Positions 1-64,000 of a stretch of DNA of 64,000 nt are shown piece after piece (position 1 is the first letter of the stretch; the number at the start of each line of letters is the position of its first letter). Location of the stretch: the NCBI RefSeq assembly GCF_002157895.1, contig NZ_CP021377.1, forward strand, positions 1,488,001 through 1,552,000. The letters are read 5' to 3'. A model generated the notes under the pieces. That model was not told where the DNA came from. It worked only from the letters and a program-made list of their open reading frames with translations, and made no database searches. The DNA comes from Oceanisphaera profunda. GTDB taxonomy: Bacteria; Pseudomonadota; Gammaproteobacteria; Enterobacterales; Aeromonadaceae. The position numbers and the translations under genes were made by a program.

Positions 1-1
1 G

Positions 2-109
2 ATTCTTGATTATTTAAGCAGCAATTATGGCCCTAAGGAAGACGCCCGACGCCCATCGTTGCGCGCCGACCAATTACCGGAAAACCCCTATCGTAAGAAG
101 CAGTCTTAA
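2..109 (+). CDS. C-terminal fragment of an unidentified gene cut by the window edge
   Basis: An open frame runs in from the left edge and ends at a TAA at 107-109, giving about 35 residues ending NPYRKKQS. The piece contains DYLSSNYGP, which resembles the end of some periplasmic c-type cytochromes, but no heme motif is in view, so no function is assigned. The stop overlaps the stop of the convergent downstream gene by two bases, which supports a real gene end here. Confidence 0.45.
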   Translation: MLDYLSSNYGPKEDARRPSLRADQLPENPYRKKQS

Positions 110-633
110 TAATTGATGCTGATATAAGGCACTTCTTCTACGTTTAGCCGATGCTTGATAGCAACGGTAAGTACAAAGAAAAAGTTAGCCAGTACATTGG
201 CAAATCGGGGCAGGGTTTCATCGAAACTCCTGCCCTCTTGCTCTAAGCGCACCAGCATGCGTACTATTTTCTTACCGGTGCAACGGCATAAGTGCAGCTG
301 CGGCACGGGCGCCGGCCCTCTGGGTAACACAAACCCCGTCACTCGACCTTCGCTCACTTGCTGATAATAGGTGTAGCGCGTTTTTAACCATTCGATATCT
401 GCTTCAAAAATCCCATTCTTACCGCGCACCGAACCATTAAGGTTATAAATCAACGGCTGTAATTGCTCTAAATCGGCGCGAATATCGGCAAACTCTTCCG
501 GCAACATCGCGAGCACCACGCCAATATGGCAGCAGAGTTCGTCGGTGAGGATTTCGTAATCACAAGTAAGTCGGGTTTCGTAGATAAACGGATAACACCA
601 TTCGCGAAGATCGGCAGGCTTAGGGCGGCGCAT
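106..633 (-). CDS. PduO-like cob(I)alamin adenosyltransferase family protein
   Basis: A 175-residue all-helical protein. The C-terminal half (FVLPRGPAPVPQLHLCRC, then a helix ending FANVLANFFFVL) follows the layout of PduO-type ATP:cob(I)alamin adenosyltransferases, whose hallmark is a F-x-LPGG...LHxART block followed by LNRLSDLLF. The equivalent of the catalytic ART/RR segment is changed here (CRCTGKKIVR), so activity is doubtful and it may be a divergent or repurposed homologue. The frame is open for 58 more codons upstream, but the ATG at 633 is preceded by AGGAG six bases away and begins the conserved part, so that start is chosen. It is convergent with the partial gene at the left edge. 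No cobalamin genes are near. Confidence 0.6.
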   Translation of the reverse strand: MRRPKPADLREWCYPFIYETRLTCDYEILTDELCCHIGVVLAMLPEEFADIRADLEQLQPLIYNLNGSVRGKNGIFEADIEWLKTRYTYYQQVSEGRVTGFVLPRGPAPVPQLHLCRCTGKKIVRMLVRLEQEGRSFDETLPRFANVLANFFFVLTVAIKHRLNVEEVPYISINY

Positions 634-651
634 GTTGGCTCCTAGTAAATT

Positions 652-845
652 AAATTTAAAGACTAAACATTTCTGGCCACGGAATCCATCGAAAACAATG
701 TGAATGGTGAAGTGTAAAGAGTGAAGCGGGCGAGATAACACCGAACTCTGTAACCCCGCTCTTTTGCTGCCGGCTTTGGTGCTTACATTCGTTCCTATAT
801 TCTGCATAGGGATGCGTATTTGGCCGTTTTGCTAACTCCGTGGCA
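652..845. repeat. Dispersed palindromic repeat (CCACGGA family, copy A) containing a heptad array
   Basis: The left arm (652-690) reads TTAAAGACTAAAC..TTCTGGCCACGGAATCC and the right arm (837-845) is CTCCGTGGC in inverse orientation. The left arm matches the outer arm of the copies at 17182 and 50510 (GTCTTTAGTCTTTAA outward of CCGTGGC). Inside, 700-734 is a run of five 7-bp units (GTGAATG, GTGAAGT, GTAAAGA, GTGAAGC, GGGCGAG). There is no convincing gene. The region separates the adenosyltransferase-like gene from the IS5 insertion. Confidence 0.6.
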
Positions 846-958
846 AACAACTCTCGAGATTAGGTTTAGTGTTGGCTAGGGCGCGTTCTCATTTGACGCT
901 TCGGCTGCATTAGCTACCTTTATAGTATTTGAAGTAACTACTTGTGAGGTAACGACTT

Positions 959-1327
959 ATGAGGCATTACTTGCTACGAGATGATCAATGGGAGTGCATC
1001 GAAGAACTGCTCCCGGGTAAAGCTAGCGATAGAGGCGTGACAGCACTCGATAATCGCAAATTTGTTGAAGCGGTACTTTGGATTGCTCGAACTGGCGCAC
1101 CTTGGCGGGATTTACCTGATTTTTATGGGCATTGGCACCGCGTTTACGTCCGATATAGTCGTTGGTCTCACAAAGGCGTCTGGCTCACGATAATGGAGGA
1201 GTTATCCAAAGAAGCTGATTTTGAGCAACTCATGATCGACGGTAGTATCGTTCGTGTCCATCAACATGGGGCGGCTAAAAAAAAGAGCAAGATGCAGAAG
1301 CCATGGGGAAGTCTAGAGGTGGACTAA
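959..1327 (+). CDS. IS5-family transposase, N-terminal frame (OrfA)
   Basis: 122 residues. The start (MRHYLLRDDQWECIEELLP) is the usual N-terminal domain of IS427-group transposases (DUF4096 type), followed by FVEAVLWIARTGAPWRDLP. The first catalytic aspartate is in MIDGSIVRVHQH near residue 96. The frame runs past the poly-A run at 1277-1284 and stops at 1327. A -1 slip there joins it to the downstream frame, giving AAKK followed by EQDAEAMGKSRGG, which restores the family's continuous sequence. Alone, this frame lacks the rest of the DDE triad. Confidence 0.9.
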   Translation: MRHYLLRDDQWECIEELLPGKASDRGVTALDNRKFVEAVLWIARTGAPWRDLPDFYGHWHRVYVRYSRWSHKGVWLTIMEELSKEADFEQLMIDGSIVRVHQHGAAKKKSKMQKPWGSLEVD

Positions 1328-1710
1328 CGACTAAAATCCATGCTGCCGTTGACGCTTTAGGCAACCCCGTGCGCTTACTGTTAACCCTAGGGCAGGCCTC
1401 AGAATATGATCAAGCAGAGGCATTGTTGGATGGTTTTACGCCTAGCCAGGTCTTGGCTGACAAGGGTTATGATTCAGATGCGTTTGTTGAAAGTATTCAA
1501 AGTGTTGGAGCAGAAGCGGTTATACCCTCAAGAAAAAATCGATTGGAGCCAAGGCCGTTGGATCGTCATGTTTATAAAGATCGCAACTTGGTTGAGCGTT
1601 TCTTCCAAAAGTTGAAGCAATTTCGTCGTATAGCAACTAGGTACGAACGACTGGCAAAAAATTACCAGTCAATGTTGAGCCTCGTGTCAGCCGTTATCTG
1701 GCTGGCATAA
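1303..1710 (+). CDS. IS5-family transposase, C-terminal frame (OrfB)
   Basis: Carries the remaining catalytic residues of a DDE transposase: Asp in LADKGYDSD and Glu in RNLVERFFQKLKQFRR, the typical IS5 signature. The ATG at 1303 may never be used, because the functional protein is expected to be the OrfA-OrfB fusion made by -1 frameshifting at the A8G run just upstream (no stop intervenes in the -1 frame between 1285 and 1303). It ends 14 bp before the right inverted repeat. Intact. Confidence 0.88.
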   Translation: MGKSRGGLTTKIHAAVDALGNPVRLLLTLGQASEYDQAEALLDGFTPSQVLADKGYDSDAFVESIQSVGAEAVIPSRKNRLEPRPLDRHVYKDRNLVERFFQKLKQFRRIATRYERLAKNYQSMLSLVSAVIWLA

Positions 1711-1762
1711 TTGAGAACGCACCCTAGTTCGTTGGAATGGCCCGACTAAAGTAGACACCAGT

Positions 1763-2602
1763 TTAAGCAGCATTAAGTTGCTGCGCATATGCGTTGGGGG
1801 TTAATCCTCCCAGCGCAGTGTGTTGTCTTACTTTGTGGTAATACTGCGTGATGTAGAAGTGTATTTCTTCTGCCATCTCTTTACGAGTTAACAGCCCTAA
1901 ACGGCGGGTCCATTCCTTTTTCAGTAAAGCAAAAAAGCTTTCTGAACACGCATTATCCCAGCAGTTTCCCCGGCGAGACATGCTGATAGTCACTTTACGT
2001 TTATTCAACCACGTCATGGTCGCCAGACAATGATATTGGCTGCCCTGGTCTGAGTGGAACATCAGCTCACGGCCATCAGGCTTCTGCTTCTTCCAAGCCT
2101 GCTTTAAGGCCTTAATCACTAATTCAGCACTATTAACCGGCCCTTGAGCCTTGCCCACTATCTGTCTGGTAGCAAGATCGATTATTACCGCCAGATAGAG
2201 CCAGCCTTCTTCACAGCGTATTTGAGTTATATCTGACACCCAAACACGGTTCTCTTCTGCAACCGTAAACTGTCGGTTTAACAGATTTGGCGTCGCAGCG
2301 ATGCCTGGCTTATGTTTACGATGCCCGGGCTTTGGCGCGACACAAGAACGGTAGCCCACACTCTGTAATAGGCGTTGCACTTGATTCTTACCACAAGCAA
2401 AGCCTTGGTCAACCGCTTCGCGCCACAATTTCCGATAACCCGCAATACCATGTTGCTGTTCAGCTTCAGCCAATAAAAAGGCGAGCAGACTGCGATGACG
2501 CTCCGCCTGAACCGAAGGCTCTCGTTGGCGCTGCTTCCAACAATAATAACCCGCACGAGATACCTGGAGTACGCGACACATCACCAGTACCGTCCAGCTC
2601 AT
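1763..2602 (-). CDS. IS3-family transposase catalytic subunit OrfB (intact copy)
   Basis: 279 residues with the rve integrase fold. The DDE triad is visible in VWVSDITQIR, FHSDQGSQYH and the Glu of DNACSESFFALLKKE. The HTH_21-like N-terminal part (CRVLQVSRAGYYCWKQRQ) is typical. Its own ATG is at 2602, but the frame is open upstream back into orfA, and the product is expected to be an OrfAB fusion by -1 frameshift at A6G (2665-2671). Unlike copy 2, this frame has no internal stop (the codon equivalent to the copy 2 stop is CAA), so it is probably the functional transposase source for both copies. Confidence 0.93.
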   Translation of the reverse strand: MSWTVLVMCRVLQVSRAGYYCWKQRQREPSVQAERHRSLLAFLLAEAEQQHGIAGYRKLWREAVDQGFACGKNQVQRLLQSVGYRSCVAPKPGHRKHKPGIAATPNLLNRQFTVAEENRVWVSDITQIRCEEGWLYLAVIIDLATRQIVGKAQGPVNSAELVIKALKQAWKKQKPDGRELMFHSDQGSQYHCLATMTWLNKRKVTISMSRRGNCWDNACSESFFALLKKEWTRRLGLLTRKEMAEEIHFYITQYYHKVRQHTALGGLTPNAYAQQLNAA

Positions 2603-2631
2603 GCTGCGATACCGGTCGATGAAGGCAAATT

Positions 2632-2955
2632 TTATCGCCGTGTCTTGGTAGCGTACTCTTCCAGCTTTTTTAAGATATCGAGCTCCAGTTCAGCGCGCTC
2701 TAGCTTTTTCTTAAGACGCTTATTCTCTTGCTCTAACTGACGCAGGCTTTTATCTGGCCCTTCATTTTTAACGGGCTTATCCTGTTTCGAATCTGGTTTG
2801 TCCATTATCCACTCTCGACGCCAACGGCTTAATACGTTCGGATGCACCCCCAGCTCACTGGAGATTTCAGCTAATGTTTTAGGTGATGAAACAGAGAGTT
2901 TAACGGCTTCCCGCTTAAATTCATTACTAAATTTACGTTTGGTTCGGTATTGCAT
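2632..2955 (-). CDS. IS3-family transposase OrfA
   Basis: About 107 residues from the ATG at 2955, which follows GAGGAAG and begins MQYRTKRKFSNEFKREAVKL. This is the HTH_Tnp_1 domain that binds the terminal repeats; ISSELGVHPNVLSRWRRE is the recognition helix region. A leucine zipper (LRQLEQENKRLKKKLERAE) follows, as in IS3 OrfA proteins. The longer upstream frame reaches into the terminal repeat and is not used. The slippery A6G lies near the C-terminus. Confidence 0.92.
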   Translation of the reverse strand: MQYRTKRKFSNEFKREAVKLSVSSPKTLAEISSELGVHPNVLSRWRREWIMDKPDSKQDKPVKNEGPDKSLRQLEQENKRLKKKLERAELELDILKKLEEYATKTRR

Positions 2956-3003
2956 ACACTTCCTCACTCTGAAGAAGTGTCTACTTATTCGGGGCCATTC
3001 CAC

Positions 3004-3038
3004 GTTTGCCCCTTTACTCTTTACTCTTCACCCTTCAC
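3004..3038 (-). repeat. Degenerate 7-bp repeat array (GTGAAGG family)
   Basis: Read on the minus strand, five consecutive heptamers occur without gaps: GTGAAGG, GTGAAGA, GTAAAGA, GTAAAGG, GGCAAAC. The array abuts the right end of IS3 copy 1 and lies between it and trmA. Confidence 0.6.
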
Positions 3039-3087
3039 GCTCTGGTACGTGCTAGAATTTGCGCTTCGTTTTTAAGAGAGGCACATC

Positions 3088-4197
3088 ATGAGCACAGTGG
3101 TTAACCCGCACACCTATCAGGCCCAGTTAGATGCAAAAATTGCTCAACTGCAGCAGACTTTTGCGCCTTTTAATCCGCCAAGCTTAGATGTGTTCGCTTC
3201 AAAACCAGAGCATTATCGGATGCGCGCCGAGTTTCGTATTTGGCATGATGATGAAGACTTGTATTACATCATGTTTGATCAAGTGACGAAGCAGAGATAC
3301 CGCGTCGACCAATTCCCTACCGCCTCTTTACTGATCAATCAAGCCATGCCGGCCTTGTTGGCGGCGCTTAAGCCGGACGCCGTATTGCGCCGTAGCTTAT
3401 TTCAGGTGGATTTTTTATCGTCTTTGAGCGGCGAGCTGGTGATCAGCCTCTTGTATCATCGTCAGTTAGACGAGGCTTGGCAGCAAGCCATGCAAGAGGT
3501 GCGTGAGCAATTACTGCAAGCAGGGATTAATGCCAGCATTATTGGCCGGGCGAAGAAGCAAAAAATCGTGCTCGGACAAGATTACGTCATTGAAAAGTTG
3601 CAGGTGACGACGCAGGTGGGCAAGCAAGAGCTAATTTATCAGCAAGTAGAAAACAGCTTTACCCAACCCAATGGCCACATGAATGAGCAGATGCTGAGCT
3701 GGGCATTAGCCGCCACTCAAGGTGCGAGCGGCGACTTACTGGAATTATATTGCGGTAACGGTAACTTCTCACTGGCTTTGGCGCCTAATTTTAGACGCGT
3801 ATTGGCCACCGAGATTGCCAGTTCATCGGTAAAATCGGCGCAATATAATATTGCAGCCAATAACATAGATAATGTGACTATTTTGCGGATGTCGGCGGAA
3901 GAGTTTACTCAAGCCATGCGCGGTGTACGCGAGTTTCGCCGGCTGCGCGGCATTGATCTGAGTAGTTATGACTGCAATACCATATTGGTCGATCCGCCGC
4001 GTTCAGGGTTAGATGAAGAGACCGTAAAGCTGGTGCAAGAATACGACAATATTTTGTATATCTCATGTAACCCAGACACCTTGCAACAAAATTTAGCAAC
4101 CTTGTCGCAGACTCATGAAATTAGCCGTTTTGCGCTGTTTGATCAGTTCCCCTATACCCATCATGTAGAGGCAGGGGTATATCTGAAAAGACGGTGA
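3088..4197 (+). CDS. trmA: tRNA (uracil-5-)-methyltransferase TrmA
   Basis: 369 residues, close to the usual 366. Makes 5-methyluridine at position 54 of the T loop of tRNA from S-adenosylmethionine. Visible family motifs: SAM-binding [11 protein letters not shown] (217-227), DPPRSG (302-307), the catalytic SCNP loop with nucleophile Cys327, and the general base Glu361 in HHVEAG. The absence of an Fe-S cysteine cluster and the short length separate it from RlmD/RlmC. The ATG at 3088 follows AGAGAGG at good spacing. IS3 copy 1 sits 86 bp upstream, so promoter input may come from the remaining spacer or from the IS end. It faces the convergent malic enzyme gene, with a bidirectional terminator between them. 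Confidence 0.96.
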
Positions 4198-4214
4198 GGA
4201 GTGAGGGGGAAGAG
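4194..4214 (+). repeat. 7-bp repeat array overlapping the trmA stop codon
   Basis: GTGAGGA, GTGAGGG, GGAAGAG in direct succession. The first unit contains the TGA stop of trmA. Same family as the arrays at 700, 3004, 16605, 16669, 51791 and 63799. Confidence 0.5.
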
Positions 4215-4278
4215 TCATAAACGAAAGAGTATTTTCATAGTGATATTTTAATCAATTAATCGCCTTTTTGTTAATTAC

Positions 4279-4329
4279 TTTTCCGTGAGCTTCCGTGTCT
4301 TCCGTGGCGAGAAAGTCTTTGAAGTCTGT
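4279..4329 (+). repeat. Dispersed repeat arm (CCGTGGC family, copy B)
   Basis: TTCCGTG occurs three times in about 30 bp and runs into GGCGAGAAAGTCTTTGAAGTC. This matches, in inverse orientation, the left arm of the element at 17182-17350 with few changes. Only one arm is present here. Confidence 0.55.
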
Positions 4330-4355
4330 CTTGTTTTTCGTCACGCAGCGCGATC

Positions 4356-4383
4356 AAAAAAGGGAGCCTAAGCTCCCTTTTTT
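4356..4383. terminator. Bidirectional rho-independent terminator between trmA and the malic enzyme gene
   Basis: Six A, then stem GGGAGC, loop CTAA, stem GCTCCC, then six T. It is symmetric and therefore serves both convergent genes. Confidence 0.9.
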
Positions 4384-4399
4384 CTATCATACGTGGAGA

Positions 4400-5644
4400 T
4401 TAGTCCAGCATGTAGTTTTCTGGCAACTCGGTACGAGCTACGCCAGAGGCAACGGCAGCCAGTGCAACGGCACGAGCAACTCGTGGCAACAAACGTGGGT
4501 CCATTGGCTTAGGAATCACGTAGTCTTTACCGAAGGTCAGGCTTTCGTAACCTGAAGCGTCTAATACTTCCTGTGGCACTGGCTCTTTCGCCAAGGCACG
4601 GATAGCGTCAACAGCAGCAACTTTCATCTCATCATTAATCTGCGAAGCACGAACGTCTAATGCACCACGGAAGATGAATGGGAAGCACAACACGTTGTTG
4701 ACTTGGTTAGGGTAGTCAGAACGACCGGTACCCATAACCAAATCTTGACGAGTTGCGTGTGCCAATTCTGGTTTGATTTCTGGATCAGGGTTAGAACAAG
4801 CAAAGATAACTGGCTTGTCGGCCATCATGGTAACAGCTGCAGCTGGCAATACGTCAGGGCCAGACACGCCTACGAATACGTCCGCGCCGTCCATTACATC
4901 TTCCAGCGTGCGCTTGTCGGTGTTGTTGGCAAACAGCGCTTTATATTCGTTCAAGTCGTCACGACGTGAGTGGATAACGCCATTGCGGTCCAACATGTAG
5001 ATGTTTTCACGCAGCGCGCCACACTTGATCAGCAGTTGCATACACGCAACGGCAGCAGCACCGGCGCCCATGCACACGATTTGGGCTTCTTCGATCTTCT
5101 TGCCTTGTACTTCAAGAGAGTTGATCAGGCCTGCAGCAGTCACGATTGCAGTACCGTGTTGGTCATCGTGGAACACAGGTACGTTACAACGCTCAATCAG
5201 CGCCTTTTCGATTTCAAAGCACTCTGGTGCCTTGATATCTTCCAGGTTAATACCACCAAAGGTGTCGGCGATAGCGGCAACAACTTGGATAAATTCTTCG
5301 GTAGTGCGGTGCGTTACTTCGATATCAACGGAGTCGATATTCGCGAAGCGCTTAAACAGTAACGCTTTACCTTCCATTACTGGCTTAGACGCCAATGGAC
5401 CTAAGTTACCTAGGCCTAAAATGGCGGTACCGTTGGTAATAACGGCAACCAAGTTACCTTTACCGGTATATTTGTAAGCGTTGTCTGGATCAGCGGCGAT
5501 TTCGCGCACTGGCTCAGCCACACCTGGGCTGTAGGCTAAGGCGAGATCCTGAGCGGTTTCTGCCGGCTTACTGATTTCAACAGAGATCTTTCCTGGTGTA
5601 GGGAAAGCATGATAATCGAGCGCTTTTTGACGGAAGTCGGACAT
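4400..5644 (-). CDS. NAD(P)-dependent malic enzyme, short form (malate to pyruvate + CO2)
   Basis: 414 residues: N-terminal malic domain (LALAYSPGVAEPV, then AVITNGTAILGLGNLG) and C-terminal NAD-binding domain (IVCMGAGAAAVACM; the family block FACSNPDPEI also present). The catalytic Lys region is in SKPVMEGKA, and the metal-binding acidic region is GGINLEDIKAPECFEIE. It lacks the C-terminal phosphotransacetylase-like domain of the 750-residue E. coli MaeB, so it belongs to the short bacterial/archaeal class; cofactor preference cannot be read here. The frame extends 21 codons upstream, but MSDFRQKALDYH at 5644 is the conserved start. It ends at the shared terminator with trmA. Confidence 0.93.
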   Translation of the reverse strand: MSDFRQKALDYHAFPTPGKISVEISKPAETAQDLALAYSPGVAEPVREIAADPDNAYKYTGKGNLVAVITNGTAILGLGNLGPLASKPVMEGKALLFKRFANIDSVDIEVTHRTTEEFIQVVAAIADTFGGINLEDIKAPECFEIEKALIERCNVPVFHDDQHGTAIVTAAGLINSLEVQGKKIEEAQIVCMGAGAAAVACMQLLIKCGALRENIYMLDRNGVIHSRRDDLNEYKALFANNTDKRTLEDVMDGADVFVGVSGPDVLPAAAVTMMADKPVIFACSNPDPEIKPELAHATRQDLVMGTGRSDYPNQVNNVLCFPFIFRGALDVRASQINDEMKVAAVDAIRALAKEPVPQEVLDASGYESLTFGKDYVIPKPMDPRLLPRVARAVALAAVASGVARTELPENYMLD

Positions 5645-6372
5645 TCTACGAGTACCCTGATGTGATTGGAGACATTTAAACGAATTATGTGTGAACAAGT
5701 TTATCATAATGTTTATACAATGTGATAGTAATCAACTTATTCGACACGGCTTAGCAATATTCATTGCTTTATCTGATAAAACTGCCAGTGATGACTACCA
5801 CCATAAGATGACCTCACCACGGCGATTAACTTTACTACTGATTACGCTTGTTTCGCCGAGCACACTTGGCCTCAAACAAACAAGACAGAAAGCATCATTC
5901 AACCCAATCTACAATAACGGCATTGAGCCTAATTCACGTACCTGGCCGGCTAATAACAGCCTTTGTTGGCTAAGTAGGTGTGCTAACTCTTACCTAATCA
6001 TTACGCCTTTCGACACCAATAACCAGTTTCAATCGAATCTTAATTCGCATTTTATTCTGCAACGAATCTTTGTCGGTCTGAGCGTTTCTTTCATAGCGGA
6101 AAGACTGTGCTCTTCCTGATCTCTGGCATAACTCTGCCAGCAAAGCGGATTACTCTAGCTTCCTGAAAAATAGCAGTGTCACCCTCTATAATGTAGCGTA
6201 AGGAAACAATTTCGTCTGGCATAAAAGTTGGTCAATAAGCTGACTCGCCATCAGTCACAGTGTCACCCTTATCACCAAAAAACTTTGCTTATACTCGTTC
6301 TCTATATAATTCTGAGGGGCTTAAGTATGGATGAGATAAATATTATTGAGCCTCAAGTAAAAAAAAGGCAAT
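5645..6372. other. Long intergenic region without a convincing gene
   Basis: About 730 bp between the malic enzyme start and the rpmE terminator. The 142-residue plus-strand frame at 5691 is low in family-like features and overlaps the malic enzyme promoter region. A 12-bp direct repeat CAGTGTCACCCT occurs at 6174 and 6258. A TATAAT at 6305 and a GAGGGG precede a 15-codon frame at 6327-6374 (MDEINIIEPQVKKRQ), which could be a tiny ORF or a remnant. Confidence 0.5.
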
Positions 6373-6394
6373 AAAAAAGGCGCCCTTAGGCGCC
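6373..6394 (-). terminator. Rho-independent terminator of rpmE
   Basis: On the minus strand, stem GGCGCC, loop TAAG, stem GGCGCC is followed by six T. It lies about 20 bp past the rpmE stop. Confidence 0.85.
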
Positions 6395-6415
6395 CTCTTG
6401 CAGCGATAAACTCGC

Positions 6416-6631
6416 TTATTTCTTGCTGGCCAAGGCACCGAAGCGCTTGGTGAAGCGATCCACACGGCCGCCGCTATCAACCATCTTCTGCTTACCAGTG
6501 TAGAATGGGTGACAAGCACCGCACACGTCCAGGTTCAGGCTTTTACCTAAGGTAGAACCGACTTTGATCTCATTACCGCAAGAACATTTAGCAGTAATTT
6601 CTTTGTACTCTGGATGAATACCTTGTTTCAT
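6416..6631 (-). CDS. rpmE: 50S ribosomal protein L31 (zinc-binding type)
   Basis: 71 residues, the normal length. This is the Cys-containing form: CSCG (Cys16, Cys18) and [10 protein letters not shown] (Cys37, Cys40) make the zinc site, in contrast to the zinc-free RpmE2 paralogue made under zinc limitation. It begins [12 protein letters not shown] after AGAGG. It is divergent from priA with about 140 bp between them, a neighbourhood also known from enterics and vibrios. Confidence 0.97.
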
Positions 6632-6774
6632 GGGGATAACCTCTGAATTTGTAGGCCGTGTCGCTATCTGATCCTATGCCAGACACCACACGTAACGATT
6701 CACGTTTTGTGAAGGGTGCGAATAATATAGTATCGCTTTTTTACAGGCAAGGATAACCGGAGGTTAATTCATCA

Positions 6775-8973
6775 ATGTCGTCATCGACAACACTTGCTTT
6801 GCTTAGAGTAGTGCTGCCCGTCCCGCTACGTCGAGAGTTTGATTATCTTTGTCCTTTGCCATTGCCCGCTCCTGGTTGTCGGGTGGCGGTGTTGTTTGGC
6901 AACCGTTCCATGACCGGCTTAGTGCTGTCTCATCCCACAGACTCCAGTATCGATTTCGCAAAAATAAAACCGATTACCGCAGTATTAGATGCCGAGCCTA
7001 TTTTAGCCGATGGCGAGCTCAAGCTACTGGCTTGGGCCGCGCAGTACTATTTATATGCCACGGGCGAAGTGTATTTTCAGGCGCTGCCCACATTACTGCG
7101 CAAAGGCGAAGCGGCCACGTATCGCAGTTCCAGTTTCTGGCACTTATTAGATAGCGAGGCCCAAGTACCCGCGCGAGCCATTAAGCAGCAGCAAGCACTC
7201 ACACTGCTACGCCAAGGGCCGTTAAGCGCCGGCGAGTTGCAGGTGCGCGGGGTAAGCAGTGCTACCTTAAACGCCTTGGCCAAAAAGCAACTGGTTGAAA
7301 AACGCGACCAAGTTCCGCAACCCCAAGATTCGCGAGACATCCCTTGGGAGATCAGCGAGCAAGACAAGCACAGGCTCACCACAGAGCAAGCCTTAGCGGT
7401 GAGTGTGATTCAAAGCGCTTTGGGTTTCAGCCCGTTTTTATTAGAGGGCATTACTGGCTCCGGCAAAACCGAAGTCTATCTACAAGTAATGGAAGCCGTG
7501 CTCAAGGCGGGATTACAAGTGCTGGTTTTGGTGCCAGAAATTGGCCTCACGCCGCAAACAATTTCCCGTTTTCAACAACGTTTTAGCCTGCCGATTTGCA
7601 CCCTGCACTCCGGCATGAACGAGCGTGAGCGACTCGACGCTTGGTTGTCCTGTGGTGATGGCAGCAGTGCCATCGTTATCGGCACTCGCTCCGCCCTGCT
7701 TACGCCCTTTGCCCGCTTAGGGCTGATTATTATCGATGAAGAACACGATACCTCTTTTAAACAACAAGAGGGTTTTCGTTATCACGCCCGCGACTTAGCG
7801 CTATTACGAGCCCATCAACTGGATATTCCCATCGTGCTGGGCTCGGCCACGCCTTGCTTTGAAAGTTTGCACAACGCCGCTCAAGGTAAATATCAGTTGT
7901 TAACCTTAAGCCAGCGCCCCGGCACTGCCACTGTCGCGGAGCATGTGTTGCTGGATAGCAAAAATGTGCAGATGCACGCTGGTTTATCGCCGCAACTGAT
8001 TGAGTTATTGGGCCAAGAGCTGAGTAAAGGCAACCAGGTGATGCTGTTTTTAAATCGCCGCGGTTATGCGCCCGCGCTTTTGTGTCATGGCTGTGGCTGG
8101 ATCGCTGATTGTGAACGCTGCGATGCCCACTTCACTTGGCACCAAAAGCCCTCGCGACTGCATTGTCATCATTGTGATCACCAGCGCCCGCTGCCGCCCG
8201 CCTGCCCCTGTTGTGGCAGTAGCCAGTTAATGGGCACTGGCCTTGGCACCGAGCAAGTCGAGCAAGCCCTCAGCGGCTTGTTTCCGCAATACGGTATTAT
8301 TCGTATCGACCGCGATAATACCCGGCGCAAAGGCAGCTTAGAGCAGCACTTAGAAGGCATTCGCAACGGCCAATATCAGATCTTAATCGGCACGCAAATG
8401 CTGGCCAAGGGCCATCACTTTCCCGATGTAACCTTAGTGGCGATGTTAGATGCGGACGGCGCCTTATTTGCCAGTGACTTTCGGGCTACCGAGCGCTTTG
8501 CTCAGCTTTATATTCAAGTGGCGGGCCGCGCTGGTCGCGCCAGTAAACCGGGCCGCGTGATACTGCAAACCCATCAGCCGGACCACGCGCTGTTGCAAGA
8601 CTTAGCCAATCAAGGTTACCGACACTTTGCCCACAGTGCGCTGCAAGAACGGCAACTGGCAAACTTGCCGCCCTTTAGTTTTCAGGCCTTGTTTCGAGCC
8701 AGAGCTACGGACGCACGCCAAGTGCAGACTTTTTTACAGCAATTGGTAGCACAGCTACAGCCGCATTTACCGGATACCGTGTTGTGCTTAGGCCCGCTAA
8801 GTGCCCAAATGGAGCGCAAAGCCGGCGAATATCGTTACCAACTATTATTACAATCGGGACAAAGGCGCGAGCTCGCCTCGGCGTGTCGGTTAGCGCTGGC
8901 TATCATCGATAAGTTGGCATCCGCCCGTAAGGTGCGTTGGTCATTGGATATAGACCCCGTCGATCTCTTTTAG
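6775..8973 (+). CDS. priA: Primosomal replication helicase PriA
   Basis: 732 residues, the standard size. Restarts stalled replication forks by recognising branched DNA and loading DnaB through PriB/DnaT. The N-terminal 3'-DNA-binding domain (1-100) precedes a helicase core with Walker A GITGSGKT (225-232) and the DEEH box (in IIIDEEHDTSF). The paired zinc-binding cysteines (CHGCGWIADCERC, then CHHCDHQRPLPPACPCCG) are inserted between the two helicase lobes, and motif VI is in QVAGRAGRASKPG. The ATG at 6775 follows GGAGGT. It is divergent from rpmE. Confidence 0.97.
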   Translation: MSSSTTLALLRVVLPVPLRREFDYLCPLPLPAPGCRVAVLFGNRSMTGLVLSHPTDSSIDFAKIKPITAVLDAEPILADGELKLLAWAAQYYLYATGEVYFQALPTLLRKGEAATYRSSSFWHLLDSEAQVPARAIKQQQALTLLRQGPLSAGELQVRGVSSATLNALAKKQLVEKRDQVPQPQDSRDIPWEISEQDKHRLTTEQALAVSVIQSALGFSPFLLEGITGSGKTEVYLQVMEAVLKAGLQVLVLVPEIGLTPQTISRFQQRFSLPICTLHSGMNERERLDAWLSCGDGSSAIVIGTRSALLTPFARLGLIIIDEEHDTSFKQQEGFRYHARDLALLRAHQLDIPIVLGSATPCFESLHNAAQGKYQLLTLSQRPGTATVAEHVLLDSKNVQMHAGLSPQLIELLGQELSKGNQVMLFLNRRGYAPALLCHGCGWIADCERCDAHFTWHQKPSRLHCHHCDHQRPLPPACPCCGSSQLMGTGLGTEQVEQALSGLFPQYGIIRIDRDNTRRKGSLEQHLEGIRNGQYQILIGTQMLAKGHHFPDVTLVAMLDADGALFASDFRATERFAQLYIQVAGRAGRASKPGRVILQTHQPDHALLQDLANQGYRHFAHSALQERQLANLPPFSFQALFRARATDARQVQTFLQQLVAQLQPHLPDTVLCLGPLSAQMERKAGEYRYQLLLQSGQRRELASACRLALAIIDKLASARKVRWSLDIDPVDLF

Positions 8974-9062
8974 AGATTGACCAGCTGTTACACTAGGCTA
9001 TTGATTAAATAACGAATAACTCGCCAGTCGCGACTAACAAGCGCCTAGCGAAATGAATATAA

Positions 9063-9081
9063 GGCGACGAGTTTCGTCGCC
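9063..9081 (+). other. Short perfect hairpin downstream of priA
   Basis: GGCGACGA, loop GTT, TCGTCGCC: an eight-pair stem with no T run, so not a standard terminator. It lies 90 bp past the priA stop and 25 bp before the large argS leader stem. Confidence 0.4.
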
Positions 9082-9105
9082 GTCAGCAAAATACTTCTGT
9101 ACTGA

Positions 9106-9207
9106 GATAACCTAGCGGGTGGTTTTTACCGGCTATTGCAGGCCTCACTTGGCCTTGGCGGTAGTTTTCTGCCCCCGATATGAGTAGAATTTCCCACCCG
9201 GGTTATC
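9106..9207 (+). ncRNA. Candidate structured 5' leader of argS
   Basis: A long-range stem closes about 100 nt. GATAACC (9106-9112) pairs with GGTTATC (9201-9207), and CGGGTGG (9116-9122) pairs with CCACCCG (9194-9200), with a 3-nt bulge between them. Inside are a nested TACCG..CGGTA stem and a GGCC-TCACTT-GGCC hairpin. It ends 32 bp before the argS ATG. No known riboswitch or T-box is recognised, so the role is open: regulated leader, or DNA palindrome. Confidence 0.45.
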
Positions 9208-9239
9208 TGTGACCTTGTCTTTAATTTGGTGAATTGACT

Positions 9240-10997
9240 ATGAAAGAACATATTCAGGCTCTACTTGAGCAAACGGTAACGACGCTACAACAGCAAGGCA
9301 AGCTGCCTGCAGACTTAGCTATTCGAGTTCAAGTAGACAGAACCAAAGACAAAAGTCACGGAGATCTCGCCACTAACCTTGCCTTATTGTTAGCAAAACC
9401 GGCGGGTCAAAACCCGCGCGTGTTAGCGCAATTGCTCATGGATAATCTGCCTGCTTCTGAGCTGGTAGCAAAAACCGAATTAGCTGGCCCTGGTTTTATT
9501 AACTTCTTCTTGGACAACGCTTGGCTAGCCCGCCAAATAGACGCCATGGTGGCGAACGACCGCGCTAATATTCCGGTTGCCGAGCACACCCAAACCGTAG
9601 TGGTGGATTATTCCGCGCCTAACGTGGCTAAAGAAATGCACGTCGGCCATTTGCGCTCCAGCGTCATTGGCGATGCGGTGGTGCGTACCTTAGAATTTTT
9701 AGGTCACAAGGTGATCCGCGCTAATCACATTGGCGATTGGGGCACCCAGTTCGGCATGTTGATTGCCCACCTTGAAGAGCTGGAAAAAGAAAACCCTGAC
9801 GTGGCCGACTCAGGTTTGGCAGATTTAGAACAGTTCTATCGCGAGTCTAAGCAAAAGTACGATGCGGACCCAGTATTTGCCGAGCGCGCCCGTAACTACG
9901 TGGTTAAGCTACAAGGCGGCGATACCTATTGTTTGGCCATGTGGCAAAAGCTGGTCGATATCACGCTGCACCATAACCAAGAAATTTATGCGCGCCTCAA
10001 CGTGTCACTTACGCCCGAGCATGTGATGGGTGAGAGCATGTATAACCCTATGCTGGCCGGCATCGTTGAAGACTTGCAAGCCAAAGGGCTAGCGGTAGAA
10101 AGCGAAGGCGCGATAGTGGTGTACTTGGACGAGTACAAGAATAAAGACGGCGATCCTATGGGCGTGATCGTGCGCAAAAGAGATGGCGGCTTTTTGTATA
10201 CCACCACCGACATCGCCTGTGCCAAATATCGCTACGAGCAGCTGCATGCGGATCGCGTGCTGTACTTTATCGACTCTCGCCAACATCAACACCTGATGCA
10301 AGCGTGGAGCATAGTGCACAAAGCCGGTTACGTGCCTGAGTCGGTGAGCCTAGAGCACCACGCCTTTGGCATGATGCTGGGCAAAGACGGTCGCCCCTTT
10401 AAAACCCGCAGCGGCGGTACCGTACGCTTGGTGGACTTGCTAGATGAAGCGCAAGAAAGAGCCACCGCCCTGCTGGCCAAAAGAGACACCGACTTCAGTG
10501 AGACAGAAAAAGCCGATATTGCCCGTCGAGTTGCCATGGGTGCGGTTAAGTATGCAGATTTGTCGAAAAGCCGCACTACCGATTACATCTTCGACTGGGA
10601 CAATATGCTGTCCTTTGAGGGCAATACCGCACCTTATTTGCAGTATGCCTACACTCGCGTGCAGTCTATTTTCCGCAAATCTGGCATTGTTAGCGACGCC
10701 AACTTGCAAGGTCAGGTGATGTTAACTGCACCGGCTGAAGAAGCCTTGGCACTAAAGCTGGTGCAGTTTAACGACACCATTAAATCAGTGGCCGATAAAG
10801 GCCTGCCGCATTTAATGTGCCTATATCTGTATGAATTATCCGGCGCCTTTATGAGCTTTTATGAAGCCTGCCCCATTAATAAAGAAGGGGTCAGCAGTGA
10901 GGAGCGCAGCAGCCGTTTACGCCTGTGTGCCGCTACCGCTAAGGTATTAGATCTCGGCTTGTCTTTGCTGGGCATCGAAACTTTGGAGCGCATGTAA
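9240..10997 (+). CDS. argS: Arginyl-tRNA synthetase
   Basis: 585 residues (E. coli 577). A class I enzyme that charges tRNA-Arg. The HIGH-type signature is [16 protein letters not shown] (HVGH at 134-137). The N-terminal tRNA-recognition domain is present, and the C-terminal DALR anticodon-binding domain ends GIETLERM. As is usual for ArgRS, there is no clear KMSKS lysine loop; FKTRSGGTV stands in that area. The track frame can start at a TTG two codons earlier, but the ATG at 9240 gives the family N-terminus [10 protein letters not shown]. Four bases separate its stop from ftsN, suggesting co-transcription. Confidence 0.97.
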
Positions 10998-11001
10998 ATC
11001 C

Positions 11002-11598
11002 ATGGCCAAGGATTACGTGAGACGCAGTAAGCCGAAAAGCAAAACCAACACTCGGGCTAAAAAAAGCAGCGGCGGCGGTCGAGGCCGCGCCCCTGCACCG
11101 CGGCGCTTACCTATTGTACCGGTGTTATTACTGGTGATGGTCGCCGGTGCCCTAGGCTATCTGATCCACATCATTAAGGGCGCAGCCGACCAGCGCTCGG
11201 TGACGCCAACGGCTGTGGTGTCAACGAAAAACACCGCCATCGGTGCGCAAAAACCAAGCACAACACCGGTTAATCCTATCGACCAAAAACCGGTCGAGAA
11301 GTGGACGTATATTCAGCAACTGGAAAATAAAGAAGTGGTGGTGAAGCTCCCCGATGCTAAAGAGTCGACGCAGCTTTTTTTATTGCAGTGTGGCTCTTTT
11401 CGCTCTTCGGCGCAGGCCGAACAGGTCAAAGCCAAAATTGCCTTCCAAGGCTTGAGTTCTCAAGTGCGCCATTCCAGCGGCAGTTCTTGGTATCGAGTTG
11501 TATTAGGCCCCTACGACAGTAAACGCTCGGCTGAACAACATAAGCACAAATTAATTAAAGCCAAAGCCGTCGGCGATTGTGCTATCTCAAACTGGTAG
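11002..11598 (+). CDS. ftsN: Cell division protein FtsN (SPOR domain)
   Basis: 198 residues: a short basic cytoplasmic N-terminus (MAKDYVRRSKPKSKTNTRAKK), one membrane segment at about 36-58, a low-complexity periplasmic linker, and a C-terminal SPOR domain at about 122-198 (FLLQCGSFRSSAQAEQ...WYRVVLGPYDSKRSAEQ). FtsN triggers constriction in the divisome, and SPOR binds denuded septal glycan. The protein is short compared with E. coli FtsN (319), with a reduced linker. The order argS-ftsN-hslV matches other Aeromonadales and vibrios as I recall them. Confidence 0.92.
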   Translation: MAKDYVRRSKPKSKTNTRAKKSSGGGRGRAPAPRRLPIVPVLLLVMVAGALGYLIHIIKGAADQRSVTPTAVVSTKNTAIGAQKPSTTPVNPIDQKPVEKWTYIQQLENKEVVVKLPDAKESTQLFLLQCGSFRSSAQAEQVKAKIAFQGLSSQVRHSSGSSWYRVVLGPYDSKRSAEQHKHKLIKAKAVGDCAISNW

Positions 11599-11599
11599 G

Positions 11600-11628
11600 G
11601 TTGATCTTAACGCTTTTCGTCCCCATTT
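11600..11628 (+). promoter_or_regulatory. Sigma-32 (RpoH) type promoter for hslVU
   Basis: GTTGATC, a 14-bp spacer, then CCCCATTT, against the heat-shock consensus CTTGAAA-(11-16)-CCCCATNT. The -10 block is a full match and the -35 block partial. It lies 58 bp upstream of the hslV start. The hslVU operon is heat-shock controlled in E. coli, so the assignment fits. Confidence 0.65.
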
Positions 11629-11669
11629 CTGTGTAGATGACATTTTTGCCGCTTAAAGCGGCTACACAG
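11629..11669 (+). other. Stem-loop in the hslVU leader
   Basis: CTGTGTAG (11629-11636) can pair with CTACACAG (11662-11669), enclosing CCGCT-TAA-AGCGG. Read on the other strand this is GTAGCCGCTTTAAGCGGC, resembling hairpins at 18800-18845 and 50342-50382, so it may be a REP-like insertion as well as an mRNA leader structure. If transcription starts about 7 nt after the -10 block, the left arm would be only partly transcribed. Confidence 0.45.
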
Positions 11670-11685
11670 TCAAGTGAGGTTTTTA

Positions 11686-12219
11686 GTGACAACGATCGTT
11701 TCAGTCCGCCGTAATGGCAAAGTGGTTATTGGCGGCGATGGCCAAGTTTCCCTTGGTAATACCGTAATGAAGGGCAACGCCCGCAAGGTGCATCGCCTCT
11801 ATAACGGCAAGGTACTGGCAGGCTTTGCCGGTGGCACCGCCGATGCCTTTACCCTGCTGGAACGCTTTGAAGCCAAGCTGCAGGCCCACCAAGGTAACCT
11901 AGAGCGCGCCGCCGTAGAGCTCGCCAAAGACTGGCGCACCGACCGCGCCTTACGCAAATTAGAAGCCCTGTTGGCGGTCGCCGACGCCAAAAATTCCTTT
12001 ATTATCACCGGTAACGGTGACGTGGTGCAGCCCGAAGAAGACTTGATCGCGATCGGCTCCGGTGGCGCTTTTGCCCAGTCTGCCGCCCGCGCCTTATTAG
12101 AAAATACCGAATTAGATGCCAAAGAAATAGTCGAAAAAGCCCTGACTATCGCAGGCGATATCTGCGTCTTTACTAATGGTAAACACACCATAGAAGAGCT
12201 GGACTATGCCGACAAATAA
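11686..12219 (+). CDS. hslV: ATP-dependent protease subunit HslV (ClpQ)
   Basis: 177 residues, peptidase of the HslUV complex. After removal of the initiator, the N-terminus is [19 protein letters not shown], giving the catalytic Thr1 of proteasome-type N-terminal nucleophile hydrolases; GDGQ and the Lys of [11 protein letters not shown] are in place. The start is a GTG at 11686, not the in-frame GTG at 11674: only the later one exposes Thr1, and GTGAGG serves as its ribosome binding site. hslU follows after 67 bp. Confidence 0.96.
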
Positions 12220-12286
12220 GCGCAGCAAATAAGGCAACTAATTTACTGAGGCTAGGCTCTGTCTGGCCCGCATTAAGGATTTGATA

Positions 12287-13618
12287 ATGTCTGACATGAC
12301 TCCCAGAGAAATCGTTCACGAGCTGGACCAGCATATCGTTGGCCAGTCTGATGCTAAGCGCGCTGTGGCCATTGCCCTGCGTAACCGCTGGCGTCGTATG
12401 CAGCTGCCACTGGAGCTGCGCCAAGAAGTCTCGCCAAAAAACATTCTGATGATAGGCCCCACCGGTGTGGGTAAAACCGAAATTGCTCGTCGTCTGGCCA
12501 AGCTTGCCAATGCGCCTTTCATTAAAGTGGAAGCCACTAAGTTCACGGAAGTGGGCTATGTAGGCAAAGAAGTGGACAGCATCATCCGCGATCTTACCGA
12601 TATCGCCATGAAGATGACCCGCGAACAGCAAATGAAAAAATACCAGCACCGCGCCGAAGAATCCGCCGAAGAGCGGGTATTGGATGCACTGCTGCCTAAT
12701 CCGCGCAATAGCCGCGGCGAAGAAGAAAAAGCCGACAACAGCAACAGTCGCCAGATTTTTCGTAAGAAACTGCGCGAAGGTCAGCTAGACGATAAAGAAA
12801 TTGAGATTGATGTGGCGGCACCCCAAATGGGCGTCGAGATCATGGCTCCTCCTGGCATGGAAGAAATGACCAATCAGCTGCAAGGTATGTTCCAAAACCT
12901 TTCCGCCGGCCACACCAGCAAACCGCGCAAGATGAAAATCAAAGAAGCGCTGAAATTATTAATCGAAGAAGAAGCCGCCAAGCAGCTCAATCCCGAAGAG
13001 CTAAAAGAGCAGGCGATTCATGCCGTGGAAAACCATGGCATCGTCTTTATCGATGAATTCGACAAAATTTGTAAGCGCGGTGAAAGCTCAGGCCCAGATG
13101 TGTCACGTGAGGGCGTACAACGCGACTTGCTGCCCTTGATTGAAGGCAGCAGCGTCAACACCAAACACGGCATGGTGCGCACCGACCACATGCTGTTTAT
13201 CGCCTCAGGCGCCTTTCAGGTAGCCAAGCCTTCTGACTTGATCCCTGAGTTGCAGGGCCGCTTGCCGATCCGCGTTGAATTACGCTCACTGGACACCGAT
13301 GATTTTGAACGCATCTTAACCGAGCCTAATGCCTCGCTCACCGAGCAATATAAGGCGCTGTTGGCCACCGAGAACGTGACTATCGATTTTACCAAAGCCG
13401 GTATTCGTCGCTTGGCAGAAGCCGCGTGGCGCGTGAACGAACGCACCGAGAATATCGGCGCGCGTCGCTTGCACACCATTATGGAGCGCTTGCTCGATGA
13501 ATTGTCGTTTGAAGCATCAGACAAGTCCGGTGAAAGCATCCTTATTGACGAGCATTATGTGGATCGCTACCTCGAAGACTTAATAGAAGACGAAGATTTG
13601 AGTCGGTTTATTCTCTAA
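12287..13618 (+). CDS. hslU: HslU, AAA+ unfoldase of the HslUV protease
   Basis: 443 residues, the same as in E. coli. Walker A GPTGVGKT (57-64), Walker [10 protein letters not shown] (about 252-260), an I domain between them (about 110-240), sensor residues in the C-terminal lid, and the terminal LSRFIL tail that docks into HslV to activate it. The track frame begins at a TTG two codons upstream; the ATG at 12287 after AAGGAT is the natural start. Pairs with hslV in one operon. Confidence 0.97.
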
Positions 13619-13689
13619 TTTTCACTCGCAAGTTAGCGATAACTTTCAAGGCATTAAGCAGGGTGGCGCGAGCGGTAACACGATTATGA

Positions 13690-13717
13690 TTGAAAACCGC
13701 TCACGCCCCTTTATACT
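13690..13717 (+). promoter_or_regulatory. Sigma-70 promoter of rraA
   Basis: TTGAAA at 13690-13695, 16-bp spacer, TATACT at 13712-13717, placed 35 bp before the chosen rraA start. Its position argues against the earlier in-frame ATG at 13686. Confidence 0.55.
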
Positions 13718-13751
13718 TGATGCCACCTTGTTTCCAAATGTGGCTGACTTC

Positions 13752-14291
13752 ATGGAATACAATACTTCAGAATTGTGCGATACCTATATTGATATGGTGG
13801 ACGTGGTTGAACCCATGTTCTCCAGTTTTGGCGGCCGAAACTCCTTTGGCGGCTCTATCACCACCATCAAGTGTTTTGAGTCTAACGGCTTGATTAGCGA
13901 CACGGTAAAAGAAGACGGCCAAGGCCGAGTGTTGCTGATTGACGGCGGTGGCTCTTTACGTCGTGCCTTGCTTGATGCAGACATTGCCGAAACCGCAGCC
14001 GACAATGGCTGGGAAGGCATTATTTGCTATGGTTGTGTGCGCGAGGTAGATGCGCTGGAAGATCTGGATATTGGCATTCAAGCCTTGGCGTCTATCCCTG
14101 TGGGTGCGGATGCCAACGACATAGGTGAGCTGCAAGTACCGGTTAACTTTGGCGGCGTGACTTTCTTGCCCGCCGACTATGTCTATGCGGATACCACTGG
14201 GGTGATCTTATCGCCGGAACCCTTGGATATCGAAGATGAAGGCGATTACGACGGCGAGTACCACGAAAGCGAAGACGACGACCAAGCCTAA
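13752..14291 (+). CDS. rraA: Ribonuclease E activity regulator RraA
   Basis: 179 residues. Binds RNase E and its degradosome scaffold and inhibits mRNA decay. The body follows E. coli RraA closely ([63 protein letters not shown]). The start at 13752 equals the E. coli start, and a sigma-70 promoter lies in the 60 bp before it. It differs by an 18-residue acidic C-terminal tail ([19 protein letters not shown]) beyond the usual 161 residues. Its position after hslU is conserved in other gammaproteobacteria. Confidence 0.94.
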
Positions 14292-14341
14292 ACATAGTCG
14301 TAAGCTGTCAGTTAGCGATAAAAACTAACCAGAGCTAAAAC

Positions 14342-14372
14342 AAAAGGCCAACCCCATGGGGTTGGCCTTTTT
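14342..14372. terminator. Bidirectional terminator between rraA and zapB
   Basis: AAAAGGCCAACCCC, two bases, then its exact inverse GGGGTTGGCCTTTT followed by T. It is strong in both directions and separates convergent genes. Confidence 0.9.
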
Positions 14373-14457
14373 GCATGGCGCTTTATGCAACGTTGAGCAA
14401 TACAGGTCGCGATAGGTATTGCGCCTCTCGCTTTAGCCATCACTGCTCACGGCGAAA

Positions 14458-14709
14458 TTATGCGCTTTCTTCTACCTGATCAATTTTACCTAACAAGACA
14501 CGTAAACGGTCTTGCCAAGCTTCATGCTGTTGCTTGAGCTGCTGATTATCTTGCTCAAGCTGAGTATGGCTTTGCTTGAGTTGCTGATTTTCTTCGCCTA
14601 ACTGGCTGTTCAGCTCTTTTAACTCTTCAACTTCCATTTGCAGCAAATCAATAGTGTCTACGGCCGACAGTATTTTGGCTTCCAGCTTTTCTAATACATC
14701 AAAAGACAT
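14458..14709 (-). CDS. zapB: Cell division protein ZapB
   Basis: 83 residues, nearly all predicted coiled coil (heptads of Leu/Glu/Gln such as [16 protein letters not shown]). ZapB is a ZapA-bound filament protein that stabilises the FtsZ ring. The [13 protein letters not shown] start at 14709, after AGAGGTGA, matches the family N-terminus; the 30 upstream codons are not used. The C-terminal block [16 protein letters not shown] is like E. coli ERLQALLGRMEEV. It stands beside rraA as in E. coli. Confidence 0.93.
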
Positions 14710-14853
14710 GCATTCACCTCTAAAATAACGGTTGTCCGGCCTGCTGGCCGCTAATAGCAACGAGGATACAGCGGCATTTGCTTGACAACAAGTAGCCACT
14801 GCGTTTGCAACGCAGATTAGAGGATATTTATCTGCTCTGCGTCAATAAAAGTC

Positions 14854-15636
14854 CTAAATATTTTGGTTCATATCAAAAGAAGGCATATCGGAGCAAGGTC
14901 GCCCTACTGCACGCGCCGGCACCCCAGCCACCGTAGTGTGCGGCGGAACAGATTCTAACACCACACTGCCGGCCCCCACTTTGGCCCCACAGCCCACTTC
15001 TATATTACCCAAAATTTTTGCGCCCGCACCTATCATCACCCCTTGACGAATTTTCGGGTGTCGATCGCCGCCCGCCTTACCTGTGCCGCCTAAGGTGACA
15101 TTTTGTAAGATAGAAACGTCGTCTTCAATCACAGCTGTTTCACCCACTACAATACCGGTGGCATGGTCAAACATAATCCCTTTGCCGATGCGCGCCGCTG
15201 GGTGTACATCCACCCCAAACACCACCGAAATCTGATTTTGCAAATAGGTAGCCAAGGCGCGGCGACCATGGCGCCACAACCAATTAGCTATACGGTGACC
15301 CTGTAGCGCATGAAAGCCTTTTAGATACAAAAGCGGCGTGGAAAATAAGTCCACCGCCGGATCCCGCTCTTGAACCGCACAAATGTCGGTGGCGGCAATA
15401 TCTAAGATGCAGGGCTCTGCATCCATTACCGACTCTATCACCTCACGCAGGCTGATAGCAGGCATCACCGAGCTCTCTAGCTTATTAGCCAGAATAAAGC
15501 TCAGTGAGCACTTTAATGTCTCATGGTTGAGAATAGTCGAATAATAAAAGCTACCTAACATGGGCTCTTCTGCAATCATCCAGCGTGCTTCTTCGCGGAT
15601 GCGCAACCAAGTACTAGCTTGAATGCCGTCTTCCAT
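14854..15636 (-). CDS. cysE: Serine O-acetyltransferase CysE
   Basis: 260 residues (E. coli 273). Transfers acetyl from acetyl-CoA to serine, the first step of cysteine synthesis. The N-terminal helical SATase domain (1-130) is followed by a left-handed beta helix of hexapeptide repeats (about 137-230: HPAARIGKGIMFDHATGIVVG, then GVMIGAGAKILGNIEVG). The catalytic His is in MFDHATGIV. The C-terminal tail ends NQNI; family enzymes use a terminal Ile to dock into CysK, so the cysteine synthase complex is plausible. Same strand as fieF and zapB. Confidence 0.95.
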   Translation of the reverse strand: MEDGIQASTWLRIREEARWMIAEEPMLGSFYYSTILNHETLKCSLSFILANKLESSVMPAISLREVIESVMDAEPCILDIAATDICAVQERDPAVDLFSTPLLYLKGFHALQGHRIANWLWRHGRRALATYLQNQISVVFGVDVHPAARIGKGIMFDHATGIVVGETAVIEDDVSILQNVTLGGTGKAGGDRHPKIRQGVMIGAGAKILGNIEVGCGAKVGAGSVVLESVPPHTTVAGVPARAVGRPCSDMPSFDMNQNI

Positions 15637-15669
15637 GGGTTAAACCTTGTCTACTGTAAAAAGTGGTGT

Positions 15670-16584
15670 TCATACCCCAGCAGGGGCCAGGACCGATAAT
15701 GGGTCCATATGAATAATAATATCGGTGTGCGGAAATAGCTGCTCCAGCTTTCGCTCGGTTTGCAGAACAATCTGATGCGCTTGCACTAAGGGCAAATGAT
15801 CATCCAGCTCCAAGTGCAATTGAATAAAGCGGGTCACGCCCGATTGGCGAGTGCGCAAGTCATGCAAACCGTGCACCCCAGCGACGCTTAAACACACCTC
15901 AATAATGCGCCTTTGCTCGTCATCCGGCAACTGATGATCTAACAACATCTGTACCGCATCATAGCCAATTTGAAGCGCGCCTTTCAGGATATAGCCGCCA
16001 ATTAATAACGCAAATAACCCGTCCGCCCAATGAAAGCCTTGCCAAGCCAGACCAAGGGCCAGCAACACACCCACGTTCAATAAGATGTCTGATCGGTAGT
16101 GCAGTTGATCGGCACGGATGGCCACCGAATTGGTTTTTTTGATCACATAACTCTGATAAAGCACCAACACTAAAGTGACCAATATCGAAAACAAGATCAC
16201 GCCAATGCCAAGCCCTGCATGACTGACGGTTTGCGTGTTTAACAAGCGAGAGATACCGGTGATCATCAGGAAAATAGCCGAGGCACTAATAAACGCCGAT
16301 TGCGCCAAGCCCGCTAATGACTCCGCCTTACCATGACCAAAGCTGTGCTCTTTATCCGCCGGCATCAAGGCGTAACGAATGGCCATCAAGTTAATAAAGG
16401 AAGCACTAATATCCAACAATGAGTCGGTGAGCGAGGCCAACATACTAGCGGAGTCCGTAGAAAACCACGCCAGCAGCTTGGTCACTATCATCAGCCCCGC
16501 CGCTACCATGGCCGCCTTGGCCGCCCGCGTGACTAACCGTTCATACGTCGAGGTCTCAGAAATCACCTCATCCTTACTATTCAC
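15670..16584 (-). CDS. fieF: Cation diffusion facilitator, FieF-like (Fe2+/Zn2+ efflux)
   Basis: About 304 residues with six predicted membrane helices and a C-terminal cytoplasmic domain. Metal-site residues are in LTDSLLDI (DxxxD) and HSFGHGKAE (HxxxD-like region); VQMLLDHQLPDDE marks the CDF C-terminal domain. E. coli FieF is 300 residues. The frame opens at 16641, but AAGGAG lies just before tandem GTG codons (16587 and 16584); the second has ideal spacing and gives a length matching FieF, so it is preferred. The longer start would run through a 7-bp repeat array. Substrate (Fe, Zn, Cd) is not readable from sequence. Confidence 0.88.
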   Translation of the reverse strand: MNSKDEVISETSTYERLVTRAAKAAMVAAGLMIVTKLLAWFSTDSASMLASLTDSLLDISASFINLMAIRYALMPADKEHSFGHGKAESLAGLAQSAFISASAIFLMITGISRLLNTQTVSHAGLGIGVILFSILVTLVLVLYQSYVIKKTNSVAIRADQLHYRSDILLNVGVLLALGLAWQGFHWADGLFALLIGGYILKGALQIGYDAVQMLLDHQLPDDEQRRIIEVCLSVAGVHGLHDLRTRQSGVTRFIQLHLELDDHLPLVQAHQIVLQTERKLEQLFPHTDIIIHMDPLSVLAPAGV

Positions 16585-16604
16585 CACAAACTCCTTACCG
16601 GTTC

Positions 16605-16696
16605 GTGAAGGGAGAAGCGTGAGGGGTGAGGCGTAAAACACGCCCGCCTGTTAGCTTGGTATTTTTCGCCCTCACCATTCCCACCTCCCCCTTCAC
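16605..16696. repeat. Pair of inverted 7-bp repeat arrays between fieF and trmL
   Basis: Plus strand 16605-16639: GTGAAGG, GAGAAGC, GTGAGGG, GTGAGGC, GTAAAAC. Minus strand 16696-16669: GTGAAGG, GGGAGGT, GGGAATG, GTGAGGG. The two arrays face each other across 29 bp. Confidence 0.65.
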
Positions 16697-16705
16697 AGTC
16701 TTTAG

Positions 16706-17170
16706 CTATTTTCCACCAACAAAATCATGTTGGCGCCAAGCTTCGTAACTGATGATGGCCACCGCATTGGATAAGTTCAAGCTGCGGCTATCGGGCTGCA
16801 TAGGAATGCGAATACGACATTCAGGTTCAATGTCTGCCAATACAGTGTCTGGCAGGCCGCGGGTTTCTGGGCCAAAGAGCAAGATGTCTCCTGCCTGATA
16901 GCTGGCTTTATGATGGGGCTGACTGCCTTTGGTAGTGCAGGCAAAAATACGTTTTCCTGCCACGGCGAGCAAGAAGGCGGCATAGTCTTTGTGCAGTGAA
17001 ATACGGCCAAAATCTGCGTAATCCAAGCCGGCGCGGCGTAAGCGCTTTTCTTCCAGTTGAAAACCCATGGGCTCAATCAGGTGCAAATGGCAGCCATTAT
17101 TACGCGCCAAGCGCATGATGTTGCCGGTATTAGGCGCGATTTCGGGTTCATAGAGCGCAATTTCAAACAT
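16706..17170 (-). CDS. trmL: tRNA (cytidine(34)-2'-O)-methyltransferase TrmL
   Basis: 154 residues (E. coli 157). A SPOUT-fold enzyme that 2'-O-methylates the wobble base of tRNA-Leu isoacceptors. Family motifs: [15 protein letters not shown] near the N-terminus, [11 protein letters not shown] in the middle, and the trefoil-knot segment [19 protein letters not shown] at the C-terminus. No extra domains. It is flanked by repeat elements on both sides, and the upstream element ends a few bases before its ATG. Confidence 0.95.
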
Positions 17171-17181
17171 GGGTTAATACT

Positions 17182-17350
17182 CTTAAAGACTAAAGACGTT
17201 CTCGCCACGGAATACACGGAAGGACACGGAAAAATGAGAACGGATAAAATACTAATATTTAGTTAGTCAGACCTTACAAAAGATATGTGACTTTGCTCTT
17301 TTATTATTCTATGTCTGTGTTTTTCCGTGTATTCCGTGGCAAAAATAAGT
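17182..17350. repeat. Dispersed palindromic repeat (CCACGGA family, copy C), about 165 bp
   Basis: The left arm (17182-17235) TCTTAAAGACTAAAGACGTT, CTCGCCACGGAATACACGGA, AGGACACGGAAAAA is mirrored by the right arm (17320-17345) TTTTTCCGTGTATTCCGTGG. The interior is AT-rich and without an ORF. It occupies most of the trmL-MATE spacer and looks like a small non-autonomous element. Confidence 0.7.
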
Positions 17351-17392
17351 TTAGATTTGGCTTTTATATCTCGTTTTATCCTAATTTAGGCT

Positions 17393-18745
17393 TCACGCAG
17401 CTCCGTCGCTGATAAATCCTTGGCCCCGCTCCAATCGCCACCAGGCCCAGCCTAAGGTGATACCTCGCGCTAGCATAAAACACAGCATGGCCAACCACAG
17501 ACCATGATTCCCTAACTCTTGGCTGAAATACCACACTGGGAAGAACACCCCTGCTGTAGAGACCAACATCATATCGCGCATCTCACCGCCGCGCGTAGTA
17601 CCGATGAAAATACCATCCAAAATAAAACACCAACATGCAGCCAGTGGCATCAACACCAACCAAGGCAAGTAACGCACCGCTTGCTCACGCACTTCACTAA
17701 TGGTGGTGATAAGCCCTATCAGCTGCTGGCCTACAAGCGCAAATACCAGCACGAACAGTACCGCTACCACCGCACCCCAAAATAAGTTTAACGCACAGGC
17801 GAGCCGAAACTCGAGTCGATTACGCGCGCCCACGGCTTTGCCCACCATGGCTTCGACCGCGTAGGCAAAACCGTCCAGACCAAAAGAAATAAACATCAAT
17901 AGGTTCATCAATACCGCATTGGCCGCCAACACCTCATCACCTAGGCGGGCGCCCTGAAAGGTCATAAAGGCGAAGGTAAGCTGCAAGCACAACGCACGAA
18001 TAAAAATATCGCGATTAAGCCCCAGCAATTGTTTGAAGGCCTTGATATTTAGGCAAGCAGGCCAAAAACCTGCCGCCGGTCGAATGCCACGTTTTTGTAA
18101 CGTGCGCCACACCAGCCAAGCTCCGAGGGCGGTGGCTAAATAATCCGCCAACACAGAAGCCGCCGCGGCCCCTTTTACCTGCCAGCCCAGCCCCAGCACA
18201 AACCACACATCGAGCACTATGTTGACGCCGTTGCCCAGAATCAATAACAACATGGGCGCGCGTGCATTCTGGTTACCCAGTAACCAACCCAGCAACACTA
18301 GATTAGTTAAGGCCGCCGGTGCGCTCCAAATGCGCACTAATACATAATCTCGGCCATAGTGCTGTACTTGTTCACTGCCACCAATCAACCAAAATGCCAG
18401 CTCCGTGATGGGTTTTTGTAGCACCAGAATCACCAGCGCCAGCCCCCAGGCTAAAAACAGCCCTCGCACCAACACTTGCAGCAAGCGAGGTTCATCCCCC
18501 GCGCCAAAGGCCTGCGCCGCGAGTCCTGTGGTCGACATACGCAAAAAGCCCAGCAACCAAAAGATCAGGCTAATAATAGTGGCCCCCACCGCCACGCCAC
18601 CGAGGTAATAAGCATGCTCTAAGTGACCAATAACTATGGTGTCGACCAAACCTAAAAGCGGCACCGTAATATTGGACAGCACCATAGGCAGCGCCAACAC
18701 AAACACCTGACGGTGGCGAGCGGCACTAAAAAAAGAGGGAGGCAT
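17393..18745 (-). CDS. dinF: MATE-family efflux transporter, DinF type
   Basis: 450 residues with about twelve membrane helices and two MatE domains. The N-terminus VFVLALPMVLSNITVPLLGLVDTIVIGHL is the DinF-subfamily signature, as is GFLRMSTTGLAAQAFGAGD. It is expected to exchange cations for organic substrates or oxidants. In E. coli dinF sits beside lexA and is SOS-induced; here lexA is about 9 kb away, and no SOS box is apparent in the 117 bp upstream. It is convergent to no gene; trmL lies downstream on the same strand. Confidence 0.85.
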   Translation of the reverse strand: MPPSFFSAARHRQVFVLALPMVLSNITVPLLGLVDTIVIGHLEHAYYLGGVAVGATIISLIFWLLGFLRMSTTGLAAQAFGAGDEPRLLQVLVRGLFLAWGLALVILVLQKPITELAFWLIGGSEQVQHYGRDYVLVRIWSAPAALTNLVLLGWLLGNQNARAPMLLLILGNGVNIVLDVWFVLGLGWQVKGAAAASVLADYLATALGAWLVWRTLQKRGIRPAAGFWPACLNIKAFKQLLGLNRDIFIRALCLQLTFAFMTFQGARLGDEVLAANAVLMNLLMFISFGLDGFAYAVEAMVGKAVGARNRLEFRLACALNLFWGAVVAVLFVLVFALVGQQLIGLITTISEVREQAVRYLPWLVLMPLAACWCFILDGIFIGTTRGGEMRDMMLVSTAGVFFPVWYFSQELGNHGLWLAMLCFMLARGITLGWAWWRLERGQGFISDGAA

Positions 18746-18799
18746 AATTGATTCTTACTTAAAAACGGTGAAGGGCAGGATCTGTGCACCAGAACCTGC

Positions 18800-18845
18800 T
18801 ACGCAGCTTTTCGCGGCTAAAGCACGCGACTACATACGTGTAATA
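18800..18845 (-). repeat. REP-like hairpin region upstream of dinF
   Basis: Read on the minus strand: CTACAT-ATTACACGT-ATGTAG, then GTCGCGTGCTTTAGCCGCG. The GTAG..GCGxGCTTTAGCxGC core recurs at 11629-11669 and 50342-50382. Confidence 0.4.
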
Positions 18846-18862
18846 TGTAGCTATGTCTTACG

Positions 18863-19510
18863 CTAACCGCGCCAGCGGGCTAGGATGCTGGAAAAGTTTT
18901 TCACTAGCTCAGGGCCATCCACTAACGGCATTTCCGTTTCTTCATCAAAGTCGGGACGAAACGAGGCATGCAGCTCACCCTTAGGATTCACCAAGGCGAT
19001 GGACGCGGAATGATCCACTAAGTAGTTAGCGTCTTCTCGGTCAAAAATGCCATAAATTAATCCCAGTTGCTGCACCGCAGGCATCAGTTGCTCATGGTCG
19101 GCGGTCACGGCAATAAAGTTGGGATTAAAATACTCGGTATAGGCTTTTAGCCGCTCAGGCGTATCTCGCGCCGGATCCGCCGATACGAAAACTACCTGCA
19201 CCTTATCGCTCAGCGCAGTGAGTTCAGGATAAATGCGCGATAAGTCCGATAAGGTAGTGGGGCAAATATCAGGGCAAAAAGTATAACCAACAAATACTAA
19301 GCTCCAATGGTCGGCAAAATTTTGTTCGGTAAAAGGCTCGTCGTCACCGTCAGTTAAGGTAAAAGTCGTTAGCGGGCGCGCTTGGGGGTACACCACCACT
19401 GCACCCGTTAGGCTGTTTTTTTTATCTGCATACCAAGCGCCGCCACTTAGAGTGCCGATCAACAGCACAACCATTGCCATTACCCATATCCATCGATTTG
19501 TTTTAGCCAT
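18863..19510 (-). CDS. SCO1/SenC-family copper chaperone for cytochrome oxidase
   Basis: 215 residues: an N-terminal membrane anchor (about 8-27) and a periplasmic thioredoxin-like domain. The copper-binding CPDIC motif has Cys79 and Cys83, with the partner His in YLVDHSASI. It delivers copper to, or reduces, the CuA site of subunit II. It overlaps the end of the heme O synthase gene by 8 bp (ATGGCTAA) and is the last gene of the cox cluster. Confidence 0.93.
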
Positions 19511-20459
19511 AATTTATCCAGTGATCCGCCAATATCAGCACAAAGAGCCACATCAGGTGACTAATTGAAAAGTGGAAGCAGTGTAATGCGGTTTGAGCAG
19601 AAGGTCTAAACTTCAGCCGCCACGCCCATTGCATAAAGCGTAAGTTCAGCAAGCTGGCACCCACCAGATACAGCAGCCCCGACATGCCCACTATCCAAGG
19701 CAGTACGCAAACCAAGGTTAACAGTAAGGTATAAAGCAGCACGCAGGTTTTAGTGAATTCAATACCATGGGTTACTGGCAACATAGGCACACCGGCTTTG
19801 GCATAATCGTCACGCCTATGAATAGCCAGCGCCCAAAAATGCGGCGGTGTCCAGACGAAGATAATCATCACCAATAGCAAGGCATGACCGTGAAACTCAC
19901 CGGTAATGGCCGTCCAACCGAGCAAGGGCGGCATGGCCCCCGCCAGTCCGCCGATCACAATGTTCTGCGGCGTGGCCCGCTTTAACCAGACCGTATATAC
20001 CACCGCATAACCCAGCAAAGAGGCCAAGGTAAGCCAAGCGGTCAGCGCATTTACCCACACCAATAAAATCGCCAAGCCAGCAGCTGACAAACTCAGCGCA
20101 AAGACCAAGGCCGCACTGCTACTCACTCGCCCTTGAGCAACGGGTCTATGGTAGGTGCGCGCCATTTGAATATCGATACGCCTATCTAATACATGATTAA
20201 TCGCCGCCGCCCCGCCGGCCATTAAACCGATACCAAGCGTGGCCACCGCCACCTGCAGCAAGCTCGGCACTATTTCGGTTAAATACATGCCCACTACTGC
20301 GGTGAGCAAGATAAGCGCCACTACCTTAGGCTTAGTCAGTGCCCAATAGTCCGCCCAATGTGCTGGCTTGTGAGTGGCACTCACTGTTTTGTTGATGCCA
20401 CTGGTTTGGTCGGTGCCCACTACTGCTTTATTGCTGATAGATGCCGTGTTTCTCGCCAT
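19503..20459 (-). CDS. cyoE: Heme O synthase (protoheme IX farnesyltransferase)
   Basis: 318 residues, an eight- to nine-helix UbiA-fold membrane enzyme that adds a farnesyl group to heme b; also called CtaB. The aspartate-rich prenyl-PP site is [15 protein letters not shown], and the second motif region is [16 protein letters not shown]. About 35 residues precede the conserved ALTKPKVV block. That extension overlaps the upstream ctaA gene by 40 bp, but GGAGG five bases before the ATG supports this start. It works with CtaA to make heme A for CoxA. Confidence 0.93.
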
Positions 20460-21532
20460 ATAGCCTCCCTTGCTCGGCAGAGCCGCTCACCGGTCCCGGT
20501 GACCATTAATAATAAAAAAGCCGCGCCTGCGTTATGCGCCACTGCCAGCGGCAAAGGTAAATGCCACCAAACATTGGCGACACCTAACGTCAACTGCACC
20601 AAGACTGCCAGCGCCAACCAAGCACTCCAGAGTTGCAGCTCACGCACTTGGTAACATCGCCACGCTAGTGTAAATAGCACCACCGCCGTTACCATGGCCC
20701 ACAACCGATGAGCCACATGAATGGTGATCCGCTCATCGCTACTTAGCACCCCGTATTGATAGCTGGCGGCAGGCATACCATGAGGATGAAAGGCACTCCA
20801 CTGCCACTGACTTAACCAGTCTCCTTGGCATACGGGTAACTCCACACAAGCCAACGCCGCATAGTTGGCGGCCGTCCAACCACCAAGTGCGATTTGTATT
20901 ATTAGCACCAGCAAGGCCACCCACCACAGCGCCAGCAACTGCCGAGCATATTGTGGATGAGAGCGCTGCTGAGATTGTTGCTGAGAGTGCTGGCGAGGGT
21001 GTTGCAGAGAGTGCCGGCGAGAATATTGAAGAGTGTGTAAGCGAGAACGGGGCTCGCCGTCTTGGGCTGCTCGTGAGCGCGCACGGAGTAATAATAAAAA
21101 CAACAGCGCCAAAATACTAAAGCCGCCCAACAAGTGACCGAGCACAATAAAGGGCAGTAAGTTAAGGGTCACGGTCAACATGCCTAAGGTGGCTTGCACA
21201 ATAACCAAAGCGAGCAATAACCAAGCACCAATGCGATAAGCGCGATGGCGGGCTCGCAACGAGCACAACGCCAGCACTAAAATAATCATGCCTAAGCTAC
21301 CCGCCGCATAACGATGCAGCATTTCATTACCGGCTTTGGCCAGATCAAGCGGCTTATCCGGAAAGCGACTTGCTGCCAGTTGCTGCTCAAAGGCGGTATC
21401 GGGAACATAATTAAAACCATAACAGCCCGGCCAGTCTGGACAGCCTAGGCCCGCATCGGTTAAACGCGTGTAGGCGCCCAGCAACACCACCAGCAGCGTC
21501 AGCGCAAAAGCAAACAAGCAGAGTTGACGCAT
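20420..21532 (-). CDS. ctaA: Heme A synthase CtaA/COX15
   Basis: 370 residues with about eight membrane helices in two four-helix halves. The first half has [18 protein letters not shown], with the extracellular Cys pair, and HRYAAGSLG; the second has HVAHRLWA and, near the end, [10 protein letters not shown], giving the heme-ligand histidines. It oxidises heme O to heme A. The ATG at 21532 after AAGGAG is preferred to the adjacent GTG. An unusual hydrophilic loop between the halves (rich in QHS, QQS, RQH) is encoded by a 12-bp tandem repeat, absent from typical CtaA proteins. Confidence 0.92.
20950..21045 (-). repeat. In-frame 12-bp minisatellite inside ctaA
   Basis: Eight uninterrupted 12-bp units, each ending GAG on the plus strand (ATTGTGGATGAG, AGCGCTGCTGAG, ATTGTTGCTGAG, AGTGCTGGCGAG and so on). 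They encode four-residue units of the type QQHS in the loop between the two halves of CtaA, so length changes would keep frame. Confidence 0.85.
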
Positions 21533-21541
21533 CACAGCTCC

Positions 21542-22081
21542 TTATCCAGACCGCGAATAGGTTAATAAACGGCGCACATCACTGAGCAATGCTTTAGCCA
21601 TTATCTGATCTGGCTGTAGCAGCTCTAGCTGCCTTGGCTCTGATGATAAAGCGCCTTGCTCTAACCGCCCATCAAGCGGATAGCGCATGATCAGCGTACC
21701 TGGCGGATCCGCGATATAGACAAACCCCGCTTCTAGCTCTGCGCTCGCCGGCATGAACAGCTGACGCACCCGCGAGCTATCTCGGCCTAAGGCCAAAATT
21801 ACCTGCGCCAATAGAGGCTCTGCTTGCGAACAAGCAGCGCAATTGGCCGCTTGGGGCACGATTAATCGCCACTGTGAATCCGCAGCCACTTGTCCCGTAA
21901 CCCATTGGCCGTGATTATTCACCCCCGTCGTAAACCAACCTTGTTGTAAGGTTAGCCATGCCAACCCCACGGGTAATAAAAATACTAAGCATAAGGCGAC
22001 CAACGTGCGATATCGTCTGGGCAAAGGCTGTACTCTCTCGGCCTGCCGGTGAGACTTAAGTTCGTACTGAGGGTTACTCAT
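21542..22081 (-). CDS. Membrane-anchored protein of the cytochrome oxidase cluster, function unknown
   Basis: 179 residues. A basic N-terminus is followed by one membrane helix (about 26-46), then a periplasmic domain with a CAACSQAEPLL segment, a possible thioredoxin-like or metal-binding Cys pair. I do not recognise a named family; similar small proteins sit between surf1 and ctaA in other gammaproteobacterial cox loci. It overlaps surf1 by 8 bp (ATGAGTAA) and ends 9 bp before ctaA, so it is part of the operon. A role in oxidase assembly is inferred from context only. Confidence 0.8.
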   Translation of the reverse strand: MSNPQYELKSHRQAERVQPLPRRYRTLVALCLVFLLPVGLAWLTLQQGWFTTGVNNHGQWVTGQVAADSQWRLIVPQAANCAACSQAEPLLAQVILALGRDSSRVRQLFMPASAELEAGFVYIADPPGTLIMRYPLDGRLEQGALSSEPRQLELLQPDQIMAKALLSDVRRLLTYSRSG

Positions 22082-22751
22082 GAGGCCTCCGGTAATACCA
22101 GAACGCGGCGATACATACCGCCAGCGCCATCAAAAACCACTGCACAGCGTAGCCAAGATGCCGCTCAGGCCCCATTACCACCGGCTGCCACTGCTCATGT
22201 TCAGCGCTCAGTTTTAGGACGAAAGGCAGCACCGGCTCCCCCCAGATTTGGGTCAATAATGCAGGCGCTAAGCTGGGCACCAGTGGATGACTCGGGATAA
22301 ATGTGAACTGACCTAATGAGATAGGGGCTTGGTAGGGACGTATCAGATGTCCAGATAACGGTATGGGGGGAGTGATGGCAGCAATGGCGGGTAACTGGCG
22401 CCGATCGGCATCTGCAGGCTGCCAGCCCGTATCCACCATCAGCAGGCCTTGTGCCGTGGGTAAGGCGCGAATTAAACGATAGCCTACCCGTCCTGCTTGT
22501 ATTTGGTTATCAAGCCACACTTCCTTTCCGGCTAAGTAACGCCCATGAGTCGTGAGCCGATATCCAAAAGGAATCACCATGGCACTGGCTTGGGCTAGGC
22601 TAATGTCACTGTTACGGCGCTGCTGCCATTCGGCTAACAACTGGCGCTTTTCTTCAGCGCGAGACAACTGCCAGCCTCCCATCCCCAGCATCAATAAACT
22701 GAGCACCGCGGTTAGCAGCAGTAAGCCCGCATCTTTTCCTCTACTTAACAT
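22074..22751 (-). CDS. SURF1-family cytochrome oxidase assembly protein
   Basis: 225 residues with two membrane helices, one at each end (about 11-28 and 199-217), and a periplasmic domain between them, the SURF1 layout. Recognisable blocks: GMGGWQLSRAEEK at the start, VWLDNQIQAGRVGYRLI in the middle, and HLGYAVQWFLMALAVCIAA near the end. SURF1 helps heme A insertion into subunit I. The ATG follows AAGGAG. It lies in the same direction between coxC and the unknown gene. Confidence 0.92.
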   Translation of the reverse strand: MLSRGKDAGLLLLTAVLSLLMLGMGGWQLSRAEEKRQLLAEWQQRRNSDISLAQASAMVIPFGYRLTTHGRYLAGKEVWLDNQIQAGRVGYRLIRALPTAQGLLMVDTGWQPADADRRQLPAIAAITPPIPLSGHLIRPYQAPISLGQFTFIPSHPLVPSLAPALLTQIWGEPVLPFVLKLSAEHEQWQPVVMGPERHLGYAVQWFLMALAVCIAAFWYYRRPHE

Positions 22752-22824
22752 TCAGTCTCCTTGGCTTGCATCCCTGCTCTTCAAGTTACTGCTTGCTGCT
22801 CTCGCTTTAGAAACAGACTGTGCG

Positions 22825-23694
22825 TTATAAAATATAAACCGTTACAAATAAGCCCAGCCACACTAGGTCCACAAAGTGCCAGTACCAGCTGGTCGCCTGA
22901 AAGCCAAAATGCTGCGCCGAGGTGAAATGTCCTTTTTGTACTCTGATCCACATAATCAGCAGCAGTAAGGTACCCAGCATCACGTGGGCACCATGAAAGC
23001 CCGTTAATAAGAAAAAGGTGCTGCCGTAAATACCCGAATCAAATTTAAGCCCTAGCTCGTGATAAGCATGGCTGTATTCCCATGCTTGTAAGATTAAGAA
23101 AGCAATCCCAAGCAACACGGTAACTCCCAGCCACAACGTAAGCGGGCTACGTTGATTACGCCGTAGCGCCAGATGTGCTAAATGCAGGGTAATTGATGAG
23201 GTTAACAACACTATAGTGTTAATGAGCGGCAGCCCCATCCAGCTAATGGCAGTGGTTTTAATCCCTCCTGGAGTAAGCAACAACGGCCATTGAGGAATAA
23301 AGTCAGGCCAGAGCACCGCATGGGTCATGGCATTATTACTGGCACCGCCTAACCATGGCACTACCAAGATACGGATGTAAAACAGCGCACCAAACAGCCC
23401 CACAAAAAACATCAGCTCAGAAAAAATAAACCAGGTCATGCCGAGGCGAAAAGAGCGATCCATCTGGGCGCTATACAAGCCCGACTTTGACTCTTGGATC
23501 ACATTCCCAAACCAGCCAAACAACATCACAATCATTACCAGCGTGCCTAAGATAAACACGATAGGTCCTGCCAGTGGCGCTAATCCAGAAATCCAGAGTC
23601 CCGCTCCTGATGCGAGTAAGAATAAGCCCAGCGCGCCCATTAACGGCCAAGGACTTTCACTCGGGACATAATACGGCTGAAATTTAACCGGCAT
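22825..23694 (-). CDS. coxC: Cytochrome c oxidase subunit III
   Basis: 289 residues with seven membrane helices. Family blocks: YYVPSESPWPLMGALGLF, GMTWFIFSELMFFVGLFGALFY, LTGFHGAHVMLGTLLLLIM, and the C-terminal SWYWHFVDLVWLGLFVTVYIL. The long form with an N-terminal helix pair is used. Subunit III stabilises the proton-uptake side of subunit I. It follows ctaG by 15 bp and starts after a strong GGAGG. Confidence 0.96.
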   Translation of the reverse strand: MPVKFQPYYVPSESPWPLMGALGLFLLASGAGLWISGLAPLAGPIVFILGTLVMIVMLFGWFGNVIQESKSGLYSAQMDRSFRLGMTWFIFSELMFFVGLFGALFYIRILVVPWLGGASNNAMTHAVLWPDFIPQWPLLLTPGGIKTTAISWMGLPLINTIVLLTSSITLHLAHLALRRNQRSPLTLWLGVTVLLGIAFLILQAWEYSHAYHELGLKFDSGIYGSTFFLLTGFHGAHVMLGTLLLLIMWIRVQKGHFTSAQHFGFQATSWYWHFVDLVWLGLFVTVYIL

Positions 23695-23709
23695 GTTTGC
23701 CTCCTTGGC

Positions 23710-24234
23710 TTAGCTACTGCTGGCCCGCTCACTAATGTCATACAAGGTGTAAGACAGCGTAAATATTTCTATGTCTGGCGGCAGCATTCGATCCACATAA
23801 AAGCGCATCGGCATGATGGCTTCACTTTGTGCCGCCAAGGGTTGTTCTTGAAAACAAAAACATTCGGTTTTACGTAAGTAACTGGCGGCTCGCCCCGGTG
23901 CAACCGAGGGAATGGCCCGCAATATTTTGTCTTTGCTACTGGGATTGGTCACCGTGAAATCAACCTGATGCATTTCTCCGGGCCGCACCTTTAAGTGTTG
24001 TACCGACGCCGTAAACTCCCCTTGCACCCCGGTACTTTGGTAGGTAATAAATTCCACCGTGACTTGGCGTTGGGTATCAACCTCATGAGATTCCGCCACC
24101 GCTTGGGTGGCGGTTTTACCGTTGAGGCCTGTAATATCACAAAACACGTCATATAAAGGCACTAACAAAAAGCCAAAACCAAACATAACAACGGCTAATA
24201 GCGCCAGCTGGAGAGCTTTACGATCGCGCATCAT
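23710..24234 (-). CDS. Cytochrome c oxidase assembly protein CtaG/Cox11
   Basis: 174 residues. One N-terminal membrane helix (about 9-28) precedes a periplasmic Ig-like domain with the copper-binding ECFCFQEQPL motif. It inserts CuB into subunit I. The first 17 bp overlap the end of coxA, consistent with translational coupling. Two adjacent ATG codons (24234, 24231) are possible; GGAGG lies nine bases before the first. Gene order coxB-coxA-ctaG-coxC is standard. Confidence 0.94.
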   Translation of the reverse strand: MMRDRKALQLALLAVVMFGFGFLLVPLYDVFCDITGLNGKTATQAVAESHEVDTQRQVTVEFITYQSTGVQGEFTASVQHLKVRPGEMHQVDFTVTNPSSKDKILRAIPSVAPGRAASYLRKTECFCFQEQPLAAQSEAIMPMRFYVDRMLPPDIEIFTLSYTLYDISERASSS

Positions 24235-25840
24235 AATCGGTGACCTCCGGTGGCGTGCTAAAGGTGTGATAGGGCGCAGGCGATGCCACTGTCCACTCTA
24301 GGCCATGGGCGCCTTCCCACGCTCGAGCGGAGGCCGGCTCGCCGCCGCGAATGCATTTAATAATCAGCACCACAAACAGTAATTGCGATAAACCAAAGGC
24401 AAAGCCTCCAATACTGACCAGCGCGTTAATATCGGCAAACTGCAGCGCATAGTCCGGGATCCGACGCGGCATACCAGCCAGCCCTAAAAAGTGCATCGGA
24501 AAAAACAGCACGTTGACGGAAATTATCGAACACCAAAAGTGCCATTTTCCTAAGCGTTCATTAAACATGTGCCCAGTCCATTTGGGCAGCCAATAATAGA
24601 CAGCCGCAAACACCGACAATACCGCCCCCGTGACCAGCACATAATGGAAATGCGCGACCACAAAATAAGTATCGTGATACTGAAAATCTGCTGGGGTAAT
24701 GGCTAACATTAGGCCGCTAAATCCACCAATCGTGAATAACACGATAAAGGCGATAGAAAATAACATCGGTACTTCAAAGCTGAGTGAGCCGCGCCACATA
24801 GTGGCCACCCAGTTAAATATCTTTACGCCGGTTGGCACCGAGATCAGCATGGTGCAATACATAAAAAATAATTCTGCGGCTACCGGCATGCCCACGGTAA
24901 ACATATGGTGTGCCCACACTAAAAAGCTAAAACCGGCAATGGCCACGGTGGCGTACACCATGGATCTATAACCAAATAAAGGTTTACGACTAAAGGCAGG
25001 AACAGTGGCGGAGATAATGCCAAAGCTTGGCAAAATCATGATGTAAACTTCAGGGTGACCAAAAAACCAAAAAATATGCTGAAACAAGATGGGATCGCCG
25101 CCGCCCGCCGCGTCAAAAAAGCTAGTGCCAAAGTATTTATCGGTTAAGACCATGGTCGCAGCCCCCGCCAACACTGGCATTACGGCAATCAGCAAAAACG
25201 CCGTAATTAACCAGGTCCAGCAAAACATCGGCAACTTCATCCACGTCATGCCTGGCGCGCGCATATTGCAGATAGTCACTATCACGTTAATGGCGCCCAT
25301 AATGGAGCTGATGCCCATAATGTGAATGGCAAACACAAATAAGGCCGTGCTATCAGGCGAGTAGGTAGTGGACAAAGGCGCGTAAAAGGTCCAACCAAAG
25401 TTAGGCCCGCCGCCGGGCATAAATAAAGTGGATAGCATCAGTAGAAAGGCAAACGGCAGTATCCAAAAACTCCAGTTATTCATGCGCGGCAAGGCCATGT
25501 CCGGCGCGCCTATCATCAATGGGATCATCCAGTTAGCCAGCCCCACAAACGAGGGCATCACGGCGCCAAAGATCATGATCAGACCGTGCATGGTGGTCAT
25601 CTGATTAAAAAAAGCCGGCTCCACTAATTGCAAACCCGGTTGAAATAATTCGGCGCGGATTAGCATTGCCATAGCGCCGCCAATAAAGAACATACTGAGG
25701 CTAAACAACAGGTACAGCGTACCTATGTCTTTATGATTGGTAGTAAACAGCCAACGCTTAATGCCTTTGGCTGGCCCATGGGGCTCGGCAGGCATACTGA
25801 TCGAGTCATGTAAGGTAGTGACTTTATTTAGCGGTGCCAT
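24218..25840 (-). CDS. coxA: Cytochrome c oxidase subunit I
   Basis: 540 residues with twelve membrane helices. Heme-copper centre residues are visible: the low-spin heme ligand His in MTTMHGLIMIFG, the CuB/Tyr helix HPEVYIMILPSFG, the HH pair in WAHHMFTVG, and heme a3/a ligands in HDTYFVVAHFHYVL. The helix VI glutamate of the HPEV motif marks an A1-type enzyme. It reduces O2 to water and pumps protons. Translated directly after coxB. Confidence 0.97.
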   Translation of the reverse strand: MAPLNKVTTLHDSISMPAEPHGPAKGIKRWLFTTNHKDIGTLYLLFSLSMFFIGGAMAMLIRAELFQPGLQLVEPAFFNQMTTMHGLIMIFGAVMPSFVGLANWMIPLMIGAPDMALPRMNNWSFWILPFAFLLMLSTLFMPGGGPNFGWTFYAPLSTTYSPDSTALFVFAIHIMGISSIMGAINVIVTICNMRAPGMTWMKLPMFCWTWLITAFLLIAVMPVLAGAATMVLTDKYFGTSFFDAAGGGDPILFQHIFWFFGHPEVYIMILPSFGIISATVPAFSRKPLFGYRSMVYATVAIAGFSFLVWAHHMFTVGMPVAAELFFMYCTMLISVPTGVKIFNWVATMWRGSLSFEVPMLFSIAFIVLFTIGGFSGLMLAITPADFQYHDTYFVVAHFHYVLVTGAVLSVFAAVYYWLPKWTGHMFNERLGKWHFWCSIISVNVLFFPMHFLGLAGMPRRIPDYALQFADINALVSIGGFAFGLSQLLFVVLIIKCIRGGEPASARAWEGAHGLEWTVASPAPYHTFSTPPEVTDYDARS

Positions 25841-25849
25841 CCTAGCCCC

Positions 25850-26971
25850 CTATTTTCCTGCTCTGGCCTGCTCAATATCGCTGGGTTGCACCAAATCTTT
25901 GGTGTTATTACCCCAAGCGTTACGCTCATAAGTGATCACGGCCGCCAATTCTTTGGTCGACAGCTGCTTATCAAAACTTTGCATGGCGGTGCCCGCTTTA
26001 CCGAACAGCACAATATGCAGGTGTGCCGCCTTATCATTTAAAATCAGCTCACTGCCTTTAAGAGCGGGGAATGCTCCGGCAATGCCTTCACCATTGGCCT
26101 GATGACATGCAGCACAAGTGCGCTGATATACCTGCTCACCCAGCGTCATTAATTCAGCTTCTGTTAACTGCGCCGCCAGCAATTCTTGCTCGGCAGCTTG
26201 TGTTTGCGCTTGCTTGGCTTGGGCATTTGCCAGCCAAGTATCAAATTCGGCGCCAGTTTTAGCTTCCACCACTATCGGCATAAAACCATGATCTTTGCCG
26301 CATAACTCGGCGCATTGACCACGATAGATGCCCGGCTCGTTAATGCGCGTCCAAGCTTCATTAATAAAGCCGGGCACCGCATCTTTTTTGATGGCAAACG
26401 CCGGCACCCACCAAGAATGGATGACATCATCAGAGGTAATTAAAAAGCGGATCTTACGATCTGTGGGCAACACTAACGGCCAATCGACTTCCAGCAGATA
26501 GTTCTCACCTTTGGCTACTTGGCCTTTAATTTGTTCGGGTAAGGTGCCGATACGGCTATAAAAGCCGACATCTTTCTCAAAGTAGCTGTAATGCCACTTC
26601 CACTGAGAGGCCGTGACTTGCACCGTGAGATCTGATTGGCTGGCATCTTCCATGGCGATTAAGGTATGCGTGGCCGGAATAGCCATGCTTATCAAGATAA
26701 CGAAGGGGATCAAAGTCCAGATGATTTCTACTTTGGTACTTTCGTGAAACTGTGCGGCTTTTGCCCCTTTGGCTTTGCGATGATGAATGATGGCCCAAAA
26801 CATAATGCCAAACACAATCACCCCAATCACCACACAGATCAGCAATATGGTCATGTGCAGGCCATACACTTTTTGGCTGATATCCGTCACGCCGGGGGTC
26901 ATATTCAAACGAGTTTGTGCTCGTAGCGGCAGGGTTATAAGTAAAGAAAACAGCAGCAGAATCGACTTCAC
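25850..26971 (-). CDS. coxB: Cytochrome c oxidase subunit II with fused cytochrome c domain (caa3 type)
   Basis: 373 residues starting at a GTG (26971) after GGGGGTG. A signal peptide (about 1-18), two membrane helices, then a cupredoxin domain with the CuA site (GQCAELCGKDHGFM; the His ligand is in VIHSWWVPAF). A C-terminal heme c domain (CAACH, distal Met in FGKAGTAMQSFD) is covalently attached, so electrons can enter without a separate cytochrome c, as in caa3 oxidases. The first gene of the oxidase operon; the spacer upstream holds inverted GTCGAC copies and a GTATT-CTT-AATAC hairpin. Confidence 0.95.
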   Translation of the reverse strand: MKSILLLFSLLITLPLRAQTRLNMTPGVTDISQKVYGLHMTILLICVVIGVIVFGIMFWAIIHHRKAKGAKAAQFHESTKVEIIWTLIPFVILISMAIPATHTLIAMEDASQSDLTVQVTASQWKWHYSYFEKDVGFYSRIGTLPEQIKGQVAKGENYLLEVDWPLVLPTDRKIRFLITSDDVIHSWWVPAFAIKKDAVPGFINEAWTRINEPGIYRGQCAELCGKDHGFMPIVVEAKTGAEFDTWLANAQAKQAQTQAAEQELLAAQLTEAELMTLGEQVYQRTCAACHQANGEGIAGAFPALKGSELILNDKAAHLHIVLFGKAGTAMQSFDKQLSTKELAAVITYERNAWGNNTKDLVQPSDIEQARAGK

Positions 26972-27113
26972 TACGCACCCCCAAGTTTCATCCTGAATAT
27001 TGGCGTTCTGACGTTCTGTGAATATGCGCGTCGACTCGTATTCTTAATACAGTACTGCGGTGTCGACGTTCAGAGTAAGTAAAGCATAGCTGAGCGATAT
27101 GTGAGGAATTTTT

Positions 27114-27236
27114 ATGCACAGGGGAAATAAGAGCAGCATGGCGATGTTGGCTAAGCGCTCAAAGTACACCTCTGAACAGAGGCAGATATGGCTTGCAGAG
27201 GGCGAGAAGCTCAGCAATAGAGCCAAAAAAGCGTGA
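27114..27236 (+). CDS. Candidate small basic protein, 40 residues
   Basis: An ATG at 27114 preceded by GAGGA at six bases, running to a TGA at 27236. The product is hydrophilic and basic (MHRGNKSSMAMLAKRSKYTS, then EQRQIWLAEGEKLSNRAKKA) with a helical second half. I know no family. Its last codons overlap the A-run of the lexA terminator on the other strand, which weakens the case. The candidate lies between the divergent cox operon and the end of lexA and has no partner gene. Confidence 0.4.
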   Translation: MHRGNKSSMAMLAKRSKYTSEQRQIWLAEGEKLSNRAKKA

Positions 27237-27260
27237 GCTCGCTGATGCTAGTCTCACGCT
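27225..27260 (-). terminator. Rho-independent terminator of lexA
   Basis: On the minus strand AGCGTGAG, a 15-base loop, CTCACGCT, then TTTTTT. It begins about 20 bp past the lexA stop. Confidence 0.8.
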
Positions 27261-27278
27261 AAAATATAAGATGACTTT

Positions 27279-27890
27279 TTAAAAGTCTGAGTTGCGGATC
27301 ACGCCTACGGCTAAGCCTTCGATGATCAGCTCTTGGCTACGCAAGTCAATTTCGATGGGGCTCAGCTCTTCGTTTTCTGGCAATAAGCTGACCTTATTAC
27401 CCTTACGTTGAAAGCGCTTCACCGTCACTTCATCGTCTAAACGTGCCACCACAACTTGGCCATTGCGCACTTCTTGCGTCTTATGTACCGCCAGTAGATC
27501 GCCATCCATAATACCGATGTTCTTCATGCTCATGCCTTGCACACGAAGCAAAAAATCGGCGGCCGGATGAAACAACGAGGGATCCAGCTGATAATGACTT
27601 TCTATGTGCTGTTGCGCCAAAATTGGCTCGCCTGCTGCTACACGGCCAATCAGTGGCAAGCCGGTTTCTTCTGGCTCATCTTCAATCAGACGAATGCCCC
27701 GAGAGGTACCCGGCATCATGGTAATTACGCCTTTTCTGGCCAGCGCTTTAAGGTGTTCTTCGGCGGCATTCGCGGATTTAAACCCCAAAATACCGGCAAT
27801 TTCGGCACGCGTTGGTGGCATACCGGTTTGCTGAATATGATCTTTAATAATCTCCAGTACCTGAGACTGGCGAAGCGTGAGCGCTTTCAT
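27279..27890 (-). CDS. lexA: SOS regulon repressor LexA
   Basis: 203 residues. N-terminal winged helix ([20 protein letters not shown]) and C-terminal S24 autoprotease domain. The self-cleavage site is Ala86-Gly87 (RVAAGEP), with the catalytic dyad Ser121 (QGMSMKN) and Lys158 (VTVKRF). RecA filaments trigger cleavage after DNA damage. Two SOS boxes directly upstream indicate autoregulation. It is followed by its own terminator. Confidence 0.98.
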
Positions 27891-27897
27891 AAGGCAC

Positions 27898-27913
27898 CTG
27901 TTTTTATATACAG
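27898..27913 (-). promoter_or_regulatory. LexA box 1
   Basis: CTGTTTTTATATACAG, that is CTG-N10-CAG with the AT-rich centre of the gammaproteobacterial SOS consensus. Eight bases from the lexA start codon. Confidence 0.92.
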
Positions 27914-27917
27914 TTAA

Positions 27918-27933
27918 CTGTCAGTATATCCAG
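27918..27933 (-). promoter_or_regulatory. LexA box 2
   Basis: CTGTCAGTATATCCAG, CTG-N10-CAG, centred 20 bp from box 1. Paired boxes also precede E. coli lexA; the spacing would place two dimers on nearly the same helix face. Confidence 0.85.
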
Positions 27934-28023
27934 TATGTGCGACAGAGCAAGCATAAAATCCTGCGCCCGTCGTCTCAGCCTCAATCAGACCATTATTCTC
28001 TATTATCTACTGCTAACAATCGC

Positions 28024-28920
28024 TTAGAGCAAGGTCAATACTATGCCCACAAACACCAGCATGCCCACATAGTTGTTATTCAAGAAAGCCCGAAAACAAG
28101 CCCCACGCTCTCGGTCGCGGATCAGTCGCTGTTGAAATACAAATAAGCCTGCCGCACCTAATAAACTCCAATAAAAGAAGGCGCCCAAGGCAAAAGACTG
28201 ACCGGCCGCCACCAACAGCATTAGCGTCAGTAACTGCAATACGCCGACGATCAGCTTGTCGCGGCGACCAAACAAGATGGCGGTGGATTTAACGCCAATC
28301 TGCAAGTCGTCATCCCGATCCACCATGGCATACATGGTGTCGTAGGCAATGGTCCAGGTCAGGTTGGCGGCAAATAACAGCCACAAGCCTAGCGGTAAGC
28401 TGTTACTTTCTGCGGCAAAGGCCATAGGGATGGCCCACGAAAAAGCGATACCCAAAAACAATTGCGGCAAGTGGGTGTAGCGTTTCATAAAAGGATACAG
28501 CGCCGCCCAGCCAAGGCCGGCCACCGACAGTAATATGGTCAGCTTATTGGTGGTGAGCACCAGCAAGAAAGACATTCCCACCAACAAAGCAAAAAAACCC
28601 AGTGCTTGGCGCTCCGTTAGCTCACCCGTGACTAAAGGTCTGCCAACGGTACGTTTCACATGGCCATCAATATGCCTGTCCGCATAATCATTGATCACAC
28701 ACCCCGCCGAGCGCATCGAAAACACGCCCACGATAAACACTAACAGTAGCCACCAAGATGGGCGCCCATCACCGGCAATCCACAACGCCCATAAGGTCGG
28801 CCACAGCAGTAACAGCGTGCCTATGGGTTTATCGAGCCGAGCCAGTGCCATGTAGGCGCGCCATTTAGGTCGAGAAGGTGTAGGCACATTCGGTTTAGGT
28901 GCAGTAGAGGTGCGGATCAT
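28024..28920 (-). CDS. ubiA: 4-hydroxybenzoate octaprenyltransferase UbiA
   Basis: 298 residues, about eight to nine membrane helices. It prenylates 4-hydroxybenzoate in ubiquinone synthesis. The two aspartate motifs are present: [18 protein letters not shown] and [17 protein letters not shown]. The open frame extends 32 codons upstream into ubiC in another frame; the ATG at 28920 ([10 protein letters not shown]) is chosen, as it starts 5 bp after the ubiC stop. Forms a ubiC-ubiA operon. Confidence 0.95.
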
Positions 28921-28925
28921 GACAT

Positions 28926-29498
28926 TTACTCTTGATAAGGACTGGCGGCGGGCAAAAACAATTCGCTTACTAGCACGCTCGCCTGGGGAATGGCCAATAC
29001 CGAGCGGCGCGCCCACAGTGGTCGATTGGGATGCATATTAAGCGGAGAAGGGTGAACTTGTTGTGTTAACTGTTGGGACTCAAGTGCCGTTAACTGGGCA
29101 AATTCAAACTGACTGCGCATTAATTGAGGATGGTCGAACAATAATTCGCCCAAGGCTTTTTGCCCTAAGCCGCCCAGCGCAGGCACGGCTTGCAGCGCGG
29201 TATTAGAATACAGTGAGCTGGCATAAATCCAGGGTTGCTCATCGCATAACAGCAAGACTTCGCGACAATAGCCGTGAGTTTCACCTAACCAGTTTGCTTG
29301 GCTTGGCGTCAACGACACATTCGCACGAGTGTTTAGTAACTGCACCCGAAACTGTTTACAGTGCTGGCGTAAACGAGCGGTTAAGGAGCCGGTATCCTGC
29401 AACCAGTGGCTAAGACTGGAATTAGAATCAGCAGTAGAAGCAAGCTGAACAGGAGCGGCAAACTGCCAACGCCAATGGGCATCCAAGGTCGTATTCAC
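28926..29498 (-). CDS. ubiC: Chorismate lyase UbiC
   Basis: 190 residues, starting at GTG. It converts chorismate to 4-hydroxybenzoate and pyruvate, supplying UbiA. Family blocks: [19 protein letters not shown] (product-binding Arg) and [11 protein letters not shown] with the C-terminal Glu. The N-terminus [11 protein letters not shown] resembles the family but is diverged, and the middle is poorly conserved, as is normal for UbiC. Confidence 0.9.
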
Positions 29499-29630
29499 GG
29501 GTATTGCCTAACGCTGAGGAGATAAGACATAGATCTTAATGACAGTTTTAATTCTGAAAAACACGTATTCACTTGACCGGCTCACACTTTGTTTAAACAA
29601 TAGCCATATTATTCAGTTAGAAGGCTTACG

Positions 29631-30023
29631 ATGTTTCGCATAATCGCACTCTGTATTCTGTTCACCACGGCTCAACTTCAGGCTGAAGAAGCCACCACCG
29701 AAGGTCCGTTATATTACACCATAGAGCCTGACATTATTACTAACTACCATAACTCGGGCCAAACCTTGGGTTATATTCGGGTTACGGTGGATTTAATGCT
29801 AGAAAGTACCGATAAAATGCCCCTCGTTGAGCAGCATATTCCACTATTACGTGATGCCATCAATAGCCTGTTAGCCGAACAAGACCAACAACAAATTCGC
29901 TCACTCACCTTGCGTGAGCAACTAGCCAGCCAAGGCTTACAGCGCCTCAACGATCTCTTACTCAAAGAAACCGGTGAAACGCCGATTCGTCGGCTGTTAT
30001 TTACCAAGTTTTTATATCAATAA
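29631..30023 (+). CDS. FliL-like flagellar basal body-associated family protein (exported)
   Basis: 130 residues with a signal peptide (about 1-18, ending LQA) rather than the membrane anchor of true FliL. The remainder fits the FliL fold: YYTIEPDIITNY, GYIRVTVDLML, then VEQHIPLLRDAINSLLAEQ and the closing ETPIRRLLFTKFLYQ. Several gammaproteobacteria carry such lone FliL homologues beside glpG and ubiC, outside flagellar operons. Function unknown. It is convergent with glpG, separated by 10 bp without a visible terminator. Confidence 0.85.
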   Translation: MFRIIALCILFTTAQLQAEEATTEGPLYYTIEPDIITNYHNSGQTLGYIRVTVDLMLESTDKMPLVEQHIPLLRDAINSLLAEQDQQQIRSLTLREQLASQGLQRLNDLLLKETGETPIRRLLFTKFLYQ

Positions 30024-30033
30024 GCGACCAGCA

Positions 30034-30867
30034 CTAAATTTGTGCGCGTTTGCGATCTAGCACCGCTTGTAACAAACCAATCAGACCGCCACCCAAGTGA
30101 GCTAAATTGGCCACGTTGCCCAAAACGCCGACAAAACCCAGTACCAGCCAGATAACCATCAGCACTGCCATCCCATCTGGCAAGCTCATGCCGCCCGCGG
30201 GGTTTAAGCGCCCCGACAGCCACACATAAGCCAACAAGGCATACACTACACCGGATAAACCGCCAAAATATGGCCCACTCACCCAAAACTGCATCAGATT
30301 GGGCAATATGCCCGCCACCAGCAGTATTAATAGCAAACGACCCGAGCCCCGCACACGCTCCACCATACCGGCCAAATACCACCACCAGAATAAGTTAAAC
30401 ACCAGGTGCTCTAAGCTAAAATGTAACAGCGCGGGCGTAAAAGCGCGCCACAGCTCTAAGCCCATTAACTGACTTAATTGCGGCGGAAAGGATAGCCAAG
30501 CCAGTACCGGTAGCCCGAGCGCTTTGCCCACATAAATCAGCAAACAGGCGACAAACACACTTAAGTTGAGCGGCCCGGTGCGACTCAGCAGCTGGCCGAA
30601 GAGGCCACTTTTGCGGTCATTAGGAGCAAACTGCACTTGCGTATCACCATGCAGCCAAGCGGCTTCTTGATAGCGCGCATGCCAAGGCTCGGCCATAAAG
30701 CGCAGTACTTCGGGCTCAGCCTTCGGCCAAAGCGTTTCATCCACCAGCCAAATGCTGGCCCGATGCTGATCGTCTAGGGTCAACTCGCAATGCAAACCAA
30801 GGGCCGCCAGATAATCGACAAAGGATTGCGCCCGTCTGGGATCATCCAGCACCAACAGCAATTTCAT
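30034..30867 (-). CDS. glpG: Rhomboid intramembrane serine protease GlpG
   Basis: 277 residues. A cytoplasmic N-terminal domain (1-65) precedes six membrane helices. The catalytic dyad is the Ser of GGLSGVVYALL and the His of NLAHLGGGLIG; the HFSLEHLVFNLFWWWYLAG helix has the conserved His/Asn oxyanion residues. The frame starts 11 codons earlier, but MKLLLVLDD at 30867 is the natural start and shares one base with the glpE stop (TAATG). Substrates are unknown here. Confidence 0.95.
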   Translation of the reverse strand: MKLLLVLDDPRRAQSFVDYLAALGLHCELTLDDQHRASIWLVDETLWPKAEPEVLRFMAEPWHARYQEAAWLHGDTQVQFAPNDRKSGLFGQLLSRTGPLNLSVFVACLLIYVGKALGLPVLAWLSFPPQLSQLMGLELWRAFTPALLHFSLEHLVFNLFWWWYLAGMVERVRGSGRLLLILLVAGILPNLMQFWVSGPYFGGLSGVVYALLAYVWLSGRLNPAGGMSLPDGMAVLMVIWLVLGFVGVLGNVANLAHLGGGLIGLLQAVLDRKRAQI

Positions 30868-31184
30868 TAGGCTGCAACCACAGGCTGAGTGCGGCGCCAA
30901 GCTTCAAAACCGCCATCTAAGCTGTAGACTTCTTCAAAACCTTGTTCGATTAAATACTGTGCCGCCCCTTGGCTGCTCACGCCGTGATAACACATCACTA
31001 TGATGGGCGTCTCGTAATCCACCTCATTGGTAAACGCCACTAAGGTGTCGTTGGTCAGATGATAAGACTGCTCTACATGAGCGAGCGCAAAAGACTGGGG
31101 ATCGCGGGTATCCACTAAACGAGCTTGGCCTTGCGCCAATAGATTTTGGGCTTCATCAACAGAAATATGGGCAAACTGCTCCAT
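30867..31184 (-). CDS. glpE: Thiosulfate sulfurtransferase GlpE (single rhodanese domain)
   Basis: 105 residues, one rhodanese domain. The active-site loop is MCYHGVSS with Cys65, the same position as in E. coli GlpE. It moves sulfane sulfur from thiosulfate to cyanide or thioredoxin in vitro; the physiological acceptor is unclear. It is translationally coupled to glpG. The glpR gene usually in this operon is not present. Confidence 0.95.
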
Positions 31185-31287
31185 GGTGAACTCCTCACAT
31201 AAATTTAAGCCAGTTTACCCAATCTCCACTTCCTTGGCATTAGCTGCTTTAAACTGTGACACAGTGCAAAGCTAACAGCGGTATTTT

Positions 31288-31992
31288 TTAGCCGCCTAAA
31301 TACGCTTGTCGCACTTGTTCATTCACCAGTAATGCCGCGCCGGTATCTGCCAAAATAATACGTCCATTTTCTAGTACATAGCCGCGGTCGGCCAGCTGCA
31401 GTGCTTGGTTAGCATTTTGTTCAACTAAAAAAATAGTCATGCCTTTTTCAGCTCTGAGCCGCGCTATGGTGGCAAAAATCTGAGTAATGATAATCGGTGC
31501 TAAGCCCAGCGAAGGCTCATCCAACAGTAGTAAGCGCGGCTTACTCATTAAGGCTCGGCCAATGGCCAGCATTTGCTGTTCACCGCCAGACATAGTGCCG
31601 GCACGTTGCTGCATCCGCTCTTTCAGGCGCGGAAACATCACATACACCTCGGCTAACAGCTCTGCATGTTCGCGCTTATCGACGAAAAATGCCCCCATAT
31701 AGAGATTTTCTTCCACCGTAAGCCGCGAAAAGATACGCCGCCCTTCCGGCACTATGGCGATGTCTTTGCGCATAATAGAGGCGGTATCAAGCCCAGTGAG
31801 ATCTTGGCCTTCAAACACCACTCGCCCTTGGCTCGGTTTAGGATCACCACAAATAGTCATCATTAAGGTGGTTTTACCGGCACCATTGGCACCAATTAAG
31901 GTAACAATTTCGCCCTGTTCGATATGCACGGTTACATCATTCAGCGCCTGAATCTTGCCGTAGCCCGCATTTATATTATCCACATGCAGCAT
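31288..31992 (-). CDS. livF: Branched-chain amino acid ABC transporter ATPase LivF
   Basis: 234 residues. Walker A GANGAGKTT, signature MSGGEQQMLAIGRALM, Walker B LLLLDEPSLGLAP, H-loop in FLVEQNA. With LivG it powers uptake through LivHM. The leader between livG and livF is a 17-bp repeat array, so it is the one gene in this operon not directly coupled to its upstream neighbour. Confidence 0.96.
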   Translation of the reverse strand: MLHVDNINAGYGKIQALNDVTVHIEQGEIVTLIGANGAGKTTLMMTICGDPKPSQGRVVFEGQDLTGLDTASIMRKDIAIVPEGRRIFSRLTVEENLYMGAFFVDKREHAELLAEVYVMFPRLKERMQQRAGTMSGGEQQMLAIGRALMSKPRLLLLDEPSLGLAPIIITQIFATIARLRAEKGMTIFLVEQNANQALQLADRGYVLENGRIILADTGAALLVNEQVRQAYLGG

Positions 31993-32010
31993 GTTCAGGT
32001 TTCTCCCCTA

Positions 32011-32109
32011 TTCTGCTTTCAGCCATATTTAGCTTTCGCCATGTCTAATTTTCACCCCTGACTAACTTTCGCCCCTGTTTAGCTTTCACCCATGTTCAAC
32101 TCTCACCTA
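32011..32109 (-). repeat. 17-bp tandem repeat array from the livG stop into the livF leader
   Basis: Units on the plus strand: TAGCTTTCGCCATGTC, TAATTTTCACCCCTGAC, TAACTTTCGCCCCTGTT, TAGCTTTCACCCATGTT, with partial units at both ends. The stop codon of livG lies inside the last unit. Confidence 0.75.
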
Positions 32110-32860
32110 GATAGGCTTTGATCACCTCGGTATTATTACGCACTTGCTCAGGTGTGCCTTCGGCCAAGGGCCGGCCTTGATTCACCACATAGATATAATC
32201 AGAAATACCCATTACTAACTTCATATCGTGCTCAATCAACAAGATGCTCACGCCTTCGTTATCACGCAAGTCACGGATCAAACCATTGAGCTCATGAGTT
32301 TCATTTGGGTTGAGACCGGCGGCTGGCTCGTCCAGCATTAATAATTGCGGCCGTGCAGCCATGCAGCGCACGATTTCTAGCCGCCGCTGCTGACCGTAAG
32401 ACAAGTTATCTGCGGTGCGATTGGCAAACTCGGTGAGTCGTACTTTTTCTAACCAGTAATGGGCTAACGCTAGCCCTTCGCGCTCTGAGCGCCGAAAGTT
32501 GGGGGTTTTAAATAATCCCGCTAAAAAACCGGTATTAAGATGATGGTGCTGGGCCACTAACAGATTTTCTAGCACCGTCATTTCTTTAAATAAACGCACA
32601 TGCTGAAAGGTGCGCACCATGCCAAGGCGAGCAATTTTAAAGCCCGGCATGCCGGCGATGGCATGGCCCTTAAACTGTACTTGGCCATTACTGGGCCGAT
32701 AAAAACCCGATAAGCAGTTAAAAATAGTGGTTTTTCCGGCGCCATTGGGGCCAATAATGGAGACTATTTGCCGCTCTTGTAGGCTGAGCGCCACTTGGTC
32801 GACAGCCACCAAACCGCCGAAGCGCATGCTGAGATCGGAAACGGTTAATAAGGCGCTCAT
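32096..32860 (-). CDS. livG: Branched-chain amino acid ABC transporter ATPase LivG
   Basis: 254 residues. Walker [10 protein letters not shown], signature [15 protein letters not shown], Walker [14 protein letters not shown]-loop [12 protein letters not shown]. The long insert after the Q-loop, as seen in LivG proteins, is present. It overlaps the livM stop by 4 bp (ATGA). Confidence 0.96.
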
Positions 32861-34098
32861 GGTTTTAGCTCCATATGTGGTCTGTGCATCGGCAACAAAC
32901 CTTGTGGTCGCCAGATCATCATCAGCACCATCAATAAGCCAAATAACAGCATTCGATACTCGTTAAATTCGCGGGTCAGCTCCGGCAATATGGTCATCAC
33001 TATGGCCGCTAACACCACGCCTATTTGTGAGCCCATGCCGCCCAACACCACTATGGCTAAGATAATGGCCGACTCAATAAACACGAACGACTCTGGGCTA
33101 ATAAAGCCTTGGCGTGCCGCGAAAAAACTGCCCGCAAAACCCGCAAAGGCAGCACCTATGGTAAAGGCACTGAGTTTGATTAAGGTGGGATTTAAGCCCA
33201 GCGAACGGCAAGCAATTTCATCTTCGCGCAGGGCTTCCCAGGCGCGGCCGATGGGCATACGCAACAGACGATTGATCACGAAGATGGTGAACACCACCAA
33301 GATCAACGCCAATAAATAGAGGAAAATCACCTTATGATTGGAGTTATAGGCAATATTAAAAAATTCGTGAAAGGTGTTGTCACCGCGGCGTTCAAATTGC
33401 AGGCCAAATAAGGTGGGTTTAGGAATGCCGGCAATGCCATTGGGGCCACCGGTTATCTCGGTCATATTATTAAGTAAGATACGAATAATCTCACCAAAGC
33501 CCAGCGTCACTATCGCCAGATAATCACCGCGCAAGCGCAATACCGGAAAGCCGAGCAAGAAACCAAATAAAGCGGCCATGGCACCAGAAATTAACAAGCA
33601 GGTCCAAAAGTCGAGCCCAAAATAGGCATTGAGCAGCGCATAGCTATAAGCGCCTACCGCATAAAAGGCCACATAGCCTAAATCCAATAAGCCCGCCAAT
33701 CCCACCACTACGTTTAGCCCTAAGCCCAGCATCACATAAATTAGGGTTAAGGTGGCCAGATCTACCGCACCGCGAGAGCCCATAAAAGGCCAGATCAGTA
33801 AGGTAGCGAGCACCAATACCGTCATCATACGATACAAACCCGGCCGCTCTTCTGGGGCTGGCAGTGCAAAGCTGCCTTTACGGTCTAACACAGACCTTAG
33901 CCCTTGGCGTAATCGTGCGTGCAGCAGCTGAACTACAAACACTAACCCCGCTCCCAGCGCCAGCCATTGCCAAGTGCTGTTTAGGCGATTAGTGACCACC
34001 AATTGTGTGCCTTCAGTTTCGAGTCGAAAACCCATTAACCAACCGGCTAATACTAAGAATAATAGGCTAGCCATCGCCGCCGCTTGTAAAGTCCTCAT
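32857..34098 (-). CDS. livM: Branched-chain amino acid ABC permease LivM
   Basis: 413 residues with about ten membrane helices. An N-terminal extension of about 95 residues with two helices precedes the BPD_transp_2 domain ([26 protein letters not shown]-type entry), as in E. coli LivM (425). The coupling loop is [20 protein letters not shown]. It overlaps livH and livG by 4 bp each, so H-M-G are translationally coupled. Confidence 0.95.
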
Positions 34099-35018
34099 AC
34101 TTTTTCTACCTCCGGCTTACCTAAGATGCCGGTCGGCATAAATAACAACACCGCAATCAGCAAGCCAAATGAGACTACGTCTTTGTATTCAGTGCTGAAG
34201 TATGCGCCTGTCATGGCTTCGGTGACCCCTAATAAAACGCCACCAATTACAGCACCTGGAATACTCCCAATGCCGCCTAACACAGCCGCAGTAAAGGCTT
34301 TTAGTCCCGCCATAAAACCAATATAAGGGTTAATAACCCCATAATAAGAGCCGAGCAACACGCCTGCCACCGCAGCCAGTGCCGCCCCGATGACGAAGGT
34401 TAAGGAGATCACCGTATTACTGTTGATACCGAGCAAATTCGCCATCTTAAGGTCTTCGGCGCAGGCACGACAGGCGCGGCCCATGCGCGAACGAGAGATA
34501 AACAAAGACAAGAGCGCCATGGTCACTAAGGTGACGGCGAAGATAATTAACTGCATATAAGACAAAGACGCCTGAAAGTCGCCCTCGCCAAAGTTCCAGC
34601 CACCCGAGATCAAACGCGGCATAGCTACATCTCGCGAGCCTTGAAAAAGCCGCATCATATTTTGTAAAAATATCGACATACCGATGGCTGAAATCAGGGC
34701 GATCAGTCGTTTACTGCCGCGCAGTGGCCGATAAGCCACACGTTCGATGGAGTAGCCATACACACTGGTGATAATAATGCTCGCCAAAAAGGCCGCGGTT
34801 AGTAGCAGTAAGGTGCTATCGATACCCAGCATAAGTAAGCCGGTCATCACCATAAAAGAAGCGTACGCCCCTATCATATACACCTCGCCGTGAGCGAAGT
34901 TGATCATACCGATAATGCCATACACCATGGTATAACCAATGGCGATCAGGGCATAAGTGCTGCCTATGGTGAGGCCATTAAGTAATTGCTGAGTGAAATA
35001 CAGAAAGGGCTCAGACAT
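34095..35018 (-). CDS. livH: Branched-chain amino acid ABC permease LivH
   Basis: 307 residues (E. coli 308), about eight membrane helices. The ATG at 35018 ([16 protein letters not shown]) follows AAGGAAA and matches the family start; 13 earlier codons are not used. Conserved: [40 protein letters not shown] (coupling loop), [13 protein letters not shown]. It partners LivM in the membrane. Confidence 0.96.
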
Positions 35019-35117
35019 ACAACGTTTCCTTGTCGTAAGAGCAGGTCTTAAGCGCACGCGAGAGCAGGCTTAAATAAGGTAGCAACGCGGGCTCATAACA
35101 TCCTAGCCGCTGACTCA

Positions 35118-35144
35118 CTGAGCTCGCCCTTAAAGCGAGCTCAG
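35118..35144 (-). other. Stem-loop in the livK-livH spacer
   Basis: Perfect ten-pair stem CTGAGCTCGC / GCGAGCTCAG with a 7-nt loop. There is no T run on the minus strand, so rather than a terminator it may act as an mRNA 3' stabiliser for livK, which is usually needed in excess over the permease. Confidence 0.5.
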
Positions 35145-35160
35145 CAGAGTTACACTAGCG

Positions 35161-35228
35161 CGGTTATATTTACCTAGTTACATTTTTCTAGTCACATGGC
35201 CTAGTTATATGACCCAGTTACATTTGCG
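35161..35228 (-). repeat. 14-bp tandem repeat array at the livK 3' end
   Basis: Units on the plus strand: CTAGTTACATTTTT, CTAGTCACATGGC, CTAGTTATATGACC, CAGTTACATTTGCG. The last unit contains the livK stop codon, so the array starts exactly at the end of the gene. Confidence 0.7.
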
Positions 35229-36333
35229 TCGAGGTGCCGTCTTTATGCCACTCAAACACGCCAAACTCAAAGCCCACCAAATCGCCTTTATCATCCCAAG
35301 ACAAAGGACCCATTACCGTATTGACCGGTTCGCTACGCAACGCTTTGATCACAGCTTCAGGATCTGTACCCGCCCGTTTAATGCCCTCGGCAATCACTTC
35401 TACTGCCGCATAAGTAGTCCAAACAAATGGCCCGCTGGCATCCAACCCTTTCGCCTGAATCGCTTGTACCACGTCAATGTTGGCCGGATCGAGATCGTAT
35501 TTTTTCGGCAAGGTCACCAGTAAGCCTTCAGAAGCATCACCGGCAATCGAGGTAATATCTTTATGACCTACGCCTTCTGGCCCCATAAAGCGCGGCTTAA
35601 AGCCGCGTTCTGCAGATTGGCGCAAAATCAGCCCCAATTCTGGGTGATAGCCGCCGTAGTAAATAAAGTCCACTTTATCTCTTTGCAGTTTCGCCACCAA
35701 AGTGGAGAAGTCTTTATCGCCAGACGTCACCCCTTCGTAAGCCACCACCTCAACACCGGCCGCTTTAAGTGCATCGCGTACGCTGGAAGCTAAGCCTTCA
35801 CCGTATTGTTTTTTATCGTGAACAATGGCGATGCGCTCAGGCTTTGCTTTCTCTAGGATATATTTAGCCGCCGTTGGCCCCTGATCACTGTCCAAGCCTA
35901 TGGTACGCATCACCAACGGCTGGCCGCGCTCGGTGATCACCGCATTGGTGGAGGCGGGAGTGATCATAAAAATGCCTTCGTCGTCGTATACATCAGAGGC
36001 CGGCAAGGTACTGTCTGAGCACAAGTGGCCCACTACAAATTGAATACCGTCATTCACGATACGGTTCGCCACCGCCACCGCCTGCTTAGGGTCGCAAGCA
36101 TCATCGTATTCCTCGGCCGCCAAGGTGTAATCACCCAAAGTGCCGGATTTATTGAGCAGCTCGACCGCCATCCGCCCACCGGTAAACTCCATATCACCGT
36201 ATTGCGCCACCGCCCCTGTAATGGGCCCAGCAATGGCTATTTTCACGGTTTCGGCTGACGCTGAAAACACAACACCACAACCTAACGCCATCGATATCGC
36301 CGTAGTCAGCGCCTTTTTATTCCATGTGCTCAT
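35218..36333 (-). CDS. livK: Branched-chain amino acid-binding periplasmic protein LivK/LivJ
   Basis: 371 residues. A signal peptide (1-27, cleavage after FSASA) precedes a two-lobed Peripla_BP_6 domain: ETVKIAIAGPITGAVAQYGD at the mature start, QFVVGHLCSDSTLPAS in the binding cleft, FIYYGGYHPELGLILRQ in lobe two. It binds Leu/Ile/Val. The ATG at 36333 follows GAGGGAAG; the 47 upstream codons are spacer. Only one binding protein gene is present, versus livJ plus livK in E. coli. Confidence 0.95.
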   Translation of the reverse strand: MSTWNKKALTTAISMALGCGVVFSASAETVKIAIAGPITGAVAQYGDMEFTGGRMAVELLNKSGTLGDYTLAAEEYDDACDPKQAVAVANRIVNDGIQFVVGHLCSDSTLPASDVYDDEGIFMITPASTNAVITERGQPLVMRTIGLDSDQGPTAAKYILEKAKPERIAIVHDKKQYGEGLASSVRDALKAAGVEVVAYEGVTSGDKDFSTLVAKLQRDKVDFIYYGGYHPELGLILRQSAERGFKPRFMGPEGVGHKDITSIAGDASEGLLVTLPKKYDLDPANIDVVQAIQAKGLDASGPFVWTTYAAVEVIAEGIKRAGTDPEAVIKALRSEPVNTVMGPLSWDDKGDLVGFEFGVFEWHKDGTSTQM

Positions 36334-36553
36334 CTCGCTTCCCTCTATCCATTGAGTTATTGCGCCGGAATGAGTCCGGACTGTTCTTTTTCTAACCCGA
36401 GCGTGATTGTTTAACAAGCGAAACTTGCCAAGCTTAGTCTCGATAACGGTACAAATGTGAGAATTGTGAAGCAAGCCGCTGTTTGCTGTCTAACATTTGC
36501 GGCCTAACGTAAGATAGGCACATTCGAACAGTATGTGCGTGAGAGACAAAGAT

Positions 36554-36591
36554 AAAAAAACCAAGACTCCTGAGATAGAGTCTTGGTTTTT
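36554..36591. terminator. Terminator downstream of kbl-tdh, upstream of livK
   Basis: AAAAACCAAGACTC, an 8-base loop, then GAGTCTTGGTTTTT. It is symmetric. On the minus strand it ends the kbl-tdh transcript before livK. The rest of 36334-36708 is the livK promoter area and a heptad array. Confidence 0.88.
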
Positions 36592-36673
36592 AATACCTGC
36601 GTAAGAAGAGCATTAACTGCTTTATCCTTGCCGGCCACTATACTCGTACGCCGTCTGTAAAGAATCGATGTTA

Positions 36674-36708
36674 GCTTGATGTTCGGCGCCGGGCGCTTAG
36701 CGCTGTGT
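36674..36708 (+). repeat. 7-bp repeat array (GCTYGGC family) abutting the tdh stop
   Basis: GCTTGAT, GTTCGGC, GCCGGGC, GCTTAGC, GCTGTGT in exact register, ending at the base before the tdh stop codon. Confidence 0.6.
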
Positions 36709-37734
36709 TTAAGTCCAGTCGAGGATCACCTTGCCGGATTGGCCGGAGCGCATGGCATCAAACCCTTGTTGAAAATCATCCACCTTAAAGTGATGAGTGA
36801 CCATAGGGGTTAAGTCCAAGCCCGATTGAATAAGGCTGGCCATCTTGTACCAAGTCTCAAACATTTCTCGGCCATAAATACCTTTTAGCACTAAGCCTTT
36901 GAAGATAACTTTAGTCCAATCGATGGCCATCTCACTAGGCGGAATGCCCAACATGGCAATTTTGCCGCCGTGGTTCATCTTATCCAGCATGTCACAAAAA
37001 GCCGCCGGCACGCCGGACATCTCTAGCCCCACATCAAAGCCTTCGGTCATGCCTAACTCTCGCATTACCGTATCAAGCCCCTCTTCAGCCACGTTCACCG
37101 CGCGGGTCACCCCCATCTGGCGGGCTAAATCCAGTCGGTACTCGTTCACGTCAGTGATCACCACGTGTCGCGCGCCCACATGCCGTGCCACGGCGGCGGC
37201 CATAATACCGATAGGCCCGGCACCGGTGATTAACACATCTTCGCCCACTAAATCGAACGAAAGTGCGGTGTGTACCGCATTACCGAAGGGATCAAAAATA
37301 GCGGCTAAATCGTCGGTCACTTCATCGGGTAATTTAAAAGCGTTAAAAGCGGGGATCACCAGATATTCGGCGAAAGCACCTTGGCGATTAACGCCCACGC
37401 CTATGGTATTGCGGCACAAATGAGTGCGACCGGCACGGCAATTTCGACAATGGCCGCAGGTAATATGTCCCTCGCCTGAAACTCTGTCGCCCACCGCAAA
37501 GCCACGCACTTCTTGGCCCATGGCTACCACTTCACCCACGTATTCATGGCCCACCACCATGGGCACGGGTATGGTGTTTTGCGACCAGGTATCCCAGTTA
37601 TAAATATGGATATCGGTGCCGCAAATGGCGGTTTTACGGATCTTAATCAATAAGTCGTTATGACCGACCTCGGGCTCAGGCACATCTGTCATCCAGATGC
37701 CCGGTTCCGCTTTTAATTTGGCTAAAGCTTTCAT
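36709..37734 (-). CDS. tdh: L-threonine 3-dehydrogenase
   Basis: 341 residues, zinc-dependent medium-chain dehydrogenase. Catalytic zinc residues in [13 protein letters not shown] and GHEYVGEV; structural zinc cysteines in [18 protein letters not shown] site [13 protein letters not shown]. It oxidises threonine to 2-amino-3-ketobutyrate, which Kbl cleaves. The ATG overlaps the kbl stop by 4 bp. Confidence 0.97.
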
Positions 37735-38960
37735 GCGTTCTCCTTACCTCTTTGCTCGATGACCTTTAGTTCACGACCCACGGCGATGAAAGCAGCAATC
37801 GCTTTATCCAGCTGTTCACGACTGTGTGCCGCCGACATTTGGGTGCGAATGCGCGCCTGACCGTTGGGCACTACTGGGAAGGAAAAACCAATCACGTAAA
37901 TACCGCGCGCCAATAAACGCTCCGACATCTCTGCCGCTAAGGCCGCATCGCCCAGCATCACCGGAATAATCGCGTGGTCGTTACCGGCTAAAGTAAAGCC
38001 CGCCGCCGTCATGTGCTGGCGAAAATAGGCGCTGTTCTCACGCACTTTTTCGCGCAGCGCATCACCGTCTTTCAACAGTTCAAGCACTTTAATGGAGGCT
38101 GCAACGATAGCGGGCGCTACCGAGTTAGAGAATAAATAAGGGCGTGAGCGCTGACGCAACCAGTCGATAAGCTCTTTCTTACCCGAGGTATAGCCGCCCG
38201 ATGCACCGCCTAGTGCCTTGCCCAAGGTGCCGGTGATCAAATCCACCCGCCCCATTACTTGGCAATATTCGTGAGTGCCACGCCCCTGCTCGCCAACAAA
38301 ACCCACGGCATGGGAGTCATCCACCATCACCATGGCGCCATACTGGTCGGCCAAGTCACAGATGGCAGATAAGTTAGCAATCACGCCATCCATCGAGAAT
38401 ACGCCATCAGTGGCTATCAAGATAAAACGTGCGCCATCGGCTTTGGCTTGTGTCAGCTGCGCCTCTAACTCACCCATGTCGTTATTGGCATAACGGTAAC
38501 GCTTCGCCTTGCACAAGCGCACACCATCAATAATAGAGGCATGATTCAGGGCATCGGAAATAATGGCGTCTTCTGGGCCGAGTATGGTTTCAAACAAACC
38601 CGTATTAGCGTCGAAGCAGGAGGTATAAAGAATGGTGTCTTCCATGCCAAGAAAGGCAGAAAGATCGGCTTCTAGCCGCTTATGTAAATCTTGAGTGCCG
38701 CAGATAAAGCGCACCGACGCCATGCCAAAACCATGACTGTCGAGCCCCTGCTTGGCGGCTGTTATCAATTCAGGATGATTGGCGAGACCGAGATAGTTAT
38801 TGGCGCAAAAGTTAATCACTTCTTGATCTGCTGACTCTGGCCCCGCGACGGTAATGGCCGCACTTTGCGCTGAGCTAATAATGCGTTCTTGCTTAAACAG
38901 ACCATCGGCTTTGGTTTGTGCAAGCTGGGTAGCTAAATGAGCATAAAATGGCGCTGACAT
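37731..38960 (-). CDS. kbl: Glycine C-acetyltransferase (2-amino-3-ketobutyrate CoA ligase)
   Basis: 409 residues, a PLP enzyme of the alpha-oxoamine synthase family. Key blocks: [45 protein letters not shown], and the PLP-lysine loop [15 protein letters not shown]. It splits 2-amino-3-ketobutyrate with CoA into glycine and acetyl-CoA. It is the first gene of a kbl-tdh operon, with AGGAG before the ATG. Confidence 0.97.
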
Positions 38961-39056
38961 ACGAAACTCCTACTATCAATCTGACTACTTAAGGATTGTT
39001 CAGCTCACTTTACGCATGTGCGGTGCATTTAACACAGAATATTCTACTGATTAGCG

Positions 39057-39731
39057 CTACTTGTGAAAGGGATCACTGGGTTTGGCTGACAGCGCCTGAT
39101 AATGTGCCATCAAACCACTGAGCTCCAGGCCAAGCTCTGGGTGAAAATAAGGTTTCAACAGCAATAAAATCCGCGATACCCCCTCATACAGCACCGCTTG
39201 GCTAATGTGCGGCGTCAGTGATTGCGCCGATTGATAACTCACCCAGAACGACACCAGCATTTTTAGCACATCCGTTAACGGCGCTATCTCTGCATCAGCA
39301 ATGATCAGCACTTGCTGTTGATTAAGCTCACGCAACAAAGCTTGCAAATTCAAGGTCAGCTCTTGCTGAACCGCCAAATATTGTTGATGCAGCTCGGGAT
39401 CGCGCTGCAAAATATCGTTGAGATTGGCATAAAAGAAGCGAAATTCCCACATCACATAAAAAGTAGCATCCAAATAATGAAACCACATCGCTGGGCTCGC
39501 AGAGCCACTGCTCATTGATCCACTCAAAGGGGTAAAACTTTGGCGCAGATGCTCGCTGTATTGCAAAAATATACGCGCGATAATGTGGTTTTTATTACGA
39601 AAATGGTAGTACAGATTGCCAGGACTGATGCCCAAATGCGCCGCTATATGATTGGTGGTGACATTGGCTTCGCCTTGCTCATTAAACAACTGCAAGGCGG
39701 CGGCCACAATTCGTTCTTTGGTTTTTATCAT
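39057..39731 (-). CDS. TetR-family transcriptional regulator, ligand unknown
   Basis: 224 residues. The N-terminal helix-turn-helix (RIVAAALQLFNEQGEANVTTNHIAAHLGIS-type, then GNLYYHFRNKNHI) is clear. The C-terminal ligand domain is helical and Gln-rich, with no recognised subfamily. The ATG at 39731 (MIKTKERIV) is preferred to a TTG three codons earlier. A MITE-like element begins 31 bp upstream of the start, so its promoter may lie in that element. It stands on the same strand as kbl-tdh, 97 bp downstream of which no target is obvious. Confidence 0.88.
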   Translation of the reverse strand: MIKTKERIVAAALQLFNEQGEANVTTNHIAAHLGISPGNLYYHFRNKNHIIARIFLQYSEHLRQSFTPLSGSMSSGSASPAMWFHYLDATFYVMWEFRFFYANLNDILQRDPELHQQYLAVQQELTLNLQALLRELNQQQVLIIADAEIAPLTDVLKMLVSFWVSYQSAQSLTPHISQAVLYEGVSRILLLLKPYFHPELGLELSGLMAHYQALSAKPSDPFHK

Positions 39732-39761
39732 GGGAACCAAAAGCTCAAGGTAGTTTGCTAG

Positions 39762-40023
39762 GGTCTGTTGACCTTTCGCGGTTAAGTTTTGTTCGAGAGA
39801 AACGTGCTTTTATCGCGGCGAGGGATGTATAGCCTAGTCATTCTAAGCAAGCATCTCTCAACAAAGAGAAAAACGCGTTTAGCCGAACCTGAAGGGTAGC
39901 GTTTGTGGTGCCCTCCTACTACGCCAAGACTCATCTATGCAAACTATCTATACAGCATAAACTCTGCCTTTTATAAAGACCCCACAAACGGCTACAAAAA
40001 CCAGCTCGAGGGGGCAATAGACC
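39762..40023. repeat. MITE-like element with structured interior, 262 bp
   Basis: The ends are imperfect inverted repeats: GGTCTGTTGACCTTTCG at 39762 and, read inward from 40023, GGTCTATTGCCCCCTCG. It has no ORF. Inside, GAGGGATG (39820-39827) pairs with CATCTCTC (39852-39859) around a smaller GCCTAG..CTAAGC fold. No unambiguous target duplication is visible. It fills most of the tetR-hldD spacer (39732-40136). Confidence 0.5.
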
Positions 40024-40136
40024 TTAAATAATAACACAGGCAGCCGAGTTAGTTTTCTCAGCCCTAAGCGTGATAAACTTAAGCCAATTTTATTGTTAGT
40101 GACGCCGGACTCTCCGGCCAACCAGAGGCAAATCTG

Positions 40137-41090
40137 ATGATCATAGTGACTGGCGGCGCCGGCTTTATCGGCAGTAACCTAGTAAAAACCCTGAACGACC
40201 AAGGGCGCACCGACGTTGTGGTCATCGACGACCTCACAGATGGCACCAAGTTCGTGAATCTTGTGGACCTAACCATTGCCGACTACCTCGACAAAGACGA
40301 GTTTATTCAGCGCATTTTCTCCGGCGACGACTTTGAAGAATGGGGCGGAATAGAAGCTATCTTTCATGAAGGGGCCTGCTCAGCCACCACCGAGTGGGAC
40401 GGCAAATTTATGATGGAAAATAACTACCAATACTCTAAAGACTTGCTGCATTACTGCATCGAGCGCGAGATTCCGTTTATTTATGCCTCATCGGCTGCCA
40501 CCTATGGCGGACGTAACGACAACTTTATTGAAGAGCCGCAATATGAGCAGCCGCTCAACGTCTATGGCTACTCTAAGCAATTATTCGACCAATATGTACG
40601 TCGCTTAATGCCTGACATTAACTCGCAAGTAGTGGGTTTAAAGTATTTCAATGTCTACGGCCCGCGCGAGCAGCATAAAGGCGGCATGTCGAGCGTGGCA
40701 TTCCACCTCAACACTCAACTACTCAAAGGCGAAAACCCTAAGTTATTCGCCGGTTGTGACGGTTTCCCTGATGGCGGCCAAATGCGCGACTTCATTTATG
40801 TAGAAGACGTGTGCAAAGTAAACCTGTGGTTCTGGAAAAATCCAGAAGTGAGCGGCATATTTAACTGCGGCACCGGCCAAGCCGAACCCTTCCAAAACGT
40901 CGCCGAAGCCGTGATCAAGCATCACAACAAGGGCGAAATTGAATACATCCCCTTCCCCGAGCAGTTAAAAGGCCGCTACCAAAGCTTTACCCAAGCAGAT
41001 CTCACCAAACTGCGCGCCGCCGGTTACCCGCACTCCTTTAAAACCGTCGCCGAAGGTACTGCTGAGTATATGGCTTGGTTGAATAAGTAA
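40137..41090 (+). CDS. hldD: ADP-L-glycero-D-manno-heptose 6-epimerase
   Basis: 317 residues, an extended short-chain dehydrogenase. NADP site [13 protein letters not shown] at the very N-terminus, catalytic YGYSKQ (Tyr-x3-Lys) near 145, substrate loop [13 protein letters not shown]. It makes the heptose donor used by the heptosyltransferases of this cluster (former rfaD). The ATG follows AGAGG. The stop shares one base with the next gene (TAATG). Confidence 0.97.
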
Positions 41091-42211
41091 TGACCAGCAT
41101 CAATAACTCTAACCACTGCGTTGCTCATATCTGCCTTTCTAAAGGCTGGGGTGGTTTAGAAATGTATCCAGCCCGCGTTAGCAAATATTTACCAGAGCAG
41201 GGCTGGGAAGCAGTGGCTATTTGCTTCAAAGGCGGCAAAGTAGCACAGTCTTTCCTTGATATAGGAAATGATGTTTTCGAAGTTAGTAGTCAAGCGAATG
41301 CTTTGTTCAAGATCCGCACGTTAGTTAACTGGCTTAAAGAGCGCAATGTTTCTGTATTACATTGTCATAAATCAAGCGACTTGCGCCTGGCTGCCATACT
41401 AAAAAAGATGACCGGCTGTCGAGTGATTTTTACTGAGCATATGGGCGTAACTCGTCCGAAAAAAGATTTTCTGCATCGTTGGATATATAGCCATGTCGAT
41501 CAAGTTCTGTCTATCAGCGATGTCACCTTAGCCCGTAATATTAAAGCCCTTCCCGTGGATCCAAGTAAAATAAAACGGCTTTGGTTAGGTACTGAGTTTA
41601 AAAAACCAGACAGAACAGTAAACGATATTAAACAAGAGTTAGGCCTAACAGATCAGCAGCACATTATTGGACTGCCTGGAAGACTCTGCCCTGGTAAAGG
41701 ACATTTCGTACTGCTCGATGCTTTTAAACTATTGCAAGACGATAGCGCATTTAAAGACGCAAAGTTACTAATCGTTGGTGGGCTAAGCGCACAAGATGGC
41801 GCAGATGAAGATTTTGTTAGAGGGTTAGAAAATAAGATAGATGATGCCAAACTAACTGATAAAGTTGTTTTTTCTGGCTTTCGTTATGATATGCCTAACC
41901 TACTCGCTATTATGGATGTGGTATGCATTCCTTCAAAAAATGAAGCTTTTGGTCTAACAGCCATTGAGGCGATGGCTGCAGGGAAAAAAATCGTTGCCGC
42001 AAGTTCCGGGGCTTTGCCAGAAATCATTGCCAATACGGGCTTGTTAGTATCACCAGACTCGGCTGAGAGCTTTGCCCTCGCTATTCAAAAAATTCAGCAA
42101 GAAAATTACCAAGACATTTCTAATCTAGCCAAAAAAAGAGCTAAAAAAATATTTAGCATACATGCTCATGTCCAAGTCTTATCAGACATTTATATTAACA
42201 CCCCCAGTTAA
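41090..42211 (+). CDS. Glycosyltransferase family 4, LPS core
   Basis: 373 residues, GT-B fold. N-terminal donor-independent part with SKGWGGLEMYPARVSKYLPEQGW; C-terminal nucleotide-sugar domain with GLPGRLCPGKGHFVLLDAF and the EX7E motif in IPSKNEAFGLTAIEAMAAGK. Relatives act on LPS outer-core or O-antigen sugars; which sugar cannot be told. It is coupled to hldD by a one-base overlap. Toward its 3' end the base composition becomes AT-rich, leading into an AT-rich spacer. Confidence 0.9.
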   Translation: MTSINNSNHCVAHICLSKGWGGLEMYPARVSKYLPEQGWEAVAICFKGGKVAQSFLDIGNDVFEVSSQANALFKIRTLVNWLKERNVSVLHCHKSSDLRLAAILKKMTGCRVIFTEHMGVTRPKKDFLHRWIYSHVDQVLSISDVTLARNIKALPVDPSKIKRLWLGTEFKKPDRTVNDIKQELGLTDQQHIIGLPGRLCPGKGHFVLLDAFKLLQDDSAFKDAKLLIVGGLSAQDGADEDFVRGLENKIDDAKLTDKVVFSGFRYDMPNLLAIMDVVCIPSKNEAFGLTAIEAMAAGKKIVAASSGALPEIIANTGLLVSPDSAESFALAIQKIQQENYQDISNLAKKRAKKIFSIHAHVQVLSDIYINTPS

Positions 42212-42580
42212 TCATTATTAAAAATAAAACTTAAAACAAATAACAATAGTAAAAACACCACTATATACTTTAATATTAAATGCTAGACAGAAGCCGATTA
42301 TTATCAAGTACAATATTTAAAGTGTATACAGAAAACCCGTTATTTTTTTTCATGTTGCCTTGTATATATCTTAGATCTATATTAGCCAAACATTAGAAAA
42401 AACAGCTGTTATGGTTGCTGAATTGAAACCAATTATGTCTACAGATTTAACAGATTTAATTTCTCTGCAGCCACTAATTATTAAAAAATTAACCGCATTT
42501 CAGACATCACAACTTTAAATGGGCTACATACTAGCTGTACTTACTCAGCAATCAGAAAATTGAAGTGCTCATATAAAGAG
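42212..42580. other. AT-rich spacer between two convergent glycosyltransferase genes
   Basis: About 370 bp, clearly richer in A+T than the flanks. I see no ORF with support and no terminator with a good stem; a short direct repeat (ACAGATTTA twice near 42440) is present. It probably represents a recombination scar of LPS core variation. Confidence 0.4.
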
Positions 42581-43408
42581 TTAATGAGTATCCAAACCTT
42601 TTTCAGCCACCCATTGATTATTATCTTTTCTTTCGTTCATTTTTTTTAATTCTACGGAATTTTTTATCGTGTCGCGAAAGCCTCTAGAATGATACAAATG
42701 AAACATATTAGCAACATTCTTAGCTGATTTAATATTGCAACCACTTGCTTGGAGTCGCCAGTCAATATCAGTGTCGTCACCTACCGAGGTTTCACCATAG
42801 TTTTCATCAAAGCCATTAATGTTTAATATGTCGCTTCGAAAACAAGAAAAATTGCAGCCAATTATAGCTACCGTATTCTTGAAATGTCTAAATATTAACT
42901 TGTAAAAAAAACCTTCTGGACGAAAGTAAAATCCAGATTCAGTATGTCTTTCAACAGCATCCTTTAAAATAGATCTGTACCAGCGCAAGTAATTTTTCTC
43001 TAATTGCAGAGAAGTAATTTTTTTAGATCGTATTTTTTCTGAATAATCAGGTCCTAGATTTACTCTCCGTCCACTTAACACTGTTTTTGTCTCAGAAAGT
43101 TTTACGTGGGCATCAACAAAGGTACTATAAGGAATACAGTCTCCATCTATAAAAATCAGATAGTCACCATCACTGGCAATAATTCCATTATTAGTTGATC
43201 TGTTCTTACGAATGCCCTTATCTTCCTGTGTAGTATGTTTTACTTCAAGGCCTTCAATTCCTTCTATATATTGCAACATTGCAGGATCATTACCATCTTC
43301 AGCAATAACCAACTCAAAATTTTTATAAGTCTGGCTATGTAATGCTTGAACAATTAAATTTAGAGCTCCCACATCTTTATATACTGAAACAATTATGCTT
43401 ACTTTCAA
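42581..43408 (-). CDS. Glycosyltransferase family 2, probably horizontally acquired
   Basis: 275 residues, GT-A fold. N-terminal VSIIVSVYKDVGALNLIVQAL and DxD site IFIDGDCIP; acceptor-side block GCNFSCFRSDILNINGFDENY then the ED-type GDDTDIDWRL. The gene is AT-rich, uses AAA/ATT-heavy codons unlike hldD or waaF, and lies opposite to all neighbouring LPS genes with AT-rich spacers on both sides. These are signs of transfer. The sugar transferred is unknown. Confidence 0.88.
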   Translation of the reverse strand: MKVSIIVSVYKDVGALNLIVQALHSQTYKNFELVIAEDGNDPAMLQYIEGIEGLEVKHTTQEDKGIRKNRSTNNGIIASDGDYLIFIDGDCIPYSTFVDAHVKLSETKTVLSGRRVNLGPDYSEKIRSKKITSLQLEKNYLRWYRSILKDAVERHTESGFYFRPEGFFYKLIFRHFKNTVAIIGCNFSCFRSDILNINGFDENYGETSVGDDTDIDWRLQASGCNIKSAKNVANMFHLYHSRGFRDTIKNSVELKKMNERKDNNQWVAEKGLDTH

Positions 43409-43607
43409 ATTAAAACTCCAATTTATCTTTTAGTAAAAATATTAAGGCTCTGAAAAAGATCGACAAGAACGTAAACTAGAGCTCTAACTCTTCAAAAATG
43501 TTCATTATTTGTCTAAGATTAAAAATAAATTTATGTACAATTATTTACAAATTTACACTTATATACATTAAAATACTACTCAATCAGTAGTTAATCATTG
43601 TGAAAAT

Positions 43608-44663
43608 ATGAAAATTTTGATCATAGGTCCTTCTTGGGTTGGCGACATGGTGATGTCGCAGAGTCTGTACATCACCCTCAAACAAGAACATCCAGATGCC
43701 GAGCTGCATGTGATGGCACCGGCTTGGTGCTGCGCATTGCTTGAACGCATGCCTGAAGTAGACAAGGCCATAGTGATGCCGCTGGGTCATGGCGACTTCA
43801 AGCTAGCCGAACGTTTTCGTCTCGGCCGACGGCTGGCGGCTGATGGCTATGATTGGGCGATAGTGCAGCCTAACTCGTTAAAATCGACGCTGATCCCGCT
43901 GTTTGCGGGTATTAAAAAGCGCACCGGCTGGAAAGGTGAGTCGCGCTATGGTTTGCTCAGTGATTTGCGTAATAACAAGACTGACTTTCCGCTGATGGTG
44001 GAGCGTTATGCCGCACTGGCATATCCCAAGGCAGAGATGAAAGACAGCCGCTGTATACCGGCAATACCTTGGCCTACATTGCGAACTGATCTAAATAATC
44101 AGCAGCAGGCCTTGATTGAGTTAAAACTAAACGAAACAAGGCAGATAGTTAGCCTATGCCCCGGTGCCGAATTTGGTCCCTCTAAGCGTTGGCCCGAGCA
44201 GCATTATGCCGAGGTGGCTAAGCAACAAATTGAGCAGGGGAAGCAAGTGTGGATTTTTGGTTCAGCCAAAGATATTCCCGTTGCAGAGGCCATTCGTCAT
44301 TATTTACCCACCGTATTGCAGGAACACTGCCATATTTTGGCAGGAAAAACTTCACTGCATCAGGCTATCGATCTTATGGCGCTAAGTGCAGTTGTGGTAT
44401 CTAACGATTCAGGGTTAATGCACATCGCTGCTGCACTGCAACGCCCTTTAGTAGCGATTTATGGCTCAACCTCGCCTAAGTACACCCCGCCTTTAGCGCG
44501 ACAAGTGGCAGTGGTACATACCGATATTGAATGCAGACCCTGCTTTAAGCGAGAATGCCCATTAGGCCATTTAAAGTGTCTAAAAGAGCTGGCTCCAGAA
44601 AAAGTGCTGAGCGCGATAAGAAACTTATTGGCACCTGAATTAGTTATGACTAACCCTCGGTAA
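43608..44663 (+). CDS. waaF: ADP-heptose:LPS heptosyltransferase II
   Basis: 351 residues, GT9 family. N-terminus MKILIIGPSWVGDMVMSQSL and LCPGAEFGPSKRWPEQHYA are diagnostic of WaaF; the ADP-heptose pocket is VVSNDSGLMHIAAALQRPLVAIYGSTSPKYTPPL. C-terminal Cys-rich stretch CRPCFKRECPLGHLKCL, also typical. It adds the second heptose of the inner core. It starts the plus-strand set waaF-waaA. Confidence 0.96.
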   Translation: MKILIIGPSWVGDMVMSQSLYITLKQEHPDAELHVMAPAWCCALLERMPEVDKAIVMPLGHGDFKLAERFRLGRRLAADGYDWAIVQPNSLKSTLIPLFAGIKKRTGWKGESRYGLLSDLRNNKTDFPLMVERYAALAYPKAEMKDSRCIPAIPWPTLRTDLNNQQQALIELKLNETRQIVSLCPGAEFGPSKRWPEQHYAEVAKQQIEQGKQVWIFGSAKDIPVAEAIRHYLPTVLQEHCHILAGKTSLHQAIDLMALSAVVVSNDSGLMHIAAALQRPLVAIYGSTSPKYTPPLARQVAVVHTDIECRPCFKRECPLGHLKCLKELAPEKVLSAIRNLLAPELVMTNPR

Positions 44664-44667
44664 CCTT

Positions 44668-45927
44668 ATGATTTATCGCTTATTATATAATCTGTTAATT
44701 CACCTTTTCAGCCCAATTTTATTGGCAATACTGTATTGGCCTAAAAAAGGTAAACCTGGGTTTGGTCAGCGCTGGCCCGAGCACTTAGGGTTAGTGCCCG
44801 CCTCCAGACAACAAAATCCTATTTGGCTACACGCGGTGAGTGTGGGCGAAATCATCGCCGCTACCCCGCTAATCAAAGCCATTAAAGCCGAGCAGCCAGA
44901 CTTGCCCATTCTCGTCACTACCACTACGCGCACCGGTGCTGATTTAGCCGAAAAGCTAGGTGATTTAATCGAACATCGCTATGCGCCGTTAGACTTTCCT
45001 TGGGCGGTGGCACTGTTTTTGCGGCGCATGCAGCCACGCGCGCTACTGATTATGGAAACTGAGCTCTGGCCTAATTGGCTACACGCATGTGCCAAGCGGC
45101 AATTGCCAGTTATGGTGTTAAATGCGCGGCTGTCGGCGCGTTCTGCTAATCGATATAAGCGTTTCCACGCTATTTTTCGACTATTATCCAAGAACATCCA
45201 CCACATCGCCTGCCAATATCCCGCAGATGCCCAGCGCTTTTCTGATCTAGGCGTGGCCAACGACAAGCTGAGTGTAACTGGCTCCATTAAGTTTGATATT
45301 GATTACAGTGCGAAGGTACGCCAGCAGGGGCAACAACTGCGCCAACAGCTCGGCTGTGAGCGGCCAATTTGGATTGCGGCTTCCACCCATGAGGGAGAAG
45401 ATGAACAAATACTGGCGGCCCATAAACAACTATTAACCAAGTTACCCAATGCGTTATTGGTCTTGGTACCTCGCCATCCGCAGCGTTTCGCTCAAGTGGC
45501 GGAATTAGTAAGGCAGCAAAGTTTAACGTTAGTTCGCCGCACTCAGACCACGCTCGTTATTGATAGTCAGGTCTATTTGGGTGATACCATGGGCGAGTTA
45601 CCTATCATGTTAGCAGCCGCTGATATCACCTTTGTGGGAGGCAGCTTAATACCACGCGGTGGGCATAATTTACTGGAGCCTGCTGCATTAGCTAAACCGG
45701 TACTTACCGGCCCTTCGATATTTAACTTCACAGATATTTATCAAAAACTGCTTGAGCAGAATGCGCTGATCACGGTAAGCGACACTACCGTATTAGCCGA
45801 CATCCTAATAACATTATTTACGGATAAGCCCCGCCGCCTACAGTTAGGCAACAGTGCCCTTGATGTGGTAAACGAGAATAAAGGAGCCATTAATAAAACA
45901 CTGCAATGTATGCAAAATTTTATCTAA
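44668..45927 (+). CDS. waaA: Kdo transferase WaaA (KdtA)
   Basis: 419 residues, GT30. An N-terminal membrane-associated helix precedes HAVSVGEIIAATPLIKAI (catalytic Glu region), IMETELWPNW, and the C-terminal GGHNLLEPAALAKPVLTGP. It transfers Kdo from CMP-Kdo to lipid IVA. Given the KdkA kinase next door, it may be a monofunctional enzyme adding one Kdo, as in Haemophilus and Vibrio; this is inference. Four bases separate it from waaF, and a good terminator follows. Confidence 0.96.
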   Translation: MIYRLLYNLLIHLFSPILLAILYWPKKGKPGFGQRWPEHLGLVPASRQQNPIWLHAVSVGEIIAATPLIKAIKAEQPDLPILVTTTTRTGADLAEKLGDLIEHRYAPLDFPWAVALFLRRMQPRALLIMETELWPNWLHACAKRQLPVMVLNARLSARSANRYKRFHAIFRLLSKNIHHIACQYPADAQRFSDLGVANDKLSVTGSIKFDIDYSAKVRQQGQQLRQQLGCERPIWIAASTHEGEDEQILAAHKQLLTKLPNALLVLVPRHPQRFAQVAELVRQQSLTLVRRTQTTLVIDSQVYLGDTMGELPIMLAAADITFVGGSLIPRGGHNLLEPAALAKPVLTGPSIFNFTDIYQKLLEQNALITVSDTTVLADILITLFTDKPRRLQLGNSALDVVNENKGAINKTLQCMQNFI

Positions 45928-45928
45928 C

Positions 45929-45960
45929 AAAAAAAGAGCCAAGAGTTGGCTCTTTTGTTT
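45929..45960. terminator. Terminator between waaA and kdkA
   Basis: AAAAGAGCCAA, loop GAG, TTGGCTCTTTT followed by GTTTTT. It works for the plus-strand waaA and, by its A-run, also for kdkA. Confidence 0.88.
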
Positions 45961-45984
45961 TTATTATCGTTTAATTTAGATTAA

Positions 45985-46692
45985 TTACTTGGCTTTATAA
46001 CTATTTAATAAGGTACGCCAATCGGCTTCTTGCCAATGAAAATCAGGATGTAAGCCTTTTTCTTTGCGAAATGAGCGCAGCAGTCTATCCATATTCTCGC
46101 GGGTCCAAGTGTTGGGCTGGCGAAAATGGCATTTATCAAAATCTATTAACCAGACTTTGCCGTCTGCATCGAGCAAGATATTGTGGCTATTTAAATCTGC
46201 ATGATAGAGGCCGGCATCATGAAAACGGCGAATGGTCTTGCCTACGGCTTGCCACTCTTCTTTGGTTAACGCGCGTTCTTTTAACACGGCCACTAAATCA
46301 AGTGAATTTTCGACCAAGCTTAAAATAATATCGGCGCGATAAACTAAATTGGAGCGCACCATGCGGGCAGCACAAGGGCGAGGGACGGGTAAGCCACGGC
46401 GATATAATTTAGCCAATACGGTAAATTCGGCCATGGCACGACTTTTAGACTCGGCGACGTGCAAGAAGGTATCTTCCATCACTCGTCCTATCATGCCGCC
46501 GCGGTAATAATGGCGCAGTACCTTGTCGCACACCGCATCTTTTACAAACCAAGTGGTGTTACGGCCCACGGCTTTACCACAAATGGCGTCTTGTTCTCGC
46601 CAGTAGTCGATCTCAAAAAAATCACGCTGAAATGAGTCGAAACATTCCGGGTCATACCAGATAATTTCTGAACCGTGCTCAATGCGCTCCAC
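45985..46692 (-). CDS. kdkA: 3-deoxy-D-manno-octulosonic acid kinase KdkA
   Basis: 235 residues, a small kinase fold protein (InaA/Kdo-WaaP family). ALRHYYRGG-like KVLRHYYRGGMIGRV, catalytic loop YHADLNSHNILLD, metal motif LIDFDKCHF. It phosphorylates O-4 of the Kdo on lipid A. The frame can begin at a TTG at 46707, but a GTG at 46692 with GGGGGA seven bases before it gives a better start. It is divergent from the OpsX-like gene, whose product needs its reaction in Haemophilus. Confidence 0.92.
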   Translation of the reverse strand: MERIEHGSEIIWYDPECFDSFQRDFFEIDYWREQDAICGKAVGRNTTWFVKDAVCDKVLRHYYRGGMIGRVMEDTFLHVAESKSRAMAEFTVLAKLYRRGLPVPRPCAARMVRSNLVYRADIILSLVENSLDLVAVLKERALTKEEWQAVGKTIRRFHDAGLYHADLNSHNILLDADGKVWLIDFDKCHFRQPNTWTRENMDRLLRSFRKEKGLHPDFHWQEADWRTLLNSYKAK

Positions 46693-46779
46693 TGTCGTTT
46701 CCCCCAAGCCGAAAACACAGATTTTACATGGCTGGTCAGCCTTTGCATAATGCCTGACTCAAATTATGGAGATTTCCCT

Positions 46780-47841
46780 ATGGCCTTGTTCGATTCGCCC
46801 CCTATTAGTCTCTGTTTATTACGCTTATCAGCCATCGGCGACTGCTGTCATGCCATCGCTTTAGTGCAGGCGATACAAAGACAATGGCCAACCACCAAAA
46901 TTACCTGGATAACGGGCAAGGTTGAAGCTAACCTGCTGCAGTTGCTGCCAAATGTAGAGATCATCGTGTTTGATAAGTCTGCCGGATGGCACGCTTATCG
47001 CCAGTTGTGGCGAACGCTCAAGGGCCGTGAGTTTGATGCATTACTGCATATGCAGGCGGCACTGCGTGCCAGTATTGCCAGCTTAGGCATACGCGCCAAA
47101 TATCGGCTCGGTTTCGATAAGTCTCGCGCCAAAGATGGTCAATGGTTATTTACCAATTATAAAGTGGCACCTCACGGCGAACATGTGGTGGATGGCTTTA
47201 TGGCATTTGGCCAAGCGCTCGGCTTAACCGAGGTCACGCCCCACTGGTCGCTCGACTTACCCGATGCAGCCGTGCTGTGGGCTAAACCTTATCAAACACA
47301 GCAGCCTTTATTATTGATCTGCCCCGCGGCCAGTAAAGCCTATAAAAACTGGACTGCCGAGGGTTATGCCAAACTTGCCGAATACGCTCACCATCAAGGC
47401 ATGAAGGTAATGCTAATTGGCAGCCCCGCCCAGCAAGAGCGTGAGCTAGCAGCACAGATCTGCGCATTAACGCCCCATATTGCCGAAAATCTGGTGGGAA
47501 AGACCAGTTTGCCGCAACTATTGGCGTTAATTAAAGTAGCACGATTAGTGGTAGCACCGGATACAGGGCCAACCCACATGGCGACCCTAGTAGGCACTCC
47601 TGTGCTGGGCTTATACGCCCACCATAATCCGTCACGCACAGGTCCCTATTATTGCCGCGATTATGTAGTGAGCGTCTATGAGCAAGCTCTCTTGGCTGAA
47701 ACCAGTAAAACTGCCGACCAACTGCCGTGGCGCACCCGAGTAAAAGACAAAAATGCCATGCAAAGTATCAATATTGAGCAAGTTACCGCACAGTTTGAGC
47801 GTATCATTCATGACTTTAATCTATTGCAGGAGCCTGTTTAA
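46780..47841 (+). CDS. opsX: GT9 heptosyltransferase, OpsX-like (probable heptosyltransferase I)
   Basis: 353 residues. [20 protein letters not shown] at the N-terminus and [18 protein letters not shown] then [16 protein letters not shown] resemble Haemophilus OpsX rather than E. coli WaaC; the donor pocket is [24 protein letters not shown]. OpsX adds the first heptose to phosphorylated Kdo. The frame opens at 46675, but the ATG at 46780 follows GGAGA and starts the conserved part. No WaaC is in the window. It is coupled to waaE by a one-base overlap. The subtype is from memory, not a search. Confidence 0.82.
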
Positions 47842-48620
47842 TGAGTACTCGCCCGACCCTAGCCGCGGTATTAATCGTCAAAAACGAAGCCGAAAATTTG
47901 GCTGATTGCTTAGCAACCCTAGATTGGGTGGATGAAATTGTCGTATTGGACTCAGGCAGCACGGACGACACTCAAGCGGTGGCGGAAGCTGTCGGCGCCC
48001 GTTTTTTTGTGAATAGCGAATGGCCAGGCTTTGGTAAACAGCGCCAAATTGCCCAAAGCCATGTGCAGTCGGAGTGGGTGCTATGGATAGATGCGGATGA
48101 GCGGGTCACTCCAGAGCTTAAAACCAGTATCGAGGCGGCATTAACTAAACCAAAAGCCAATACGGTGTATTCGATACCACGCTTGTCTTGGGTATTTGGA
48201 CGTTTTATTCGCCATTGCGGCTGGTATCCGGATCGCGTACTGCGGCTTTATCCTAAAGCGTTAACTGGCTACAACGATGCATTGGTACATGAAAAAGTGC
48301 ACCTTAACAAAGGTGTTAAAGTTAAAAAACTACACGGGGATCTGCTGCATTATACCTATCGTGACTTAGAGCATTACCTCGTAAAGTCCGCAGGTTATGC
48401 GCGGGCATGGGCAGAACAACGCCAGCTTAGAGGCAAACAAGCATCAATAAGCCAAGGCATTTTCCATGGCCTCGGCTGTTTTATAAAAATGTATGTGCTT
48501 AAAGCCGGCTTTCTCGATGGCAAACAAGGTTTTTTATTGAGCGTACTGTCTGCCCATTCGACCTTTGTGAAATACGCTGACTTATGGATTAATACACATA
48601 CTCACGGGCCCAAGGAGTAA
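47841..48620 (+). CDS. waaE: LPS core glycosyltransferase WaaE/KdtX (GT2)
   Basis: 259 residues. N-terminus [20 protein letters not shown], the metal-binding [14 protein letters not shown], and [21 protein letters not shown] are the WaaE/KdtX signatures. In Klebsiella and Serratia WaaE adds a beta-1,4-glucose to the first heptose. kdtX beside coaD is a widespread arrangement, and coaD is 1.1 kb downstream here. Its last 32 bp overlap the convergent GT9 gene. Confidence 0.93.
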
Positions 48621-49620
48621 TAGCACTCGCTACCTCGGCCATGTCCACTTGGCTCATGTCCTCCACTTGGGCATTCGCCGGCGGATGAAAAGCCAAGTGG
48701 CGGCCTTCGCTATTCAGGGGCCGCCAACGCAGTGGCGTGGCCGAGCGGCGCAGCGGGAAAAAGCCCACCGTGGGTACATCCAATGCCGCCGCTATGTGCA
48801 GCGGGCCTGTGCTACCGGCTATAAACAAGCTGCCACAGGCTAGTAGTCGGCAGAAATCCGGTAGGGGCAAGTCATGGGCCAGCACTGCCCTTTGACCGAC
48901 AGCGTCTGGACCAACTGCGTCTACCACCTGTTGCGCCAACGCTTGCTCGCCAGGGCCTGCGGTGAGCACGGTTTGTAGCTGCGGATAAGCGGCTTGTAGG
49001 CGACGAGTCAAATCTGCATATTGGCTGATAGATAAGTTATTGGCCGAGCCACCGCTGCCGGCGTGCACCAATAACCAAGGCTGGTCGGCGGCTATGCCTA
49101 ATTGCTGCGCTTGGGCGATTTTAAAATCCGTTAACTCGGCGGTATCAAAGCTTAGATAAGGCGCCTGAGGCTCATTAATGGCCAGTTGATTATGCTGCAA
49201 AAAAGTGCGCACCAGATCTAGGTTATATTCATATTCGGGCTTAGCCGATTGGGAGCGTCGTTGCTTAACTCTGTGGTTATACAACATTTGGGCTAGCTTG
49301 GTGGCCGGCGCCCAACGTTGCTTAATGCCGGCTTGCCACATTAGCTTAGCGTTGCGAAAATTTGAGAACAAGCAGATAACAGCGTCGAATTTCCCGGCTT
49401 TAAGCACATTGAGTAGCGCTTGTTGCTCACCGGCAGCTTTGCCTGGGTCGATGATCACCTCGTCGATACTGGGGCACAGCTCGGCTAAGGGCTGAGTATA
49501 ACCGGGTACTAACGCTGTGATATGGCAATCAGTAGACGCTTTTAGCAAGGCGAATGCAGGCCACGCCAGCATAAAGTCGCCAATCTTATCGTTACGTACT
49601 ACTAAAACTCGTTTTGTCAC
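48589..49620 (-). CDS. GT9 family heptosyltransferase-like protein
   Basis: 343 residues starting at GTG after [27 protein letters not shown] at the N-terminus and the donor site [25 protein letters not shown] place it in GT9. It is the third member of this family in the locus, so it may be a heptosyltransferase III or an outer-core enzyme. It is convergent with waaE (32-bp overlap) and divergent from coaD. Confidence 0.9.
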
Positions 49621-49703
49621 CTTGCTCTCCCACTGGCCGTTATGCGGTACTATTCTACCTCAAGCATTCTACCTCAAACTTTCTGACGGTTGCGCAATTA
49701 TAA

Positions 49704-50220
<517 letters not shown>

Positions 50221-50235
50221 ACAACCCCCAATCCA

Positions 50236-50510
50236 TTTTTGCAACGGAAGAACACGGAATCTACGGAAAAATTAAGCTGAGATAAGATAGAAAAGTGCCA
50301 AGACCTTGTTATTGGTAAATCTAGAACCAAGCCTAAGCGGTCAGCTAAAGCGCACGGCGTCTGTAGCCTGGCGCTTTAGCTGCAAGTCCTGAGAAGCAGG
50401 ATAGTTTGGTCTTACCAATTAAATCCCTTTAAGATCTGATCTCTATTTTTCCGTGCTTATCGTAAACAGAGAATGTGGGCTCCGTTGCAGATAAATCTTT
50501 AGTCTTTTTC
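50236..50510. repeat. Dispersed palindromic repeat (CCACGGA family, copy D) with central hairpin
   Basis: The left arm TTGCAACGGAAGAACACGGA, ATCTACGGAAAAAT (50240-50271) is mirrored imperfectly by TTTTTCCGTG..CTCCGTTGCAGATAAATC (50456-50498), running out into TTTAGTCTTT as in copies A and C. At the centre, CAGCTAAAGCGC (50342-50353) and GCGCTTTAGCTG (50371-50382) form a perfect 12-pair stem with a 17-nt loop. No ORF. IS3 copy 2 sits 10 bp beyond. Confidence 0.6.
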
Positions 50511-50567
50511 GGGCTAGGCCTGGAATGGCCCCGAATAAGTAGACACTTCTTCAGAGTGAGGAAGTGT

Positions 50568-50891
50568 ATGCAATACCAAACCAAACGTAAATTTAGTAAT
50601 GAATTTAAGCGGGAAGCCGTTAAACCCTCTGTTTCATCACCTAAAACATTAGCTGAAATCTCCAGTGAACTAGGGGTGCATCCGAACGTATTAAGCCGTT
50701 GGCGTCGAGAGTGGATAATGGACAAACCAGATTCGAAACAGGATAAGCCCGTTAAAAATGAAGGGCCAGATAAAAGCCTGCGTCAGTTAGAGCAAGAGAA
50801 TAAGCGTCTTAAGAAAAAGCTAGAGCGCGCTGAACTGGAGCTCGATATCTTAAAAAAGCTGGAAGAGTACGCTACCAAGACACGGCGATAA
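50568..50891 (+). CDS. IS3-family transposase OrfA (copy 2)
   Basis: About 107 residues, starting MQYQTKRKFSNEFKREAVKP after GAGGAAG. It differs from copy 1 by at least Arg4Gln and a Leu-to-Pro change in the first helix (EAVKL to EAVKP), which could harm folding. A6G slippery site at 50852-50858. Confidence 0.9.
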   Translation: MQYQTKRKFSNEFKREAVKPSVSSPKTLAEISSELGVHPNVLSRWRREWIMDKPDSKQDKPVKNEGPDKSLRQLEQENKRLKKKLERAELELDILKKLEEYATKTRR

Positions 50892-50920
50892 AATTTGCCT
50901 TCATCGACCGGTATCGCAGC

Positions 50921-51700
50921 ATGAGCTGGACGGTACTGGTGATGTGTCGCGTACTCCAGGTATCTCGTGCGGGTTTTTATTGTTGGAAGCAGCGCCAACG
51001 ACAGCCTTCGGTTCAGGCGGAGCGTCATCGCAGTCTGCTCGCCTTTTTATTGACTGAAGCTGAACAGCAACATGGTATTGCGGGTTATCGGAAATTGTGG
51101 CGCGAAGCGGTTGACCAAGGCTTTGCTTGTGGTAAGAATCAAGTGCAACGCTTATTACAGAGTGTGGGCTACCGTTCTTGTGTCGCGCCAAAGCCCGGGC
51201 ACCGTAAACATAAGCCAGGCATCGCTGCGACGCCGAATCTGTTAAACCGACAGTTTACGGTTGCAGAAGAGAACCGTGTTTGGGTGTCAGATATAACTCA
51301 AATACGCTGTGAAGAAGGCTGGCTCTATCTGGCGGTGATAATCGACCTTGCTACCAGACAGGTAGTGGGCAAGGCTCAAGGGCCGGTTAATAGTGCTGAA
51401 TTAGTGATTAAGGCCTTAAAGCAGGCTTGGAAGAATCAGAAGCCTGATGGCCGTGAGCTGATGTTCCACTCAGACCAGGGCAGCCAATATCATTGTATGG
51501 CGACCATGACGTGGTTGAATAAACGTAAAGTGACTATCAGCATGTCTCGCCGGGGAAACTGCTGGGATAATGCGTGTTCAGAAAGCTTTTTTGCTTTACT
51601 GAAAAAGGAATGGACCCGCCGTTTAGGGCTGTTAACTCGTAAAGAGATGGCAGAAGAAATACACTTCTACATCACGCAGTATTACCACAAAGTAAGATAA
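50921..51700 (+). pseudogene. IS3-family transposase OrfB (copy 2), C-terminally truncated by a stop
   Basis: 259 residues instead of 279. A CAA codon of copy 1 (within HKVRQHTALGG) is TAA here at 51698-51700, removing the last 20 residues; reading past it the frame stays open to the normal end near 51760. The DDE residues (SDITQ, HSDQG, SESFF) lie before the stop, so partial activity cannot be excluded, but the conserved C-terminal LGGLTP block is lost. Confidence 0.88.
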
Positions 51701-51790
51701 CACACCGCGCAGGGAGGATTAACCCCCAACGCATATGTGCAGCAACTTAATGCTGCTTAAACGGGTGTCTACTTTAGTCGGGCCATTCCA

Positions 51791-51818
51791 GCCTCACACC
51801 TTACGATTCACGCCTCAC
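51791..51818 (-). repeat. 7-bp repeat array beside IS3 copy 2
   Basis: Minus-strand units GTGAGGC, GTGAATC, GTAAGGT, GTGAGGC. The IS inserted at its edge, and the GCC target duplication is part of the first unit. Confidence 0.55.
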
Positions 51819-51862
51819 CGCTTCTACCATGATAAACTAGCGGTTTTCTGAGGAATATTTTA

Positions 51863-52237
51863 ATGCGCCTAACTATACATAACTTGAGCCAGATCCCTGA
51901 ACTGCATCAAGCCCATGTAAACCTTATTTTACAAGGCCGTGACCTGCCCGAACAGGCGCAATTTTACTTGGCCACCTTTAATGACAGAGCCGTGGCGCTG
52001 GCTTGGCGTGACCAAACCGCGCTGGGGTTTATTGCCGTGCGCGATATTACGCGCCGCCGTGGCATAGGCCAAGAGCTACTGGCCCACATTAAACGGGACG
52101 CCAAGGCTCAAGGCGTAGACCAGCTCACATGTAACTCGGCTCAAGCGCCGGCAGCTCAACAAGCAGAGTTAGTGGCATTTTTACAGGCTCAAGGCTTTAA
52201 CGGCCCAACAGCAATGCTAAGCTGTAATTTAGAGTAA
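51863..52237 (+). CDS. panM: PanM/PanZ-like GNAT protein (PanD maturation factor)
   Basis: 124 residues (E. coli PanM 127). GNAT fold with the acetyl-CoA loop VRDITRRRGIGQELLAHIK, very like VREVTRRRGVGQYLL of E. coli PanM, and the closing AFLQAQGFNG-type LVAFLQAQGF. PanM promotes self-cleavage of PanD to make active aspartate decarboxylase (beta-alanine for CoA). The start follows GAGGAA. Adjacent to coaD but for the IS3 insertion. Confidence 0.85.
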   Translation: MRLTIHNLSQIPELHQAHVNLILQGRDLPEQAQFYLATFNDRAVALAWRDQTALGFIAVRDITRRRGIGQELLAHIKRDAKAQGVDQLTCNSAQAPAAQQAELVAFLQAQGFNGPTAMLSCNLE

Positions 52238-52262
52238 ATCCCCGCAGCGTTAAGGAGACTCC

Positions 52263-53624
52263 ATGAAGATGAGAACCGAACATGACTCTATGGGCGAGAT
52301 AGCCGTACCTGCTGACGCCCTATACGGCGCACAAACCCAAAGAGCCATTAATAATTTTCCTATTTCCGGTCAGCCTTTACCTGCTGCTTTTATTAGTGCC
52401 GTTGCCAAACTAAAAGCCGCCTGTGCTTATGCAAATGGCGAGCTTAAACGACTCGAACCAGATACCAGCGCGGCCATTATCGCCGCTGCCGATACCGTGA
52501 TTGCCGGCCAGCATCCGGATGCCTTTCCTATCGATGTTTATCAAACCGGCTCTGGCACCAGTACCAATATGAACGTCAATGAAGTGTTGGCCCATTTGGC
52601 GGCGGCGCAACTAGGCAAGCCAGTCAGCGCCAATGATGATGTGAATATGGGCCAAAGCTCCAATGATGTGATCCCCTCGGCTCTGCACCTTAGCGCCGCC
52701 TTGGCGTTATCTCGCCAGCTGATGCCGGCGCTGCTGGAGCTGGAGCAAGCCATGCTCAGCAAAGGCGAGCAATTAAAAAACCAAGTCAAAACTGGCCGCA
52801 CCCACTTAATGGACGCCATGCCACTGCGCTTTGATCAAGAGCTCGGCGGTTGGGCCACCCAAGTGCGCTATGCAGGTGACCGTTTAGACGGCTTGCAGAG
52901 CCGACTACAACAACTGGCGCTGGGAGCTACCGCCATTGGTACCGGCATTAATGCGGATCCCCGCCAAGCCCAACTGGCATGTAACTATCTTAATAAACGC
53001 ACCGGGTTAAATTTTTGCCCCTCCGAGGATTATTTTTACAGCTTAAGCAGCCAAGATACGGCTGTTGAGCTCTCTGGCCAGCTAAAAACCTTGGCCGTAG
53101 CCTTAATGAAGATTGCCAATGATTTGCGCTGGATGAACTCAGGCCCGCTCACCGGCATTGCAGAAATTCAGCTGCCCGCGCTGCAACCCGGCTCTTCCAT
53201 TATGCCGGGCAAAGTAAATCCAGTGATCCCAGAAGCCGTGGCCATGGTGGCCGCACAAGTTATAGGGCTAGATACCGCCAATACCATCGCCGGCCAGTCG
53301 GGAAATTTTCAGCTTAATGTGATGCTGCCTTTGGTGGCCAACAACCTGCTGCACATGCTAGCGCTACTCAGTAACAGCGCGCCTTTATTGGCAACCGCTA
53401 TCAGCGGTTTTACCGTTAACCAAGCGCACATTGATGAGAACTTGGCCAAGAACCCCATTTTAGTTACCGCGCTTAATCCGGTGATCGGCTACGAAAAAGC
53501 AGCCAAAATCGCCAAACAGGCTTATAAAGAACAAAGACCGATTTTAGATGTGGCTCAAGAGCACACCGATCTGTCTGAAGACGAACTGCGAAAATTACTC
53601 AACCCCATGACGTTAACACGTTGA
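52263..53624 (+). CDS. fumC: Fumarate hydratase class II
   Basis: 453 residues, fumarase/aspartase fold. The signature GSSIMPGKVNP contains the catalytic Ser loop; QTGSGTSTNMNVNEV, NDDVNMGQSSNDVIPSA and KTGRTHLMDAMP are the other active-site blocks. Oxygen-stable and iron-free, it interconverts fumarate and malate. The ATG at 52263 follows AAGGAGA, 25 bp after panM. Confidence 0.97.
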   Translation: MKMRTEHDSMGEIAVPADALYGAQTQRAINNFPISGQPLPAAFISAVAKLKAACAYANGELKRLEPDTSAAIIAAADTVIAGQHPDAFPIDVYQTGSGTSTNMNVNEVLAHLAAAQLGKPVSANDDVNMGQSSNDVIPSALHLSAALALSRQLMPALLELEQAMLSKGEQLKNQVKTGRTHLMDAMPLRFDQELGGWATQVRYAGDRLDGLQSRLQQLALGATAIGTGINADPRQAQLACNYLNKRTGLNFCPSEDYFYSLSSQDTAVELSGQLKTLAVALMKIANDLRWMNSGPLTGIAEIQLPALQPGSSIMPGKVNPVIPEAVAMVAAQVIGLDTANTIAGQSGNFQLNVMLPLVANNLLHMLALLSNSAPLLATAISGFTVNQAHIDENLAKNPILVTALNPVIGYEKAAKIAKQAYKEQRPILDVAQEHTDLSEDELRKLLNPMTLTR

Positions 53625-53639
53625 AGTAGATACTCAGTT

Positions 53640-53995
53640 GGACGTCAAGATTTCGCGTTAGCTCTGCGCGCTGTTGTTATGCGCCCTTATTCCGTTTTCC
53701 GAGCGTAGCGCGGCAATCCATGCTACAACGGCGCGGTACATCACTATGGATTGCCGCGTCGTTACACTCCTCGCAACGACCAAGGTTAGAGCTTGGCTCT
53801 GGCCTTTGTAGATGCTCTTTTGGACGTCATGGTTTCGCGTTAGCTCTGCGCTCTGTTGTTATGCGCCCTTATTCCGTTTTCCGAGCGTAGCGCGGCAATC
53901 CATGCTACAACGGCGCGGTACATAACCATGGATTGCCGCGTCGTTACACTCCTCGCAACGACCAAGGTTAGAGCTTGGCTCTGGACTTTTGTAGG
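53640..53995. repeat. 182-bp tandem duplication of a palindromic GCGTAGCGCGGCAATCC repeat
   Basis: Copy 1 begins at 53640 and copy 2 at 53822, nearly identical over about 170 bp (GGACGTCA..TTTCGCGTTAGCTCTGCG at the start, CAAGGTTAGAGCTTGGCTCT at the end). Each contains GCGGCAATCCAT (53710 in copy 1) opposite ATGGATTGCCGC, a hairpin, with GAGCGTAG and CTCCTCG arms outside. The same palindrome recurs at 63905-63993. Fills most of the fumC-glpX gap (53625-54184). Confidence 0.85.
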
Positions 53996-54082
53996 GTCGG
54001 CTTATTTTAATAAAGAGTATTCGACCAAGCACAGCGCATTGCCTAAAGCGGTCCAATAAATTGGCCCCTAGGAAAAAACAAA

Positions 54083-54104
54083 AAAGGATGCCGAGGCATC
54101 CTTT
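54083..54104 (-). terminator. Terminator of glpX
   Basis: On the minus strand AAAGGATGCC, a minimal loop, GGCATCCTTT, then TTTGTTTTTT. Confidence 0.85.
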
Positions 54105-54149
54105 ATAGGTATTAGCTTATGCAGCTATCTAAGACGAGAGTAGTGTCTC

Positions 54150-54180
54150 GCTTGGTGCTATAAGCTTGGCGCTCGGCGCT
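54150..54180 (+). repeat. 7-bp repeat array (GCTYGGC family) at the glpX 3' end
   Basis: GCTTGGT, GCTATAA, GCTTGGC, GCTCGGC, GCT, ending five bases from the glpX stop. Confidence 0.55.
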
Positions 54181-54184
54181 GCAC

Positions 54185-55192
54185 TTACAGAATAATATCC
54201 TTCAGTGACTGGCGCTTACGCGATAATATATGCGTGGAGCGAATGCGACGCACGGTGCGGGATTTACCGCGGATCACTAAGGTTTCGGTGTGCGCATAGA
54301 TGCCATCACTGCTGATGCCCTCGAGCAAGTCGCCTTTGGTGATACCGGTCGCGGCAAACATCACGTTATCGGTGCGGGCCATGTCTTCCAGTTTTAGCAC
54401 CTTACCCACTTCAATACCCATTTCTTCACAACGCGCAATCTCTTGCTTGCCCAGGGCGATATTTTCTTCGGTGGGCTCTTTAACTTTATAACGCGGTATC
54501 AGACGGGCTTGCATGTCGCCATCAAGCGAGCGTACGGCAGCGGCAGAAATCACGCCCTCAGGCGAGCCACCAATGCCATATAGCATGTCGACTTCGCTTT
54601 CTGGCACGCAAGCTAAAATAGAGGCCGCCACATCGCCATCTGGAATGGCAAACACGCGCACGCCTAACGCTTGCATGGTTTTAATGATTTTGTCGTGGCG
54701 CGGCTTGGCTAACGTGATCACGGTAAAGCGTGATAACGGCTTATTTAGCGCTTTGGCCACGGCCTTAATGTTTTGTTCTATCGACTTGTCTAAGTCGATC
54801 ACGCCTTTGGCGCCGGCGCCCACAATCAGCTTTTCCATATACATATCAGGGGCGCGTAAAAAAGCGCCCTTTTCGCCCACGGCAATCACGGCCAAGGCGT
54901 TAGGCTGACCCATGGCGGTCATGCGAGTGCCTTCGATTGGATCCACGGCGATGTCGACTTCATCACCGCCTAAACCGACTTTTTCACCGATATAAAGCAT
55001 AGGCGCTTCATCAATTTCGCCTTCGCCAATAACAATTTCACCGCTAATATTAATTTCATTCAGTACATGACGCATCGCTGCCACTGCAGCGCCGTCGGCA
55101 GTATTTTTATCGCCTCTTCCCAGCCACTTATACCCGGCCAAGGCGGCCGCTTCAGTTACTCGCGAAAATTCTATGGCTAATTCACGTCTCAT
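54185..55192 (-). CDS. glpX: Fructose-1,6-bisphosphatase class II
   Basis: 335 residues (E. coli 336). Lithium-sensitive phosphatase fold: GEGEIDEAPMLYIGE and DIAVDPIEGTRMTAMGQPNA hold the metal-binding Asp/Glu and DPxEGT motif; YGIGGSPEGVISAAAVRSL is the other active-site stretch. It hydrolyses fructose 1,6-bisphosphate in gluconeogenesis. A lone gene here, without the glpFK genes it accompanies in E. coli. Confidence 0.96.
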   Translation of the reverse strand: MRRELAIEFSRVTEAAALAGYKWLGRGDKNTADGAAVAAMRHVLNEINISGEIVIGEGEIDEAPMLYIGEKVGLGGDEVDIAVDPIEGTRMTAMGQPNALAVIAVGEKGAFLRAPDMYMEKLIVGAGAKGVIDLDKSIEQNIKAVAKALNKPLSRFTVITLAKPRHDKIIKTMQALGVRVFAIPDGDVAASILACVPESEVDMLYGIGGSPEGVISAAAVRSLDGDMQARLIPRYKVKEPTEENIALGKQEIARCEEMGIEVGKVLKLEDMARTDNVMFAATGITKGDLLEGISSDGIYAHTETLVIRGKSRTVRRIRSTHILSRKRQSLKDIIL

Positions 55193-55222
55193 GAGATTTC
55201 CTACTCGTCGCTCTATGGCGAA

Positions 55223-55873
55223 TTACTTGTCTAATATACGCTGCTGCAAGATGCGATATACGTCGGGGGTTTCTTCTTTTCCCGATACGCACACATCGAG
55301 ATCATGCAGCCGGCCATCTTGAATACCGTATACCCAGCCATGCACCGATAGCGTTTGGCCTCGTTCCCATGCATGCTGCACTATGGTAGTGCGGCACAGG
55401 TTAGCAACCTGCTCAACCACGTTCAGCTCGCACAAGGCGTCTTCTCTTAGCTGATCATCTTCCACACTGAGCAGGTCTTTACGGTAACGTTGATATAAAT
55501 CTTTTAAGCTGGCTAACCAATTATCAATAAGGCCTAGCTCCGCATCGCCCATGGCCGCTTTAACACCGCCACAGCCGTAGTGACCACAAATAATAATATG
55601 CTTCACTTTCAGTACTTCAACCGCATATTGTACCACCGACAAACAGTTAAAGTCGGTGTGCATCACTAGGTTTGCCACATTGCGATGCACAAATACATCG
55701 CCCGGCAGTAAGCCTGTGAGCTGGTTCGCAGGAACGCGGCTGTCTGAGCAACCAATCCACAGATATTCTGGCGCTTGTTGTAACGCTAACTTCTCGAAAA
55801 AGGCCGGATCTTCGGCTTTAATCTGCTCTGACCAGGCTTCATTATTGTCAAACAGCTGCTTTAGTATTCGCAT
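55223..55873 (-). CDS. can: Beta-class carbonic anhydrase
   Basis: 216 residues (E. coli Can 220). Zinc ligands Cys42, His98 and Cys101 (WIGCSDSRVP and CGHYGCGGV), with the gating Asp44-Arg46 pair. It supplies bicarbonate for carboxylations at air-level CO2. It lies between rpoH (upstream, with its own terminator) and glpX on the same strand, 30 bp from glpX. Confidence 0.96.
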   Translation of the reverse strand: MRILKQLFDNNEAWSEQIKAEDPAFFEKLALQQAPEYLWIGCSDSRVPANQLTGLLPGDVFVHRNVANLVMHTDFNCLSVVQYAVEVLKVKHIIICGHYGCGGVKAAMGDAELGLIDNWLASLKDLYQRYRKDLLSVEDDQLREDALCELNVVEQVANLCRTTIVQHAWERGQTLSVHGWVYGIQDGRLHDLDVCVSGKEETPDVYRILQQRILDK

Positions 55874-55916
55874 GGGATTTCCTGCATTTTCTCTTTTTAG
55901 AATAGATTCTTGGCGG

Positions 55917-55941
55917 AAAAAAGGCCCTTGCGGGCCTTTTT
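55917..55941. terminator. Terminator of rpoH, upstream of can
   Basis: AAAAAAGGCCC, loop TTGC, GGGCCTTTTT. Oriented for the minus-strand rpoH transcript. Confidence 0.9.
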
Positions 55942-55959
55942 ATATGACCTAATTGTCAC

Positions 55960-56817
55960 TTATGAATCCATGGCCATTTTCAGCTTCTTCAGCGCGCTTT
56001 TCTCCAATTGTCGGATACGCTCTGCAGATACGCCATACTCATCGGCTAATACTTGTAAGGTAATTTTTTCTTCTTCATCTAACCAGCGCGCTTGAATAAT
56101 ATGCTGACTGCGCTCGTCCAAGGTAGCCAAGGCGGCACGCAAGCGACGGTTACTGGTTTGTTCCCAGTTTTCGGCTTCTACCTGATGCGCCACATCCGAG
56201 CTGTTATCTTGCAAATACTGCACCGGCGAAAAGTTGGTATCCCGATCATCATCATCTGATGATAAGTCAAAGGCGGGGTCTTGCGCGCTCATGCGCGACT
56301 CCATTTCCACGACCTCGGCCGGTAATACCCCTAAGTTCTCCGCCACCATGGCGACTTCGGCTTGGTTAAACCAGCCTAAACGTTTCTTAGACTTTCTTAA
56401 GTTAAAGAATAACTTACGCTGCGCCTTGGTAGTGGCTACTTTTACTACTCGCCAGTTACGCAGCACATATTCATGAATTTCGGCTTTGATCCAATGCACC
56501 GCAAAAGAAACTAAGCGCACGCCGACCGCAGGGTCAAAGCGCTTCACGGCTTTCATGAGGCCGATATTACCTTCTTGGATCAAATCTGCTTGTGGTAAAC
56601 CATAGCCGGAATAACCACGGGCAATGTGCACCACAAAACGCAGGTGAGACATGATCATCTGGCGAGCAGAAGACAAGTCACCGTCGTTAAAAAGTCGTTC
56701 GGCCAGTGATTTTTCTTGTTCGGCACTGAGCACAGGAATGGTATTGACTGCTTGGATATAAGCTTCCAAGCTACCTTGAGGAACAAGGGAAAAATCACGC
56801 TGAAAATCTGTTGTCAT
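55960..56817 (-). CDS. rpoH: RNA polymerase heat-shock sigma factor RpoH (sigma-32)
   Basis: 285 residues (E. coli 284). Region 2 ([36 protein letters not shown]-type), the diagnostic RpoH box [15 protein letters not shown], and region 4 HTH ([16 protein letters not shown]). The frame opens at 56886, with possible starts at 56832 (MNTSVM) and 56817 (MTTDFQ); the latter aligns with the E. coli N-terminus. It follows ftsYEX as in E. coli. A sigma-32-like promoter precedes hslV in this same window. Confidence 0.97.
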
Positions 56818-57076
56818 TACACTCGTATTCATTCTTACATGACTCCGTATAAAAACAGCGGCAGTACACACTCTAGGTTCGCGCAATATCGATTAGCGCA
56901 ACTGAAACTGGATAAGCTCTGCCTAGCTGCAAAGCGGAAAATGTATTTATTAAAAACTAGAGGTCATAGCCTAGATGTCGTCATAGTGTGGCCAAAAGTG
57001 ATGGCCAATAAGGCTGGCCTTATGAAGCGTATATAAGACCATATTTAGGTCATAAAGTTCAACTCGCCTGTGACAC

Positions 57077-58024
57077 TCAGCTGGGTTCGATGGCGCGAAT
57101 GTGACGGCGCACAGAAAAACCAGACGCAAACAAGCTCAGCACAGTACCGGTTAGGATCAACAGTAAGCTTTCTTCTAGGTTTAAGCCCAGTAAGTTAAAG
57201 TCACTCTGATACAAGTCGGCCAGTGAGGTGACCTTATGACTTAACCAAAACACCATCACCAAGGTTAGCCACCAAGCTAACAAGCCCCCTATAATGCCGT
57301 ACCACAGGCCAACATACAAAAAAGGCCGTTGAATAAAGCGATCGGTGGCGCCCACCAGCTTCATCACTTCAATTTCATAACGACTGTTGAGAATGTTTAG
57401 GCGCAGCGTATTACTGACCACCAACAAGACGCCTGCCAACAGCAAAGTCGACATGCCAATCACCGCTTGGCGCAACAAATCAACGATACCGGATAATCGG
57501 GCCAACCACGCCATATCTAGACGCGCGGTTTCCACAATCGGCTCTGCATGCATATCGGCGAGCAGCAACTCGGCGGCATCTGGGGCGCGCCCGGTCTCCG
57601 ACAAGTTCAAGATTAATACCGCCGGCAGCGGATTATCCGCCAGTAAGTCTAGCGCCTCAGAAAAGCCCGCCGCCCCCTGAAAATCCTTTAAGCCTTGCTC
57701 AGCACTGATATAAGTCACGTTCGCAATATTTTCAGACTTGGCTAAGCGCTCATGCAGCTCGGTGATTTGCGCTTCGCTGGCTTGTTGCTGTAAATACAGA
57801 CTGATTTGCGCCTTGCTTTGCCATACGGCACTCACCGTTTCAGTATTTTTTAATAACACATAAAAACTGGCCGGCAGCGCTAAGCTCACCCCGAGCACCG
57901 CTATGGTCATCAGTGAGCTTAACGGCGTGCGCCAAATCTCACCTAGGCTGGCAAACAGCTGGCGTGCATGATCGAGGGCATACATGCCAAAGCGCTGAAA
58001 CACCGATAGTTTATGGCGGCTCAT
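57077..58024 (-). CDS. ftsX: Cell division ABC permease-like protein FtsX
   Basis: 315 residues, four membrane helices with a large periplasmic loop (about 55-165) between the first two, and the FtsX domain at the C-terminus. ALLTVTALALSLPA-like AVLGVSLALPASFYVLLKN marks the first helix; NSRYEIEVMKLVGATDRFIQRPF is the conserved cytoplasmic coupling region. It relays FtsE ATP hydrolysis to EnvC/amidase activation outside. Overlaps ftsE by 4 bp. Confidence 0.96.
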   Translation of the reverse strand: MSRHKLSVFQRFGMYALDHARQLFASLGEIWRTPLSSLMTIAVLGVSLALPASFYVLLKNTETVSAVWQSKAQISLYLQQQASEAQITELHERLAKSENIANVTYISAEQGLKDFQGAAGFSEALDLLADNPLPAVLILNLSETGRAPDAAELLLADMHAEPIVETARLDMAWLARLSGIVDLLRQAVIGMSTLLLAGVLLVVSNTLRLNILNSRYEIEVMKLVGATDRFIQRPFLYVGLWYGIIGGLLAWWLTLVMVFWLSHKVTSLADLYQSDFNLLGLNLEESLLLILTGTVLSLFASGFSVRRHIRAIEPS

Positions 58025-58686
58025 AGTTCGGCCTCCGCAACCAAGCGGCCTGCGCTTAAAGTTAAAGTGCGATGACGCTGGGCATTAATCAGCCCCGTAT
58101 CGTGGGTAGCAATTAACACACTGACACCCACGCTATTAAAGGCTTCAAACAAGCGTAATATCTCCATCGATAACGCAGGATCCAAGTTACCGGTCGGCTC
58201 ATCCGCCAATAATAAAGACGGCTTATTGACGATGGCGCGTGCTATGCCGACCCTTTGTTGCTCACCACCGGATAACATCAGCGGAAAGTAACGGTCTTTG
58301 CCCAGCAAGCCGACCTTATCCAACGCCGCCGATACCCGACGGCGAATATCATTATGGTTATAGCCTTCAATCACTAAGGGCAGCGCCACGTTATCAAACA
58401 CGGTGCGGCCGTTAATGAGGTGATGGTCTTGAAAGATCATGCCAATGCGGCGGCGCACATAGGGGATATGACCGCGACGAATGCGGCTCACATCTTGGCC
58501 ATTAAAAAATACTTGGCCATCGGTGGGCCTTTCCATCACGCTGATCAACTTGAGCAAGGTACTTTTGCCGGCACCCGAGTGCCCAGTCAAATAGGCCATC
58601 TCTCCCTTGCCAAGGTTAAAACTCACTTTTTGCAGCGCCTGAAAGCCGCCGCTGTACACCTTACTTACCTGCTCGAAGCGGATCAT
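58021..58686 (-). CDS. ftsE: Cell division ATPase FtsE
   Basis: 221 residues. Walker A GHSGAGKST, signature LSGGEQQRVGIARA, Walker B LLLADEPTGNLDPALS, H-loop LIATHDTGLI. It pairs with FtsX at the division site. The start directly follows the ftsY stop (TAA then ATG), giving a tight ftsY-ftsE-ftsX operon. Confidence 0.97.
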   Translation of the reverse strand: MIRFEQVSKVYSGGFQALQKVSFNLGKGEMAYLTGHSGAGKSTLLKLISVMERPTDGQVFFNGQDVSRIRRGHIPYVRRRIGMIFQDHHLINGRTVFDNVALPLVIEGYNHNDIRRRVSAALDKVGLLGKDRYFPLMLSGGEQQRVGIARAIVNKPSLLLADEPTGNLDPALSMEILRLFEAFNSVGVSVLIATHDTGLINAQRHRTLTLSAGRLVAEAEL

Positions 58687-60960
58687 TTATTCATCCTGAC
58701 TGAAAAGCGCATCAATAAATTCCCGGGCGACAAAGGGACGTAAGTCATCAATTTTCTCACCCACCCCAATATAGCGAATAGGAATGCCAAACTTGTCGGC
58801 CACCGCAAAAATAACCCCGCCTTTGGCGGTGCCATCCAGCTTACTTAACACAATACCGGTGATCGGCACCGCCTCATTAAAGACTTTTGCCTGACTAAGC
58901 GCATTTTGGCCGGTGCCCGCATCCAGCGTCAGCATGATTTCATGGGGAGCTGCGCCATCAATTTTTTGCATCACCCGCACCACTTTCTTCAGCTCGTCCA
59001 TCAAGTGCGCTTTATTCTGCAAACGACCGGCGGTGTCGACCAGTAACACATCGACTTTGCGCGCCTTGGCCGCTTCTACTGCATCATAGATAACAGAGGC
59101 CGCATCGGCACCGGTATGTTGGGCAATCACGGGGATCTTGTTACGCTCACCCCAGATTTGTAACTGCTCCACCGCCGCCGCGCGGAAGGTATCGCCCGCC
59201 GCCAGCATTACTGACTTACCTTCAGCCTGAAACTGGCGAGCCAGCTTGCCAATGGTGGTGGTTTTACCCACACCGTTGACGCCCACCATCAAAATCACAT
59301 AAGGCTTATGCTCGCTATCTATCACCAAGGGCTGCTCTACCTTGTGCAAGATGGTGGCCATTTCTTCTTTTAGTAGTTCATACAGAGCTTCACCGTCCTT
59401 CAACTGACGACGATTGGCTTGGCGCGTTAAATTATCAATAATCGAGAGCGTGGTTTCTACGCCCAAATCCGCCGTCAACAACTGAGTTTCTAGCTCTTCA
59501 AACAGCTCATCATCAATTTTTTTACCGCTGAATAGGCCAAAAAAGCCTGAGCCCAAATTTTGGCGAGTTTTCAGCAAACCACTCTTAAGGCGGGAGAAGA
59601 AACCTTGCTTTGGCGCTGCCGCAGCCAACGCTTGCGCTTCTGCTGCAAGACGCTCAGCTTCAGTTTCTTCCGCTAAACGTGCCTGCTCTGCCGCTTCAGC
59701 TTGTTCCGCTGCTTCGGCTTCTGCTGCTAAACGCGCCTGCTCTGCGGCCTCGGCTTCTGCCGCTAAACGAGCTTGTTCTGCCGCTTGTGCTTCTGCCGCT
59801 AAACGAGCTTGCTCTGCCGCTTCAGCTTCTGCCGCTAAACGCGCCTGCTCTGCCGCTTCGGCTTCTGCCACTAAACGCGCCTGTTCGGCCGCTTCGGCTG
59901 CTGCCGTCAAGCGCGCTTGTTCTGCGGCTTGTGCTGCTGCCAAGCGAGCCTGCTCTGCCGCTTCAGCTTCTGCCGCTAAACGCGCTTGTTCTGCTGCTTC
60001 GGCTTCTGCCGCCAAACGCGCCTGCTCTGCCGCCTCGGCCTCTGCTGCTAAACGCGCCTGCTCTGCCGCTTGTGCTTCTGCCGCCAAACGCGCTTGTTCT
60101 GCGGCTTGTGCTTCTTCCGCTAAACGAGCTTGCTCTGCCGCTTCAGCTTCTGCCGCTAAACGCGCCTGCTCTGCCGCTTCGGCTTCTGCCACTAAACGCG
60201 CCTGTTCGGCCGCTTCGGCTGCTGCCGTCAAGCGCGCTTGTTCTGCGGCTTGTGCTGCTGCCAAGCGAGCCTGTTCTGCCGCTTCGGCTTCTGCTGCTAA
60301 GCGAGCCTGCTCTGCCGCTTCAGCTTCTGCCGCTAAACGCGCTTGTTCTGCTGCTTCGGCTTCTGCCGCCAAACGCGCCTGCTCTGCCGCTTGTGCTTCT
60401 GCCGCCAAACGTGCTTGTGCTGCTGCCGCTAAACGCGCCTGTTCCGCCGCTTCAATTTCTGCTGCCAAACGAGCTTGTTCTGCGCCTTCGGCTGCTGTTG
60501 CTAAACGAGCTTGCTCTACCGCTGCAAATTCGTCTGCTAATCGCGCCTGTTCGGCGGCTTCTGCTTGAGCCTCTGCGGCCGCGGCCAGTGTTGCTTGCTC
60601 CGCGGCTTCGGCCTGAGCCGCTAGTCGTGCCTGCTCCGCTGCGTTAAATTCTGCAGCCAAGCGATCATGTTCAACCGCATCGGCAACTTCGGCCAACCTG
60701 GCTTGCTCTGCCGCTTCAGCTTCCAGCGCTAACCGTGCTTGCTCAGCGGCTTGTGCTAATCGAGCTTGTTCCGCTGCCTCGGCCTCTGCTGCCAAGCGAG
60801 CCTGTTCGGCGGCGTCAGCTTCTGCCTGTAGTCGTGCCTGCTCTGCGGCTTCGGCCTCGGCGGCTAAACGTGTTTGTTCTGCTGCCTGCTCTGGCGTGGG
60901 TGCTGGCTGTTCTTTATTTTTGCCAAAGCCAAACCAAGATAAAATACCTTTCTTTGCCAT
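58687..60960 (-). CDS. ftsY: Signal recognition particle receptor FtsY with greatly expanded repeat domain
   Basis: 757 residues, against 497 in E. coli. N-terminal MAKKGILSWFGFGKNK, then about 420 residues (28-448) of 12-residue repeats of the type EQARLAAEAEAA, then a normal NG GTPase domain (450-757): FFSRLKSGLLKTRQNLG membrane-binding helix, G1 GVNGVGKTTT (560-569), DTAGRL (642-647), SKLDGTAKGG (about 706-715). The ATG at 60960 is chosen over a GTG five codons earlier. The NG domain gives the essential function (docking SRP-ribosome complexes at the membrane). The repeats replace the usual acidic A domain and should form a long charged helix. Confidence 0.97.
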   Translation of the reverse strand: MAKKGILSWFGFGKNKEQPAPTPEQAAEQTRLAAEAEAAEQARLQAEADAAEQARLAAEAEAAEQARLAQAAEQARLALEAEAAEQARLAEVADAVEHDRLAAEFNAAEQARLAAQAEAAEQATLAAAAEAQAEAAEQARLADEFAAVEQARLATAAEGAEQARLAAEIEAAEQARLAAAAQARLAAEAQAAEQARLAAEAEAAEQARLAAEAEAAEQARLAAEAEAAEQARLAAAQAAEQARLTAAAEAAEQARLVAEAEAAEQARLAAEAEAAEQARLAEEAQAAEQARLAAEAQAAEQARLAAEAEAAEQARLAAEAEAAEQARLAAEAEAAEQARLAAAQAAEQARLTAAAEAAEQARLVAEAEAAEQARLAAEAEAAEQARLAAEAQAAEQARLAAEAEAAEQARLAAEAEAAEQAEAAEQARLAEETEAERLAAEAQALAAAAPKQGFFSRLKSGLLKTRQNLGSGFFGLFSGKKIDDELFEELETQLLTADLGVETTLSIIDNLTRQANRRQLKDGEALYELLKEEMATILHKVEQPLVIDSEHKPYVILMVGVNGVGKTTTIGKLARQFQAEGKSVMLAAGDTFRAAAVEQLQIWGERNKIPVIAQHTGADAASVIYDAVEAAKARKVDVLLVDTAGRLQNKAHLMDELKKVVRVMQKIDGAAPHEIMLTLDAGTGQNALSQAKVFNEAVPITGIVLSKLDGTAKGGVIFAVADKFGIPIRYIGVGEKIDDLRPFVAREFIDALFSQDE
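59614..60879 (-). repeat. Coding 36-bp tandem repeat array in ftsY (about 35 units)
   Basis: Units of 12 codons centred on E-Q-A-R-L-A. Some are shortened by one to six codons (EQARLAQAA, EQARLAAAQAA, EQAEAA), always in frame. A nested 321-bp duplication is visible: the block with VAEAEAA, TAAAEAA and AAAQAA units near 59860-59950 recurs almost exactly 321 bp further on (CTGTTCGGCC at 59881 and 60202). Confidence 0.95.
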
Positions 60961-61093
60961 TATGTTATTACTCACAAATGTCGGGGGGAGATTAGAGCTG
61001 GCCGTGGCTCTGTCCCTTCTTTAGAATACACAGCACCTTGAGGGTGCAAAACCGCCTTCATACTAGCACTTTATTGAAAGACGGCGAAACGAG

Positions 61094-61687
61094 ATGGCAA
61101 AAGCAAAACCAGTAAAAAAAGCCACAGCAGCCACCGGCCAAATTCGTTTGATTGGCGGCCAATGGCGCGGGCGTAAATTACCCGTGCTTAATAGTGAAGG
61201 CTTAAGGCCCACCACTGATCGTATTAAAGAAACTTTATTCAATTGGCTGATGTTCGATATTCGCCAATCACACTGCTTAGACTTGTTTGCAGGCAGCGGC
61301 AGCTTAGGCTTTGAAGCTTTATCGCGCGGTGCCGCCGAGGTAGTGCTAATAGAAAAAGACGCCAGTGTTGCTAAGCAATTAGTGCAAAATTTAGCGAGTT
61401 TACCCGCCGCTCCTGGCCAAGTAATACACAAAGATGCATTGGCGTTTTTGCAAACACCCGCGCGCGCCTTTGATGTGGTGTTTTTAGACCCGCCGTTTCA
61501 TCAGCAGTTACTGCCCCAAGCTTGCCAGCTATTAGAAGCCAATGGCTGGCTGAGCGAAGACGCGCAAATATATATAGAGCGCGAACAGACTAGTCCTCTA
61601 TTATTACCCCTTAATTGGCGGCTGTTAAAAGACAAACAGGCCGGCCAAGTGTCCTATCAACTTTATCAAAGAGAAGCTGTGCAATGA
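61094..61687 (+). CDS. rsmD: 16S rRNA (guanine(966)-N2)-methyltransferase RsmD
   Basis: 197 residues (E. coli 198). IRLIGGQWRGRKLPV near the N-terminus, SAM motif LDLFAGSGSLGFEALSRGA, catalytic DPPF in VVFLDPPFHQQ. It methylates G966 of 16S rRNA. Divergent from ftsY with about 130 bp between the starts, as in E. coli. Overlaps the next gene by ATGA. Confidence 0.96.
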   Translation: MAKAKPVKKATAATGQIRLIGGQWRGRKLPVLNSEGLRPTTDRIKETLFNWLMFDIRQSHCLDLFAGSGSLGFEALSRGAAEVVLIEKDASVAKQLVQNLASLPAAPGQVIHKDALAFLQTPARAFDVVFLDPPFHQQLLPQACQLLEANGWLSEDAQIYIEREQTSPLLLPLNWRLLKDKQAGQVSYQLYQREAVQ

Positions 61688-62010
61688 ACATAATAAATCT
61701 GATGATGCGTTTGATTATGCTGCTGTTTTGGGCAGGCGTTATTTATGCCGTGGTAGGCCCAGACTTTCAGGAAGTCGGCACTATGCCCATGATTTTGGGT
61801 GTGGTGGTGCTGGTCATGCACCTCTTGCAAATGTTGATGCTAAAACAGGCATCTCAGTTTTTAGATCTGACTGCCAAAGACTATTTAGCGGTACTGGTAT
61901 TCGGCTCGTTTGCCATGAATCACCACCGCGCACGCTTAAAAGAAATTTCGGAAGAGAATAAGCAGAAAAACGCACAAAACAGACAGAAAAAACAACAGTC
62001 GAAAGATTAA
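61684..62010 (+). CDS. DUF1145 small membrane protein (YhhL-like)
   Basis: 108 residues with two or three predicted membrane helices (MRLIMLLFWAGVIYAVV, then MPMILGVVVLVMHLLQMLML) and a basic, Lys/Gln-rich C-terminal tail. In E. coli the DUF1145 gene yhhL follows rsmD in the same way. The frame extends 23 codons upstream into rsmD; the ATG at 61684 in the rsmD stop context is the start. Function unknown. Confidence 0.88.
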   Translation: MNIINLMMRLIMLLFWAGVIYAVVGPDFQEVGTMPMILGVVVLVMHLLQMLMLKQASQFLDLTAKDYLAVLVFGSFAMNHHRARLKEISEENKQKNAQNRQKKQQSKD

Positions 62011-62324
62011 TCGTTGGCTATGGCTTCTTGGCCACACTGCCAACAAAGCTCAAAACTGCCAGCATTGTGCTCTCCACATTGCTGGCAGTACCAAGCCGGT
62101 TTATTTTGTTGTTGGTAGTTGAGTAGAATCTGCTGAGCTTGAGCGAGGTGTGAGTGCTTAACCAATAGCGTCACTTCTATGGCATTAGCGGGTAATTCAC
62201 CTAAGGCACCGGCTAGTGCTTCCCCTTGCAGTTGCACCTCAATACCCGAGACTTCTAATGCGCCTTTTAACAGGTGCGCTTCTAGGCTGTTGCCCGCCCG
62301 ATAAATAGCATGCCACTGACTCAT
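62007..62324 (-). CDS. DUF2007 protein with C-terminal zinc ribbon
   Basis: 105 residues. The N-terminal DUF2007 domain (WHAIYRAGNSLEAHLLKGALEVSGI, ferredoxin-like fold) is followed by a four-Cys zinc ribbon (WYCQQCGEHNAG and ELCWQCGQEA). Domain members are called putative signal-transducing proteins without proven function. Its last four bases overlap the convergent DUF1145 gene. The CsrB-type RNA gene lies just upstream on the same strand. Confidence 0.85.
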   Translation of the reverse strand: MSQWHAIYRAGNSLEAHLLKGALEVSGIEVQLQGEALAGALGELPANAIEVTLLVKHSHLAQAQQILLNYQQQNKPAWYCQQCGEHNAGSFELCWQCGQEAIAND

Positions 62325-62397
62325 ACTTACTAAACCTTACGTTAGGGTTTATTGATGTTTCGTTCGTCACGCCGCTGAACAACGAATTTAAGGCATA

Positions 62398-62671
62398 GAA
62401 AAGGGGGATGACTATCGTCATCCCCCTTTGGGTTGTCGTATGGCTCAAATCCCTAAACCAATGTTGCTCCCTGCACTCCTTGACATAGTACCTTATCCTT
62501 AAGGCATTTCCTCATACCGATCCATCGGCGTGTCCTGTGTCATCCTGACTGCGACTCATCCTGATTCGCATCACTCTCCATCCTAGAGGTGTCCCTTGCC
62601 GCTTCCTGCGGAATTCCTTTCGCCTTACTTAGCAAGCCTGTCTTCCTGATGGGCTTCCCTTGCTCCCTGCT
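62398..62671 (-). ncRNA. csrB: CsrB/CsrC-family CsrA-sequestering small RNA
   Basis: On the minus strand an approximately 274-nt RNA starts about 7 nt after TATAGT and ends in a perfect terminator (GGGGGATGAC, loop, GTCATCCCCC, T run; 62399-62428). It has 17 GGA motifs outside the terminator, many as AGGA/AGGGA in predicted loops, for example CCGC-AGGA-AGCGG, the classic CsrA target form. The length falls between E. coli CsrC (about 245) and CsrB (about 369). It has no ORF. It should titrate the RNA-binding regulator CsrA, controlled by the BarA/UvrY two-component system. csrA is not in the window. Confidence 0.9.
62399..62428 (-). terminator. Terminator of the CsrB-type RNA
   Basis: AAGGGGGATGAC paired with GTCATCCCCCTT around a 4-nt loop, followed by U residues on the minus strand. 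Confidence 0.92.
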
Positions 62672-62677
62672 AAAGTA

Positions 62678-62705
62678 ACTATACAGTGTTTTTTACGCGT
62701 CTCAA
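62678..62705 (-). promoter_or_regulatory. Sigma-70 promoter of the CsrB-type RNA
   Basis: TTGAGA (62705-62700), 16-bp spacer, TATAGT (62683-62678) on the minus strand. Confidence 0.75.
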
Positions 62706-62850
62706 GTTAAGAATGCGTAGTGCATTTTGCGAATATGTCACTATTTATTTTTAAGTAGTTGTTTTAAATGTGATTAATTTAAAGAGTGAGCTAATACTAC
62801 TCACTAAAGCGTTATTGCACCCCGCATATTACGATATAGCGCACAGCAAG

Positions 62851-62868
62851 TCGGGCGGATCTCTTACA
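62851..62868 (-). promoter_or_regulatory. UvrY/GacA-like binding site upstream of the CsrB-type RNA
   Basis: TGTAAGAGATCCGCCCGA on the minus strand. The left half TGTAAGAGATC fits the TGTAAG..ATC..CTTACA-type operator, the right half does not. It is centred about 188 bp before the predicted start, close to the distal UvrY site position known for enteric csrB. Confidence 0.55.
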
Positions 62869-62948
62869 AGGATTCGCTTGATAAAAATATAGTTCCAACT
62901 GAGCGCGTCGCTTAGGATAGAGTTATCGCTTAAACAGGAGTAATTATC

Positions 62949-63809
62949 ATGACGGCTTCACCATTACCTTCCGCTTTAGTGGACGCGCACTGGCTAGCGG
63001 CACACTTACATGATCCAAATTTAGTGGTGCTGGACGCCAGCTGGCATATGCCCGCCGCCCAACGCTCTGGCGTAAGTGAATGGCGCCAGCAGCGTATTCC
63101 CGGCGCCCGTTTTTTTGATTTTGACCAAGAGATAGCTGATAACAGTAGCTCACTGCCGCACATGCTGCCGAGTGCTGAGCAGTTTTCGCGACAAGTGTCG
63201 GCGCTGGGCATTAGCAATCACCAGCAAATAGTTATCTATGACAGCAGTGGTATTTTTGCTGCCCCCCGAGCTTGGTGGATGTTTAAGGCCATGAGCCACT
63301 CCCAAGTGGCGGTACTGGATGGTGGCTTGCCGAATTGGCTGGCACTCGATTTGCCAGTAGATAACACACCGCCCACAGCAGTGGCTGCTGGTAAATTTGA
63401 AGCCCAGCTACAAGACCACTGGCTTGTTGACGCTAATCAAGTGCAAGCGGCGCTCACGCAACCCAACCAGCAAATTTTAGATGCGCGCAGCCGTGAGCGT
63501 TTTAGCGGCCAAGCGCCCGACCCGCGCCCTGGAGTACGAGCTGGCCATATGCCAGGTGCGGCTTGTTTACCGTTTAGCGAGCTGTTGCAGCAAGGGCAAT
63601 ATTTACCCAAAGACCAATTAGCAGAAAAACTCGCCCCGTTATTAAGCCCTGAGCAAACGCTAATTTGTAGCTGTGGCTCTGGTGTTACCGCCGCCATTAT
63701 TGCACTGGCAGCCTATCTCACCGGCCATCAAAAAATTGCGGTATACGATGGCTCTTGGACCGAATGGGGTGGCTCAGTGCAACTGCCGGTGATGACTGGC
63801 GAAGGGTGA
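62949..63809 (+). CDS. sseA: 3-mercaptopyruvate sulfurtransferase
   Basis: 286 residues with two rhodanese domains. The C-terminal catalytic loop is CSCGSGVTA; the CG[S/T]GVT form marks mercaptopyruvate rather than thiosulfate specificity. The N-terminal domain has VVLDASWHMP and the inactive first loop. It transfers sulfur from 3-mercaptopyruvate to thiols or cyanide. The ATG follows CAGGAG. The C-terminal codons run into a 7-bp repeat array. Confidence 0.95.
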   Translation: MTASPLPSALVDAHWLAAHLHDPNLVVLDASWHMPAAQRSGVSEWRQQRIPGARFFDFDQEIADNSSSLPHMLPSAEQFSRQVSALGISNHQQIVIYDSSGIFAAPRAWWMFKAMSHSQVAVLDGGLPNWLALDLPVDNTPPTAVAAGKFEAQLQDHWLVDANQVQAALTQPNQQILDARSRERFSGQAPDPRPGVRAGHMPGAACLPFSELLQQGQYLPKDQLAEKLAPLLSPEQTLICSCGSGVTAAIIALAAYLTGHQKIAVYDGSWTEWGGSVQLPVMTGEG

Positions 63810-63847
63810 AGGGCAACGCCGAGCAGCAAGCGCCCAGCACCAAGCTA
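63799..63847 (+). repeat. 7-bp repeat array spanning the sseA stop
   Basis: GCGAAGG, GTGAAGG, GCAACGC, CGAGCAG, CAAGCGC, CCAGCAC, CAAGCTA: seven units in one register that begin as the GTGAAGG family and end as the GCTYGGC family (on the minus strand). The sseA TGA is inside the second unit. Confidence 0.6.
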
Positions 63848-63870
63848 AAAAAGAGGGTGTCTATATGTTA

Positions 63871-63993
63871 GCTCGACGCTTAGCGCTGCTCTTATTTTGT
63901 CTTTGCGAGCGTAGCGCGGCAATCCAGTCTTTTTCTTCCGGCTCTTAGCTTCCAGCTTTTAAGGCCTAGATTGCCGCGTCGCTACGCTCCTCG
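63871..63993. repeat. 7-bp units and a GCGTAGCGCGGCAATCC palindrome at the window end
   Basis: 63871-63891: GCTCGAC, GCTTAGC, GCTGCTC. Then GCGAGCGTAGCGCGGCAATC (from 63905) is opposed by GATTGCCGCGTCGCTACGCT and CCTCG (to 63993), with a second heptad run (GCTCTTA, GCTTCCA, GCTTTTA) in the loop at 63941-63961. Same palindrome family as 53640-53995. Confidence 0.7.
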
Positions 63994-64000
63994 AAGACGG

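What the first reader, a model, noticed from the sequence alone, without database searches (positions are those of the whole stretch)
62398..62868. CsrB-type global regulatory RNA with its promoter and UvrY-like site
The 624-bp gap between a DUF2007 gene and sseA is not empty. Read on the minus strand it has TTGAGA-16-TATAGT, an approximately 274-nt transcript with 17 GGA motifs (many AGGA in hairpin loops), a perfect terminator, and TGTAAGAGATC about 188 bp upstream. This is the full architecture of a CsrA-sponge RNA gene. It would be missed by protein-based annotation and controls carbon storage, motility and biofilm in relatives.
Basis: partly seen in the sequence, partly recalled or inferred. 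Interest (0 to 1): 0.8.

Follow-up and report, generated by a model that had tools for sequence, protein, structure and literature searches.

The report
CsrB regulatory RNA gene, ordinary
The gap between two protein genes holds a gene for CsrB, a well-known small RNA that soaks up the global regulator CsrA; it is a real but ordinary member of a known RNA family, in a bacterium that carries the rest of the same control circuit.

Summary
The minus strand of the 624-bp gap between the DUF2007 gene and sseA matches Rfam CsrB (RF00018) with 89.4 bits, cut-off 71, E 1.7e-22. The predicted 274-nt transcript has 18 GGA (reader: 17); 0.1% of 5000 dinucleotide shuffles reach that, and the window's next-best stretches have 8. 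The gene sits between sseA and the DUF2007 gene in 22 of 23 genus genomes searched. There 15 of 18 GGA are kept in at least 20 of 22 copies, and 8 of 65 predicted pairs show double changes. The genome also encodes CsrA, UvrY beside uvrC, BarA and a CsrD relative, plus a second csrB copy below the cut-off. Correction: the UvrY-like site is only the left half of the 18-bp palindrome, with a second TGTNNG starting 23 bp on, the spacing reported for E. coli csrB (PMC4682653); 16 of 22 orthologs keep a nearly intact palindrome. A third csrB copy, seen in at least 15 of 23 genus genomes, was not found here. Expression was not measured. Ordinary; low interest.

The parts
62398..62671 (-). csrB RNA gene, predicted 274-nt transcript (start site predicted, not measured)
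   Evidence: RF00018 match 62392-62692 minus, 89.4 bits, E 1.7e-22; fold -87.8 kcal/mol, z -3.52; 18 GGA; 22 syntenic copies including this one; pairs kept with double changes
62678..62705 (-). sigma-70-type promoter TTGAGA-16-TATAGT
   Evidence: TTGA and TATA invariant in the conservation line over 22 copies; not above chance by the scan alone
62400..62429 (-). intrinsic terminator hairpin, 13-pair stem and 4-nt loop, short T tail
   Evidence: stem 100% paired with 3 doubly changed pairs in the orthologs; not listed by the simple scan
62851..62868 (-). UvrY-like site, first element: TGTAAGAGATCCGCCCGA (left half of the palindrome only)
   Evidence: 12 of 18 to TGTAAGAGATCTCTTACA; position -197 to -180; E. 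coli csrB palindrome is centred at -183/-182 (PMC4682653 section 25)
62828..62845 (-). UvrY-like site, second element: TGTGCG..., starts 23 bp after the first
   Evidence: TGTNNG-N17-TGTNNG in 14 of 22 copies, against 52 of 4400 mononucleotide shuffles; pattern chosen after seeing the alignment
62752..62764 (-). possible IHF site AAACAACTACTTA, one mismatch to WATCAANNNNTTR (consensus recalled)
   Evidence: 17 of 22 upstream regions hold a match with at most one mismatch on either strand; 354 of 1100 shuffles do; weak

Best explanation
A csrB gene. UvrY, phosphorylated by BarA, binds the two-element site about 157-197 bp upstream and activates the sigma-70 promoter. The RNA of about 274 nt, ended by its terminator, exposes some 15 conserved GGA motifs in hairpin loops and linkers and binds several CsrA dimers. 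This keeps CsrA away from its target mRNAs. A CsrD relative may speed the RNA's decay. Shown here by sequence: family membership, conserved motifs and structure, synteny, and presence of the partner genes. Inferred from E. coli and Vibrio: expression, CsrA binding, UvrY control, decay, phenotypes.
For: RF00018 over cut-off, full model length. GGA excess. 22 syntenic copies in 23 genus genomes searched. 15 of 18 GGA kept in at least 20 of 22 copies; GGA triplets are kept in 18.7 copies on average against 12.6 for the other triplets. 98.9% of cells paired; 8 of 65 pairs with a change on both sides against 2.5 in shuffles. CsrA 119.4 bits against a cut-off of 73, UvrY 415.2 against 280, BarA 906.7 against 890 on a fragment cut by the locus end. 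UvrY is followed by a UvrC-domain gene.
Against: No expression or binding data. 'Further pair types' did not exceed shuffles (225 of 500 reach it), many pairs never vary, and the structure was derived from the same alignment. The single-sequence fold differs in part from the Rfam structure. The promoter-like site is not above chance by the scan, and the terminator was not listed by it. The UvrY site is degenerate in its right half. The CsrD relative is below its family's curated cut-off (582.5 against 663).
Confidence: 0.97

Rival explanations
1. A decayed or silent csrB copy, with the second copy (G000:C1:2169959-2170244) doing the work.
For: The upstream palindrome is half lost, while the second copy has a more symmetric one, 13 of 18; several copies per genome are common in the genus.
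Against: The RNA, the promoter letters and the terminator stem are conserved, and this is the better-scoring copy (89.4 against 42.8 bits). Five other copies, G014 among them, keep a two-element site of the same spacing without the palindrome.
Confidence: 0.05
2. A chance GGA-rich, structured gap, or the untranslated part of a neighbouring mRNA.
For: It lies between two divergently read genes, and no transcript was seen.
Against: Covariance-model hit E 1.7e-22, syntenic copies with double changes, promoter-like and terminator-like sequences of its own; the next-best 274-nt stretches in the window have 8 GGA.
Confidence: 0.01

Closest known systems
CsrB/RsmB RNA family (Rfam RF00018), E. coli CsrB/CsrC
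   Same: Full-length model match, many GGA in loops, terminator, far-upstream UvrY-type site; 22 GGA in E. coli CsrB (PMC7652899, passages) against 18 here
   Different: 301 bases matched against a 356-position model; the upstream palindrome is half-lost
E. coli csrB/csrC UvrY sites (PMC4682653, passages and section 25)
   Same: 18-bp site near -183 followed 5 bp later by a TGT..G element at csrB; here the same 23-bp start-to-start spacing; E. coli csrC also has a weakly symmetric site
   Different: The right half of the first element does not match here
Vibrio csrB1-4 (PMC6262261, passages)
   Same: Several csrB copies per genome, in conserved synteny groups
   Different: Two copies found here; flanks are sseA/DUF2007 and methylguanine-DNA methyltransferase/D-Ala-D-Ala carboxypeptidase genes

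Membership tests
CsrB/RsmB (RF00018) | Covariance-model score over the gathering cut-off | tested here: met
   89.4 against 71 bits
CsrB/RsmB (RF00018) | Many GGA motifs, many of them in hairpin loops, conserved | tested here: met
CsrB/RsmB (RF00018) | Conserved stems shown by covariation | tested here: met
   8 of 65 pairs with double changes; modest, as many pairs never vary and one of five measures is not above shuffles
CsrB/RsmB (RF00018) | Own promoter and intrinsic terminator | tested here: met
   by sequence and conservation only; the consensus scan alone is not significant for either
CsrB/RsmB (RF00018) | UvrY/GacA palindrome upstream | tested here: inconclusive
   half palindrome plus second TGTNNG element
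CsrB/RsmB (RF00018) | CsrA and BarA-UvrY encoded in the genome | tested here: met
CsrB/RsmB (RF00018) | Expressed and binds CsrA | not testable with these tools
   no RNA or binding data

The most novel reading that the evidence does not exclude
In the window's lineage this csrB is driven by two tandem UvrY half-sites 23 bp apart instead of the palindrome that 16 of 22 orthologs keep, while the third csrB copy is missing. The lineage would then have rewired how strongly BarA-UvrY drives its CsrA sponge.
Probability: 0.3. Interest if true: 0.25.

Novelty: new member of a known kind. Interest (0 to 1): 0.12.

Why it matters
It places the RNA that, in relatives, governs carbon storage, motility and biofilm through CsrA, and gives its copy number and likely control site in this genome. 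It does not change what is known about the family. The comparison of upstream sites across 22 orthologous copies could help define what UvrY really needs.

Tried and rejected
Chance GGA richness: rejected by shuffles and by the slide over the whole window. The promoter scan alone: not significant. A third csrB copy at the threonine synthase locus of this genome: blastn of the 15 third copies gave nothing better than E 0.16 against L163, and RF00018 at E up to 1 gave only two matches in this genome. A 23-bit hit in G017 (L153, 6 GGA) was dropped before grouping the other 58 of 59 genus hits into 22 sseA-linked, 21 linked to the second flank and 15 others. Of those 15, I read the flanking genes of 5 (L124, L127, L133, L142, L161); the other 10 were grouped because they match neither of the two other flanks. 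All but one of the 59 hits (the second copy of this genome) come, whose stricter filters lose weak matches: one search showed further weak hits in G014 (41.2 bits), G001 (32.3 bits) and G005 (20.9 bits) that I did not place, so 21 and 15 are lower bounds. An IHF site was tried and is weak. The SseA search of genome contigs gave mostly distant relatives. Literature searches. For Oceanisphaera with CsrA or CsrB, any two of the three terms, the 8 papers listed of 429 had no occurrence of Oceanisphaera. That genus was my guess for the window's organism; no call named it. I make no claim about what is absent from print.

Full report
What is there. The 624-bp gap (62325-62948) lies between a DUF2007 gene (62007-62324 minus, PF09413, 52.5 bits) and a gene with two rhodanese-domain stretches, consistent with sseA (62949-63809 plus, PF00581, 101.9 bits). 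On the minus strand, Rfam RF00018 (CsrB) matches 62692-62392 with 89.4 bits, cut-off 71, E 1.7e-22, over the whole model. The predicted 274-nt transcript (62671-62398) has 18 GGA and 10 AGGA. Dinucleotide shuffles give 11.3 +/- 2.1 and 4.2 +/- 1.8; 0.1% of 5000 shuffles reach 18 GGA. In a slide over both strands of the window the next-best 274-nt stretches hold 8. The strand folds 3.5 standard deviations below shuffles.

Conservation. RF00018 at E up to 0.001 rings in 49 of 61 genomes searched, 41 of 61 over the cut-off (stricter filters). Of the 23 genus genomes among them (G000-G022), 22 have a copy flanked by both sseA and the DUF2007 gene; the one without, G008, is 84% complete. In the alignment of these 22 copies (A1), 15 of the 18 GGA are kept in at least 20 copies. 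Three are not: at 62658 (3 of 22), 62511 (6 of 22) and 62423 in the terminator stem (4 of 22). GGA triplets are kept in 18.7 copies on average, the other triplets in 12.6. Mean identity of the 21 other copies to the window copy is 0.81 for the RNA, 0.63 for the promoter stretch and 0.49 for a 180-bp upstream stretch.

Structure. RNAalifold gives 65 pairs. Over 21 distinct rows 98.9% of cells pair; 8 pairs have double changes (shuffles 2.5 +/- 0.9, 0 of 500 reach it), and sliding the partners drops pairing to 31-45%. Against this, the count of further pair types is not above shuffles (225 of 500 reach it) and many pairs never vary, so covariation is present but modest. The structure came from the same alignment, which favours it.

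Control region. TTGAGA-16-TATAGT is present, and TTGA and TATA are invariant in the conservation line over the 22 copies. The scan by itself expects 1.4 such sites by chance and did not list the terminator. A nearly intact palindrome (TGTNNGAGATCTCTN[A/C]) is present in 16 of 22 copies and absent in 6 of 22, the window among them. All 6, and 8 of the other 16, have TGTNNG-N17-TGTNNG, 14 of 22 in all, against 52 of 4400 mononucleotide-shuffled regions. That pattern was chosen after seeing the alignment, and the copies are related, so the contrast is not an independent test. E. coli csrB has its palindrome centred at -183/-182 and a partly conserved TGTAGGAGA 5 bp further on, which is the same 23-bp start-to-start spacing; E. 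coli csrC has a site of weaker symmetry (PMC4682653, section 25 read whole). I read the window's site as a degenerate relative of that layout that may still work. This is inference.

Circuit. The genome has one CsrA match (119.4 bits, cut-off 73). UvrY (415.2 bits, cut-off 280) is followed 6 bp on by a UvrC-domain gene. BarA scores 906.7 bits, cut-off 890, on a fragment cut by the locus end. There is a full-length relative of CsrD with GAPES4, GGDEF and EAL domains, below its curated cut-off (582.5 against 663). A review says that CsrD orthologs appear restricted to Enterobacteriaceae, Shewanellaceae and Vibrionaceae (PMC7652899, passages).

Copy number. RF00018 finds two copies in the genome: this one and one at G000:C1:2169959-2170244, 42.8 bits, below the gathering cut-off, with 16 GGA in its matched stretch and 165 of 284 aligned bases equal to this one. 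The second copy lies between methylguanine-DNA methyltransferase and D-Ala-D-Ala carboxypeptidase genes. By the flank search 20 other genus copies lie there too, 19 with both flanks found and one, on a short stretch, with one. A third group of 15 copies lies, where I read the flanks (5 of 15), beside a threonine synthase gene (the gene's family in this genome). At that gene the most GGA in any 274 nt, at steps of 5, is 7 in the window's genome, 9 in G014, 5 in G010 and 9 in G017, against 20 in G011, which has the third copy. G022 and G008 gave no match to the threonine synthase query. Several csrB copies per genome, with duplications and losses, are known in Vibrio (PMC6262261, passages).

Verdict. 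A genuine csrB gene, correctly read from raw sequence. It is a new member of a known family; nothing about it is surprising. Expression, CsrA binding and phenotypes are inferred, not shown.

Noticed in passing
window 6639-6692, minus: Rfam match to the gammaproteobacterial L31 ribosomal protein leader, 56.9 bits against 33.2.
   Followed up: no
window 58687-60975, minus: FtsY-like protein (SRP54 domains) with a long N-terminal repeat region: tandem array of 36-bp units, 19.6 copies at 59711-60411. Long antisense reading frames there look spurious.
   Followed up: partly
L163 (G000:C1, beside threonine synthase), 729-1483: Where relatives carry a third csrB copy, this genome has repeated elements: 5 copies of a 118-nt unit, 61-100% alike, with palindromic pieces.
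   Followed up: partly
L177:405-2399: Full-length CsrD relative (GAPES4, GGDEF, EAL) below the curated cut-off of the CsrD model. A review lists only three families with CsrD; whether this genome lies outside them was not established by name.
   Followed up: partly
L002: Second csrB copy of this genome with a more symmetric UvrY-like site upstream, TGTGCGAGATCTCGCAAA, 13 of 18 to the palindrome.
   Followed up: partly
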